Origin: a virus
Direction: 5' to 3' (one strand)
IMG/VR virus record: IMGVR_UViG_3300031758_000233
Span: 1 to 36,528 of that record
Length of the DNA stretch: 36,528 bases
Every line of letters begins with the position of its first letter. Position 1 is the first letter of the stretch. Below the pieces are notes generated by a model, which did not search any database, was not told where the DNA came from, and saw nothing but the letters and a program-made list of their open reading frames with translations. The position numbers and the translations under genes were made by a program. Positions 1 to 36,528 of this stretch are shown here, one piece after another.

Positions 1-450
1 AAGAACAAGACGAAGTGGCTTTTAGCAATAAACAAATTTTTGGAGAAGCCGTTTCATTCAATGGATTTAATAGAATTAGGGTTTCATCCGGAGCTAGTGC
101 AGATAAAACACCAATCTCCGCTCTTGGTTATATGGATGCGAAGCTGATAATCTTTAGACAGCAATCAATTTATTTTGTTCAAGGTGACGGTCCTAATCTT
201 CTTGGTATTGGCGACTTTACTGAGCCTGAAATCATATCTTCAGACGTTGGTTGTACGGAGCCAAGATCAGTTGTAAACACTCCAAATGGACTAATGTTTA
301 AGTCAAGAAAAGGGATTTACCTGCTATCAAGAAATCTTGTGGTTGAGTATATTGGGGCTGCTGTTGAAGAGTTTAATCAATATAATGTAATGGCTGCCAT
401 TATTTCTGATAAGTTTAACGAAGCTAGATTCTACCTTTCAAATAATGATT
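1..450. repeat. Left copy of the terminal overlap (circular closure)
   Basis: Bases 1-450 align without gaps to 36079-36528. I count 13 mismatches (122, 140, 170, 173, 206, 257, 263, 269, 278, 281, 290, 291, 323). Both copies lie in the same reading frame of the tail hub gene, which continues across the join, so this is the overlap of a circular or circularly permuted genome and not two genes. Every mismatch is synonymous, which fits two natural strain variants better than sequencing error. Confidence 0.95.
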
Positions 451-965
451 GCCTAGTTTACAACTTCTTGTTTCAGTCTTGGTCAACATTCAAGAATCAA
501 ACAACGGTAGATGCAGACATTTGGCAAGGTTCTCCGGTTGTCTTAAACTCATCTAAAGTATTCAAGGAAACAGAGAATACTTATCTTGATAACGGTGCTT
601 CTGGTTTCTATTCTATGAAGTTCACAAGCCCTTGGCTCAAACTTGATTTGGTTCAAGGTTACGTAAGATGTTATCAGCTTTGGATTATTGGGGACTATAA
701 ATCTTCTCATACTCTTAAATGCAGAGTTTACGTAGACTACGACTCTTCTACTTATGAAGATTATTCTCTTGTCTACAACAATTCTAGCTCGCCTCAATAC
801 CAGTTTCAAATAAGTTTACCTAATCAAAAGGTAGAATCAATTAAGTTTGAAATCTACGATGAGGCTCAGTCTGGAAATGGTGAGTCCTACGATCTATCAA
901 ATATTCAAGTTGAAGTTGGTATGAAAGCCGGAGGGTACAAGCTTGCAGCAAACAAGTCTTACTAA
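3..965 (+). CDS. Tail hub/nozzle protein, C-terminal part (continues from 33948)
   Basis: This is the 3' part of a gene that starts at 33948 and crosses the window ends. Joined at 36078/1, it encodes 1031 residues. The first whole codon here is at 3. The GTG at 15 is an internal Val codon in the other copy (context EEQDEVAFSNKQ), so it is not the true start. The segment is beta-rich with the sequence LIIFRQQSIYFVQGDG near its start, a feature I associate with P22 gp10-like or T7 gp12-like tail hub proteins. Its position after the adaptor gene supports that role. The assignment rests on context and general resemblance; no catalytic motif is seen. The end overlaps the next gene by 23 bases. Confidence 0.7.
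   Translation, partial: EQDEVAFSNKQIFGEAVSFNGFNRIRVSSGASADKTPISALGYMDAKLIIFRQQSIYFVQGDGPNLLGIGDFTEPEIISSDVGCTEPRSVVNTPNGLMFKSRKGIYLLSRNLVVEYIGAAVEEFNQYNVMAAIISDKFNEARFYLSNNDCLVYNFLFQSWSTFKNQTTVDADIWQGSPVVLNSSKVFKETENTYLDNGASGFYSMKFTSPWLKLDLVQGYVRCYQLWIIGDYKSSHTLKCRVYVDYDSSTYEDYSLVYNNSSSPQYQFQISLPNQKVESIKFEIYDEAQSGNGESYDLSNIQVEVGMKAGGYKLAANKSY
930..934 (+). promoter_or_regulatory. Shine-Dalgarno GGAGG that fixes a TTG start
   Basis: GGAGG lies 8 bases before a TTG at 943, inside the end of the tail hub gene. The nearest in-frame ATG (982) has no comparable site upstream. This supports a TTG start and translational coupling to the hub gene. Confidence 0.65.
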
Positions 966-1284
966 ATACGCTAAATTCATTATGGAGCAGGCTGGTCATG
1001 AACTTTATGAAGATGACACTGGTTTCATTACTTTTGAAGTTAATCAACGCTCTATTCATATTCATAATTTATGGGTTGATCCTGATTATCGTCATAAAGG
1101 GCATGGTTCTAGTTTGGTTCAAAAAGTAATTGAAAACCATAGGACCGATAAAACAAAATACTTAACTGCTCAGGTTCAATTAAATACTAAAAACGTAACA
1201 GAATCATTAAAAGCTCAGTTACATTATGGCTTTTATGTTGTCGGCGCAGACGAAAACGCAATAAAATTAGCTAAGGAGATATAA
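943..1284 (+). CDS. GNAT-family acetyltransferase-like protein
   Basis: The 113-residue protein has the core of a GNAT fold. A strand IHNLWVDPDYR is followed by RHKGHG (residues 50-55), which matches the RxxGxG acetyl-CoA pyrophosphate loop, and then by a helix. The TTG start at 943 is chosen because GGAGG sits 8 bases upstream. Starting at ATG 982 would give 100 residues and still keep the whole domain. It lies between the tail hub and the ejection-protein genes. In T7-type phages a GNAT-like domain also occurs among internal-core proteins, so it may be a virion component instead of a free enzyme. The substrate is unknown. The fold call is fairly sure; activity is an inference. Confidence 0.72.
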   Translation: MQQTSLTKYAKFIMEQAGHELYEDDTGFITFEVNQRSIHIHNLWVDPDYRHKGHGSSLVQKVIENHRTDKTKYLTAQVQLNTKNVTESLKAQLHYGFYVVGADENAIKLAKEI

Positions 1285-1285
1285 T

Positions 1286-2089
1286 ATGGGAAGTGTTGCA
1301 TCAGCGGTCGGACTAGGTGGACCAACAAAACTAGGGTCGGGCGGATCTTTTGCTATGACATCAGGAGCGAGGCAAGGCGAGCAGGAAATGATTGAGAGGT
1401 TAAGGTCTCAAGCTTCTGGTCAAGGTCCGTCAATAACAGGACTACAATATCAGCAAGCCATAGGGGATATCGCTAAGCAACAACAATCAGCAGCAGCTTC
1501 AGCTAGAGGTGTTTCAAACGCTGGTCTACTTGCTCGACAAGCCATGATGGGCGGACAACAAGCAGGTGTTGATTTAGCAAACCAAGCAGCAGCGGCAAAA
1601 CTTCAAGAACAAAGATCAGCCGATCAGCAACTATCAAATATAGCAACAGCACAAAGAGGGGTAGCTTTACAATCAGCTTCTCAGAATCAACAAGCTCAAG
1701 AAGCAGCTCAGCAAAGAATGGCTAGCTTTGTTGGTAATCTTGGAGGATCAGCAGCCCTAGCTTTAAGTGACGAAAATATGAAAGAAGAGGTTAAAGCCTC
1801 TAAAGATGACGCCGGAAAGCTTGTTGAGTCATTTATGGATGCTTTAAAATCATATAGCTATAAATATAAAAAAGAATCTGATGGGGCATCCGGTAAAAAG
1901 AACCCGGAGGGTGAAGTAACTTCTGTTATGGCGCAAGATTTGGAAAAGTCTGAGCTAGGCAAAAAAATGGTTCAAGATACACCTAAGGGAAAAGTTGTTG
2001 ATTACGCTCAGGGCATGGCTCCATTATTTGCTGCTATTGCAGAACTAAATGAAAGAACAAAAAAACTAGAAGGAACAAAAGAAGGTTAA
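1286..2089 (+). CDS. Ejection/internal virion-type protein with C-terminal S74-like chaperone domain
   Basis: This 267-residue protein has a Gly/Ala/Gln-rich helical N-terminal part (about 1-155) typical of small phage injection proteins. The C-terminal part (about 160-265) looks like an intramolecular chaperone of the endosialidase/peptidase S74 type. It has SDENMK at 161-166, a YSYKYK strand, a VMAQDLE segment, a VDYAQG segment and a terminal coiled-coil-like helix. In the K1F endosialidase the cleaving dyad is Ser and Lys five residues apart; here S161 and K166 keep that spacing, so self-cleavage is possible. AAGGAG precedes the ATG by 8 bases. It is first of three genes in the position of P22 genes 7, 20 and 16. 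The domain call is good; the virion role is inferred. Confidence 0.68.
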   Translation: MGSVASAVGLGGPTKLGSGGSFAMTSGARQGEQEMIERLRSQASGQGPSITGLQYQQAIGDIAKQQQSAAASARGVSNAGLLARQAMMGGQQAGVDLANQAAAAKLQEQRSADQQLSNIATAQRGVALQSASQNQQAQEAAQQRMASFVGNLGGSAALALSDENMKEEVKASKDDAGKLVESFMDALKSYSYKYKKESDGASGKKNPEGEVTSVMAQDLEKSELGKKMVQDTPKGKVVDYAQGMAPLFAAIAELNERTKKLEGTKEG

Positions 2090-2090
2090 T

Positions 2091-3347
2091 ATGCAGCCCG
2101 GATTTGAGAAAACTTTGCCCGTTAAAAAGCTTCCAGAAGACGGCAACAGATACATATTTCCTGTTGGTATTCCTGCTCCCGGATCAGAGTTTGCTCCTGC
2201 TCCCGGATCAGTTCCGCAAGTTCCAACAACATTAATACCAGAACAGCAAGCAGAGCCAACTAGAGCGCCTTCTGGCGCACCAATCAGCAGATCAAACCCA
2301 ACTGTTGAAACTCCTGCTCCTGTCATAAGTGAATCACAAGCTCCGGACATATCAGGTTTAACAGCCGCATCAGACCAAGCAACAAAACAGTTTCTAGCTG
2401 GCGATGAGCTTAATGCTGAAATGGAACAGCAAAAACAAGATGTTGAGAACATGAAGTCTCAAATCATCGAAAAAGAAAATGAGTTTAAGAAAACTCAAGA
2501 TGAAGTAGCAAACTTTAAATGGGACAACTCATCTTTATGGGATAAGTCTTCTACTGGTCAAAAGATCGCTCTATTAATTGGCGGAGCACTGTCTTCCGTA
2601 TCACCTTCAAGCGCCCAAGCGTTTCAAAAAAGCGTAGAAAGTGCCCTTGATAAAGATATGGCACAACAAAAACTTAAATATGATTCAATAAAAGATAAAG
2701 GGAAGGCTGCTGAAAATCATTTAGGGCAGCTAATTCAACGTCTAGGCTCAGAAGAGAATGGGCTTCTTGCATTGAGAGGTCAACAAATCCAAATTATTCA
2801 AAACAAGCTAAAAGCCGCTCAAGATAACGCTCAGTCTAAAATTGTAGCTATGAACGCTCAAAAGAATTGGGAAGCCCTTGAGATTGAAAAAGGCAAGCTC
2901 GCCATTCAATTACAAGAATCTCTAAAAAAGAACGCTGGTGATATAAAAAACATCAGCATGGGACCATATAAGGGTTACGTTGGGGACGATGTTTCTGCTA
3001 GAGAGTTTAGAAAGAAGTACAATGCCGTAGAAACTGCAAATCAAACAATTTCAGATTTAAAAAACCTAACCAAGCAAGGCGCTTCAGTCTCCCCGGAAGC
3101 AAGGGCACAAGCTCAGTCAAAACTAGCCGTATTAGTTCAACAATCAAAAGACATTCTCGGAACTGGTGTACTATCCGACTCTGAAAGAGAAGCCGTATTA
3201 AATGCAATTGGTGATCCTACTTCTATTTTCTCGTTAAAATCATCAACTCTTGCTAAGCTACAATCATTTCAAAAACAGCTTAACCAAATGGTACAGCAAG
3301 ACGCTAAGTCACTTGGGCTTTACAAAGAGATTGGGGTTAATAAGTGA
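2091..3347 (+). CDS. Ejection/internal virion-type protein (helical, unrecognised family)
   Basis: The 418-residue protein opens with a Pro/Ala-rich stretch (about 20-80, with APGS, PAPGS, PTRAPSGAP) and continues as long heptad-like helices with many Gln, Lys and Glu. One short hydrophobic segment, ALLIGGALSSV, occurs near 160. No enzyme motif is visible. The start has AGAAGG at good spacing, and the stop overlaps the next start as GTGA, implying translational coupling. Its position between the S74-like protein and a 979-residue giant matches the middle member of a three-gene ejection cassette. The call is by context and composition only. Confidence 0.5.
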   Translation: MQPGFEKTLPVKKLPEDGNRYIFPVGIPAPGSEFAPAPGSVPQVPTTLIPEQQAEPTRAPSGAPISRSNPTVETPAPVISESQAPDISGLTAASDQATKQFLAGDELNAEMEQQKQDVENMKSQIIEKENEFKKTQDEVANFKWDNSSLWDKSSTGQKIALLIGGALSSVSPSSAQAFQKSVESALDKDMAQQKLKYDSIKDKGKAAENHLGQLIQRLGSEENGLLALRGQQIQIIQNKLKAAQDNAQSKIVAMNAQKNWEALEIEKGKLAIQLQESLKKNAGDIKNISMGPYKGYVGDDVSAREFRKKYNAVETANQTISDLKNLTKQGASVSPEARAQAQSKLAVLVQQSKDILGTGVLSDSEREAVLNAIGDPTSIFSLKSSTLAKLQSFQKQLNQMVQQDAKSLGLYKEIGVNK

Positions 3348-6283
3348 AAGTAAAATTATTTGATAAGGAACAGAATAAAGATATTGAAGTTGAGGATGCA
3401 GCTTTACCGCAAATGCTATCCGGAGAACGTTTTTCTGTTTATCCCGATCAAAAATTTGAATTTGAAGACCAATCAGGTCAAAGAAAAATTGTCCCATCTG
3501 AGCAACTATTTGATGCTATAGATGCAGGTTACAAATACATAGATTCAGCAAAGCTTGAAAGAGAAAAAGCGCTACAATCTGCAGAAGAACAGCCTCTTCT
3601 AGCTGCTGGTGTTGCAGGTCTTTCCGGTTTAACACTAGGGGCTTCAGATTATGCCTTAAAAGAATCCGGTCTATTCTCAGAAGATGAATTATCTGCTTTG
3701 AGAGAAGCAAACCCTACTATCTCAACAGTTTCAGAGATTGCCGGAGGCGTTGCCCCTGCATTAGTAACAGGCGGATCAAGCTTAGGCGCAAGAGCCTTAG
3801 CGGCTGCTCCTGCTGGTATCGCTATGAGACTAGGGGAAAAGGCTGCCGCCTCTACTTTAGTGGGTAAAGCCCTTTCTAAAACAACTTCAGAGGTAGCAAA
3901 GCAAGCTATTAAGGTTGGCGTGGGTTCTGCCGTTGAAGGATCTTTATTCGGAGCTGGAAGGCTTTTATCTGAAGACGCTTTGGGTGATGCAGAATTTAAT
4001 GCTGAAAACCTTTTATCATATGCTGGTATGGGTGCTTTAACTGGTGGGCTAGTTGGCGGAACTGTTGCCGGAGGAACTGCTTTTGGTTCTAAGGCTATGA
4101 AAGCCGGGCGTGATAAACTCAGAGAGCTAGAAACAAAATACATTAAAAAGAACTTTGATGATGAAGTTGCTAAGTCAATCGAATCTAAGATTCTTAAAAC
4201 TGATGCGGTTGAAGATATTGCTGAAAAATCAGGAACTACAATTGACGATTTACAAACTAAATACGATGAATCAATTGAGATAGAAAAAAATGAAGCCCTT
4301 TTAAAAGCTTCTCAAGAGCTTGGGGTTCCAATAACTCCGGGAATGGAAGCCGGTGGATTATTTAAAGAATACGAAGCCTCCGTTAGTAAATCTAGATCGA
4401 TAGGCGGCTATTTAACTTCTAAAGAAATTCAAAAAACTTTCGACGCCGTAGAGACTGTTGGAAAATCCTTTTTTACAGCAGCAAAAGAGCTTGATCCGGT
4501 TGAGGTTGGTATAACCTCTAAAGCTGGGATGATTGCCAAGATTGAAGATGAAATGATGCCGGCAAGGCTTATCTATGAAGACATAAAGCCAAAGCTTGAA
4601 GGCACAAAGATCAATCCTTCACTTAGAAAGCGCTTTAAAACAGAGCTTGGAAAAGACTTTTACGCAAAAGTAGCAAGTGACGGCGAGTCTTGGCTTAAGA
4701 AGCTTGAGAGAAGCGATACGATTGATGATATTAGAAAATTAAGGTCTATGGTAGGGGCAGAGAAGTCTTCTTTTGGAATTAAACCAATTGAGAAAGAATT
4801 TCTTGGGAAGCTTTACGATAGACTTTCAACAGTAAGAGATAATGCTATTAAGTATGGTTTTCCTGAAAAGGAAGCTGCAGACATTTTAGATAACTTAAAA
4901 CTAGCTGATACTATGTGGCGTGAAGATCATAAGAAATTTGAGTTTCTTCATGATCAATTCGGCTTTAGATCAGAAAGTATGAGTGAGCTTCTTGATAATT
5001 TCAAGAATAACATCACAGATGAAGCTGTTTCTAAAAAGATCCTTTCTCTTCATGATGCCAAGCAGGCTAAGCAATTTCAGGCTGCTTTCCCTGAGCTTTA
5101 TGATATGGCACGATCAGCTAGACTTGCAGAGATGCGAAACAAGTCTTTGCATGAAGGTATATTTAGTCCTAAAAAGTTTAAAAAACAAATTGAAAACTTA
5201 TCAGACACTCAACTTGATTTATTATTTCCAAACGTTAAAAACCCTAAGCAAGTTAGAGATAATATAGAAATAATTATTGATAATTTACCTCCAAATCCAA
5301 ATCCTTCTGGTACAGCTTTAGAGCTTGCTATGCAGAACATTTTAAGCCTTCCGTATCAGCTTAGTGAGCTTGCTCGATACAAAGCTTACAAAATGGGGGC
5401 TAAAGCTTTTAATGAGAGAATTAAAAACTTTGGTGGGGTTTCAAAAGAAAGCCTTGGCATAGATTCAATTATTAAAGAATCAACAGAAGACGCAGCAACA
5501 AAAGCTCCTGTTTTAGAAAAGATTGAAAAGGCTTCTAATAAAGGGAAGGTTAGCATTTCTGATGCGGTTGATTCATATTTGAAACTAGCCAAAACTGGTG
5601 CAAGAGCAGGAGCTAAGGGATTAGAGAAGTACATTACAGGCAAAACTTTGAGCGATGACGATTATAAGAAAGCAGAAGAGAAAGCTATTCAATATTCTAC
5701 AAATCCTGATCAAATTATCGAAAATTTCTCTAAAAATAATCAACAAATGTTGAAATCTGCACCAAAAACAACTCAAGCCCTATCTGATGCTATGGTTAGA
5801 GCTACGCAGTTTCTTGCTTCTAAGGCTCCAAGGATTAAACCTAGCGTTTTTGATGATAAAACACCGTCAAGATCAGAAGTGTTAAAGTTTAAAAACTATG
5901 CTGATGCGGTTGAAAATCCTATTGAAGCAATTAACACAATAGCCAAGGGATACATAACGCCCGAAGCTGTTGAAGCTATGCAGGTTGTTTACCCTAAAAT
6001 GTATCAATCTTTAAAAGATGAGTTTGCTCAAAGAATACCTGAGTTTAAAAAACTGAGCGAAAAACAAAAAGGTGATTTATCAAGACTATTAGAGCTTGAA
6101 GATAGACCAGCGTTTTCAGCTAGAGGCTTCCAAACTTTACAGGGTGTTTCTTCTCAGGGAGTACAAAAAGACTTAGCTAATAACCAACCGAATCGGTCTA
6201 AGGTTCCTATTTCAGCAGCCAAAAATCTTGGTCAATCTGGAAGAGTGCAATCTGGGCTAGACAAGGTTCTAAATAGGTCTTAA
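3344..6283 (+). CDS. Large ejection/internal virion protein
   Basis: This 979-residue protein starts at a GTG overlapping the previous stop. Residues about 80-260 contain several Gly/Ala-rich hydrophobic stretches (AGVAGLSGLTLGAS, LVTGGSSLGARALAAAPAG, GMGALTGGLVGGTVAGG). These resemble membrane-active segments of phage DNA-ejection proteins such as P22 gp16 or T7 gp16. The rest is strongly helical and Lys/Glu-rich and ends in a polar tail. I see no lytic transglycosylase or peptidase motif, so there is no visible murein-cutting domain. It is the last gene of the block before a short spacer and a new ribosome site at 6339. The role in forming a conduit through the envelope is inferred from composition and gene order. 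Confidence 0.55.
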   Translation: MKVKLFDKEQNKDIEVEDAALPQMLSGERFSVYPDQKFEFEDQSGQRKIVPSEQLFDAIDAGYKYIDSAKLEREKALQSAEEQPLLAAGVAGLSGLTLGASDYALKESGLFSEDELSALREANPTISTVSEIAGGVAPALVTGGSSLGARALAAAPAGIAMRLGEKAAASTLVGKALSKTTSEVAKQAIKVGVGSAVEGSLFGAGRLLSEDALGDAEFNAENLLSYAGMGALTGGLVGGTVAGGTAFGSKAMKAGRDKLRELETKYIKKNFDDEVAKSIESKILKTDAVEDIAEKSGTTIDDLQTKYDESIEIEKNEALLKASQELGVPITPGMEAGGLFKEYEASVSKSRSIGGYLTSKEIQKTFDAVETVGKSFFTAAKELDPVEVGITSKAGMIAKIEDEMMPARLIYEDIKPKLEGTKINPSLRKRFKTELGKDFYAKVASDGESWLKKLERSDTIDDIRKLRSMVGAEKSSFGIKPIEKEFLGKLYDRLSTVRDNAIKYGFPEKEAADILDNLKLADTMWREDHKKFEFLHDQFGFRSESMSELLDNFKNNITDEAVSKKILSLHDAKQAKQFQAAFPELYDMARSARLAEMRNKSLHEGIFSPKKFKKQIENLSDTQLDLLFPNVKNPKQVRDNIEIIIDNLPPNPNPSGTALELAMQNILSLPYQLSELARYKAYKMGAKAFNERIKNFGGVSKESLGIDSIIKESTEDAATKAPVLEKIEKASNKGKVSISDAVDSYLKLAKTGARAGAKGLEKYITGKTLSDDDYKKAEEKAIQYSTNPDQIIENFSKNNQQMLKSAPKTTQALSDAMVRATQFLASKAPRIKPSVFDDKTPSRSEVLKFKNYADAVENPIEAINTIAKGYITPEAVEAMQVVYPKMYQSLKDEFAQRIPEFKKLSEKQKGDLSRLLELEDRPAFSARGFQTLQGVSSQGVQKDLANNQPNRSKVPISAAKNLGQSGRVQSGLDKVLNRS

Positions 6284-6338
6284 AGTTTAAGCATAGCCTT
6301 TTGGCTTACAGGCCATTAACCTTATCAAGGAGAAGATA

Positions 6339-6698
6339 ATGTCTCGGCGTCACGTCTTAAAAAAATACCAAGTATTAGACAATGCAGACTCTACAACAAA
6401 CCCGGTTAGTAAAGAAACTGATGTTTCTCAATTGGATTTTGTTACTTATCAACTAAGTGTTGAAGCTGGTGTTACTGCTACGCTGTTAGTTTTATTTTCT
6501 AATGATGAGCGCTTTGATCCTGCAAACGCAAGCGAATTAAACTTTGGAACTCCTGTCGTTTTAGATGGTGCAACAAATGTAGACTATGTTTTACATATTC
6601 AAAACCAAGGTTTTAAATGGCTATATTTAAACGTTATTGATACAGGCGGAAACGGCAACGTAAATGCTTGGGTTACTGGAAATGTGAGGGGTGCATAA
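6339..6698 (+). CDS. Small beta-rich virion protein (unknown family)
   Basis: The 119-residue protein is predicted from its pattern to be a beta-sandwich. It has alternating hydrophobic residues, few charges, and the late segment GFKWLYLNVIDTGGNGNVNAW. That ending resembles the small protein at 14857 (YKWVRIVYTRSSGSG), suggesting a shared fold. AAGGAG lies 6 bases before the ATG after a 55-base spacer, so it begins a new translational unit: the fibre region. The stop overlaps the next start as TAATG. A structural role, such as a fibre base or head/tail decoration, is inferred from position. Confidence 0.5.
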   Translation: MSRRHVLKKYQVLDNADSTTNPVSKETDVSQLDFVTYQLSVEAGVTATLLVLFSNDERFDPANASELNFGTPVVLDGATNVDYVLHIQNQGFKWLYLNVIDTGGNGNVNAWVTGNVRGA

Positions 6699-8185
6699 TG
6701 AAGGTTTATTTATATCCTCCTGTTGAGATAAGTCAGGGACCAACTCAATTTTTACTAGATGGGGTTCCAACAGATGTTTCAAAAGATACTATTACCCCGG
6801 CAAATACTATTGCATTACCTGTTGAAGAAATAGGGCATTTAGATAACTTAGAAGATAATGTTGCTCTTGGTGACGGTAGCGGTAACCTAATCGGAACGGT
6901 TACACTTCCAAGTTCTGCTATTGCTCTTTCTGTTCAAGACGATGAATCACTTGCAGTATTATCCAACTTAGACGGAAAAATTTTACCTAATGGAACAATT
7001 GACTCTGGAAATACAACTCAAACCCTGCTGGGTTCTAACGGGGTTTTTACTGGTGATGCCATTAATATCACAGAATATGCGGCAATCAACGTAAACGTTG
7101 TATCTAACGTTCCTTCGGCTACAAACGGCGTAAAAGTAGAGTTTTCTGGTGACGGTGTAAACTGGGTTCATTCTCACTCTACTACTTATTCAGGTGGGGC
7201 AGGGGTAGGATACGTCTTTAACTGCGAGTGGCAGTTTGCTCGTGTTGTTTATACAAACGGCGCTACAGCTCAAGGCTCTTTTCTTTTACAGACAATATTA
7301 AAAGTAAATCCTGTAAAACAGTCTCTTTATACAATTTCTCAAGCTGTAAATGGTAATATGTTTGCAGAGCTTGGGAAGAACGTAATTATCGGAGAGACTA
7401 CAGGCGGAGGAGGCGGATACGTTGCAGTTAAAGTAAACCCTTCCGGCGCCTTGACTACAGAATCAACCGTTACTGGTACTGTTTCAGTATCTAACTTTCC
7501 GGCTACTCAACCAGTTAGCGGCTCTGTTTCAGTTTCAAATTTTCCAGCTTCATACCCTGTAACAGGAACATTTTGGCAAGCTACTCAACCCGTTTCGGGA
7601 ACTGTAGACATAGGAAATTTTCCGGCAACTCAAGCTATTAGTGCGGTTTCCTTACCTCTTCCAAGCGGTGCTTCAACACTAGCAGAACAACAAACTCAAA
7701 CAACTGCTTTGGGGTCATTAACTGAAACGGCTCCGGCTACTGATACAGCTTCAAGCGGTTTAAATGGTCGCTTACAGCGTATCGCTCAAAGATTAACTTC
7801 ATTGATTGACTTGTTTCCTACTTCAATAGGAACAAAAACTTCTGCAGCTTCTTTATCGGTTGTTTTAGCTTCTGATCAAGCTGCAATAGGTGTAACACCT
7901 CAAACGTCTAGCGGAACAATTACCCAAATTCAAAAATCTGTTGGCTTAACTGCCGTAAGGGCTACGGTATCGGGGTCAGCTCCGGGAGCTGCTAGAAAGA
8001 AGCTAATGATTAAACCTTCAAAAAATAACACTGGTTCTATCTATTTTGGTGCTTCAACAGTAACAACTGCATCAGGTATGGAAATCATCGGACCAGATAG
8101 ACTTGAGTTTGAACTAGATGCTTCTGATTATTACTTAATCAGTGATACAGCCGCTCAGGTTGTTGAAATTGTAGAGGTAGTTTAA
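6698..8185 (+). CDS. Tail fibre-like protein with NFPATQPVSG repeats
   Basis: The ATG at 6698 is preferred over the more upstream 6668 because it overlaps the previous stop as TAATG and has GAGGGG 7 bases upstream; this gives 495 residues. About residues 112-205 look like a beta-sandwich. Residues about 258-315 hold imperfect repeats of the type (V)SNFPATQPVSG: SVSNFPATQPVSG, SVSNFPASYPVTG, FWQATQPVSG and DIGNFPATQ. Such repeats are common in phage fibre-like virion proteins as a thin shaft. The C-terminal about 100 residues form another beta-rich head with SIYFGASTV. It is likely an extended fibre or spike connecting module. The function is inferred; the repeats are directly visible. Confidence 0.6.
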   Translation: MKVYLYPPVEISQGPTQFLLDGVPTDVSKDTITPANTIALPVEEIGHLDNLEDNVALGDGSGNLIGTVTLPSSAIALSVQDDESLAVLSNLDGKILPNGTIDSGNTTQTLLGSNGVFTGDAINITEYAAINVNVVSNVPSATNGVKVEFSGDGVNWVHSHSTTYSGGAGVGYVFNCEWQFARVVYTNGATAQGSFLLQTILKVNPVKQSLYTISQAVNGNMFAELGKNVIIGETTGGGGGYVAVKVNPSGALTTESTVTGTVSVSNFPATQPVSGSVSVSNFPASYPVTGTFWQATQPVSGTVDIGNFPATQAISAVSLPLPSGASTLAEQQTQTTALGSLTETAPATDTASSGLNGRLQRIAQRLTSLIDLFPTSIGTKTSAASLSVVLASDQAAIGVTPQTSSGTITQIQKSVGLTAVRATVSGSAPGAARKKLMIKPSKNNTGSIYFGASTVTTASGMEIIGPDRLEFELDASDYYLISDTAAQVVEIVEVV

Positions 8186-10440
8186 TGAAAACATTCGCTA
8201 TTTTATTCACATTATTTTATTTTTTAAACGCTCTCGCTGTTGCTCCTTACGGATTTAAAGGGCAGCAACAATCTCAAACTCTCTATTCTAACGTTCTTCA
8301 AGCACAAAATAATCTAGTAACTAATATGGGTGGGATTAACGCTCTATTAGAAACTGGAAACAAAAACATTTTAATTAATCCAAGTTTTGAACATGCTACT
8401 TTTTCAACAGGTTGGACAAACAGCGCAGGAACATTCACTCAAGACACTGTAGTCGAGATTGATGGGCTTAAAGCTGCCAAGCTAGTTCTATCATCTCAAA
8501 CTATGTCACTCACTCAAAGCTCTACACTTTACGCTTCTCAGTTTGCTGATGGGGTTCAAGGTCTTGCAAGCGTTAGAGTGAAATCTGATGTTGCTTTAAA
8601 AGTATGCTCAATTCAGGCTGGGGTTGTTTCAACTACAAACTGCGTTGACGTTCAAGCAAATAATAAGTGGGGTCTTTATAAGGTTCCTATGATTTTAGGT
8701 GCTACATCAAACGGAATCTCGATCGCTTCAAGTGGAGCGGTGTCAGGCACTGTTTACATTGACGACGCTTTCGTTGGTGCTGTTGATTTAAAGGTTGATA
8801 TTAATAATATAGGAAACTGGACTAATGGCATTTGTTCAGCCACATGGACAACAAATACATCAGTTTCATGCAAATACAGGCAAGTTGGAACCGACTTAGA
8901 AGTTCAATATTTATTGACTTTATCTGGAGCTCCAAATTCTACTGGATTATATTTGAATATGCCTTCTGGTTTTACAATAGATACAACTAAAATAATGGCA
9001 ACAACAGGAAATCCGTCTTTATTTGGAAGAGGAACAGCAAGGGATCTTTCAACTAATAAGTATTATGATGTTAGTGTTAATATTGCAAGTTCTTCAGTTA
9101 TAGGATTTTTTTATACTATAAACGAAGTAACACCACCAACTGTTGGAAGCTCGTCTGGTCAACTTGCTGAAGTATTGCCAAATGCCCCTGTAGTTTGGGC
9201 GAGTGGTGATACATTTACAGCAAGCATAAAAATACCGGTTACTCAATTTTCTAACGCTGGCTCTGTCTACTCATCAACTAACGCAGATACAGATTGGGCT
9301 AGTTGTGGTCATACAACATCATCATTTACTGGATTTGGAACAGTAACGAACATAAATACACATTGCAAAAGACAGGGTGGGGATTTATTAGTTAAGGGTT
9401 ATTTTACTTCGGGAACTCCAACAGCAGTTGAAGCTAGAGTTTCTTTACCTATTTGGAATGGTGTTCAATTAGTAAGTGCAGGATCTTCTGTTATACCAGC
9501 CACTCAACTTGCAGGTGACGCTGTATATTCTACTCAAAACTCAACATATTTTAGACATTCAGTATTAATTGACCCTTCCGTAAGTTATTTCAATTTTGGC
9601 GTTCAATCGTCTACTTTAACAGCCATGGTTAAAGCGCTAGGAACTCAAGCTGGCTCATTAAACAACGTACTATCGATTACCGCTCGCATCCCAATCGAAG
9701 GCTGGCAGCAATCTAACATAATCATAGGTCAATTCAATGGGCTAGAATCATGCGCAACCACTCTGGACTGTACTGATACCTTTAGTGCTAAAATTTCTAG
9801 TGCCGGAGTGATAAGCGAAGAAAATGTAGATTGGTTAAGCACTTGTTCGTCTGGTGGAGCTGGGTTTAAAGTTTGTACACTTAAAACCTCTCTTTTTACT
9901 GTTGCGCCTAACTGCCAAATGACAAGCGGTGTGGGATCTTCTGCTAACTTTTTAACAAGAATTAGCGCATCTTCGGCTTCTTCAGTTACATTCTTAACTA
10001 TGAATACAAATGCAACTCCTGTTGACGGTCCATTTGAAGTTATCTGCCAAAAACAAGGTGTTGATTATATTGGAAAAACAGCCAAAGCCGTTGCTAGCGA
10101 TCAGAGTCTAAGAACACCAGGTGTGACAAATGCTGTTATAAACTCATGCAAAATTAATAACAATGGAACTGCAACACTAGATTCATCTTCTGGTCTTTGC
10201 TCATCTTGGATTTCTTCAGTTTCAAGAACAAGCTTAGGAAGCGTAACAATTAACTTTTTAGCAAACACTTTTTTAAATCCTCCTGTTTGCACTCTGTCGA
10301 CTCATACAGTTGGAAACGCAATACCACAAAGAATACAATCATCCACAGCTTCATCTGTTATTGCTGTTTTTATTGTTCCAAATACTGCTGCGTTAGTTGA
10401 TGTGGATTTTAACATTACATGCCACGGGGTCAAGCCATGA
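8185..10440 (+). CDS. Exported, cysteine-rich tail fibre/adhesin-like protein
   Basis: The 751-residue protein begins with a convincing signal peptide (residues 1-18, positively charged start, hydrophobic core, ALA before V19). A carbohydrate-binding-like beta-sandwich follows at about 50-205, with NPSFEHATFSTGWTN as in CBM4/9-type domains. Next come two related modules, each with CK-R--G-DL-V and an ending like ASIKIPV or TARIPIEGW. Two related C-terminal cysteine modules end in VICQKQG and ITCHGVK. I count 16 cysteines, an even number, which suggests disulphides and so passage through the periplasm. This is odd for a phage fibre, which normally assembles in the cytoplasm. Its gene lies inside the fibre block. 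It could be a surface-displayed adhesin or a virion part matured outside the cytoplasm. Confidence 0.6.
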   Translation: MKTFAILFTLFYFLNALAVAPYGFKGQQQSQTLYSNVLQAQNNLVTNMGGINALLETGNKNILINPSFEHATFSTGWTNSAGTFTQDTVVEIDGLKAAKLVLSSQTMSLTQSSTLYASQFADGVQGLASVRVKSDVALKVCSIQAGVVSTTNCVDVQANNKWGLYKVPMILGATSNGISIASSGAVSGTVYIDDAFVGAVDLKVDINNIGNWTNGICSATWTTNTSVSCKYRQVGTDLEVQYLLTLSGAPNSTGLYLNMPSGFTIDTTKIMATTGNPSLFGRGTARDLSTNKYYDVSVNIASSSVIGFFYTINEVTPPTVGSSSGQLAEVLPNAPVVWASGDTFTASIKIPVTQFSNAGSVYSSTNADTDWASCGHTTSSFTGFGTVTNINTHCKRQGGDLLVKGYFTSGTPTAVEARVSLPIWNGVQLVSAGSSVIPATQLAGDAVYSTQNSTYFRHSVLIDPSVSYFNFGVQSSTLTAMVKALGTQAGSLNNVLSITARIPIEGWQQSNIIIGQFNGLESCATTLDCTDTFSAKISSAGVISEENVDWLSTCSSGGAGFKVCTLKTSLFTVAPNCQMTSGVGSSANFLTRISASSASSVTFLTMNTNATPVDGPFEVICQKQGVDYIGKTAKAVASDQSLRTPGVTNAVINSCKINNNGTATLDSSSGLCSSWISSVSRTSLGSVTINFLANTFLNPPVCTLSTHTVGNAIPQRIQSSTASSVIAVFIVPNTAALVDVDFNITCHGVKP

Positions 10441-10853
10441 AAAAACTATTAGTAAAAATTAAAGTCATAGATATTCCTTATTCTCCAGCAGTTGAGGCTA
10501 TTCCTGCCACTGATACAGAGCCGGAAATACCAGCAATACCAGAGCAGCCTGAAGTCTCTCATGAAGAGATTATAGCCCAGACTCAAGGTCTAGACGACGA
10601 GCTCGCTCAGTGGCTTGCTCAATATTCTCCAGTAGGACCTGAAGGCTATTGGGTTGAATATATCGATCTAGAGCAAGACTATGACTATTTATTAGCTAAA
10701 TGCCACGCTCTTAGAATCGGGGAGTATCCAAGCCTAGGAGATCAAGCAGACGCAGCTTTTAAGGCTCGTCAAGGTGATAACTCTCAGCAGTTAGCTATCG
10801 ACACAATGATTGAAGCAGTAAAAGCTAAATACCCTAAGCCGGAGAAGCCATAA
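10437..10853 (+). CDS. Putative tail fibre assembly/accessory protein
   Basis: ATG 10437 overlaps the previous TGA (ATGA) and is preferred to 10419, giving 138 residues. After a Pro/Glu-rich linker (about 14-42) comes a helical C-terminal half. It ends with EYPSLGDQADAAFKA followed by AVKAKYPKP, a sequence type found at the end of many phage fibre-associated or chaperone-like proteins. It is acidic and soluble with no signal peptide. Its place directly after a large fibre-like gene fits an assembly factor or a capping subunit. The similarity is to a widespread but poorly defined family, so the functional call is tentative. Confidence 0.45.
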   Translation: MKKLLVKIKVIDIPYSPAVEAIPATDTEPEIPAIPEQPEVSHEEIIAQTQGLDDELAQWLAQYSPVGPEGYWVEYIDLEQDYDYLLAKCHALRIGEYPSLGDQADAAFKARQGDNSQQLAIDTMIEAVKAKYPKPEKP

Positions 10854-11269
10854 TGCTAAAGTTAGCAATTCTTTTTCGGGCTATGCAGCTATTTGCTCAC
10901 TCTGCGCATAATCTTTGTCATGGTTCTACATTCCACGAAGATCATAGTTTTTTTGGTGATGTCTACGGCAAAGCTGAAGGCTATTATGATTCAATAATTG
11001 AAAGGCTTATCGGTCTAGGTTATGAATCCCATTTGGATCTTTCACAGATTATTAAAGAAGTATCTACAAGCTTAGAAATGGCTCCTTCTGTTGGAGCTTC
11101 AAATAATGACTACTATTCATTTCTGTTGACTCAATGCGAAGATGCTTGTGAGTATTGCAACGAATTTTGCAAATCTGGTCAATTAACTGAAGGCACTAAA
11201 CAACTCTTAGGCGGAATTGCTGATGAGCTTGAAGTTCTTAAATACAAGATACTAAGAAGGTTAAAATGA
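10853..11269 (+). CDS. Dps/ferritin-like protein
   Basis: The 138-residue helical protein carries a Dps-type ferroxidase signature. H19, H31, D46 and E50 have exactly the spacing of E. coli Dps His51, His63, Asp78 and Glu82, inside the typical context (GSTFHEDH, then DSIIERLIGLG). The position equivalent to Asp67 is Gly35, with Asp36 next to it. Dps proteins form 12-subunit cages that oxidise and store iron and often bind DNA. At 138 residues it lacks the long basic N-terminal tail used for DNA binding in E. coli. It also has a C-terminal cluster CEDACEYCNEFC. The gene overlaps both neighbours within the fibre block. Whether it is a virion part or a cytoplasmic protectant is unknown. Confidence 0.75.
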   Translation: MLKLAILFRAMQLFAHSAHNLCHGSTFHEDHSFFGDVYGKAEGYYDSIIERLIGLGYESHLDLSQIIKEVSTSLEMAPSVGASNNDYYSFLLTQCEDACEYCNEFCKSGQLTEGTKQLLGGIADELEVLKYKILRRLK

Positions 11270-11433
11270 ACAACGATCAAGAATGGCGTTCTCATCTTTT
11301 CTCAGAAATCAAAGAACTTAGAAAAGACGTATCGGAAGTTAAAAACGAGATGCTTAGTCTAAAAATTAAAGTAGCCGTTTTTTCTTCATTTATTGGATCG
11401 GTTGCTTCATACTTTATTAATAAGATTTTTTAA
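11266..11433 (+). CDS. XhlA-like small membrane protein
   Basis: This 55-residue protein starts at an ATG overlapping the previous stop (ATGA). Residues 5-34 form a charged coiled-coil (SEIKELRKDVSEVKNEM), and residues about 36-52 a single C-terminal hydrophobic helix. This order matches haemolysin XhlA-type phage proteins, which accompany holins in some phages. It lies about 4.7 kb before the murein peptidase, away from the main lysis block, so an accessory membrane role in the fibre or virion region is also possible. Recognition is by architecture only. Confidence 0.5.
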   Translation: MNNDQEWRSHLFSEIKELRKDVSEVKNEMLSLKIKVAVFSSFIGSVASYFINKIF

Positions 11434-11442
11434 GGGGTTTTC

Positions 11443-11820
11443 ATGGCAGCCGGAAATCATGACATTTTAATCGAGCAAGGCGCAACGTTTAAAATGGTTC
11501 TAATCATTACCGATGAGACTTCAAATCGTGTTGATTTAACCGGGTTGACTTTTAGAGGAATGGTTAAAAAAGCTTTTACTGATTCTTCTGCTCAAGCCTC
11601 TTTTTCTTTTAACGTTTTAGATCAAACAGTACCAGAAACTAAAGGAAAGGTTGAGGTTATTTTATCTTCTACTCAAACAACTGGTATCGATGTTTATTCA
11701 AAAGGTCCAGTTAGATCAATCAATAACATGGTTTATGATATTGAGAGTGAAGATTTGAGTGGTGTTGTTATTCGTTGGCTGCAAGGAGCAGCAAGCGTAT
11801 CTCCGGAGGTTACTAAGTGA
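11443..11820 (+). CDS. Phage structural protein of the EQGATF type
   Basis: The 125-residue beta-rich protein begins ...HDILIEQGATFKMVLIITDE, followed by VDLTGLTFRGMVKKAF. That opening recurs in small virion or baseplate-associated proteins of many phages, whose precise role I do not know. AAGGGG is 5 bases before the ATG. Its stop overlaps the next GTG start. It and the following gene look like a pair at the base of the fibre made by the 12348 gene. Confidence 0.5.
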   Translation: MAAGNHDILIEQGATFKMVLIITDETSNRVDLTGLTFRGMVKKAFTDSSAQASFSFNVLDQTVPETKGKVEVILSSTQTTGIDVYSKGPVRSINNMVYDIESEDLSGVVIRWLQGAASVSPEVTK

Positions 11821-12329
11821 GTGTAAGTCCTAATCCAACAATAAACGTAACTGCTGAAAGTTTTGATATATCTTTGCAGATTGTTGAGCAAATTAGCTCT
11901 TTATCAATTACTCAAGATCCTTCGATTGATGTTTCTATTCCTGCTGTTGGTATTCAAGGAGCTAGAGGTTACTCTATGCTCAGTGGGCTGGGCGTTCCGG
12001 CTACAGAGCTTGGAATTAACAATGATCTATATGTTAATTTGGCGAGTGGGTTTTTATATAAAAAAGAAGCAAATATTTGGAATTTTAAATTCAATATCGT
12101 TCCACAGGTAGAGAAGATTACTGTCACTCAACAGATGGTTGATGACAAAGGAATTCATCTATCTATCCTGCCATTAAATCCTAGCGCTGTTCAATTATCC
12201 TTCGTTGGAGGTGTAGGGGACCAAGACAACGGAGAAGATTTCAGCGTTTCCGGCGATTTTGTAAGTTGGGATGGTTTAGGTCTTGAAGGCTTCGTTGAAG
12301 TTGGAGATGTTTTAAAAATTAGATACTAA
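11817..12329 (+). CDS. Fibre-associated structural protein
   Basis: The 170-residue protein starts at GTG 11817, supported by GGAGGT 6 bases upstream. It has a beta-rich N-terminus, then a glycine-containing link (GIQGARGYSMLSGLGVPATE) and the segment LGINNDLYVNLASGFLYKK. The pattern G-xGD-Y-n-a-tG-lY-K is common at junctions in phage tail fibres. A C-terminal beta domain (about 100-170) ends in VGDVLKIRY, like the ending of the 12348 product (GDTVYVKYQYKV). Both may therefore carry the same kind of C-terminal knob. Structural role inferred. Confidence 0.55.
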   Translation: MSVSPNPTINVTAESFDISLQIVEQISSLSITQDPSIDVSIPAVGIQGARGYSMLSGLGVPATELGINNDLYVNLASGFLYKKEANIWNFKFNIVPQVEKITVTQQMVDDKGIHLSILPLNPSAVQLSFVGGVGDQDNGEDFSVSGDFVSWDGLGLEGFVEVGDVLKIRY

Positions 12330-12347
12330 AAAACAAGGAGAGTTTTT

Positions 12348-13550
12348 ATGGCTAAGCAATTACAAAAAAAGTTTATTGGTGACAATCAAGTAGATGGGTC
12401 AAAGATCCTGCTTGAAAACAACCAATCAATCAAGATTAAAGATTCAACAGGTACAGAAGTTGACTTAGTAAAACTAGGTGCATCGAATGAAGTTTTAGTT
12501 AAGGGTCAAGAAGTTGCGATCAAATCAGAGTTGACTCAAGAAATTGCAGACCGCATAAGCGGCGATAGCTCTACACTATCTTCAGCAAATTCTTATGCAG
12601 ACGCCCAAGACGTTATTTATCTAGGTCAAGCACAAGACTATACAGACACCGAAATCAGTGGGCTTCAATCTTTTCTACAAGGAGAGATTTCAAGTGGTGA
12701 CGCTGCAACATTAGTTTCAGCTAATGCCTATACCGATCAAGAAGTTCTAGCTGAAGAAACAGCAAGAATTGCAGCAGATGCAAGCTTACAATCTCAAATT
12801 GACGCTATTACAGGCGGGGGTTCTGGTTCATTGGCTGCTGTTCAATCAGAGCTAGATTCTACTCAAGCTGGTGCAGGGTTAGGGGTTGACGGGTCTTATA
12901 CGGCTCCGGTTGGGTCAAACTATTTAGGGTCTGCTACTTCTTTAAAAAATGCAGATACTCTACTAGATTCTCAAATTAAAATCGTTGCCGACGGTCTAGC
13001 TAATGTTATTTCAAACGTAGATCCGGGAGCTTTAGACTCATTGACTGAAATCGTTACAGCTTTCCAAGCTGCTGACTCATCTCTCAACGGAGCTATTACT
13101 TCTCTTTCTACCAGCCTTGCAGCAGACATTGATGCCGAAGAATCTGCTCGTATTGCTGCCGACTCTGCTTTACAAGGTGAAATCGATGCGGAAGAATTAG
13201 CAAGAGCTGCAGCCGATACAACACTTCAAAACAATATCAACTCGGAAGCTTCAGCTCGTGCTGCTGCTGATACAGCTTTAGACGGTCGAGTATCTGTTCT
13301 TGAATCTGTTGTTTGGTTCAAAGAGAAGTTTTCTATCTCTAACGGTCAAACTTCAATAACTCTTTCTCATACTCCTGAGTCTAATTCTATGTCTGCTTTT
13401 GTAGACAGATTAGCCATTCACCAAGGAGCAGCAGAGGACTATACTATCAGTGGTGTGACAATGACGTTTCTTAACGATTTAGTGTCTCCGGGTCAATCTC
13501 AAATTGGTAACGGCGATACTGTTTACGTAAAGTATCAGTACAAAGTCTAA
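12348..13550 (+). CDS. Trimeric coiled-coil tail fibre protein
   Basis: The 400-residue protein has AAGGAG at proper spacing. Most of it is heptad-like repeat sequence typical of trimeric fibre shafts: SSANSYADAQD, LVSANAYTDQE, TARIAADASLQSQID, SARIAADSALQGEID, LARAAADTTLQNNIN and SARAAADTALDGRV. A small beta-rich head follows from about residue 320 (FSISNGQTSITLSHTPESNSM to GDTVYVKYQYKV). A similar terminal domain is found on many phage fibres. It is followed by a strong terminator, so it closes one transcription unit. Likely the receptor-binding or connecting fibre. Confidence 0.7.
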   Translation: MAKQLQKKFIGDNQVDGSKILLENNQSIKIKDSTGTEVDLVKLGASNEVLVKGQEVAIKSELTQEIADRISGDSSTLSSANSYADAQDVIYLGQAQDYTDTEISGLQSFLQGEISSGDAATLVSANAYTDQEVLAEETARIAADASLQSQIDAITGGGSGSLAAVQSELDSTQAGAGLGVDGSYTAPVGSNYLGSATSLKNADTLLDSQIKIVADGLANVISNVDPGALDSLTEIVTAFQAADSSLNGAITSLSTSLAADIDAEESARIAADSALQGEIDAEELARAAADTTLQNNINSEASARAAADTALDGRVSVLESVVWFKEKFSISNGQTSITLSHTPESNSMSAFVDRLAIHQGAAEDYTISGVTMTFLNDLVSPGQSQIGNGDTVYVKYQYKV

Positions 13551-13558
13551 TTAATTAC

Positions 13559-13586
13559 GGAGGGGAGAAATCCCCTCCTATTTTGA
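13559..13586 (+). terminator. Rho-independent terminator after fibre gene
   Basis: A perfect 8-bp stem GGAGGGGA / TCCCCTCC (13559-13566 and 13571-13578) with a GAAA tetraloop is followed by TATTTTG. It sits 9 bases after the fibre stop and only 15 bases before the next start. It probably gives partial termination and sets fibre-to-spike stoichiometry. Confidence 0.8.
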
Positions 13587-13592
13587 GGTTTT

Positions 13593-14846
13593 ATGCCTAT
13601 AGACATTAAGAGTAAGTTCATTGATCCTGAGATGACAACAGATGCAGAATTAGCAGTTCAAACAGCAAGAATTGACTCAATATTTTTAAAGCTTCCTGAC
13701 CCTGAATTTGTATTTGTAAATTCAAAGACTGACTTCCCAACGGCTGTAAGTGGTGTAATTACGCTTGCTGACAATGTGACTTATTTTATCACAAAGACAA
13801 TTGATCTAACTGGTGATCGCTTGGTTGGCGGTGTTAATACTACAATCCTCGGAGGATCTTCTGAAAATTGTTTTTTGATCTCAACAGGTCTCTCAGATGC
13901 TACGGCATTGATCACTTCTAATTATTCTCTACCAATGAGAAACTTATCCATCACGCATGGGACAGCATTAAACCTGGATGCAACAGGTAACGCTACGGCT
14001 GCCCTAGACTGGTTTGGTGTGAACTTTACAAATTGCGCAAATGTTGGGCTAGTGAAATCATACTCAAACTTTATCATGAGTGACTGCGCTCTTTTATCAT
14101 CAGCTAACATGACTTTTGATGGGAGTATAGGGACTGTAGGTTTTAATCAATGCTTATTCTCAGGAATAGCAGGACAAACAACTTTAAACTTTCCTAGTAC
14201 ATTAACAATTACTAGAAGAATACGAGCTACATATTCAAGCTTTGTGGCATTTGGTGGAGCTACTGCTATTTATGTAGATCCACTTGCAGTGATTCCAGTG
14301 GAAAGCTATATATTAGACACTGTGAATATGTCAGGAGGGGCAACTTATACTGGTGGTATTACTTATACAGATAACAAAGCTTTCTTTTCAAACTGTAAGG
14401 GTATTGTAAACTCATCGGCTATTGGTCAGATGTATTACACAAACAACACCACACAGAACTCTATTGCTACAACTAACGTATTTGAAAAGATTTTAGGAAC
14501 AACAACGGCTAGTTCTATCAATCAAAAATTTTCACATATTAATAACAGGCTTACCTATACAGGTGCATTGGCCAGATCATTCAAGGTTACAAGTTTTGTA
14601 TCGGCTAACTCTGTTACTACAAACAACGTTACAATATTAGTAAGAATATATAAAAATGGTGTAGCAATTCCAGAATCAGAAGCTCAAGCATCTACATCGG
14701 CTACAGGAAGAAACGAATCATTCCCATCTCAGGCAATTATTGAAATGGTTCAAAATGATTATGTTGAAATATTTATAAATAACACATCAAACGCAAATAA
14801 CTTGCTAGTAACAGAATTAAACGTGGTTATCGAGGCTTTAAACTAG
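13593..14846 (+). CDS. Beta-helix tail spike-like protein
   Basis: The 417-residue protein begins with about 45 residues of helical/linker sequence. It continues with a DNVTYFITKTIDLTGDRLVGG segment (N-terminal cap of a pectate lyase-like beta-helix). A run of short strands follows, with stacked Asn/Cys and turn residues (ILGGSSENCFLI, LSITHGTALNLDATG, WFGVNFTNCANVGLV, NFIMSDCALLSS, VGFNQCLFSG). The last about 120 residues form a separate beta domain (VTILVRIYKNGVAIPE). No catalytic triad can be assigned by eye. It is probably a receptor-binding spike. It begins just after a terminator, with a modest ribosome site. Confidence 0.6.
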   Translation: MPIDIKSKFIDPEMTTDAELAVQTARIDSIFLKLPDPEFVFVNSKTDFPTAVSGVITLADNVTYFITKTIDLTGDRLVGGVNTTILGGSSENCFLISTGLSDATALITSNYSLPMRNLSITHGTALNLDATGNATAALDWFGVNFTNCANVGLVKSYSNFIMSDCALLSSANMTFDGSIGTVGFNQCLFSGIAGQTTLNFPSTLTITRRIRATYSSFVAFGGATAIYVDPLAVIPVESYILDTVNMSGGATYTGGITYTDNKAFFSNCKGIVNSSAIGQMYYTNNTTQNSIATTNVFEKILGTTTASSINQKFSHINNRLTYTGALARSFKVTSFVSANSVTTNNVTILVRIYKNGVAIPESEAQASTSATGRNESFPSQAIIEMVQNDYVEIFINNTSNANNLLVTELNVVIEALN

Positions 14847-14856
14847 AGGGAATATT

Positions 14857-15198
14857 ATGAAATTTGCTAATGAAAAAATTATTGTTGCTGCCGATATGTC
14901 GGCAAGCTTTTCCTCTGATCCTATTTTACTTGATCAGATTTATGGCTTTAGCTTCCAAGCTGTTTTTACGGGTTCTCCAAACGGAACTTTCAAACTTCAA
15001 TGCTCTAATGATGACGTAAAACTCCCGATAGAAGTATCTCAATGGTCTGATGTTGGTTCAACTTCCCAAGCCATTTCTGCGGCTGGTGATTTGTTCTACA
15101 ACATAGATGCAGCTCACTATAAATGGGTTAGAATTGTTTACACTAGATCAAGTGGCTCGGGCTCTTGTGATGTTGTTTATTTTGCAAAAGGGGCTTAA
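14857..15198 (+). CDS. Small beta-sandwich virion protein
   Basis: The 113-residue protein has alternating strands and the characteristic end AAGDLFYNIDAAHYKWVRIVYTRSS-type motif (W-V-R then YT-SGSGS). I associate this with small jelly-roll proteins next to phage fibres. It resembles in length and ending the protein at 6339. AGGGAA precedes the ATG. It sits between two beta-helix genes and may be an adaptor between spike and fibre, or a decoration. The function is not established. Confidence 0.5.
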   Translation: MKFANEKIIVAADMSASFSSDPILLDQIYGFSFQAVFTGSPNGTFKLQCSNDDVKLPIEVSQWSDVGSTSQAISAAGDLFYNIDAAHYKWVRIVYTRSSGSGSCDVVYFAKGA

Positions 15199-15200
15199 TC

Positions 15201-16133
15201 ATGGCTTCAACATATATCGGGCTTCCTACTGTTAGCTCAGCAATTCAGGCGCAGTTAGATGAGAAACTAAAAAAAGGCTCTCAAACTGTATTTGTTATTG
15301 ATAACGGAGATTTTGCTACAGGACAAGCTGCTGTAGACGCTGCTGCTCCCGGATCTACTCTTATTTTTGGAGTCAAATCTGGTGGGTGGGGTAATCTAGT
15401 TATCCCTGCAGGTAAAAAGCTTTCTATAATCGGGATGCAATCAGAACGGTCTATTTACGTTCAATTTGGTTCAATTACTTTTAGCCCAACAACAGGGGCA
15501 CAAATTCTTGAAAATGAGCTTTATGTTGAGAGCCTTTATTTTCAGGTTTCATCTGGTGTAGCTTTAACATTTGGCGGAACAGCTCCGGCAAGAATAAGAG
15601 TCAATAACTGCTATATTAATGCAAGTGGAACAGGAAGGGCTTTTTTATTAAACAACTCAAACCCTGCTTCATCTGCTTACATGACAGAAACAACAATTAT
15701 CTCTTCAAGTTCTGCCACAATTACTCAAAGCTCAGTGGCATACGTTAGAGAGTATAGAACAACAATCGACGGAACTGGTCTAGGTCTTCAGTTAGACGCA
15801 GGAACATTTGAACAATCGATGAGTAATTACGTAACAAATTTTGCTGGAAACGTTGTTAATATATCCGGTGGTACTTTGCTTGCTGGTCAATCTTTGTTCT
15901 CCAATAGTGCAGCCAACTCTTCAGGCGTAGCTGTTGCAACTGGTGCAGTTTTTGCTAGTGCATTTAACACGTTTGCAATCCCTACAGGCTCAGGATATTG
16001 CGTTAGAGGTACGGGCGTTCACGCTTCAACAACTAACAATTATTCTAACTCTGCTTTGCTTGCTTATAACGTTAAGGTGCAAAACACTCTTACAAACGTT
16101 GCCTACACTACGGCATATACTTTAAGCCCATGA
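15201..16133 (+). CDS. Second beta-helix tail spike-like protein
   Basis: The 310-residue protein starts with a short N-terminal helical part (SSAIQAQLDEKLKK) and then TVFVIDNGDFATGQAAVDAA-type sequence. VIPAGKKLSIIGMQ follows, a beta-helix entry like that in the 13593 product. Stacked strands follow (SLYFQVSSGVALTFGG, RIRVNNCYINASGTG, TTIDGTGLGLQLDAG, NVVNISGGTLLAGQ). AAGGGG lies 8 bases before the ATG. It has no separate C-terminal domain and is shorter than the first spike, so the two may form different arms of one receptor-binding apparatus. No enzymatic residues can be assigned. Confidence 0.55.
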   Translation: MASTYIGLPTVSSAIQAQLDEKLKKGSQTVFVIDNGDFATGQAAVDAAAPGSTLIFGVKSGGWGNLVIPAGKKLSIIGMQSERSIYVQFGSITFSPTTGAQILENELYVESLYFQVSSGVALTFGGTAPARIRVNNCYINASGTGRAFLLNNSNPASSAYMTETTIISSSSATITQSSVAYVREYRTTIDGTGLGLQLDAGTFEQSMSNYVTNFAGNVVNISGGTLLAGQSLFSNSAANSSGVAVATGAVFASAFNTFAIPTGSGYCVRGTGVHASTTNNYSNSALLAYNVKVQNTLTNVAYTTAYTLSP

Positions 16134-16501
16134 TCACGCCTAAAGATTATTTGATGGGAAGGGATAAGATTTACCCCATATCAAAAGATCAAGCTGTTGC
16201 TATGGCGGATTTGCTTGCTAGAGTAAATCACTTATTTGCTACCTTTAAAATAAATGCACAACTAACATCAGGCTATAGACCGGGACACTTTAACAAAGCA
16301 GCAGGAGGCTCCGCTAGATCAGGTCATTTAACGTGTCATGCTATTGACATAGCTGATCATGACGGCGAGATTGGCGAACTCCTTAAGAATAACGTAAAAT
16401 TATTAGAAGAATACGGTCTTTGGCTAGAGAATCCGGACCATACAAATGGCTGGGTTCATTTAGATACAAAAGAACGAAAAAACAGAATTTTTAACCCATA
16501 G
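16130..16501 (+). CDS. Endolysin, peptidase M15 family
   Basis: The 123-residue protein matches the M15 (D-Ala-D-Ala carboxypeptidase / L-Ala-D-Glu type) phage peptidases. It has SGYRPGHFNKAAGG, then SGHLTCHAIDIAD (H66 and D73 as zinc ligands with the SxHxxGxAxD spacing, Gly replaced by Cys69), then WLENP and GWVHLD with H110 as third ligand. It cuts peptidoglycan peptides. There is no signal peptide, so it should need holin-mediated release. The start overlaps the upstream stop (ATGA). Three small membrane genes follow directly, making a compact lysis cassette. Confidence 0.82.
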   Translation: MITPKDYLMGRDKIYPISKDQAVAMADLLARVNHLFATFKINAQLTSGYRPGHFNKAAGGSARSGHLTCHAIDIADHDGEIGELLKNNVKLLEEYGLWLENPDHTNGWVHLDTKERKNRIFNP

Positions 16502-16509
16502 GAGTTTTT

Positions 16510-16656
16510 ATGTTAGAAGTTATCGTTGCCAACAAAGTTATCATTCTTGGATTTTTGCTTGCCCTTTCTGAAGTGCTTGCTCTTATCCCAAGCATTAAAG
16601 CTAACTCAGTTTTTCAAATTATTGTTAATGCAATTAAAAAAGTTGCCGGAAAATAA
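16510..16656 (+). CDS. Small membrane protein, possible holin
   Basis: This 48-residue protein starts at ATG 16510 with AGGAG 5 bases upstream, and its stop overlaps the next start (TAATG). Residues 5-24 (IVANKVIILGFLLALSEVLALI) contain one hydrophobic helix, and a short basic amphipathic tail follows. The position directly after the endolysin suggests a holin-like or lysis-associated role. A single membrane helix would make it an unusual, pinholin-like type. The gene is well supported; the role is inferred. Confidence 0.6.
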   Translation: MLEVIVANKVIILGFLLALSEVLALIPSIKANSVFQIIVNAIKKVAGK

Positions 16657-16889
16657 TGTCTACAGTAGCGTTTATTTTATCAATAATTAAAGCAATTCCA
16701 GCAATAGAATCAATTTTTAAAAGCTTGGTTTCTCTTTATTATGAACAAGTAGACGCTGCTTATGATTCTCATGTTTCCGCTAATCAAAAAAAGCGTGAGG
16801 CAATTATAGCGGCTTTGCAAAAAGAAGGGTTGACCGATGAAAACCGGGATAATTTACGCCGTATGCTTTACGATCTTTCTAGGGGCTAA
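16656..16889 (+). CDS. Small protein with N-terminal membrane helix; inner-spanin-like candidate
   Basis: The 77-residue protein has a moderately hydrophobic N-terminal segment (VAFILSIIKAIPAIESIF) followed by a charged helical region (NQKKREAIIAALQKE). Its 3' end overlaps the next gene by 53 bases in another frame. The architecture (N-terminal anchor, periplasmic helix, and an exported small protein encoded out of frame at its end) is what Rz/Rz1 pairs look like, but it is short for an inner spanin. A holin is the alternative. Low certainty about function. Confidence 0.5.
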   Translation: MSTVAFILSIIKAIPAIESIFKSLVSLYYEQVDAAYDSHVSANQKKREAIIAALQKEGLTDENRDNLRRMLYDLSRG

Positions 16890-17091
16890 ATGTGCCTACA
16901 AGCCTGTTAGACCAGACGTTCCTGTTTGTCTTCATAACTCTAATGGTTGGGTATGTACTGATAGTCGTGGCGATTTTTCCCAAACTGAACCTGAGCTTAT
17001 ATGCACTACTTTTGCTGGTTATTCAGAATCTATGCGCTATCTTGATAAACTAGAAAAGCGTATCAAAGAACTAGAAAGGTTATGCCGATGA
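16837..17091 (+). CDS. Exported cysteine-containing protein; outer-spanin-like candidate
   Basis: The 84-residue protein starts inside the previous gene in a different frame with GAAGGG 7 bases before the ATG. Residues 1-19 look like a signal sequence (GIIYAVCFTIFLGAKC). The cysteine at 19 could be lipidated, but Lys at -1 does not fit the usual lipobox. The mature part has several Cys (VCLHNSNGWVC, ICTTF) and a C-terminal heptad-like helix (YLDKLEKRIKELERL). Together with its embedding in the previous gene, this suggests the outer partner of a spanin pair. Disulphides are likely if exported. The role remains an inference. Confidence 0.5.
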   Translation: MKTGIIYAVCFTIFLGAKCAYKPVRPDVPVCLHNSNGWVCTDSRGDFSQTEPELICTTFAGYSESMRYLDKLEKRIKELERLCR

Positions 17092-17237
17092 CCCAAAAGG
17101 TTTCCTTGTCAAAGCAAGAACAGGTTAATCATTGGGTACAGCAATATCTCCAAGCTAAAGCTAATGGAGATAAGACTAAAATGAAAATATATGAGGCGCT
17201 TATTTTAAAGCTTGGGGGGAAAATACCCAAACTTTAG
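17088..17237 (+). CDS. Small basic protein (unknown), last gene of the late operon
   Basis: The 49-residue ORF starts with ATGA overlapping the previous stop. It is rich in Gln and Lys, with a helical first half (KQEQVNHWVQQYLQAKANG) and a second helix (KMKIYEALILKLGGK). Its TAG overlaps the stop codon of the opposing RusA gene. Tight coupling to upstream genes supports it being real. No family is recognised. Confidence 0.5.
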   Translation: MTQKVSLSKQEQVNHWVQQYLQAKANGDKTKMKIYEALILKLGGKIPKL

Positions 17238-17626
17238 ACGTCTGAGTTTCTTTCTATCTCGATAACTGTCTTATCGTAAATGCCTGATTTTTTTGATATT
17301 ACAAGCTTAGTTATGTAAGAGTCATCTATTCCAATTTCTTTAAAAACAACATCCAAAACAACTTTTAAAAGATTATCTGCATCAAGGTAGCGCTTTCTTA
17401 TTCTTTTGTCTTTGGTGTAAAACTTATCTGAATAAAATCTTATACTAACTTTAAGCCCTTCAGTTTCGGTAAACTCTCCCATGAGTTTGCTAGAATCTAT
17501 GTCTTTGACCAAAAAAGACACCAACTGCTTAAAATCCCTCCCTTCCTTAGAGATAATAGTTCTACCTCTAAATTGACGATAAAGACGGTTTAAAGAGATT
17601 GGGATTAAATCTAGTTCAATAATCAT
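17234..17626 (-). CDS. rusA: RusA-like Holliday junction resolvase
   Basis: The 130-residue protein has the RusA signature: a conserved N-terminal strand (LIPISLNRLYR), then RYLDADNLLKVVLDVV with D82, D84, N85 and K88, and GIDDSYI with D101/D102. The D-x-D and downstream Lys spacing match the metal-binding acidic cluster of E. coli RusA (Asp70, Asp72, Lys76). It resolves four-way junctions made during replication and recombination, giving unbranched DNA for packaging. It is the last gene of the leftward operon, and its stop overlaps the last late gene convergently. AAAGG is at acceptable spacing before the ATG. Confidence 0.88.
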   Translation of the reverse strand: MIIELDLIPISLNRLYRQFRGRTIISKEGRDFKQLVSFLVKDIDSSKLMGEFTETEGLKVSIRFYSDKFYTKDKRIRKRYLDADNLLKVVLDVVFKEIGIDDSYITKLVISKKSGIYDKTVIEIERNSDV

Positions 17627-17695
17627 TGACGCTTGCCTTTATAAACTGAGACAATTTAAAGGTGTGGTTTCTTCCTCACGCTCACAATCCTGTCT

Positions 17696-17739
17696 AGCCC
17701 CTTAGTCGCTCACGGATGAAGAACTAGGGGGCTTTATTA
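17696..17739 (+). terminator. Large hairpin, likely terminator for late + strand transcripts
   Basis: The arms AGCCCCTTAGT (17696-17706) and ACTAGGGGGCT (17723-17733) form an 11-bp stem with one G-U pair and a 16-base loop. On the + strand it is followed by TTATTAAA. It lies beyond rusA, so late transcripts would run antisense through rusA before stopping. On the - strand no T-run follows, so leftward transcription of rusA should pass through. Confidence 0.55.
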
Positions 17740-18159
17740 AATCCATTTAGTTATATTATCCGACAAGTAATAAGGCACGCTATAAAGAGACTTTTCTTTA
17801 CTTTTAAAATTGTTGGCATGATTAAACCCACAATAATGTGCATATTCATGCAGCAAAAGCCCACAAAGCCTTTCAAAATCAAAAGATTCTAGGGCTTTTA
17901 CGCTTATATGTATAGCTTTCCCATCAAAATAACCAACTGCTTTAGTAAAAGGGTTCCAAGGTCTGTAAGTAAAAATGCTTATAGGCTCTCTTTCTTCAAG
18001 CAGCTTAACAATCACTTCCCCTGAAGTTCCTGAATTAAAACGCCAATCATTTTTTGATTGAAGCTCCTTAATCATAGATGATTCAACATTTAAAAGCTTT
18101 TCAACTTGTTTTATTGCGTGATTGACTTCGTTGCTTATGATGCAGTTTTTAAAGCGCAT
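17737..18159 (-). CDS. Metalloprotease-like protein with HExxHxxGxxH motif
   Basis: This 140-residue protein has HEYAHYCGFNH at 104-114, an exact HExxHxxGxxH zinc-binding pattern (H104, E105, H108, H114), the signature of metzincin-type peptidases. SprT-like proteins have a related but shorter pattern. The rest of a metzincin catalytic domain is too short to recognise. The N-terminus is charged and helical, with no signal peptide, so it acts in the cytoplasm. It lies in the replication/recombination operon, just after two tiny membrane peptides. An SprT/WSS1-like role in clearing protein from DNA is possible; activity is not proven. Confidence 0.6.
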   Translation of the reverse strand: MRFKNCIISNEVNHAIKQVEKLLNVESSMIKELQSKNDWRFNSGTSGEVIVKLLEEREPISIFTYRPWNPFTKAVGYFDGKAIHISVKALESFDFERLCGLLLHEYAHYCGFNHANNFKSKEKSLYSVPYYLSDNITKWI

Positions 18160-18160
18160 T

Positions 18161-18247
18161 TTACCAACCTATTGGCACCATAGATGCCACAAATGTAGAA
18201 AAGGCTATCAAAACAACCATAACAATGAACATAAAAATATCACTCAT
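18161..18247 (-). CDS. 28-residue membrane peptide
   Basis: The ORF (MSDIFMFIVMVVLIAF and onward) is almost entirely one hydrophobic helix. AAGGAT lies 9 bases upstream of its ATG, which overlaps the end of the preceding small gene by 8 bases. Its stop is 1 base before the next start. This tiling makes it likely real despite its size. A role in the membrane (signalling, exclusion or lysis timing) cannot be assigned. Confidence 0.5.
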   Translation of the reverse strand: MSDIFMFIVMVVLIAFSTFVASMVPIGW

Positions 18248-18392
18248 GGCGAACTATCCTTAAACACTGTTGAAGTTTTAGATTTGCCGTGGATCTATCA
18301 AACTCAATTGCTGATACCCCATCTCTAAAGCCTACGTGCTTACCAATGACCAGACCAGCATAGAGGCAAATTATATAAGGAATTAATCTCAT
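18240..18392 (-). CDS. 50-residue small membrane-anchored protein
   Basis: The ORF begins RLIPYIICLYAGLVIGKH, one N-terminal hydrophobic helix, followed by a polar helix (IEFDRSTANLKLQQCLRI). GGGAGG sits 8 bases before the ATG, and the ATG overlaps the previous stop (TAATG). The charged-anchor-plus-helix layout is common in small phage inner-membrane proteins. No family is recognised. Confidence 0.55.
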   Translation of the reverse strand: MRLIPYIICLYAGLVIGKHVGFRDGVSAIEFDRSTANLKLQQCLRIVRHE

Positions 18393-18769
18393 TAAAATAG
18401 CCTCCCAACTGGTGAAGACAAATTAAGAGCAACTAGATCACTTTTACCTAGCTCGGAAAACATGGCTTTACCTTCTAGGTTACCACGGAAAACATACGTC
18501 TTTTGGTCTTCCTCAAGCTCAAAAATATGAATCCCGGAAAGAACATTTACTACATCATTAACAGTTAATCTCTTAGATGAGATTTCATGTTGAATCTTTT
18601 CTCTATTGTAAGTTCTGAGGAGTGGGGGAACAATTTCAGCAGGCAGCTCTTTGTATGCTAAAAGAACCAATCTAAGACCGTCATCGGTTGTTTTAAAAAG
18701 ATCAAGCAAAGCTTTGTAGCCCTCTTTGTTTTTTTCGATTTCCGTTGCTAACTCTAATACTGTTTTCAT
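18392..18769 (-). CDS. Unrecognised protein of the recombination operon
   Basis: The start at 18769 (MKTVLELATEIEKN) is preferred to 18796 because AAAGGAG lies 6 bases upstream, giving 125 residues. The N-terminal half is helical (KEGYKALLDLFKTTDDGLRL), and the C-terminal half is mixed with strands. I see no catalytic motif. It overlaps the end of the upstream exonuclease gene by 68 bases in another frame, an unusually long overlap. It may work with that nuclease, but this is only an operon-based guess. Confidence 0.5.
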   Translation of the reverse strand: MKTVLELATEIEKNKEGYKALLDLFKTTDDGLRLVLLAYKELPAEIVPPLLRTYNREKIQHEISSKRLTVNDVVNVLSGIHIFELEEDQKTYVFRGNLEGKAMFSELGKSDLVALNLSSPVGRLF

Positions 18770-19352
18770 CTTGGACTCCTTTATCATAATTTTCAAGTTC
18801 CTCTCTGCTTGTCATAGGCAGGAGTTTTTTAATAATTTGATGACAGGCTAACGCATCACTTTTTGCATCGTGATGATTTAAGTCAATGCTTAACGACTTG
18901 CATATACTATCTAATGAAAACCCTTCAAAAGCAAGTTGGGGCTGTAAAACTTTCGCAAGGGAATGAGTTGAATATGGTTTAAGTCTTTCTATTTCGAAAT
19001 ATGGCTCATCGCCCATATCCATCATACGAAGTCTTAAAACAGCATAGTCAAAATACGTTAATTTTCCGTACATTTTGGCATTGGTGTGCATCCATATTTC
19101 AGCAGCCTCTTGAGATCGAAGCCACGATAATAGCTTATCATAAACCTCTCGGAACAATGGCCATTTGGAAGCCTCCTCTTTTGTTATTCCGTGAATCTCT
19201 TGCGCTTCATAGGACCAGCGCCATGGTTGGCATTTAAGCTCAAACTCTCCTCTAATAGCAAACGTGACGGGATCACAGGCTAAAAAATAGCCCGTGATAA
19301 TTTCCGCTTCATAAACGTTAGTCCCGGTCGTTTCTATATCAAAAATAATCAT
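18702..19352 (-). CDS. DnaQ-like DEDDh 3'-5' exonuclease
   Basis: The 216-residue protein has FDIETTG at 4-10 (D5 and E7), HGIT at 54-57, F-D at 101-102, and HHDAKSDAL with H161-x-A-x-x-D166. Together these give the four acids and His of the DEDDh exonuclease family (DNA polymerase III epsilon, ExoX type). It would degrade single-stranded or duplex ends 3' to 5'. The last about 35 residues are basic and low-complexity (SNGNRKKQRGLQS), perhaps for DNA contact. It follows the ERF gene with an ATGA overlap, which fits a recombination pair of exonuclease and annealing protein. Confidence 0.85.
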   Translation of the reverse strand: MIIFDIETTGTNVYEAEIITGYFLACDPVTFAIRGEFELKCQPWRWSYEAQEIHGITKEEASKWPLFREVYDKLLSWLRSQEAAEIWMHTNAKMYGKLTYFDYAVLRLRMMDMGDEPYFEIERLKPYSTHSLAKVLQPQLAFEGFSLDSICKSLSIDLNHHDAKSDALACHQIIKKLLPMTSREELENYDKGVQDENSIRVSNGNRKKQRGLQSFA

Positions 19353-19891
19353 TTCTTATTCGCTTGTTCAATTAAGCGAGAGGCTTCTGATTTGCTAACA
19401 TTATCGGCAAACTGAATACCCATTTTCTTCATAGCATTTTTCTGGGCGTCACTAGCTCCAATTTGATTATTTTGAGCATTATTTGATGAAATTGAGGTCT
19501 TGACAGGGCTTGGCTTGTATGAATTAGAAACTGAATTGCCGTCATCGTCTTCTTCGGTATTAATCCCAAGCATAGCTTGTAACTGGTAACGCTTATAATA
19601 TGTTATCAAAGCGCCATATTTTTGAGGGTCCGCATGACTTGGAAGGATCATTTCAGAAGTTAGCATTTCACCAGATTCATGAATTATGTTAGTAGCTAGA
19701 ATTGTAACGCCTTCTTGTACTTTCATCGGTTGGACAACTGCCAAGCCATTAGCTGATAAAATAGGCATTACAGATTGAAGGATTGTGCTCAAATCTGCAT
19801 AGCTAGACTTAAAAAATGGGTTTTCTGATTCTTTACTTACGGGCTTTAATTGGCTTTGAAACTTTACTAGGGCTTGACTGATCTTTTGCAT
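19349..19891 (-). CDS. erf: ERF-family single-strand annealing protein
   Basis: The start at 19891 (MQKISQALVKFQ) is chosen over 19912 because AAAGGAG lies 6 bases upstream, giving 180 residues. The first about 120 residues match the ERF superfamily: ALVKFQSQLKPV, NPFFKSSYADLSTILQ, LSANGLAVVQP, LTSEMILPSHADPQKYGAL and ITYYKRYQLQAMLGI. ERF anneals complementary single strands and was first known from P22, where it circularises incoming DNA. A Ser/Asn-rich linker and a short helical C-terminus follow, perhaps for contact with a host SSB protein. Its partner nuclease is directly downstream. Confidence 0.85.
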   Translation of the reverse strand: MQKISQALVKFQSQLKPVSKESENPFFKSSYADLSTILQSVMPILSANGLAVVQPMKVQEGVTILATNIIHESGEMLTSEMILPSHADPQKYGALITYYKRYQLQAMLGINTEEDDDGNSVSNSYKPSPVKTSISSNNAQNNQIGASDAQKNAMKKMGIQFADNVSKSEASRLIEQANKK

Positions 19892-20057
19892 TTGGTTCTC
19901 CTTTATTCTCAAACTTTGAGAGATGTTTAACGGCGTAATCTAGTGGCTTCATTCCTTCTATTAGCTTATCTTTTTGCAAACAGCAAACTTCATAACAATA
20001 ATCGTATAAAAGTTTCCTTTCTTTGTTGCAATAAACGCAAAGTGTAATTTCGCTCAT
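19833..20057 (-). CDS. Small Cys-rich, zinc-binding-like protein
   Basis: The 74-residue protein has CVYC at 7-10 and a second cluster CYEVCC at 21-26, a plausible zinc knuckle, then a lysine-rich tail. The start has AAGG about 7 bases upstream. The gene overlaps the ERF start by 59 bases in a different frame, so ERF's ribosome site lies inside it. No family is assigned; a small DNA- or protein-binding accessory is likely. Confidence 0.5.
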   Translation of the reverse strand: MSEITLCVYCNKERKLLYDYCYEVCCLQKDKLIEGMKPLDYAVKHLSKFENKGEPNAKDQSSPSKVSKPIKARK

Positions 20058-20203
20058 TTCTTAACCTTGTTTAATACTTCAATACAGTGATCAACCCACC
20101 TTTGAACTGATCCAAAAAGTTTAATAATTTCGTCTTTTTGTTTTGGTTCTAGGCGTATTGAGGTCGACTCCCTGACCTCTTGACCTTTACGTTTTGCAGG
20201 CAT
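20054..20203 (-). CDS. Small ribbon-helix-helix-like protein
   Basis: The 49-residue ORF has a basic start (MPAKRKGQEV), then a strand STSIRLEP followed by two short helices (KQKDEIIKLF and VQRWVDHCIEVLNK). This is the order of Arc/CopG-type ribbon-helix-helix repressors. AAGG is 8 bases upstream of its ATG, and its stop overlaps the next start. If correct it could bind an operator in this operon. The family call rests on pattern only. Confidence 0.5.
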   Translation of the reverse strand: MPAKRKGQEVRESTSIRLEPKQKDEIIKLFGSVQRWVDHCIEVLNKVKK

Positions 20204-20204
20204 T

Positions 20205-20330
20205 TTATTTACCTTGTTTAGAAAGTATAAACATAAGAAAAAAAATGTAGTTAGCTTGTTTTTGTTTTTCTAGTCTTTCTTTCATTTCTTTAATAATTTT
20301 TGGATCTACATTTAATATTTCGTTGTTCAT
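20205..20330 (-). CDS. 41-residue tail-anchored small protein
   Basis: The start at 20330 is used because AAAGG lies just upstream. The longer version from 20387 would place codons over a near-consensus promoter. The peptide is a charged helix (DPKIIKEMKERLEKQKQ) followed by a hydrophobic C-terminal segment (ANYIFFLMFILS). It may be anchored at the membrane. No family is recognised. Confidence 0.45.
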   Translation of the reverse strand: MNNEILNVDPKIIKEMKERLEKQKQANYIFFLMFILSKQGK

Positions 20331-20358
20331 AACCGCATCCTTTGTTTTGTATAAAAGT

Positions 20359-20387
20359 ATTATATACTCAAACGTGTTACGAATCAA
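20359..20387 (-). promoter_or_regulatory. Sigma70-type promoter within the leftward operon
   Basis: On the - strand TTGATT (20387-20382) is separated by exactly 17 bases from a perfect TATAAT (20364-20359). It lies in the 64-base gap between the loader-like gene and the 41-residue gene, followed by a leader of about 20 bases and a good ribosome site. It would let the ERF/exonuclease/RusA part be expressed separately from replication genes. Confidence 0.7.
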
Positions 20388-20394
20388 TACCTAT

Positions 20395-21027
20395 TTAAAG
20401 ATTGTTCTCTTTTGCGTATCTTTTCAATGGGTTAATAAAATAATCCTTATCATTTCTAGAAAAAGCATCATTAGAAATCCTGCCTTGGTCGATAATTCCT
20501 TGAGGGGTAGCCTTGAAATAGCTCCTCAACCAATCGTTTAAAACCATCATTTCTTTATTCTTTTGTGAGAAATGCTCACAATCCGGAACAACTAAAGTGA
20601 CATAGTTTTGAACCATATTAGCCAAAGCTTGCGGATTAGTTAGACTTAAGAATTTGGCTTTTAAATGATCAAAGCATCGGTTGGATAGGTCATTAAGGGG
20701 GTCGGCTAAAAACTCTTCCTTGGCTAAATGTGGCTTTAATAGAGCCATAATTTCATTTAGGGTCGGGTGCTTGTCCATTTTAAACGGGATTGTTTTGGTT
20801 ATTTGTAAAACTAAGTCGCATTTGTAACCCAAAGCGGCAAGATCAGTAGCCCAAAGCTTTAACGTGGCTTGATTTGGGGACCGCTCAAAACGTAGGGACA
20901 TATCTTTAAGGGCGTTTTCAATTTCGGCTTCATGAAAGCCCTGCCCCTTCTCGCTGTTAGCTATGCGCCTATTAGATTCATGGTCGCCCCAAGATTTATT
21001 AAAATTAACTGTGCTTGATATACTCAT
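20395..21027 (-). CDS. Putative helicase-loader-like replication protein
   Basis: The 210-residue, mostly helical protein starts with GGAGG 8 bases upstream, and its ATG overlaps the stop of the initiator-like gene. The segment LKLWATDLAALGYKCDLVLQ followed by HPTLNEIMALLKPHL resembles the helix pattern of phage helicase loaders (for example SPP1 G39P-like). The order initiator then loader is common in lambda- and P22-like phages. I see no Walker motif, so it is not an ATPase of the DnaC type. The call is tentative; it is probably needed to recruit the host replicative helicase. Confidence 0.4.
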   Translation of the reverse strand: MSISSTVNFNKSWGDHESNRRIANSEKGQGFHEAEIENALKDMSLRFERSPNQATLKLWATDLAALGYKCDLVLQITKTIPFKMDKHPTLNEIMALLKPHLAKEEFLADPLNDLSNRCFDHLKAKFLSLTNPQALANMVQNYVTLVVPDCEHFSQKNKEMMVLNDWLRSYFKATPQGIIDQGRISNDAFSRNDKDYFINPLKRYAKENNL

Positions 21028-21572
21028 TTCAAATCCTCCAAACCTTTAAAGAAATCGTTTTTCAAGTTTTGCGTATCGTCAGAAATAACTAGCTCCTCCT
21101 TTCCTATTCCTAATCCTTTTCCTATACCTATACCTAAACCTATTCCTATTCCTAATCCTGTGCCCCTGCCTAGCCCCTCCTTAGCCCCTAAATTTTTACC
21201 AGTTTCCAGGTAGTTACAAACTAGCCCCTCTATGAGCCCCTCAGGAGCCCCATGATACACTAAACTGTTAATGACGCCCCTATGAGCATTATTTTTTTCA
21301 GGATTAAATTTGGGATATTGAAAAAAGATAAACTTTGGTACAAAATAGACGCCATTTTTTACTTCAATTAATCTTCCGTTAAAATTATTAGAAACATCTT
21401 CTAGGGTTAAATTTGTTTCATTTAAAAAGTTAAAGTATTTTAATTGATCTTTCCAGATACCAGCATGGTCACAAGTATCTAAAATAAACAACCATAAAAG
21501 CTTGATTTCTGCTTTTAGGTCACTAAACCATGGGTCTTTCCATTTCTCCGAATCGGTGAATCTTTTTGCCAT
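21024..21572 (-). CDS. Replication initiator-like protein
   Basis: The 182-residue protein has AAAGGAG 5 bases before its ATG. Its N-terminal domain (KRFTDSEKWKDPWFSDLKAEIKLLWLF, split here by residues 9-27, then DTCDHAGIW) matches the winged-helix start of phage replication or replisome-organiser proteins. A short low-complexity region (about 134-160) of alternating Gly-Ile/Gly-Leu is encoded by hexamer DNA repeats. The C-terminus is a short acidic helix. The gene is first in the leftward operon, as expected for an initiator, and carries GGGGCT repeats that look like binding sites. It is shorter than usual initiators. Confidence 0.6.
   Translation of the reverse strand: MAKRFTDSEKWKDPWFSDLKAEIKLLWLFILDTCDHAGIWKDQLKYFNFLNETNLTLEDVSNNFNGRLIEVKNGVYFVPKFIFFQYPKFNPEKNNAHRGVINSLVYHGAPEGLIEGLVCNYLETGKNLGAKEGLGRGTGLGIGIGLGIGIGKGLGIGKEELVISDDTQNLKNDFFKGLEDLK
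21101..21172. repeat. Hexanucleotide tandem repeat inside the initiator gene
   Basis: Twelve consecutive 6-base units of the form NNCCTA or near variants (TTCCTA, TTCCTA, ATCCTT, TTCCTA, TACCTA, TACCTA, AACCTA, TTCCTA, TTCCTA, ATCCTG, TGCCCC, TGCCTA). In the gene each unit codes a Gly-Ile/Leu/Lys dipeptide. Such arrays can expand or contract by slippage without frameshift. They sit directly beside the GGGGCT cluster. Confidence 0.8.
21172..21251. repeat. AGCCCC iteron-like cluster, candidate origin
   Basis: AGCCCC occurs at 21172, 21183, 21223, 21235 and 21246 in the same orientation (GGGGCT on the - strand), with spacings of 11, 40, 12 and 11 bases, close to one helical turn except for the gap. 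AT-rich DNA flanks it at 21280-21420. Lambda places its origin iterons inside the initiator gene O, so this is a candidate origin. Inference only. Confidence 0.45.
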
Positions 21573-21628
21573 ATATGCTCCTTTGTGGGGCTAAACTTAT
21601 AGGGGATTACCTTTTGAGTAAATAGACG

Positions 21629-21657
21629 TTGCAAAATTTATAGGAATAATTTATAAA
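21629..21657 (+). promoter_or_regulatory. Rightward sigma70-type promoter
   Basis: TTGCAA (21629-21634), a 17-base spacer and TATAAA (21652-21657) form a good host-type promoter. It reads into the operon starting at 21801, with a leader of about 135 bases that contains a palindrome and a hairpin. Confidence 0.6.
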
Positions 21658-21665
21658 CCTAGCAG
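21637..21665 (-). promoter_or_regulatory. Candidate leftward promoter overlapping the rightward one
   Basis: On the - strand CTGCTA (21665-21660), 17 bases and TATAAA (21642-21637) could drive the leftward operon from about 58 bases before its first ATG. The -35 is weak (3 of 6). It overlaps the rightward promoter, so the two would compete. Confidence 0.35.
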
Positions 21666-21686
21666 GAATGAAATTAGATGAATGTC

Positions 21687-21702
21687 AACTTCTTATGAAG
21701 TT
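21687..21702. promoter_or_regulatory. Palindromic operator candidate
   Basis: AACTTC-TTAT-GAAGTT is a perfect inverted repeat with 6-base arms and a 4-base centre. It lies about 25 bases downstream of the expected rightward transcription start. A dimeric regulator such as the HTH protein at 23338 or the small RHH-like protein could bind it. Confidence 0.4.
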
Positions 21703-21705
21703 CCT

Positions 21706-21740
21706 GTGGGGATAGGTTATTTCCTTTTCTTATCCCCCAC
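21706..21740 (+). promoter_or_regulatory. Leader hairpin, possible attenuator
   Basis: GTGGGGATA (21706-21714) pairs with TATCCCCCAC (21731-21740) with one bulged base, and TATTTTAATC follows. It sits in the leader of the 21801 operon and may attenuate early transcription or stop readthrough. The T-run is weak. Confidence 0.4.
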
Positions 21741-21800
21741 TATTTTAATCAATCAAATTTATTTCTAGTCATACTTAATTAATCTTGTAACCATTGAGTT

Positions 21801-22769
21801 ATGAGTAAAGTGACTTTTCACGATTTAGTTTCTAAGCTAAAAGAACTTGCCCTAGAGCTAGAGAAGACGCCTACCCTTAGAGAGTTCTGTTCTCGTGGAA
21901 ACTCTAAAAGACAAATTGATAAATACAAATATTCAGAGATTGTTAAAGCCGCAGGCTTAGAGCCTAATAAGCACGCTCAGACAACTCCTCCGGTTGAAGT
22001 TGTTATTAGAAATCCTAAGATACTAGCTTTTGACTTAGAGCTTGCCCCTATAGTTGCTCAAGTGTGGGGTCTTTATGATCAAAACGTTGGGCTTAATCAA
22101 ATCCAATCTGATTGGTATATTCTTAGTTATGCAGCTAAGTTTTTAGATGAAGAACCAATCCACTATTTAGATCAAAGATATTCAAACCCTATTGAAGATG
22201 ACAGGCAGCTCTGCGAAGGTATTCACCATTTGATTTCTCAAGCAGATGTTTTGCTAACCCATAACGGAGATAAGTTCGATATAAAAAAGCTTAATGCTAG
22301 ATTCATTAAACATGGCTTAGATCCAATAGCTCCAAAGCAATCAATAGACACCTTAAAGATAGCTAGAAGGATCTTTTCTTTCACGTCAAATAAGCTTGAA
22401 TATATTGCTAAGTTTTTAGGTTGCTCAGAAAAATTAAAGCATACTAAATTTGCCGGTCATTCTATGTGGTCGGAATGTTTGAAAGGAAACGCCGAATCTT
22501 TTATGGAAATGGAACGCTACAACAAACAAGATGTTGAGACATTAATTGAAATTTATGAGAAACTGGTAAAGTTTGATCCGAGTATAAGCTTTGCGGCTTA
22601 TTCTCAAAAAAGAGTTTGTTCATGCAAAAGCGAAACATTTTTTAAAGATGGCCTGAGATATACTAAACAAGGTGCTTTTCAGGTCTTTAGATGTTCCGCT
22701 TGTCATAAATGTTTTACTGCCAAGGAAAATTTAATTGATAAAGACATCAGAAAGGGTCTGTTCAAATGA
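21801..22769 (+). CDS. DEDDy-type 3'-5' exonuclease (RNase H-fold) with zinc ribbon
   Basis: The 322-residue protein has three parts. Residues about 5-55 form a small helical domain (KTPTLREFCSRGNSKRQI, then AAGLEP) like modules attached to homing endonucleases. Residues 72-255 form a DnaQ-like nuclease: FDLEL with D78 and E80, HNGDKFD with D160, and YNKQD with Y240 and D244, i.e. a DEDDy active site. Residues 273-304 hold Cys pairs (C273, C275, C298, C301, C304), a zinc ribbon. It should digest DNA or RNA 3' ends. It heads the rightward early operon and is a second, different exonuclease from that at 18702. The ribosome site is weak. Confidence 0.75.
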   Translation: MSKVTFHDLVSKLKELALELEKTPTLREFCSRGNSKRQIDKYKYSEIVKAAGLEPNKHAQTTPPVEVVIRNPKILAFDLELAPIVAQVWGLYDQNVGLNQIQSDWYILSYAAKFLDEEPIHYLDQRYSNPIEDDRQLCEGIHHLISQADVLLTHNGDKFDIKKLNARFIKHGLDPIAPKQSIDTLKIARRIFSFTSNKLEYIAKFLGCSEKLKHTKFAGHSMWSECLKGNAESFMEMERYNKQDVETLIEIYEKLVKFDPSISFAAYSQKRVCSCKSETFFKDGLRYTKQGAFQVFRCSACHKCFTAKENLIDKDIRKGLFK

Positions 22770-23062
22770 AAAGAAAATTTCCAAGCTCAATTACAATCAT
22801 GGGAAGAAAGCTTAAGGTTAAGCAAGGGACCGGGTTAGTCTATCAGGGGCAGCAAGTGCTTGGGCTTTGTGATTATGACAAGAAAATGATCTATATTGAA
22901 AAGAGTCAAACAGACGAATCTAAATATGACACCTTAATTCATGAGGCGACTCATTACTTTCTTATCCTAGCCGGGTTAGATCAAAGAATCTCAGAATCAG
23001 AAAATGAAATTTATTGCCAACTAATAACTGCCTTTTTTAATGATCTTAAAAAAGTTCTATGA
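22766..23062 (+). CDS. Small HExxH metallopeptidase-like protein
   Basis: The 98-residue protein has LIHEATHYF with H59, E60 and H63, then acidic residues at E79 and E81 in SENEIYCQL as candidates for the third zinc ligand. This is the core pattern of ImmA/IrrE-like or small SprT-like peptidases, here in a minimal form. It starts with an ATGA overlap after the nuclease gene. ImmA/IrrE proteins cleave repressors, and an HTH regulator is encoded two genes downstream, so a regulatory role is possible. It is not obviously related to the 17737 protein. Confidence 0.6.
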   Translation: MKRKFPSSITIMGRKLKVKQGTGLVYQGQQVLGLCDYDKKMIYIEKSQTDESKYDTLIHEATHYFLILAGLDQRISESENEIYCQLITAFFNDLKKVL

Positions 23063-23304
23063 CCGCTCAGGTTATCTTCCTCAATACTAACTACTTTCCA
23101 GATCAAGAAGAGATGAGAAGGCTAGACCAGATTCAAGAGAAGCTAGAAATGGCACACGCAGAACTTGCCTACGCTACTCGCAATTATGCTAAGTTTGACA
23201 AATACCTTGCAAAGCAAAGATATCACAACGGCTTTCGATCTAAGTGGAAGATATACCCCGGATTTAAAGAAAACTTTACAAAAATGATTGAATACAAGCC
23301 TTAA
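23059..23304 (+). CDS. Small helical protein (unknown)
   Basis: The 81-residue protein, overlapping the previous stop by 4 bases, has a long helix (QEEMRRLDQIQEKLEMAHAE, ending near residue 36). A basic aromatic-rich C-terminus follows (RYHNGFRSKWKIYPGFKENF). No motif or family is recognised. A nucleic-acid-binding accessory would fit the basic tail, but this is a guess. Confidence 0.5.
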   Translation: MTAQVIFLNTNYFPDQEEMRRLDQIQEKLEMAHAELAYATRNYAKFDKYLAKQRYHNGFRSKWKIYPGFKENFTKMIEYKP

Positions 23305-23313
23305 ATAAAATAA

Positions 23314-23332
23314 ACTCCGTAAAAAAAGGAGT
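23314..23332 (+). promoter_or_regulatory. Hairpin covering the ribosome site of the HTH gene
   Basis: ACTCC (23314-23318) can pair with GGAGT (23328-23332), masking the AAAGGAG that precedes the ATG at 23338. With only 5 bp it would be a weak, possibly regulated, translational switch. Confidence 0.3.
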
Positions 23333-23337
23333 GTTTT

Positions 23338-23625
23338 ATGATAGTAAAAGCGAATCACGTTAGCGATTTGATCAAAAGAAGAATCGAGTTTCTAGGTTTA
23401 AATCAAACTAAACTTAGTAACAACTTAGGTTGGAAGTGTAACAACTCTCAACAGTTATCGAATATTATCCTTGGTAAATGCCAATTACCTCCAAAGCACA
23501 TTAAAAGATTAAGCCAAGAAATTAAGGTTCATGAAAGCATAGTTATAGAGGCTATGGCGAACGATTACAGATTAGCGCTTTTAAATACTATAGATTATAG
23601 CCAATTAAATCCTGAGATTTTATAG
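23338..23625 (+). CDS. HTH (XRE-like) DNA-binding regulator
   Basis: The 95-residue protein has a helix-turn-helix of the Cro/C1 type at about 8-62 (DLIKRRIEFLGLNQTKLS, then SQQLSNIILGKCQLPPKHIKRLSQ). A helical C-terminus that could dimerise follows. AAAGGAG lies 6 bases upstream in a short intergenic gap. It is the only clear transcription factor besides the RHH-like peptide and is a candidate to bind the palindrome at 21687. Lysogeny control is not implied, since no integrase is seen. Confidence 0.7.
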   Translation: MIVKANHVSDLIKRRIEFLGLNQTKLSNNLGWKCNNSQQLSNIILGKCQLPPKHIKRLSQEIKVHESIVIEAMANDYRLALLNTIDYSQLNPEIL

Positions 23626-23650
23626 GATGTTTAGCAGAGAGGTTATGAAA

Positions 23651-23854
23651 ATGAATGTAAATAATGAAATTGAAAAAATTTTGAAAAAGCACGAAAATAA
23701 ATTTTGGGAAACTATAATTAAATTTGTTGACATAGAGAAACAACTAAATGAACACGGGCTTACGTCTAATATTGAAATAATAACCGATTACTTTTTAGAT
23801 GTTATTGAAGAAAAAGAATTTGCATTTTACAATTATTATATAAATAACAAATGA
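23651..23854 (+). CDS. Small acidic helical protein (unknown)
   Basis: The start at 23651 (MNVNNEIEKILKKHE) is preferred because GAGAGG lies 8 bases upstream, giving 67 residues. A longer version from 23627 lacks a clear site. It is helical and rich in Glu, Ile and Asn, ending in aromatic residues (FAFYNYYINNK). The last codons overlap the next start (ATGA). Codons are more AT-rich than in neighbours. No family is recognised. Confidence 0.5.
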   Translation: MNVNNEIEKILKKHENKFWETIIKFVDIEKQLNEHGLTSNIEIITDYFLDVIEEKEFAFYNYYINNK

Positions 23855-24120
23855 AAAACTACAAATCAGACAAGCCATGTATTGTTTGCGGAGAGTGTCG
23901 TGATGGCTACGTTTGTTATCATCACATTTATTCCAGAAAAGCTTTTCCTGAGTTTAAAAGTTCTACGTGGAACATGATGCCTTTATGTCAAAAACACCAC
24001 AACGAAGCCCATGCTATGTCAGACAGTAAATTTGCAGCAAAATACAAAAGCGTATCAGATTGGCTAGAGCTAAACGGTTGGCATCCAAGACTAAGCGGAG
24101 GGTATGGACATTATGATTAA
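23851..24120 (+). CDS. HNH-family nuclease-like protein
   Basis: The 89-residue protein has C10-x2-C13, then HH at 24-25, an Asn at 41 and C46-x2-HH at 49-50, i.e. the CxxC...H...N...CxxH layout of an HNH nuclease with a structural zinc. Phage HNH proteins of this size nick DNA in packaging or in recombination (NinG-like). It is far from the terminase, so a recombination role is more likely. The motif is clear; the substrate is not. Confidence 0.65.
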   Translation: MKNYKSDKPCIVCGECRDGYVCYHHIYSRKAFPEFKSSTWNMMPLCQKHHNEAHAMSDSKFAAKYKSVSDWLELNGWHPRLSGGYGHYD

Positions 24121-24298
24121 GCACGATAAATGCGGAGAGTTTGAAGCTAGGATTGTAGAGCTTGAAAAGATCAATAGAGACTTAGACGATCAGGCTCAGA
24201 AATATTACGATAGACTTCAATTATTAAAAGAAGAAAACCTTATTCTCATGGCAGAGCTTGACGATGCTAGAAAGCAATTAGAAAAGGCTTTAGTATGA
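24113..24298 (+). CDS. Coiled-coil small protein
   Basis: The start at 24113 is preferred to 24104, because the GGAGGG inside the HNH gene is about 10 bases before 24113 but too close to 24104; this gives 61 residues. Almost the whole chain is a coiled-coil (FEARIVELEKINRDLDDQA, then LLKEENLILMAEL). It and the two following genes are similar in character and may form heteromeric coils. Function unknown. Confidence 0.5.
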   Translation: MIKHDKCGEFEARIVELEKINRDLDDQAQKYYDRLQLLKEENLILMAELDDARKQLEKALV

Positions 24299-24600
24299 AC
24301 GAGAGCGAGCAAAAATGGATAGACCAATTAAAGCATGAGCATAATCTTTATAAGAAGCATTTAAAAGTTTATGAGGATGAAATATTAGAATATAAGGAAG
24401 CCGCAAGATCAGAGGCAAATATAGTGGATGAGCTACAAACTGAAAACAAAAAGCTACGTAAAGCGTTAGAGATTTATGTAAACGCTAAAGGTTTGGTCTT
24501 TACCGATAAGGGATTACATCTTAAAGACGCAAGAAATGGGTCATCTTTTGAATTGCAAGAACCGGCAAGAGAGGCACTAAAAAAAGAAGGCAAAAAATGA
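24295..24600 (+). CDS. Coiled-coil protein with small C-terminal domain
   Basis: The 101-residue protein overlaps the previous stop by 4 bases. Residues 1-65 form a charged coiled-coil (KWIDQLKHEHNLYKKHLK, VDELQTENKKLRKALE). A short beta-turn segment (GLVFTDKGLHLKDARNG) and a lysine-rich end follow. Similar Ea8.5- or Gam-like early phage accessory proteins exist, but I cannot assign one. Confidence 0.5.
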   Translation: MNESEQKWIDQLKHEHNLYKKHLKVYEDEILEYKEAARSEANIVDELQTENKKLRKALEIYVNAKGLVFTDKGLHLKDARNGSSFELQEPAREALKKEGKK

Positions 24601-24818
24601 ACGATAAAGACTTAGATTCTTTTGAAAAGTGGCTAGAAATAGAATTTGGTGAGGAAGTGGATAAGAGCAGGTCTTGGCTTTATGAGAAATCAATATTTAG
24701 TTTTGCTTGTGAATACAAAGAGAATGAAAACAATGATCTAAAAGATGAAATTGATAAGCTAAACAAAATTAATGATCATTTAGTTAATCAACTTATGCAC
24801 GCCTTAGAGTTTAAATAG
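24597..24818 (+). CDS. Acidic helical small protein (unknown)
   Basis: The 73-residue protein, overlapping the previous stop by 4 bases, has an acidic N-terminus (DKDLDSFEKWLEIEFGEEVD) and a C-terminal coiled-coil (NDLKDEIDKLNKINDHLVNQ). It is the last gene of the rightward early operon. The FEKW..EF start is common in phage-encoded small proteins of unknown role. Confidence 0.5.
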   Translation: MNDKDLDSFEKWLEIEFGEEVDKSRSWLYEKSIFSFACEYKENENNDLKDEIDKLNKINDHLVNQLMHALEFK

Positions 24819-24826
24819 CAGTTTAA

Positions 24827-24855
24827 TGCCAATTGAGTAGCCGAAAGGCTTGGCA
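24827..24855 (+). other. Structured RNA element after the early operon
   Basis: TGCCA (24827-24831) pairs with TGGCA (24851-24855), and AGCC (24839-24842) with GGCT (24847-24850) around a GAAA tetraloop. A 7-base bulge separates the stems. It may protect the 3' end of the early mRNA or be a small RNA. Confidence 0.35.
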
Positions 24856-24882
24856 ACAATTACCGTGTGGTCATTGTGTGTG

Positions 24883-24911
24883 TCCCCATCGCTCAATATG
24901 GGGAATTTTAT
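24883..24911 (+). terminator. Likely terminator between convergent genes
   Basis: TCCCCAT (24883-24889) and ATGGGGA (24898-24904) form a 7-bp stem followed by ATTTTAT. It ends the rightward early operon just before the stop of the convergent gene. Confidence 0.5.
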
Positions 24912-25135
24912 AACTGACAAGGGTTTTCATCGGTGTAGATAATCTCAGTGGCTGGGATATTGTCAGGGGTTCCAAGGTTCCAATGATAAATCTCAGCTTC
25001 AGAGTCATCATCTAAGACGTTGCTTTCAATCTCTTCATCTTGCGCTTCATTCCAATCTTTAAACATAGCTTCAAGCAAAGCGTCTTGGGCTATAGAATTA
25101 AATGGGAATAAAAGCAAAAATACTAAGATTCTCAT
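24908..25135 (-). CDS. Small exported acidic protein
   Basis: The 75-residue protein starts with a signal peptide (MRILVFLLLFPFNSIA, cut expected after SIA at 16). The mature part is very acidic: about 17 Asp/Glu against one Lys, with one Cys near the end. It is the only - strand gene between two + strand operons, a typical position for an inserted accessory (moron) gene. No clear ribosome site precedes its ATG. A periplasmic role such as superinfection exclusion is possible but unproven. It might also be a remnant. Confidence 0.5.
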   Translation of the reverse strand: MRILVFLLLFPFNSIAQDALLEAMFKDWNEAQDEEIESNVLDDDSEAEIYHWNLGTPDNIPATEIIYTDENPCQL

Positions 25136-25149
25136 AATTAAATTGTATG

Positions 25150-25177
25150 TTGCAAAAATCTTATTGACATATAAAAT
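25150..25177 (+). promoter_or_regulatory. Promoter for the packaging/head operon
   Basis: TTGCAA (25150-25155), 16 bases and TAAAAT (25172-25177) lie about 50 bases before the first gene at 25229. The same -35 hexamer is used by the promoter at 21629. A perfect TTGACA at 25164 lacks a matching -10. Confidence 0.4.
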
Positions 25178-25228
25178 TTACATACTTAACCTAAAAACAA
25201 GTATTTATATCGTCACAAGAGTTAAGGC

Positions 25229-25414
25229 ATGGAAATAACAGAGATCGGGTCATGTACAGCTATTCTAGCAGGGTTATCAACTAAGGTTGACGGCTCAATC
25301 AAAGTATCTTTAGAAATCAATCCTTCAGAACAAGAAATACTATCAAGGCTTTTAAAGCTGTTTGCAACTAATGAGAAGCTGCTTCAGGTTGCTTTTATAA
25401 AGGTTAATGAATGA
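25229..25414 (+). CDS. Conserved-looking small phage protein (unknown)
   Basis: The 61-residue protein opens the late operon. It has a small hydrophobic N-terminus (CTAILAGLSTKVDGSIKVSL) followed by a helix (SEQEILSRLLKLFATNEKLL). The N-terminal part could form strands; no membrane helix is evident. AAGAG lies 7 bases upstream. It precedes the small terminase gene with a 4-base overlap, so it may be linked to packaging, but no function can be given. Confidence 0.5.
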   Translation: MEITEIGSCTAILAGLSTKVDGSIKVSLEINPSEQEILSRLLKLFATNEKLLQVAFIKVNE

Positions 25415-25797
25415 CGGCAGGAAGACCGGACAAGTTTAAAAAAGAATACTGCAATCTGCTAATTGATCACATGGCAAATGGTTATAGCTTTCAGTCTTTT
25501 GCTGGTGAGATTGGCGTAGCAATCAAAACTTTATATAGTTGGTGTGATCTTTACCCTGAATTTCTACACGCTAAAGAGATTGGAAGGGCTAAAGGCTTGA
25601 ATTATGACGAGAAATTATTAACAAAAGGCGCTCTTGGTTCTGTTCGTGGCTATAACTTTAATGCTCACAAATGGAAAATGGCGAATATGTATAAATGGAC
25701 CGAGAAGGTAGAGCAGACAAATATTGATCTATCAAAAGAAGATACTAAAAACCTTTTAGAGGAAGCTAAGCAACTCACTAAAGAGCTAGACCAATGA
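25411..25797 (+). CDS. terS: Small terminase subunit
   Basis: The 128-residue protein begins AGRPDKFKKEYCNLLIDHMA. A helix-turn-helix follows (GYSFQSFAGEIGVAIKTLY, then SWCDLYPEF), the usual DNA-binding start of phage small terminases. A central basic region and a C-terminal coiled-coil (KEDTKNLLEEAKQLTKEL) would support ring assembly and contact with the large subunit. AAAGG is 8 bases upstream. Three small genes and a tRNA separate it from the large subunit, an unusual spacing, but both lie in the same operon. Confidence 0.75.
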   Translation: MTAGRPDKFKKEYCNLLIDHMANGYSFQSFAGEIGVAIKTLYSWCDLYPEFLHAKEIGRAKGLNYDEKLLTKGALGSVRGYNFNAHKWKMANMYKWTEKVEQTNIDLSKEDTKNLLEEAKQLTKELDQ

Positions 25798-26012
25798 AAT
25801 ACCACATAATGCACGAAGACCATAACATTATAGTTTGCACGCCTCAATATGCTAGAGAGTACGAGGAAGCTATAAAGAAGCATTATCCAAACCACAAGGT
25901 TGAGCCAACAACTCAAGCCCCCCATGGAAATGCCTACCTATTTAACGAAGAAAAACTTAAAGAAGAATACAAAGTAAAAATACAACATGAAGATAATAAT
26001 AAGGGAATATAA
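25794..26012 (+). CDS. Small protein of unknown function
   Basis: The 72-residue protein overlaps the small terminase stop (ATGA). It has several His and Tyr residues (YHIMHEDHNIIVCTPQ, KKHYPNHKVEP) and a charged end. The first half could be a small alpha/beta unit. It overlaps the next gene by 26 bases. No family is recognised. Confidence 0.45.
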   Translation: MKYHIMHEDHNIIVCTPQYAREYEEAIKKHYPNHKVEPTTQAPHGNAYLFNEEKLKEEYKVKIQHEDNNKGI

Positions 26013-26400
26013 GCCCGAAGATACAAACTTTATTTTATCGGCTTGGATCAAGTCAAGCTATGCCAATATAACAGGATATAGGGAAAAGTATTCAGCTTAT
26101 CATAAAGGGTTGGAATCAATCATTAAGAGGAAGTATGAAGACGGATCTATTATCCCGGTTGTTGCTTGCCTTGACTCTGACCCTGACTTCATTCTTGGCT
26201 TTGCAGTATTTGGAACTGATTACACTCTTCATTATTGCTTCACTAAAGAGGCTTTTAAGAAGCTTGGAGTTTGCAAAGGCTTGCTTGCTTACATATATAA
26301 GAATAAAAAAGAAATAACAGTGAGCCATTGGTGTAAGGATATAATCTACATCAAAAAGCTTTATAAAGTAGAGTACAATAGATTCAAACTATTCAGCTAA
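25987..26400 (+). CDS. GNAT-like protein near the terminase
   Basis: The 137-residue protein starts IIIREYKPEDTNFILSAWI, a typical first strand and helix of a GNAT fold. It continues with a central strand FILGFAVFG and a helix after AFKKLGVCKGLL, where KKLGVC stands in the place of the acetyl-CoA loop. The loop lacks the full RxxGxG, so acetyl-CoA binding is less sure than for the 943 protein. Similar GNAT-like proteins near terminase genes occur in other phages. The substrate is unknown. Confidence 0.55.
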   Translation: MKIIIREYKPEDTNFILSAWIKSSYANITGYREKYSAYHKGLESIIKRKYEDGSIIPVVACLDSDPDFILGFAVFGTDYTLHYCFTKEAFKKLGVCKGLLAYIYKNKKEITVSHWCKDIIYIKKLYKVEYNRFKLFS

Positions 26401-26409
26401 GGAGTATTT

Positions 26410-26640
26410 ATGATTAAGCTAAAAAACGCAACATTTGCACAAGCAGTTAGACTACAAAACAACAGAATGGAAAACTTTGTCACAGCAGAGCAGGCCCAAT
26501 TTGAGCTATTCTACAAACCAGAAGAACAACTTCTATATGTTTACCATGCAAGCGGTGTTATCAAATTGGTTGGTATTACCAACATCGTAGAGATGACTCT
26601 AGAGCAAGCTGAAGAAAAGAAATCAAGAAAACAAGCTTAA
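26410..26640 (+). CDS. Small beta-rich protein (unknown)
   Basis: The 76-residue protein has AAGGAG 5 bases upstream of its ATG. It has a strand pattern in its middle (AQFELFYKPEEQLLYVYH, IKLVGITNIVEM) and a basic C-terminus (KKSRKQA). It ends 7 bases before the tRNA, so both would lie on one transcript. No family is recognised. Confidence 0.5.
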   Translation: MIKLKNATFAQAVRLQNNRMENFVTAEQAQFELFYKPEEQLLYVYHASGVIKLVGITNIVEMTLEQAEEKKSRKQA

Positions 26641-26647
26641 TATAATT

Positions 26648-26737
26648 GGAGAAGTGGTCGAGTGGTTTATGGCAACAGTTTTGAAAACTGTCGAAGGTTA
26701 GCGCCTTCCGTGGGTTCAAATCCTACCTTCTCCGCCA
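26648..26737 (+). tRNA. tRNA-Ser (anticodon TGA)
   Basis: The acceptor stem GGAGAAG/CTTCTCC, anticodon stem ACAGT/ACTGT with loop TTTGAAA (anticodon TGA), a long variable arm GAAGG/CCTTC, T-arm GTGGG/CCTAC with TTCAAAT, discriminator G and an encoded CCA all fit a class II serine tRNA reading UCA. Genes lie 7 bases upstream and 4 bases downstream, so it must be cut out of an mRNA. UCA appears frequent in the phage genes, so a codon-supply role is plausible. It could also mark an old integration site, but no integrase is present. Confidence 0.95.
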
Positions 26738-26741
26738 TTAA

Positions 26742-28115
26742 ATGAGCAAAGCAGAAAGATTAAAAGCTATTATTGAGGAACTAAAGAGAAGGGGCGTCTT
26801 GGCTCCTCCTGTCTTTTTAGATTCATCTTTTCCGCTTCAATATAAAGCTGCTATGGATAAATCTTTCCTCAAGGCTATTCAATGCACAAGGCGAGCAGGA
26901 AAATCAACAGGTGAGGGCAAAGAAACTCTTCAGAGCATGATAGACGTTCCGGAGAGTAACCATTTATATGGTGCCCTTACACTTTCATCAGCTAAGAACA
27001 TTATTTGGGATACTTTGCTTACTGAATTAGAAGCCAAGAAAGTTCCATATAGATCCAATGAGCAACAAGGAACGATTAAGCTAGAGAATAAGTCTCAGGT
27101 AAAACTGTTTGGGTTGGATTCATCCTACAAAGAAATGCGGAAGATTTTAGGATCTAAGTACAAGACAGTTAAGATCGATGAGGCTGGTTCGATTACCCAA
27201 GACTTAAAAAGAGTTTGTTATCAAATGGTCATGCCTGCTTTGACTGATGTTAATGGCAGACTTACTCTCCTTGGAACTGCTGAGAATATACCTAAGACAT
27301 TCTTTGAAGCTGTTACAACAGGGTTAGAACCGGGTTGGTCAATTCATAAATGGACCGCTTTTGATAATCCGTACATAGCGGAGAAGTGGCGAGAGCACAT
27401 AGCTTGGATTGAAGAGTTCAACCCTACTTTCAAGCTAACATCTGAATATAAAACCCACTATCTAAATGAGTGGTGTGCAGATGATAAGTTATTGATTATT
27501 AAGATAAATGAGAAAACTGTAGTTGAGCCTATAGAATTTAATAGCCCTACCTATATCCTTGGGGTTGATATCGGTTTCAATGATGCCTGCGCCTTTACGC
27601 TTGTAGCTTTCCATAAGGCTTCTCCAAGTCTTTATGTGGTTGAGTCATTCAAAGAGCCTGAGCTTGATATAACAGATACAGCTAATCGTATTAAGACTTA
27701 CTTGAGAAAGTACCCTGTCGCTAAAGTCATTATCGATGGGGCTAACAAGCAAGGGGTAGAAGAAATTAAGAATAGACATCACGTTCCACTAGAAGCAGCA
27801 GAGAAACAAGATAAGGCTTCTTTCCTTAAGATCCTAGCTGATGACATTACCCGTCAAAGAGTTCATTACTTCCGGGGTAAATGCCAATCATTAATAGATG
27901 AGCAGGCTTCTTTACAATGGGAAGATGACACAAGACAAAGAGAAGACCAGCGCATACCTAACGATCAAAACGACTCTTTCTTGTATGCTTGGCGAGAAGC
28001 ACGCAATTATTTGTGGAAAGAGGAAATCAAACCGGATAGCATTAATTCTGATAAATATATGGATGAATTTGCAAAAAGATTACTAGAACAGAGGAGAAGG
28101 CAGCATGAGCCCTAA
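26742..28115 (+). CDS. terL: Large terminase subunit (packaging ATPase/nuclease)
   Basis: The 457-residue protein has an ATPase half with Walker A TRRAGKST (49-56), Walker B VKIDEAGS (D146, E147) and coupling segment LTLLGTA (about 174-180). The nuclease half is RNase H-like with D276 in LGVDIGFNDA, D332 in VIIDGANK and D411 near the end (NDQNDSF). It pumps DNA into the prohead and cuts it. The ATG is only 4 bases after the CCA of the tRNA, so no separate Shine-Dalgarno fits there. A TTG at residue 20 with AAGGGG upstream is an alternative start that would keep all motifs. The end overlaps the next gene by 11 bases. Confidence 0.92.
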   Translation: MSKAERLKAIIEELKRRGVLAPPVFLDSSFPLQYKAAMDKSFLKAIQCTRRAGKSTGEGKETLQSMIDVPESNHLYGALTLSSAKNIIWDTLLTELEAKKVPYRSNEQQGTIKLENKSQVKLFGLDSSYKEMRKILGSKYKTVKIDEAGSITQDLKRVCYQMVMPALTDVNGRLTLLGTAENIPKTFFEAVTTGLEPGWSIHKWTAFDNPYIAEKWREHIAWIEEFNPTFKLTSEYKTHYLNEWCADDKLLIIKINEKTVVEPIEFNSPTYILGVDIGFNDACAFTLVAFHKASPSLYVVESFKEPELDITDTANRIKTYLRKYPVAKVIIDGANKQGVEEIKNRHHVPLEAAEKQDKASFLKILADDITRQRVHYFRGKCQSLIDEQASLQWEDDTRQREDQRIPNDQNDSFLYAWREARNYLWKEEIKPDSINSDKYMDEFAKRLLEQRRRQHEP

Positions 28116-28317
28116 GGAAATCAAGGAAATCGACACGCTTTTAAAGGTTTTACGCCGTCATGGAGTAGAATCTTTTGAAAAAGGTGAGATTAAATTGAAA
28201 GTTTCACCAGTAAAATACATAGATGCACCAGTTTCATCATCAAAAAGAAAAGGTGAATCAGTATCAGAAGACGATCTTTATTATTCAGCAACAACACTTA
28301 AGCCAAGGATTAAATAA
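28105..28317 (+). CDS. Small protein between terminase and portal
   Basis: The 70-residue protein has GGAG then AAGG before its ATG. Its start overlaps the terminase gene and its stop overlaps the portal start (TAATG). It has a helix (KEIKEIDTLLKVLRRHG), then GEIKLKVSP and a Ser/Lys-rich linker. Small genes of this shape often lie between terminase and portal in phages, with no known role. It may be a packaging accessory. Confidence 0.5.
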   Translation: MSPKEIKEIDTLLKVLRRHGVESFEKGEIKLKVSPVKYIDAPVSSSKRKGESVSEDDLYYSATTLKPRIK

Positions 28318-30137
28318 TGGAATACGAAACACCGTGGTGGGAACTAGATAAAGACGTCCATAAAAACGTTTTTGCTACTGCTGGAAACATCAGAAGAAAT
28401 CAAACAGCTCAAGAAGACTTAGATGAAAGACACTTTAGACTTTACTCCGGTCTACCTCTTTACTCTGCTTTTACTTTTAACTTAACCTTTGACACGCTAG
28501 ACGCTAAGTTTACTATGAACGTGGTGCAAGCTGCTACAAATACGCTTGTCTCAAAGATTTGTAAGAACAAAGTGAAGCCAACATTCTTAACTGATGACGG
28601 CAACTGGGGTATGCAGCAGCAAGCTAAGAAGCTTGATAAGTATGTCTTTGGTCAATTCTACAAAATGAACATCTATGAAGAGACAAAGAAAGCTTTCAGA
28701 GATGCTTGTATCTTTGGCGATGGCTTCATTAAGCATTGGCACGACTCTAATGGAAAGATCCACATGAAGCGAGTGTTTAAGCCTTGCCTTATTGTGAACC
28801 AAGCCGAAGTCATGTATGGTCAAGAGCCTAAGACTATCTATGAAGTTCGCATTGTAGATAAACAAACATTAAAACAAAAATACCCGGATTTTACCCATGA
28901 GATTGATGAAGCTTCAATTAGCGATATACCTTTCTTTATTGATTCTTTTGAGTCTAATCATCAGCTTGCGGTTGTTGTTGAGGGCTATCGTGTAGCTCAT
29001 ACGACTCTAGGCAAAGATGGGGAAGAGATTAAGCACAAGGGAAAACACTTCATTGGTATATCAACGGCTACTTTCCTGCTTGAAGACTTTGAGCAAGAGA
29101 AGATACCTTACGTGAAGATGACTTATGTTCCTAATGCTGTTGGGTACTATGGCAAGGGCGTTGCTGAAATCATCACAGGTCATCAGGTTGAAATCAATCG
29201 TATGCTAAGACGTATATCAAGAGCTATGAACTTAATGAGTTCTCCAAGCATCCTTGTAGACTTCATGAGCGAGATCGTAGACACGCATTTCAATAATGAG
29301 GTAGGAACTGTCATTAAGTACAAAAACAATCCTCCTATTTATAACTTTCCTGCTGGTATTAATCCAACAGTGATTGAATGGTTTCTTACTGTCTATCAGA
29401 AGGCATTTGAAGAGATCGGTTTATCTCAGCTTACTGCTCAATCTCAAAAGCCTGCTGGGTTAGATTCTGGTAAAGCTCTAAGAGAATACAACGACATCGA
29501 AACAGAGCGCTTTGCCGAGCTTGCTCAGGCTTGGGAGAAGTTCCATTTAGATATTGCTGATGCCGTTATTCTTCACTCTAAAGAGATTGCCGATCAGGGT
29601 GGGGAGACTATCGTTCTTTCTCCTGAAAAGATGGGCGCTCAGAAGATCGACTTTAAAAAGATTAAGCTGAAAGATTCTGAGTATATCATGCAGGTTTACC
29701 CAACTGCTATGCTTCCAAAGACACCAGCAGGGCGCTTAGCCTACGTCCAAGAGATGATGGGAGCAGGATTATTGACACCGGAAGAGGGCTTAGGTCTTCT
29801 AGAGTTCCCTGATATCTCTGAGATCGTTGAGAATAAGAACGCTTACATCGATGATATCAGACATACAGCTTACTTAATTGTTAATAATGCAGAATACAAT
29901 CCGCCGGAGCCTTATCAGAATCTTCAATACGGCATTACTTTCATGAACAGCATGTACCTGAAGATGAAAACAAGGGGTTTACCTACGGAGCGCTTGGATC
30001 TATTACAAAAATGGATCAACGATGCCCTTACGTTACAAGAGCAAATGGCTGCACCTCCTGAAATGCCTATGGATATGGGAATGATGCCACAAGAACAATT
30101 ACCTCAAGAAGAATTACCAATCACTCAAGGAGTATAA
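28317..30137 (+). CDS. Portal protein
   Basis: The 606-residue protein follows the terminase and precedes a scaffold-like gene, the standard place for the portal. It begins with PWWELDKDVHKNVFATAG and contains FTMNVVQAATNTLVSKI, GDGFIKHWHD, VVVEGYRVAH and YYGKGVAEIITGHQVEINRM. These are helix-strand segments typical of large podovirus portals (head-to-tail connector). The C-terminus is Met/Pro/Gln-rich (MPMDMGMMPQEQLPQEELP) and probably extends into the capsid. It forms a dodecameric ring through which DNA passes. The call rests on size, order and sequence style. Confidence 0.85.
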   Translation: MEYETPWWELDKDVHKNVFATAGNIRRNQTAQEDLDERHFRLYSGLPLYSAFTFNLTFDTLDAKFTMNVVQAATNTLVSKICKNKVKPTFLTDDGNWGMQQQAKKLDKYVFGQFYKMNIYEETKKAFRDACIFGDGFIKHWHDSNGKIHMKRVFKPCLIVNQAEVMYGQEPKTIYEVRIVDKQTLKQKYPDFTHEIDEASISDIPFFIDSFESNHQLAVVVEGYRVAHTTLGKDGEEIKHKGKHFIGISTATFLLEDFEQEKIPYVKMTYVPNAVGYYGKGVAEIITGHQVEINRMLRRISRAMNLMSSPSILVDFMSEIVDTHFNNEVGTVIKYKNNPPIYNFPAGINPTVIEWFLTVYQKAFEEIGLSQLTAQSQKPAGLDSGKALREYNDIETERFAELAQAWEKFHLDIADAVILHSKEIADQGGETIVLSPEKMGAQKIDFKKIKLKDSEYIMQVYPTAMLPKTPAGRLAYVQEMMGAGLLTPEEGLGLLEFPDISEIVENKNAYIDDIRHTAYLIVNNAEYNPPEPYQNLQYGITFMNSMYLKMKTRGLPTERLDLLQKWINDALTLQEQMAAPPEMPMDMGMMPQEQLPQEELPITQGV

Positions 30138-30138
30138 A

Positions 30139-31026
30139 ATGAGTATCGAAGCAATCACAGGAAGTATCATTGAATCAGTAACAGCAGAACCTTCAGAATC
30201 GTCACAAGAAGCAAGCATTGAAGTGTCTGGTGAGATCAACCCGGCTCAAGGTGACAGTGATCTAGCCCAAAGGCTTGCCATTCTTGCTAAGAAGGAGAAA
30301 GGTCTTCTATCTAAGCAGCAGGAAATGGCTGCTAAGCTAAAAGAAATGGAAGAAAAGTCTAAAAAGTTTAGCGAATGGGAAGAAATCGACAAGCTTGCAA
30401 GTGAAAACCCTACTGAGTATTTCAAAAAGAAAGGCTTAAGCTTTGAGCAAATCCAACAAAAGATGCTCGAATCTATGCAGGATGATGAGCTTGATCCTAT
30501 CCAAAAGCAACTTAAAGAACTTCAAAACAAGCTAGCTAATAAAGACTCTGAGATCGAAAAGCTTCTCAATGATAAATTATCCGAGAGAGATAATCAGAAG
30601 AAACAACAAGAGATTGAGGAGCAAAGTAAGTATTATAATCAAGAGCTTAAGAAGTTTATTGGCGACAAATCTGAGCAATATGACCTAATAAATACTTTTG
30701 AAGCAAGCGAAGAGGTGTTTAACGTGATCAAAACGGTCTACTTAAAAACTGCTGAAAAAGGCTCACCAAAGCTCATGTCATTTGATGAGGCTTGCGACCT
30801 ATACGAAAAAAAGCTTGAAGAATTGGTGCAAGGTATGAAAAAATCTAAAAAAGTTTCTAAAATCTTTGGAGTCGACGATTCTGAAGATATATTCGGCAAA
30901 GTGTCTGGCCAAGTTACCCTAGACGATTCGTTCTCTCCTTCATCGGCTCATAGTCCTGAGCTAAAAACAGAAGCAGAAAGATTGAGAGCAGCGGCAAAAC
31001 TATTTGAACAACAACTTAAAGCTTAA
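30139..31026 (+). CDS. Scaffold-like protein
   Basis: The 295-residue acidic, Lys/Glu/Gln-rich protein is almost wholly helical, with long coiled-coil (LAILAKKEKGLLSKQQEMAA, KQLKELQNKLANKDSEIEKL). It ends in a helix with RLRAAAKLFEQQLKA, the type of tail that binds coat protein. AAGGAG precedes the ATG. Its position directly before the capsid gene is the usual scaffold place. It should direct prohead assembly and then leave. No protease motif is seen. Confidence 0.75.
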   Translation: MSIEAITGSIIESVTAEPSESSQEASIEVSGEINPAQGDSDLAQRLAILAKKEKGLLSKQQEMAAKLKEMEEKSKKFSEWEEIDKLASENPTEYFKKKGLSFEQIQQKMLESMQDDELDPIQKQLKELQNKLANKDSEIEKLLNDKLSERDNQKKQQEIEEQSKYYNQELKKFIGDKSEQYDLINTFEASEEVFNVIKTVYLKTAEKGSPKLMSFDEACDLYEKKLEELVQGMKKSKKVSKIFGVDDSEDIFGKVSGQVTLDDSFSPSSAHSPELKTEAERLRAAAKLFEQQLKA

Positions 31027-31037
31027 GGAGCTTAACA

Positions 31038-32249
31038 ATGACTGCTACAACTATTAACATGGCGGCGATCCTTAAAACGATCTTCCCATCTGGTCTACCA
31101 AAAGATGCTACTTACAAAGACAATCCTCTTCTTGCTCTTATGCCGAAAGCTACAGACTTTTATGGTGAAGATGCTAAGGCTCCTTTGAAGTATGCTCCGA
31201 ACGCTGGTCGTTCTTCTACTTTCTCAACTGCTCAATCAAACTCAACTAACGTTAAAAACGTTGCTTTCCGTTATATCCGTAAATCGGATTATGCTGTTGC
31301 ACGTATTACTAACGAATTGATCCTTGCTTCTAAGAATAATTCTGGTGCTTTCGTATCAGCTCTTAAACAAGAAATTGATTCAGCTCAATTGAACGTTTCT
31401 AACTCAGCAGCTCAAGCTGTTTATGGAAACGGATCAGGTTGTATCGGGCAAATCGCCTCTTCTACAACTCTTGCTTCAACTCTTATCAAACTTGCTAACC
31501 CTGAAGATATCGTTTTCTTCGAGGTTGACTACAGAATTAAACTATCTGCTTCTAACGGCGGCGGATCTGTTAAGTCTGGTGTTTTAACTGTTGTTGCTGT
31601 TGACCGTGAGCTTGGAACTATCACTGTAGACCAAAACATTTCTTCAGGCGTAGCTACTGCTGCTCTTGGTGACTTCATTTCTATCGAAGGTGACTACGAT
31701 AAGAAAATGGCTGGTATGGCTGCTTGGCTTCCTGCTGTTGCTCCTACTTCAGGCGATAACTTCTTTGGCGTAGACCGCTCTCTTGACGTTACACGTCTTG
31801 CTGGTTTCCGTGGGGATCTTTCTGCCCTTCCAATCGAAGAGGCTCTTATCCAAGGCGGAATGAAGATTGGTCGTGACGGTGGTAAAGTTGATCATGTATT
31901 TATGTCTTTCCAAAAATACGCTGATCTTACTAAGTCACTTGGATCAAAAGTTCAATACGTTGACGTTATGGCTAAAGATGCAGGCATTGGCTTCCAAGGT
32001 GTTAAAGTAAATCTTGGTAAATCTATCGCTACTGTTATCCCTGACCGTAACTGTCCTGATAACAAAATGTTTATGCTTCAATTAGATTCATGGAAAGTTC
32101 ATTCACTTGAAGGGATGCCAATGATCCTTGATATGGATGGGCTTAAAATGCTTCGTGTATCTAACGATGACGCTGCTGAAATCCGTGTAGGTTACTATGC
32201 TCAAATTGCTTGTAACTGGCCGGGCGCTAACGGTCAATTCTCTATCTAA
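31038..32249 (+). CDS. Major capsid protein
   Basis: The 403-residue protein has the composition of a coat protein: mid-size, Ala/Ser/Asn-rich, with no long charged runs. Segments suggest an HK97-type fold: an N-terminal arm (MAAILKTIFPSGLPKDATYK), a long helix (FVSALKQEIDSAQLNVSN), a SIEGDYDKKMAG-region loop and a C-terminal VRVGYYAQIAC-type domain (seen here as IRVGYYAQIACNWPG). Codons seem more biased to those of highly expressed genes (CGT, GGT, CTT) than in neighbours. AAGGAG is 7 bases before the ATG, and a strong terminator follows. Confidence 0.85.
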   Translation: MTATTINMAAILKTIFPSGLPKDATYKDNPLLALMPKATDFYGEDAKAPLKYAPNAGRSSTFSTAQSNSTNVKNVAFRYIRKSDYAVARITNELILASKNNSGAFVSALKQEIDSAQLNVSNSAAQAVYGNGSGCIGQIASSTTLASTLIKLANPEDIVFFEVDYRIKLSASNGGGSVKSGVLTVVAVDRELGTITVDQNISSGVATAALGDFISIEGDYDKKMAGMAAWLPAVAPTSGDNFFGVDRSLDVTRLAGFRGDLSALPIEEALIQGGMKIGRDGGKVDHVFMSFQKYADLTKSLGSKVQYVDVMAKDAGIGFQGVKVNLGKSIATVIPDRNCPDNKMFMLQLDSWKVHSLEGMPMILDMDGLKMLRVSNDDAAEIRVGYYAQIACNWPGANGQFSI

Positions 32250-32255
32250 TTTCTC

Positions 32256-32279
32256 AGGGGGGCTTCGGCTCCCCTTTAC
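32256..32279 (+). terminator. Terminator after capsid gene
   Basis: AGGGGGGC (32256-32263), tetraloop TTCG and GCTCCCCT (32268-32275) form an 8-bp stem with one G-U pair, followed by TTACTT. It lies 6 bases after the capsid stop. The short T-run suggests partial termination. Confidence 0.75.
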
Positions 32280-32338
32280 TTCTGACCTAGCAGCTTAATC
32301 TAGGATAGGGGAACAACCCTAAAACTAAGGAGTTTAAA

Positions 32339-32701
32339 ATGGCTAATCGTTATTTCACACAATTCTTCTATTCATTCTTCAAAAAGCCGGTAATGATTGC
32401 CGGGTCTATTCCACTTTCTTCTGCTGCTGCTGTTGGTACAGTAGCCATTAAAGGTGTTGCATCGGTTTCTAAAACTGGCACAGGTGAATATACTGTAACT
32501 CTTGAAGATGAATATTATGCTGTTTGTTCTGTTTCTGCTGCTGTTATTGATTCTGCAGAAAACCTTAAAATTGTATTTGCTGACATCGATCTTCCAAGCA
32601 AGACTTTCAAGGTTAAAACAATGATTGCAGGATCTTTCGATGACGTTTCAGACGCTTGCGAAATTTCTCTTCAATTAGTTCTTTCTAACTCTTCAGTCTA
32701 A
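32339..32701 (+). CDS. Putative head decoration/minor head protein
   Basis: The 120-residue beta-rich protein begins NRYFTQFFYSFFKKPVMIAG, followed by strands (GEYTVTLEDEYYAVCSV) typical of small capsid-associated proteins next to the coat gene. AAGGAG precedes the ATG in a leader with two small inverted repeats. The beginning is conserved in tone with head decoration proteins of many phages. The function is inferred from position. Confidence 0.5.
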   Translation: MANRYFTQFFYSFFKKPVMIAGSIPLSSAAAVGTVAIKGVASVSKTGTGEYTVTLEDEYYAVCSVSAAVIDSAENLKIVFADIDLPSKTFKVKTMIAGSFDDVSDACEISLQLVLSNSSV

Positions 32702-32713
32702 TAAGGAGTTTCT

Positions 32714-32968
32714 ATGTTAGGCATGATGATTGGACCCGGAAAGAAAGACATTACAGATGGGATTATTGAAGGAATTGTTGGAGGCAAAAAAGCCTATTCA
32801 ACTGCTCCATCAGAATACCCGGAAGCCGCTAAACTTTGCGCTCAAGAACTAATCAAAGCAATTGAAGCTAAAGATCCTAATAAGATCATAGCTGCATTTA
32901 TTGCTCTAGATCATGAGATCGAAGGAATAGAAGGCGAAGAATCAGAAGAACAAAGCTCAAAGCTTTAA
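32714..32968 (+). CDS. Small helical protein (unknown)
   Basis: The 84-residue protein has AAGGAG at good spacing. It has a Gly-rich hydrophobic start (MLGMMIGPGKKDITDGI), an amphipathic helix (EAAKLCAQELIKAIEAKDP) and an acidic end. No family is recognised. Its place between the decoration-type and adaptor genes suggests a head-completion accessory, but nothing shows this. Confidence 0.45.
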   Translation: MLGMMIGPGKKDITDGIIEGIVGGKKAYSTAPSEYPEAAKLCAQELIKAIEAKDPNKIIAAFIALDHEIEGIEGEESEEQSSKL

Positions 32969-32980
32969 AAGGTCAGGCTT

Positions 32981-33658
32981 ATGGCATCATTTACGTTAGC
33001 TGAGTTTAGAACCCGATCAAGACAACGTGCTGATATGGTAAATTCAAAGTTCGTAACTGATGCCGAGCTTGATTATTTTATCAATGCTTCTTATGGTGAG
33101 CTATATGATCTTCTAGTTAATACTAGAGGAGAAAACTACTATGTTAATTCATATAATTTTACTACTACATCAAACGTAGACACCTATCCCTTACCTGCTG
33201 ATTTCTTCAAGTTAATGGGCGTTGATTTCGTCACATCAAGCACGCAAGCGATTACTCTTAAGGCTTTTCGTTGGCAAGAAAGAAACAGGTTTAGAGAGCC
33301 ATTCTACAACGTTAGAAACTATAACCTCATGTATCAAATCAGGGGTAATAACCTTGTTTTTATCCCTACTCCAAACGGTCAACAAAATATTCGTTTATGG
33401 TACATTCCAAGACATTCAGAATTAATTAATGATTTTGATGAATTTGATGGGATTAATGGATGGGAAGAATACATCGTTATAGACGCAGCTATTAAAATGA
33501 GAGTTAAAGAAGAATCTCCTGTTGATGAGCTTCTTTTAGCAAAACAAGATATGAAAGCACGTATTCTATCGGCTTGTGCTGGCCGTGATTCTTCTGAGCC
33601 TCCAAGAGTAGTTGATACCGATTCAAACTATGCAGGATTCAGAAACTTATGGAACTAA
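32981..33658 (+). CDS. Head-tail adaptor protein
   Basis: The 225-residue protein has the pattern of podovirus adaptors (P22 gp4-like): FTLAEFRTRSRQRADMV, then TDAELDYFINASYGELYDLL at the N-terminus, followed by a middle with DTYPLPADFFKLMGVDF. A C-terminal helical part with VIDAAIKMRVKEESPV completes it. Such proteins bind under the portal and link it to the tail. AAAGG lies upstream. It overlaps the next gene by 10 bases. Confidence 0.75.
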   Translation: MASFTLAEFRTRSRQRADMVNSKFVTDAELDYFINASYGELYDLLVNTRGENYYVNSYNFTTTSNVDTYPLPADFFKLMGVDFVTSSTQAITLKAFRWQERNRFREPFYNVRNYNLMYQIRGNNLVFIPTPNGQQNIRLWYIPRHSELINDFDEFDGINGWEEYIVIDAAIKMRVKEESPVDELLLAKQDMKARILSACAGRDSSEPPRVVDTDSNYAGFRNLWN

Positions 33659-33948
33659 AACCGTACAAAAAGCTTACCGGCTTAGAACAAGACTTATCTA
33701 AAACTGTTCAATATACAGAAGAGTTTACTTCTCAATTAACGCCTTTAATATTTCTTAAAGGCAACTTGATTACTATTACGGTAACAACTTCAGCAACTCA
33801 ATTTAATCATGGTTTACAACAAGTTCCACAGGGGTGGATAATATTTGATAAAGATTCAAACGCAAATGTTTGGAAGCTTGGGGCAACAGATAAGACTATC
33901 AGCTTCATAGCTTCAGCGGCTTCAAATATTAAGGTATGGGTATTCTAA
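33649..33948 (+). CDS. Small tail/connector-associated protein
   Basis: The 99-residue protein ends with TSATQFNHGLQQVPQGWIIF and a final ASNIKVWVF strand. This beta-rich pattern recurs as a small knob in phage fibre and needle-like proteins. The N-terminus is a short helix (PYKKLTGLEQDLSKTVQYTE). It lies between the adaptor and hub genes, where P22 places its plug (gene 10) and needle (gene 26). The stop overlaps the next start (TAATG). The role is tentative. Confidence 0.5.
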   Translation: MELKPYKKLTGLEQDLSKTVQYTEEFTSQLTPLIFLKGNLITITVTTSATQFNHGLQQVPQGWIIFDKDSNANVWKLGATDKTISFIASAASNIKVWVF

Positions 33949-36528
33949 TGGCTTTACAAAGACAAACGTTATCTATCCAAATAGCCCAAGGCTTAGACAC
34001 CAAAACAGATGAAAAACAAGTACCAGCAGGGAAAGCGTTAGCGCTAGAAAACGTTAGATTTCAAAAGACCGGAAAGCTATCAAAGCGATTTGGTCTTGTC
34101 TTACAATCAACAGCCTCAACAGATGGCAATTTTTTAACAGCTAATAAGATTGCTTTAGTCTCTGATTCAAATAGTATTAGCTCAGTAACAGACAAGGGCG
34201 TTTATACACTATCATCGGTTAAAAACAGTTGGGATAACATATCTCAATTTAAAGATTTTCCAAAAGTAGCTTCTGATTTTATTTATAAATCATCATTGAA
34301 TCATTTTAATCCTGATATGGATTACAACGAAGAACTTAATCTTTGTGGATATGTATTTAGAGAGTATCAAGAGGGTGTAGCCCTTGCCGGTGCTTTAGAA
34401 TATGTAACTGTTGTAATAGAGGATTCTCAGACAGGTCTAAAGAAAACAAGAAAAAAGCTTATAAGCCCCGCAACAACAAACGTTTCTTTGAAATACCAGA
34501 AAAGCCAACAGAAAATAATGGTAGTAAAGAACGGAACTAGCGCAAGAATCATTGTGTTTTATGAAGTAAATAACTTTGACGGCGTAGTTGGTAGCTTTGT
34601 TATTAATAAATTGGTAATGGATGCCGATTTAAACATAATCTCAGAGGCAAATATTCCTTACGTGTTTACTTCTAACCGTTTACTGTCTACAAAGTTTGAC
34701 GTTTGCAGAGATTCAACATCTATTTTCTTTGCCCTACTAGATGAGTTTACTCTTCAAATGTATAAAATAGCATTTGATGGCTCAATAACGACTTCAAGAA
34801 CCAAAACCGTAGCTTTTAAGTTGGCAGTAAACACCTTATCTTATCCAATGGGTTTTTCTGTTTGCTTAAGCCCTAATGATTTTCATGTATTTTGGGTAGC
34901 TCTTGACGGTGCCTCTAGGTTTGTTAATTGTATTGCTTTTACTAAAACCCTAACCGATTCAGTACCAGAAGATTCTGTTGGTAATGTTGGGTTATGGGGA
35001 GACGTATCTGTAACCTATAACGCAGGTATATCTTTAGCCACTTCATCAGTAGAAAACTTTACAACAAAAAGAACAGTGTTTTACCTTACTAAACTCTCAT
35101 TTAATTCTTTTGGTTATACAATTGAATCAGTATCAACACAAATGAACAGAGTTTTCCATATTGGTCGCCCATTTGTAGTAAACGGATCTAATTTTATCAT
35201 AGCTAAAACTGTAGAAACAGATCAAAGAACCGGGTTGATTATAAACATCGATCAACAGAAATTTGTATCGTCATTTTCTAATTTTGATTTATCTTTAGAT
35301 AGAGAAGTGGTTCAATCGTTTTCAACATCAAATATTTGTAACTCTATCGCCTCAAACGGTGTTATTTATTGCGCTGTAGAAAGAATCTATGGACCATATA
35401 CGTCAAGCACATCAGCAACAGACTTTATCGCTAACGTGGGTATATCTAGGGTAAAATTAGATTTTAATACTGATTATACTTGTGGAACAAAAGCCAAGCT
35501 AGGCAAAACTATTTATTATACAAATGGTCCTACGGTTTCATTAGACGCCAAGTCTGCTTATGAAAGCAGCTTTTACTTGGGTCCTAAGATTGAATCAGTA
35601 ACCCAAACAACAGGAACAGCAAACCCTAACGTTGCATCAAAGACGTTTAACTATATCGCTGTCTATAACTACTACAACGGAAAAACAGAACTAGAAAGAT
35701 CAGTACCTTCTTCGTCTGTAGCTATTACAACTAACGCCTCTGCTTCAGCGGTTAATATTTTAGTAAAAGCCTTGACCGGATCTTGGAAGGATGACTTTGA
35801 TGGGGTTTTAGTACCTAACGGAACAATAAGAAGCCTAAGCGAAATTATTCTTTATAGAGCTTCCGCCGGAACTGGTGGGGTTTATTATCGATGCGCTAAC
35901 ATTCCAAATTCTAGTTTATATCTAGATGTTGCTCAATCCATTACAGATACAGCTTCAGACGCAGATTTATTAAACAATGAAAGGCTCTACACTACTGGTG
36001 GGGTTTTAGAATCTGATGCTACTCCTAATGCTAAATTCTCAACATCAGGAGGCAATAGGCTTTTCTTGGGTGGGCTAGAAGAACAAGACGAAGTGGCTTT
36101 TAGCAATAAACAAATTTTTGGAGAAGCCGTTTCATTCAATGGATTTAATAGAATTAGGGTTTCATCCGGAGCTAGTGCAGATAAAACACCAATCTCCGCC
36201 CTTGGTTATATGGATGCAAAGCTGATAATCTTTAGACAGCAATCAATCTACTTTGTTCAAGGTGACGGTCCTAATCTTCTTGGGATTGGCGACTTTACTG
36301 AGCCTGAAATCATATCTTCAGACGTTGGTTGTACTGAGCCGAGATCCGTTGTAAATACACCAAATGGGTTAATGTTTAAGTCAAGAAAAGGGATTTACCT
36401 TCTATCAAGAAATCTTGTGGTTGAGTATATTGGGGCTGCTGTTGAAGAGTTTAATCAATATAATGTAATGGCTGCCATTATTTCTGATAAGTTTAACGAA
36501 GCTAGATTCTACCTTTCAAATAATGATT
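33948..36528 (+). CDS. Tail hub/nozzle protein, N-terminal part (continues at 3-965)
   Basis: This open frame starts at ATG 33948, overlapping the previous stop, and runs off the window end. Joined to 1-965 at 36078, it gives 1031 residues. It begins TLSIQIAQGLDTKTDEKQ and has ALENVRFQKTGKLSKRFG, an N-terminal pattern of P22 gp10-like or T7 gp12-like tail proteins. The rest is beta-rich repeats, as in a beta-propeller nozzle. It is longer than those relatives, so it may fuse hub and additional domains. Its place after the adaptor fits. The whole protein can be read only across the circular join. Confidence 0.75.
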   Translation, partial: MALQRQTLSIQIAQGLDTKTDEKQVPAGKALALENVRFQKTGKLSKRFGLVLQSTASTDGNFLTANKIALVSDSNSISSVTDKGVYTLSSVKNSWDNISQFKDFPKVASDFIYKSSLNHFNPDMDYNEELNLCGYVFREYQEGVALAGALEYVTVVIEDSQTGLKKTRKKLISPATTNVSLKYQKSQQKIMVVKNGTSARIIVFYEVNNFDGVVGSFVINKLVMDADLNIISEANIPYVFTSNRLLSTKFDVCRDSTSIFFALLDEFTLQMYKIAFDGSITTSRTKTVAFKLAVNTLSYPMGFSVCLSPNDFHVFWVALDGASRFVNCIAFTKTLTDSVPEDSVGNVGLWGDVSVTYNAGISLATSSVENFTTKRTVFYLTKLSFNSFGYTIESVSTQMNRVFHIGRPFVVNGSNFIIAKTVETDQRTGLIINIDQQKFVSSFSNFDLSLDREVVQSFSTSNICNSIASNGVIYCAVERIYGPYTSSTSATDFIANVGISRVKLDFNTDYTCGTKAKLGKTIYYTNGPTVSLDAKSAYESSFYLGPKIESVTQTTGTANPNVASKTFNYIAVYNYYNGKTELERSVPSSSVAITTNASASAVNILVKALTGSWKDDFDGVLVPNGTIRSLSEIILYRASAGTGGVYYRCANIPNSSLYLDVAQSITDTASDADLLNNERLYTTGGVLESDATPNAKFSTSGGNRLFLGGLEEQDEVAFSNKQIFGEAVSFNGFNRIRVSSGASADKTPISALGYMDAKLIIFRQQSIYFVQGDGPNLLGIGDFTEPEIISSDVGCTEPRSVVNTPNGLMFKSRKGIYLLSRNLVVEYIGAAVEEFNQYNVMAAIISDKFNEARFYLSNND
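36079..36528. repeat. Right copy of the terminal overlap
   Basis: Matches 1-450 with 13 substitutions concentrated between offsets 122 and 323; the first 121 and last 127 bases are identical. All changes are silent. See the left copy for the meaning. Confidence 0.95.

Follow-up and report, generated by a model that had tools for sequence, protein, structure and literature searches.

The virus record analysed here (36,528 bases; the whole stretch is called the window) encodes a Dps-type mini-ferritin of 138 amino acids. The branch of the Dps family in which it falls is nearly virus-only; there, the four-ligand core of the iron site is invariant and the fifth canonical ligand is lost. The reading that we favour, with moderate confidence, is that this is an accessory (moron-like) cargo gene whose product protects the infected cell or the phage DNA and is not a component of the particle. 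Neither a phage-borne Dps nor a protective role for it is a new idea; the virus branch and its residue signature are the new part.

Gene and genomic setting

The open reading frame described in the initial annotation was confirmed at positions 10853-11269 of the window (+ strand), together with its overlap with both neighbours, which amounts to 1 nt shared with the upstream gene (TAATG) and 4 nt shared with the downstream gene (ATGA). The surrounding features are as follows.

10419..10853, + strand: upstream neighbour, 144 aa, left flank of the slot, comes after a fibre-like gene (PHROG 2687/9114, unknown function)
10853..11269, + strand: Dps-type mini-ferritin gene, 138 aa (ORF, PHROG 3636, AlphaFold2 fold, Foldseek)
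11266..11433, + strand: downstream neighbour, 55 aa, hydrophobic C-terminal segment, right flank of the slot (homologues in sister phages)
13593: tail fibre-like matches (PHROG/Pfam match)
16130: M15 peptidase, probable lysis gene, downstream of the Dps-type gene (PHROG/Pfam match)
26742: terminase (PHROG/Pfam match)
28317: portal/connector (PHROG/Pfam match)
31038: major head protein (PHROG/Pfam match)
33936: internal virion-like protein (PHROG/Pfam match)

No PHROG match was found for the genes at 6668-10440, which are called fibre-like from their position and from a sequence cluster that they have in common with the gene at 12348. Since the Dps-type gene is placed between fibre-like and lysis genes, late expression would be expected; a promoter and terminator scan performed no better than on shuffled sequence. 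Among the window proteins scanned, no oxidative-stress gene other than the Dps-type gene was recognised, a point against the protective reading. The fibre-like protein at 8185-10440 carries a signal-peptide-like leader (a hydrophobic N-terminus); such a leader, unusual in a tail fibre, recurs on the fibre-like homologues of two sister phages (L114 and L115). In addition, a gene for a GNAT acetyltransferase domain lies at 943-1284, within the structural module.

Predicted fold and profile matches

AlphaFold2 predicted the single chain as a four-helix bundle whose B and C helices are linked through a short extra helix, as in Dps; a fold other than such a bundle, which would have counted against the initial annotation, was not obtained. 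The mean pLDDT was 90.8 with an alignment of 4 sequences and 96.8 (pTM 0.90) with 27 sequences, the latter model having helices at residues 2-21, 27-54, 63-73, 84-107, and 113-137. In a Foldseek search of the PDB with this second model, all of the 50 best of 436 rows at E 10 were Dps-family structures with TM scores by query length of 0.71-0.86, at modest E-values (best 8.9e-4, and 1.3e-2 for the first model). The top VIA-align match was the Dps of B. brevis (Z 18.5, 1.8 A, 134 residues), closely followed by a mini-bacterioferritin (Z 18.3) and a bacterioferritin (Z 17.0), too close for the fold score by itself to choose between these families. DpsL and bacterioferritins are also four-helix bundles, and DpsL forms a dodecamer according to the available text of PMC11150526, but their intrasubunit site is built with ExxH motifs. 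The window protein contains no ExxH motif and no His in helix D, which argues against a bacterioferritin-type site; a site of the bacterioferritin or DpsL type was therefore rejected on sequence, although by VIA-align Z the folds cannot be told apart. Together, the short B-C helix of the model and the ligand pattern point to Dps.

Profile searches gave a graded picture. The window protein matches PHROG 3636 with an E-value of 4.8e-8 and the Pfam Ferritin family with 0.0029 (18 bits, under the gathering score of 24.5), and it scores below all three NCBIfam Dps cut-offs; its relative L033 reaches 40 bits, above the Pfam Ferritin cut-off. All 27 branch members searched match PHROG 3636 at E 0.01 or better, and 26 of the 27 match Pfam Ferritin at E 0.1 or better. 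Among PDB chains, the best single-sequence matches are Nostoc Dps4, Thermosynechococcus DpsA, and Thermoleptolyngbya Dps1, and a 4-sequence profile prefers HP-NAP chains (1.7e-8). Five of the 27 members also match Pfam DUF5856 weakly (best E 0.00048); this family of unknown function, for which a search of open-licence PMC found no mention, may from these matches be Dps-related. Parts of two proteins of uncultured phages in BFVD, A0A6J7XDU5 (annotated as prohead protease) and A0A6J5LAB8 (annotated as ParB/sulfiredoxin), match the Dps fold and are possible fusions.

A nearly virus-only branch of Dps

The family search for phage members proposed in the initial annotation yielded relatives in 52 other viral contigs. 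In total the branch comprises 54 loci (51 loci from one search, L003, L037, and the window) with 45 distinct proteins. When 84,980 species genomes were scanned with one short peptide pattern, which can miss relatives, a single locus came up, L037, on a Bacteroidetes MAG contig, and the neighbouring genes of L037 fall in clusters common to viral loci. Of 296 genomes of the same phylum, 70 had any profile match, the best other match scoring 45.3 bits compared to 154 for the L037 contig. This gap between the best cellular protein and the viral-type contig disfavours a recent capture from a host, as judged from these 296 genomes of a single phylum. When a tree was built together with 14 cellular and three known phage Dps proteins, the 45 branch proteins fell on one side (support 99/95, and in 98% of 200 bootstrap trees); S-EIV1, Iacchus, CP220, and one cellular protein sit on long branches, which makes the place of S-EIV1 next to the other outside proteins unsure. 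Purifying selection is apparent from dN/dS ratios of 0.05-0.12 in 7 of 12 branch pairs with finite dS; dS was saturated in 5 of the 12, including both pairs with the window protein.

In INPHARED, tblastn at E 0.01 found nothing for four members of the branch, and a search with a fifth member at E up to 10 gave weak partial matches in 32 records. A corresponding search with the S-EIV1 protein at E 0.001 returned only itself. Among the matches listed in a literature search of open-licence PMC, no paper describes this viral Dps branch with its signature.

The iron site

Residues 1..138 of the model correspond to residues 33..170 of Nostoc Dps4 in an end-to-end alignment, i.e. with an offset of 32. 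Conservation was counted in the 45 distinct branch proteins and compared with 14 cellular Dps (the best-scoring Bacteroidota proteins with loci) and three other phage Dps. The codons concerned are listed below.

10907..10909, + strand: H19 (His51 equivalent), core ferroxidase ligand in helix A (45/45)
10940..10945, + strand: D30 (branch-invariant Asp) and H31 (His63 equivalent, core ligand) (both 45/45)
10955..10960, + strand: G35 at position 67, where the acid is missing, and D36 at position 68 (residue counts)
10988..11002, + strand: D46 to E50 (Asp78 and Glu82 equivalents, core ligands) in helix B (D46 and E50 45/45)
11243..11248, + strand: Y131 and K132 (positions 163 and 164) (residue counts against cellular Dps)

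The claim that H19, H31, D46, and E50 follow the spacing of the Dps site holds: in the structural alignment to Nostoc Dps4 they coincide with His51, His63, Asp78, and Glu82, and each is kept in all 45 distinct relatives. Loss of these ligands in close relatives, which would have counted against a Dps-type site, was not seen. This also applies to the 16 of 45 proteins that lie outside the DH-containing search patterns, all of which (16/16) still have the DH pair and the four ligands. The fifth canonical position is different. It had been described as an Asp67 shifted by one residue, for which a better description is that the acid at position 67 is lost (G37 A6 S1 R1, acidic in 0/45, against Glu in 13/14 cellular Dps), with a variable position 68 that is acidic in 32/45. 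In canonical Dps, one subunit supplies the two His and the Asp or Glu at 67, and the partner subunit supplies Asp78 and Glu82; of these five ligands, four are kept throughout the branch and the one at 67 is absent throughout. D36 as a family-wide replacement ligand was rejected because position 68 is acidic only in those 32 proteins and because its counterpart in Dps4 is reported as non-coordinating in the available text of PMC6675082.

Around the core, position 52 is N36 H7 L1 I1 and never Trp (cellular Dps: Trp in 14/14), position 163 is Y44 F1 (cellular: Trp in 14/14), and position 164 is K37 Q6 L2, that is, Lys or Gln in 43/45 (cellular: Met in 14/14). Directly before the second His, position 62 (D30) is Asp in 45/45 branch proteins and in 0/14 cellular Dps; among the three other phage Dps only that of Lactobacillus phage Iacchus has it. 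H16 (43/45) and R9 (44/45) are likewise typical of the branch (1/14 and 0/14, respectively, in cellular Dps). The C-terminal CxxxCxxCxxxC cluster to which the initial annotation drew attention is not a family feature: C95 is kept in 3/45, C102 in 7/45, and C106 in 12/45. With so little conservation, the idea of a metal site built from these Cys was dropped, though C99 is Cys in 33/45.

DNA-binding tails of Dps are Lys/Arg-rich N- or C-terminal extensions past the bundle. The window protein has a predicted helix A starting at residue 2 and a helix D ending at residue 137 of 138, leaving no tail, and its pI is 5.3; E. coli-like DNA binding is therefore not expected.

Comparison with known Dps proteins

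With canonical Dps (E. coli Dps, HP-NAP, Listeria Dps) the branch shares the fold with its BC helix, the ligands His51, His63, Asp78, and Glu82, and the helix D glutamate at position 159 (44/45). It differs by the missing acid at 67, Asn or His (43/45) for Trp52, Tyr for Trp163, Lys or Gln for Met164, the invariant Asp62, and, in the window protein, the lack of a terminal tail. The proteins with a His-type ferroxidase centre (Nostoc Dps4, Thermosynechococcus DpsA, and, by sequence, Thermoleptolyngbya Dps1) resemble the branch in their non-acidic residue at 67, acidic residue at 68, and polar residue at 164. According to the accessible part of PMC6675082, this type is defined by His at 78 together with His at 164; in Nostoc Dps4, His164 from a third subunit binds metal where Met or Phe is usual, and metal is bound neither by Asn67 nor by the adjacent residue (Asp68 in that text, Glu in the PDB chain sequence). 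In contrast, the branch has Asp at 78 in 45/45, where Dps4 has His, and Lys (37), Gln (6), or Leu (2) instead of His at 164. By its residues, the viral branch is a Dps lineage that keeps the four-ligand core, has lost the fifth canonical ligand, and carries Lys or Gln where His-type Dps place the His of a third subunit. We tentatively suggest, as a possibility short of an even chance, that it represents a third, virus-only class of Dps ferroxidase centre, with a His-His-Asp-Glu core, loss of the position-67 acid and of the nearby tryptophans, a Lys or Gln contributed to the site by a third subunit, and, just ahead of the second His, an Asp that never varies.

That a phage encodes a Dps, as initially proposed, is borne out for the window and has precedents: a ferritin-like gene is described in Lactobacillus phages in the available text of PMC6669764, that of PMC8008677 reports DPS enzymes for the gut 'Gratiaviridae' and for 36 further phage genomes, and annotated Dps or ferritin-like genes are present in Campylobacter phages and in Synechococcus phage S-EIV1. 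The Dps of Iacchus, of Campylobacter phage CP220, and of S-EIV1 fall outside the branch in the tree, on long branches, and keep Trp163 and Met164; the 'Gratiaviridae' proteins share with the branch that they are phage-borne. In S-EIV1 (L057, 11833-13853), the Dps gene shares one base with a gene annotated as sulfate adenylyltransferase. PMC7354516, as far as its available text goes, concerns induction of a host dps and not a phage gene.

Presence and absence of the gene in related phages

Ten related records were searched, most of them short fragments, and the Dps-type gene was found in one, a contig already in the family. The slot was read across in two sister phage contigs only, G322 (34.6 kb) and G319 (34.5 kb), whose major capsid proteins are 87% and 88% identical to that of the window. 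Absence of the gene says little for G316, G320, and G321, with a fibre-region marker within 3 kb of the contig end, and for G317, G318, G323, and G324, with no such marker. The fibre region of G322 and G319 is partly syntenic with the window, with one extra gene (321 aa) and no homologue of the gene at 14857. Both contigs have homologues of the upstream flank (about 34% identity over 84-85 aa) and of the downstream flank (67% over 55 aa), directly adjacent and without the Dps-type gene, with a 1-nt overlap in one and a 2-nt gap in the other. The gene is thus present or absent in the slot as a single unit, an unpolarised pattern that may reflect gain or loss. On the contig of L005 (L001, 1999-2226), a gene for a further hydrophobic protein of 75 aa lies between the fibre-associated and Dps genes, which suggests that the slot takes in other small genes too.

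Across the branch, genomic contexts vary. A gene of the fibre-like cluster c0 lies within four genes in 16 of the 54 loci and a terminase or portal gene in 5 of the 54, with both nearby in four (L020, L052, L053, and L055). Some relatives have terminase on one side and portal on the other and run on the opposite strand, and further ones adjoin helicase and glycosyltransferase, exonuclease and polymerase, or DnaB and Sak4-like genes, or a transposition-like gene; this annotation derives from 20 neighbouring proteins scanned, several of which had no match. At least one neighbouring ORF is on the opposite strand in 23/54 loci, as counted with a simple ORF caller that may include false ORFs. Judging from these neighbours, the branch is spread over packaging, replication, or fibre regions in unrelated phage gene contexts.

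Proposed role and alternative explanations

In the favoured reading, the mini-ferritin would be made in the host cytoplasm late in infection and its subunits would assemble into a hollow dodecamer, with H19, H31, D46, and E50 at each two-fold interface binding Fe(II). H2O2 or O2 would oxidise the bound iron, which would then be stored in ferric form inside the cage. With the Fenton reactants removed, phage DNA and proteins would suffer less damage in the time before lysis. The missing tail and the pI of 5.3 make such chemical protection likelier than DNA compaction. As the second shell of the branch differs from that of cellular Dps, oxidant preference or metal handling may differ as well, and with the position-67 acid lost in 45/45 and Trp52 and Met164 replaced, catalysis could be weak or different.

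These same replacements, with Lys or Gln at 164 in 43/45 and the invariant D30 and near-invariant H16 and R9, would also suit a site that binds metal without efficient iron oxidation and acts by another route, e.g. by forming mixed cages together with the host's Dps, by starving a host defence of metal, or by compacting DNA. We consider such an altered function rather unlikely, given the invariance of the four core ligands and the fact that Nostoc Dps4, with Asn67 and so equally without an acid there, uses O2 to oxidise Fe(II) according to the available text of PMC6675082. Carriage of iron for the infected cell or the progeny (of the Ferrojan type) instead of protection has a very slight probability: a mini-ferritin would store iron, and iron in phage tails has been hypothesised earlier, but none of the scanned window proteins was recognised as serving iron uptake, there is no sign of packaging, and the accessory pattern speaks against a role in the virion.

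The initial annotation was supported in its Dps-like assignment by fold, profile matches, and ligand conservation; its suggestions of DNA protection from oxidative damage or of iron handling are plausible, and its suggestion of a virion decoration is made unlikely. A Dps cage or subunit as tail decoration or head cargo would be consistent with the tight operon between fibre-like genes, with the contigs L005-L012, L038, and L043, in which the gene stays within four genes of cluster c0, and with the Dps-like part of the annotated prohead protease A0A6J7XDU5. It is nevertheless unlikely, and was downgraded because of the empty slot: G322 and G319, so similar in their major capsid protein, carry both flanking genes of the fibre region but lack the Dps-type gene. 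Other relatives also reside between terminase and portal or beside helicases and exonucleases, outside fibre regions. LC-MS/MS of Lactobacillus phage Dionysus, as given in the main text of PMC6669764, identified 4 virion-associated proteins with no Dps among them, a result with poor coverage, with 12 other detected proteins placed in the supplement, and from a different Dps lineage.

Implications

Phage Dps genes have been reported one phage group at a time in the literature examined. The accessory mini-ferritin described here belongs to a coherent, nearly virus-only branch with fixed unusual residues at the iron site, and related phages exist with and without the gene. This makes two questions directly testable now, namely whether phages gain from controlling host iron and peroxide, and whether a mini-ferritin can work without the fifth canonical ligand. 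If the branch indeed represents a third class of ferroxidase centre, the oxidant that it uses or the metal that it selects would be adjusted to conditions in the infected cell.

Follow-up and report, generated by a model that had tools for sequence, protein, structure and literature searches.

Our data indicate that positions 21099-21251 of a tailed-phage genome are very probably a replication origin situated inside the phage's own initiator gene, after the fashion of lambda ori and SPP1 oriL. Conservation of this region at the level of DNA, the spacing of its repeats, their independence of codon frame, their uniqueness and, in relatives, synteny with helicase and loader genes are shown; the start of replication, initiator binding, melting, strand choice and helicase loading are inferred, and no experiment was performed.

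For most sequenced phages the origin has yet to be identified. Iterons at 11-bp intervals that keep a constant distance to a hexamer array within an initiator gene form a signature in two parts, recurrent in several unrelated initiator families, that would reveal origins and initiators directly in metagenomes. It also accounts for the KDKDKD, DIDKDI and GKGKGI repeats of phage replication proteins, as the translated trace of a DNA element. No published description of such arrays was found in the open-access literature searched (subscription literature and preprints lay outside the scope).

Genome setting and the initiator-like protein

The window – by which we mean the whole stretch of DNA analysed, an IMG/VR record of 36528 bases – is that of a tailed phage. 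Its ends (1-450 and 36079-36528) are mutual repeats of approximately 450 bases, not letter for letter throughout, and from these repeated ends it is likely that the genome is circular or terminally redundant. The initiator-like gene is the first, in the direction of transcription, of a set of minus-strand genes (Table 1). No polymerase, primase or helicase gene was seen among the window proteins scanned, so elongation would fall to the host replisome. A lone tRNA-Ser (TGA) gene lies at 26648-26737, just before a terminase-like gene.

The 182-aa protein comprises an N-terminal winged-helix-like domain (approximately residues 10-110), a disordered linker and a short C-terminal tail. AlphaFold2, supplied with a 38-row alignment, gave pLDDT values mostly above 90 at residues 10-110, with the elements in winged-helix order; values below 50 at residues 125-153, within the part encoded by the iterons and array, predict disorder. 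Searches of Pfam and PHROG produced no match, and comparison with the PDB, both by sequence and by fold (Foldseek), nothing significant. That this protein is an initiator is nonetheless likely, on the basis of fold, synteny and analogy only, without a library match or binding data. In relatives the next gene encodes a DnaB-type helicase (L095, L099, L053 and L028), a DnaC-like loader (L096) or a helicase/primase-like protein (L054 and L022); in others its nature is unknown. The next gene in the window encodes a 210-aa protein with an all-helical model. It is kept in three relatives, a fold search of its product gave no significant match, and its candidacy as a helicase loader is no more than a possibility, inferred by position only.

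Table 1. Coordinates of the origin region and of neighbouring genes in the window
Feature	Position	Strand	Remarks
Set of genes: RusA, weakly SprT-like gene, DnaQ-type exonuclease, Erf annealing protein, 210-aa gene, 182-aa gene	17.2-21.6 kb	-	
210-aa gene	20395..21027	-	ORF; next after initiator-like gene, overlapping its stop codon (ATGA)
Initiator-like gene, 182 aa	21024..21572	-	ORF
Hexamer array, 10 units in register	21099..21158	-	TRF 10.7 copies; purine-rich coding strand
Array units	21099..21158	-	GGATTA GGAATA GGAATA GGTTTA GGTATA GGTATA GGAAAA GGATTA GGAATA GGAAAG
Iteron core GGGGC (GGGGCACA variant)	21162..21166	-	Centre -6 from array start
Iteron core GGGGC	21173..21177	-	Centre -17 from array start
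Iteron core GGGGC	21184..21188	-	Centre -28 from array start
Distal iteron group	21224..21251	-	GGGGC at 21224-21228, 21236-21240 and 21247-21251, spaced 12 and 11
Further GGGGC core	21276..21280	-	Off the regular spacing
AGCCCC, opposite orientation	21587..21592	-	Inside terminator-like inverted repeat 21579-21606; ~15 bp upstream of initiator start codon
PHROG 'DNA polymerase exonuclease subunit' gene	at 21801		Divergent from 182-aa gene

Iterons and hexamer array

An initial annotation, made without database searches, had described five AGCCCC copies, mostly 11-12 bases apart, beside twelve hexamers within the coding sequence of an initiator-like gene. The first and last parts of this description held: exact copies lie at 21172, 21183, 21223, 21235 and 21246 on the plus strand (spacings of 11, 40, 12 and 11), and repeats and array alike lie inside the minus-strand ORF, the annotation having seen the complement of a coding strand that reads GGGGCT. 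The count of twelve failed, there being ten units. Reduced to its core, GGGGC, the iteron occurs seven times on the coding strand of the gene; AGCCCC has 19 copies over both strands of the whole window, against 9.15 expected. The three proximal cores are exactly 11 bp apart and abut the array. In the light of the comparisons reported below, these three constitute the conserved core of the arrangement and the other copies in the window are extra.

The array follows the pattern (GGWWWA)n, is 67% AT, matches RGWWWW at 59 of its 60 bases and is unique in the genome (by a scan allowing up to 2 mismatches per 30 bases). It encodes the peptide GLGIGIGLGIGIGKGLGIGK, and the earlier suggestion that dipeptide GI/GL repeats are a coding by-product held. 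Flanking AT-rich DNA, also claimed, was confirmed only in part and mainly on one side: the AT fraction is 0.73-0.80 at 21280-21460 versus 0.53-0.77 at 20950-21100. The sign of GC skew changes near 21.5 kb, where gene direction switches too; the check that had been recommended is thus confounded by gene orientation, and we have left it out as evidence.

In order to ask what the protein alone would impose, genes were resampled synonymously, the protein being held constant, codons drawn from the phage's own usage and the array score re-maximised for each resampled gene. The best array match in 600 draws was 57/60 (59 observed); GGGGCT reached at most 3 copies in 2000 draws (5 observed); and iteron pairs at 11-12 bp reached at most 1 (4 observed). 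Neither iterons nor array are therefore expected by chance given the protein and its codon usage. All six isoleucine codons of the array are ATA, a codon that accounts for 108 of 479 isoleucine codons (23%) in the phage's main genes. The GGGGC cores fall in all three codon frames, which rules out a repeated peptide as their cause, and, since 11 is no multiple of 3, the 11-bp register cannot be peptide-driven.

Conservation among homologues

A single-sequence protein search recovered seven loci together with Pseudanabaena phage Pan5, and a profile search 403 virus contigs (80 kept) and 12 bacterial loci, genomes of Bacteroidota, Bdellovibrio-type bacteria and Omnitrophica among these; clustering at 70% identity gave 49 distinct homologues. 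Just 3′ of the winged-helix domain, 45 of the 49 match (RGWWWW)6 at 31 or more of 36 positions, the window doing so at all 36. At a stricter cut-off (≥33/36) the array is found in 41/49 homologues versus 0/258 flanking ORFs, and a consensus-free measure, identity at lag 6 (≥26/36), separates 35/49 from 0/258. The consensus was derived from the sequences it describes, a circularity against which re-maximised resampling and consensus-free lag tests guard only partly. The array is weak or absent in a few homologues (L035, L043 and L101), and for many taken singly synonymous resampling was not significant.

The iterons are conserved in position. Tallies of the most frequent exact hexamer ahead of the array were too weak for single genes, and register and lag were analysed instead. 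In homologues, GGGGC/GCCCC cores of either orientation favour positions -39, -28, -17 and -6 relative to where the array starts; the window holds the last three. Other homologues carry alternative cores, for example GGGTT, ATACCCT, AGCTCC and AATCAT: phages differ in the core but retain the 11-bp register. Self-match upstream of the array stands at 0.432 for lag 11, compared with 0.272 in control stretches (z=15.5), and is again elevated at lag 22 (z=10.4). Pan5, an isolated relative, shares the arrangement in its gene at L009 6001-6807. Shortly after the array, five loci – L030, L091, L092, L095 and Pan5 (L009) – share near-identical DNA, GGGGGTGYGGGGGAAA (peptide GGVGE/GGAGE), which may be a further origin element.

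While the DNA is kept, peptide and frame change. Most homologues read the array as xxR|GWW|W.., giving KD, MD, QD, KV or KE; the window and 17 other members of an 83-sequence tree read it as GGx|xxx, giving GI, GL, GK or NS. Eight changes of frame are needed on this tree, at least four of them forced by well-supported branches, with the caveat that the tree rests on few columns and contains many unresolved forks. The window is itself a frame-0 member among frame-2 relatives (its sister L022, then L010, L017 and L021). The junctions of the window (GCAGGGGCACA|GGATTAGG), L017 (TAGGGGCACA|GGTAAAGG) and L013 (TAAGGGCACA|GGATAAGG) show nearly the same DNA in different frames. It had been proposed that the origin reading would be refuted by relatives that keep the protein and lose the DNA repeats. 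We found the opposite: relatives keep the DNA layout but not the peptide, which favours a function for the DNA. The candidate origin is thus supported by relatives, direct evidence of replication being absent.

The initiator gene and any such array are absent from the three genomes closest by the 210-aa gene (G001-G003), records that are possibly incomplete; replication there would start in some other way. In G001 (L361 2994-4053) the slot of the window's initiator is occupied by other genes, two of them small and HNH-like by sequence, and the array was found nowhere in its 32-kb record. This absence of gene and array together raises the possibility that initiator and origin form a swappable module. 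Upstream of the 210-aa gene, L342 (~1650-1850) and L344 (~1400-1620) share a conserved non-coding stretch (GGTGAGAGGGAATAGA..., GCTTTTCGGAGCCGAGGT.TATAG). It had no Rfam match, and might be a structured RNA or a leader.

The same layout in unrelated initiator families

When viral contigs were scanned blindly for (RGATAW)5, at least 120 matches resulted, including 28 in the window family, 74 within other ORFs (90 aa or longer) and 18 without such an ORF. Matches in other families fell largely in genes for replication initiation. Among the 74 were 19 DUF6291, 10 Phage_rep_org_N, 4 DUF1376 and 1 Lin1244_N proteins, and the commonest named PHROGs were replisome organizers, DnaD-like helicase loaders, primosomal proteins and replication initiation proteins. 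The replisome organizers of Oenococcus phage phi9805 and Ruminococcus phage phiRM10 possess the array; no array was found in a Bacillus phage replisome organizer that is followed by the phage's own loader and helicase. A scan for (RGTAWA)4 recovered 18 members of the window family and 12 Lin1244_N proteins, but was less specific, matching GK-rich structural proteins and non-coding repeats too. Profile comparison by hhalign, using small alignments, detected no homology between the window family and Phage_rep_org_N, DUF6291, DUF1376 or Lin1244_N.

The 54 distinct stretches upstream of arrays outside the window family, a few non-initiators included, carry iterons at 10-12 bp (lag 11, z=10.3). Over 392 hexamers the consensus unit is R-G-A(.80)-T(.64)-A(.85)-A(.80), and the complementary, pyrimidine-rich strand has T at mostly every third base (TnnT-like). 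The pattern read in reverse, used as a control, found 46 stretches in the whole collection, 31 of them outside any ORF of at least 90 aa, in contrast to the at least 120 stretches of the forward pattern and its 18. It is not a clean control: (GATATA)n and (AGGTAT)n are alike when read backwards. Other initiator-like genes (L281, L368 and L372) contain a hexamer array on the opposite strand, there encoding IPIPIP.

Proposed mechanism and alternative explanations

We suggest that the 11-bp-phased iterons are duplex docking sites for the initiator, which binds them through its winged-helix domain. Such phasing, approximately one iteron per helical turn, would place all of them on nearly one face of the DNA. 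Bound initiator would then oligomerise and melt the adjoining hexamer array, one strand of which, with its period of six, may be held single-stranded by the initiator or a partner. Next, the initiator, probably together with the product of the next gene, would load the replicative helicase onto one defined strand, and the host replisome would carry out elongation. The array, in this view, is a strand-specific element for unwinding and helicase loading, read by the initiator or a host factor.

A bolder reading, which we consider somewhat less likely than not, would make the hexamer array a loading element common to phage origins in general, strand-specific and equivalent in function to DnaA-trios or the DnaD recognition element (DRE), with a reader shared by many phages. 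It arises because unrelated initiator families keep 11-bp iterons and the RGWWWW array while the iteron core differs by phage. Candidate readers would be the host's machinery for helicase loading, SSB or a way of oligomerising that initiators share. Were it true, sequence alone would suffice to call phage origins over much of the virosphere.

Two alternatives to an origin deserve discussion, both of which we consider very unlikely. The first holds that the array is a feature of the protein – a low-complexity linker produced by hexanucleotide slippage – without a role as DNA. In its favour, the region is predicted to be disordered, tandem hexamers do arise by slippage, KD and GK linkers are hydrophilic and many resamplings of single homologues were not significant. 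Against it, the hexamer is kept while the peptide varies (KD, MD, KV, QD, NS, hydrophobic GI/GL and, in opposite-strand arrays of other initiator-like genes, even IP), the frame of the array switches, codon choice in the window preserves the pattern, 11-bp iterons precede the array and flanking genes lack arrays. Slippage may well be the means by which arrays grow.

The second alternative is that the iterons are not an origin but operators, through which the initiator or some other protein of the phage exerts autoregulation or controls transcription. Winged-helix proteins often repress their own genes, and the extra AGCCCC just upstream of the start codon, with its inverted repeat, is conceivably an autoregulatory site, although this is an inference. 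However, the main cluster lies deep inside the gene at a fixed distance from, and abutting, the array; no excess of promoter-like sites was found at the cluster; and the same arrangement recurs in several initiator families. Operator and origin roles could coexist. A third possibility, that the cluster is some other cis-acting site in an early gene, for packaging, partition or recombination, is in our view extremely unlikely: repeats phased with the helix are found in partition and packaging sites too, but the cluster travels with sequence-unrelated initiator genes beside helicase and loader genes, not with terminase or par.

Comparison with known systems

The origin reading has precedents. 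In lambda, iterons in the initiator gene dock the O protein and an adjoining AT-rich tract melts, O also binding single-stranded AT-rich DNA (PMC7466680). The likeness to lambda ori noted in the initial annotation fits: in lambda and Stx phages the origin is in the middle of gene O, iterons are followed by an AT-rich tract, and the loader gene P comes after O. Lambda iterons are longer, at approximately 18-19 bp; the cores described here measure about 6 bp, follow an 11-bp register and can also be inverted, and the presumed unwinding part consists of regularly repeated hexamers. No sequence relation of the window protein to lambda O-like families was found in Pfam or PHROG.

SPP1 offers another precedent, oriL, which lies in gene 38: direct repeats dock gp38 and an AT-rich element unwinds (PMC6316719). 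Like the window, SPP1 has direct repeats and an AT-rich unwinding element within the initiator gene; its module also holds a helicase loader gene, for which the window has a candidate by position only. Unlike the window phage, it encodes a helicase of its own, gp40, and has oriR as a further origin. On similarity to the gp38 family, the evidence is limited to the absence of a PHROG match for the window protein.

Plasmid Rep proteins bind duplex iterons and one specific strand of the unwinding element simultaneously (PMC4081077). RK2 (TrfA) and F (RepE) are alike in pairing duplex-site iterons with an unwinding element that is bound on one particular strand; the unwinding repeats of RK2 are 13-mers in the plasmid oriV, whereas those of the window are hexamers inside coding sequence. 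In the unwound region of Bacillus subtilis one strand binds DnaA and the other binds DnaD via TnnT motifs (PMC10201434). The DnaA-trios and DnaD recognition element likewise place repeated single-strand motifs beside initiator boxes, a resemblance only. Identity of the array with DnaA-trios was rejected, the repeat unit being six, not three.

Among Phage_rep_org_N, DUF6291, DUF1376 and Lin1244_N proteins, to none of which the window protein has a Pfam match, there are members that resemble it in having a hexamer array (RGATAW or RGTAWA) behind the N-terminal domain; taken together, the RGATAW carriers have 11-bp iterons before the array, as does the window family. Set beside these systems, the window shows the sequence features of an intragenic origin, while binding by the initiator and a start of replication there are inferred: its repeats lie inside an initiator gene, identified as such by fold and synteny only; spaced iterons stand beside an AT-rich element; and the DNA repeats are conserved independently of the peptide they encode.
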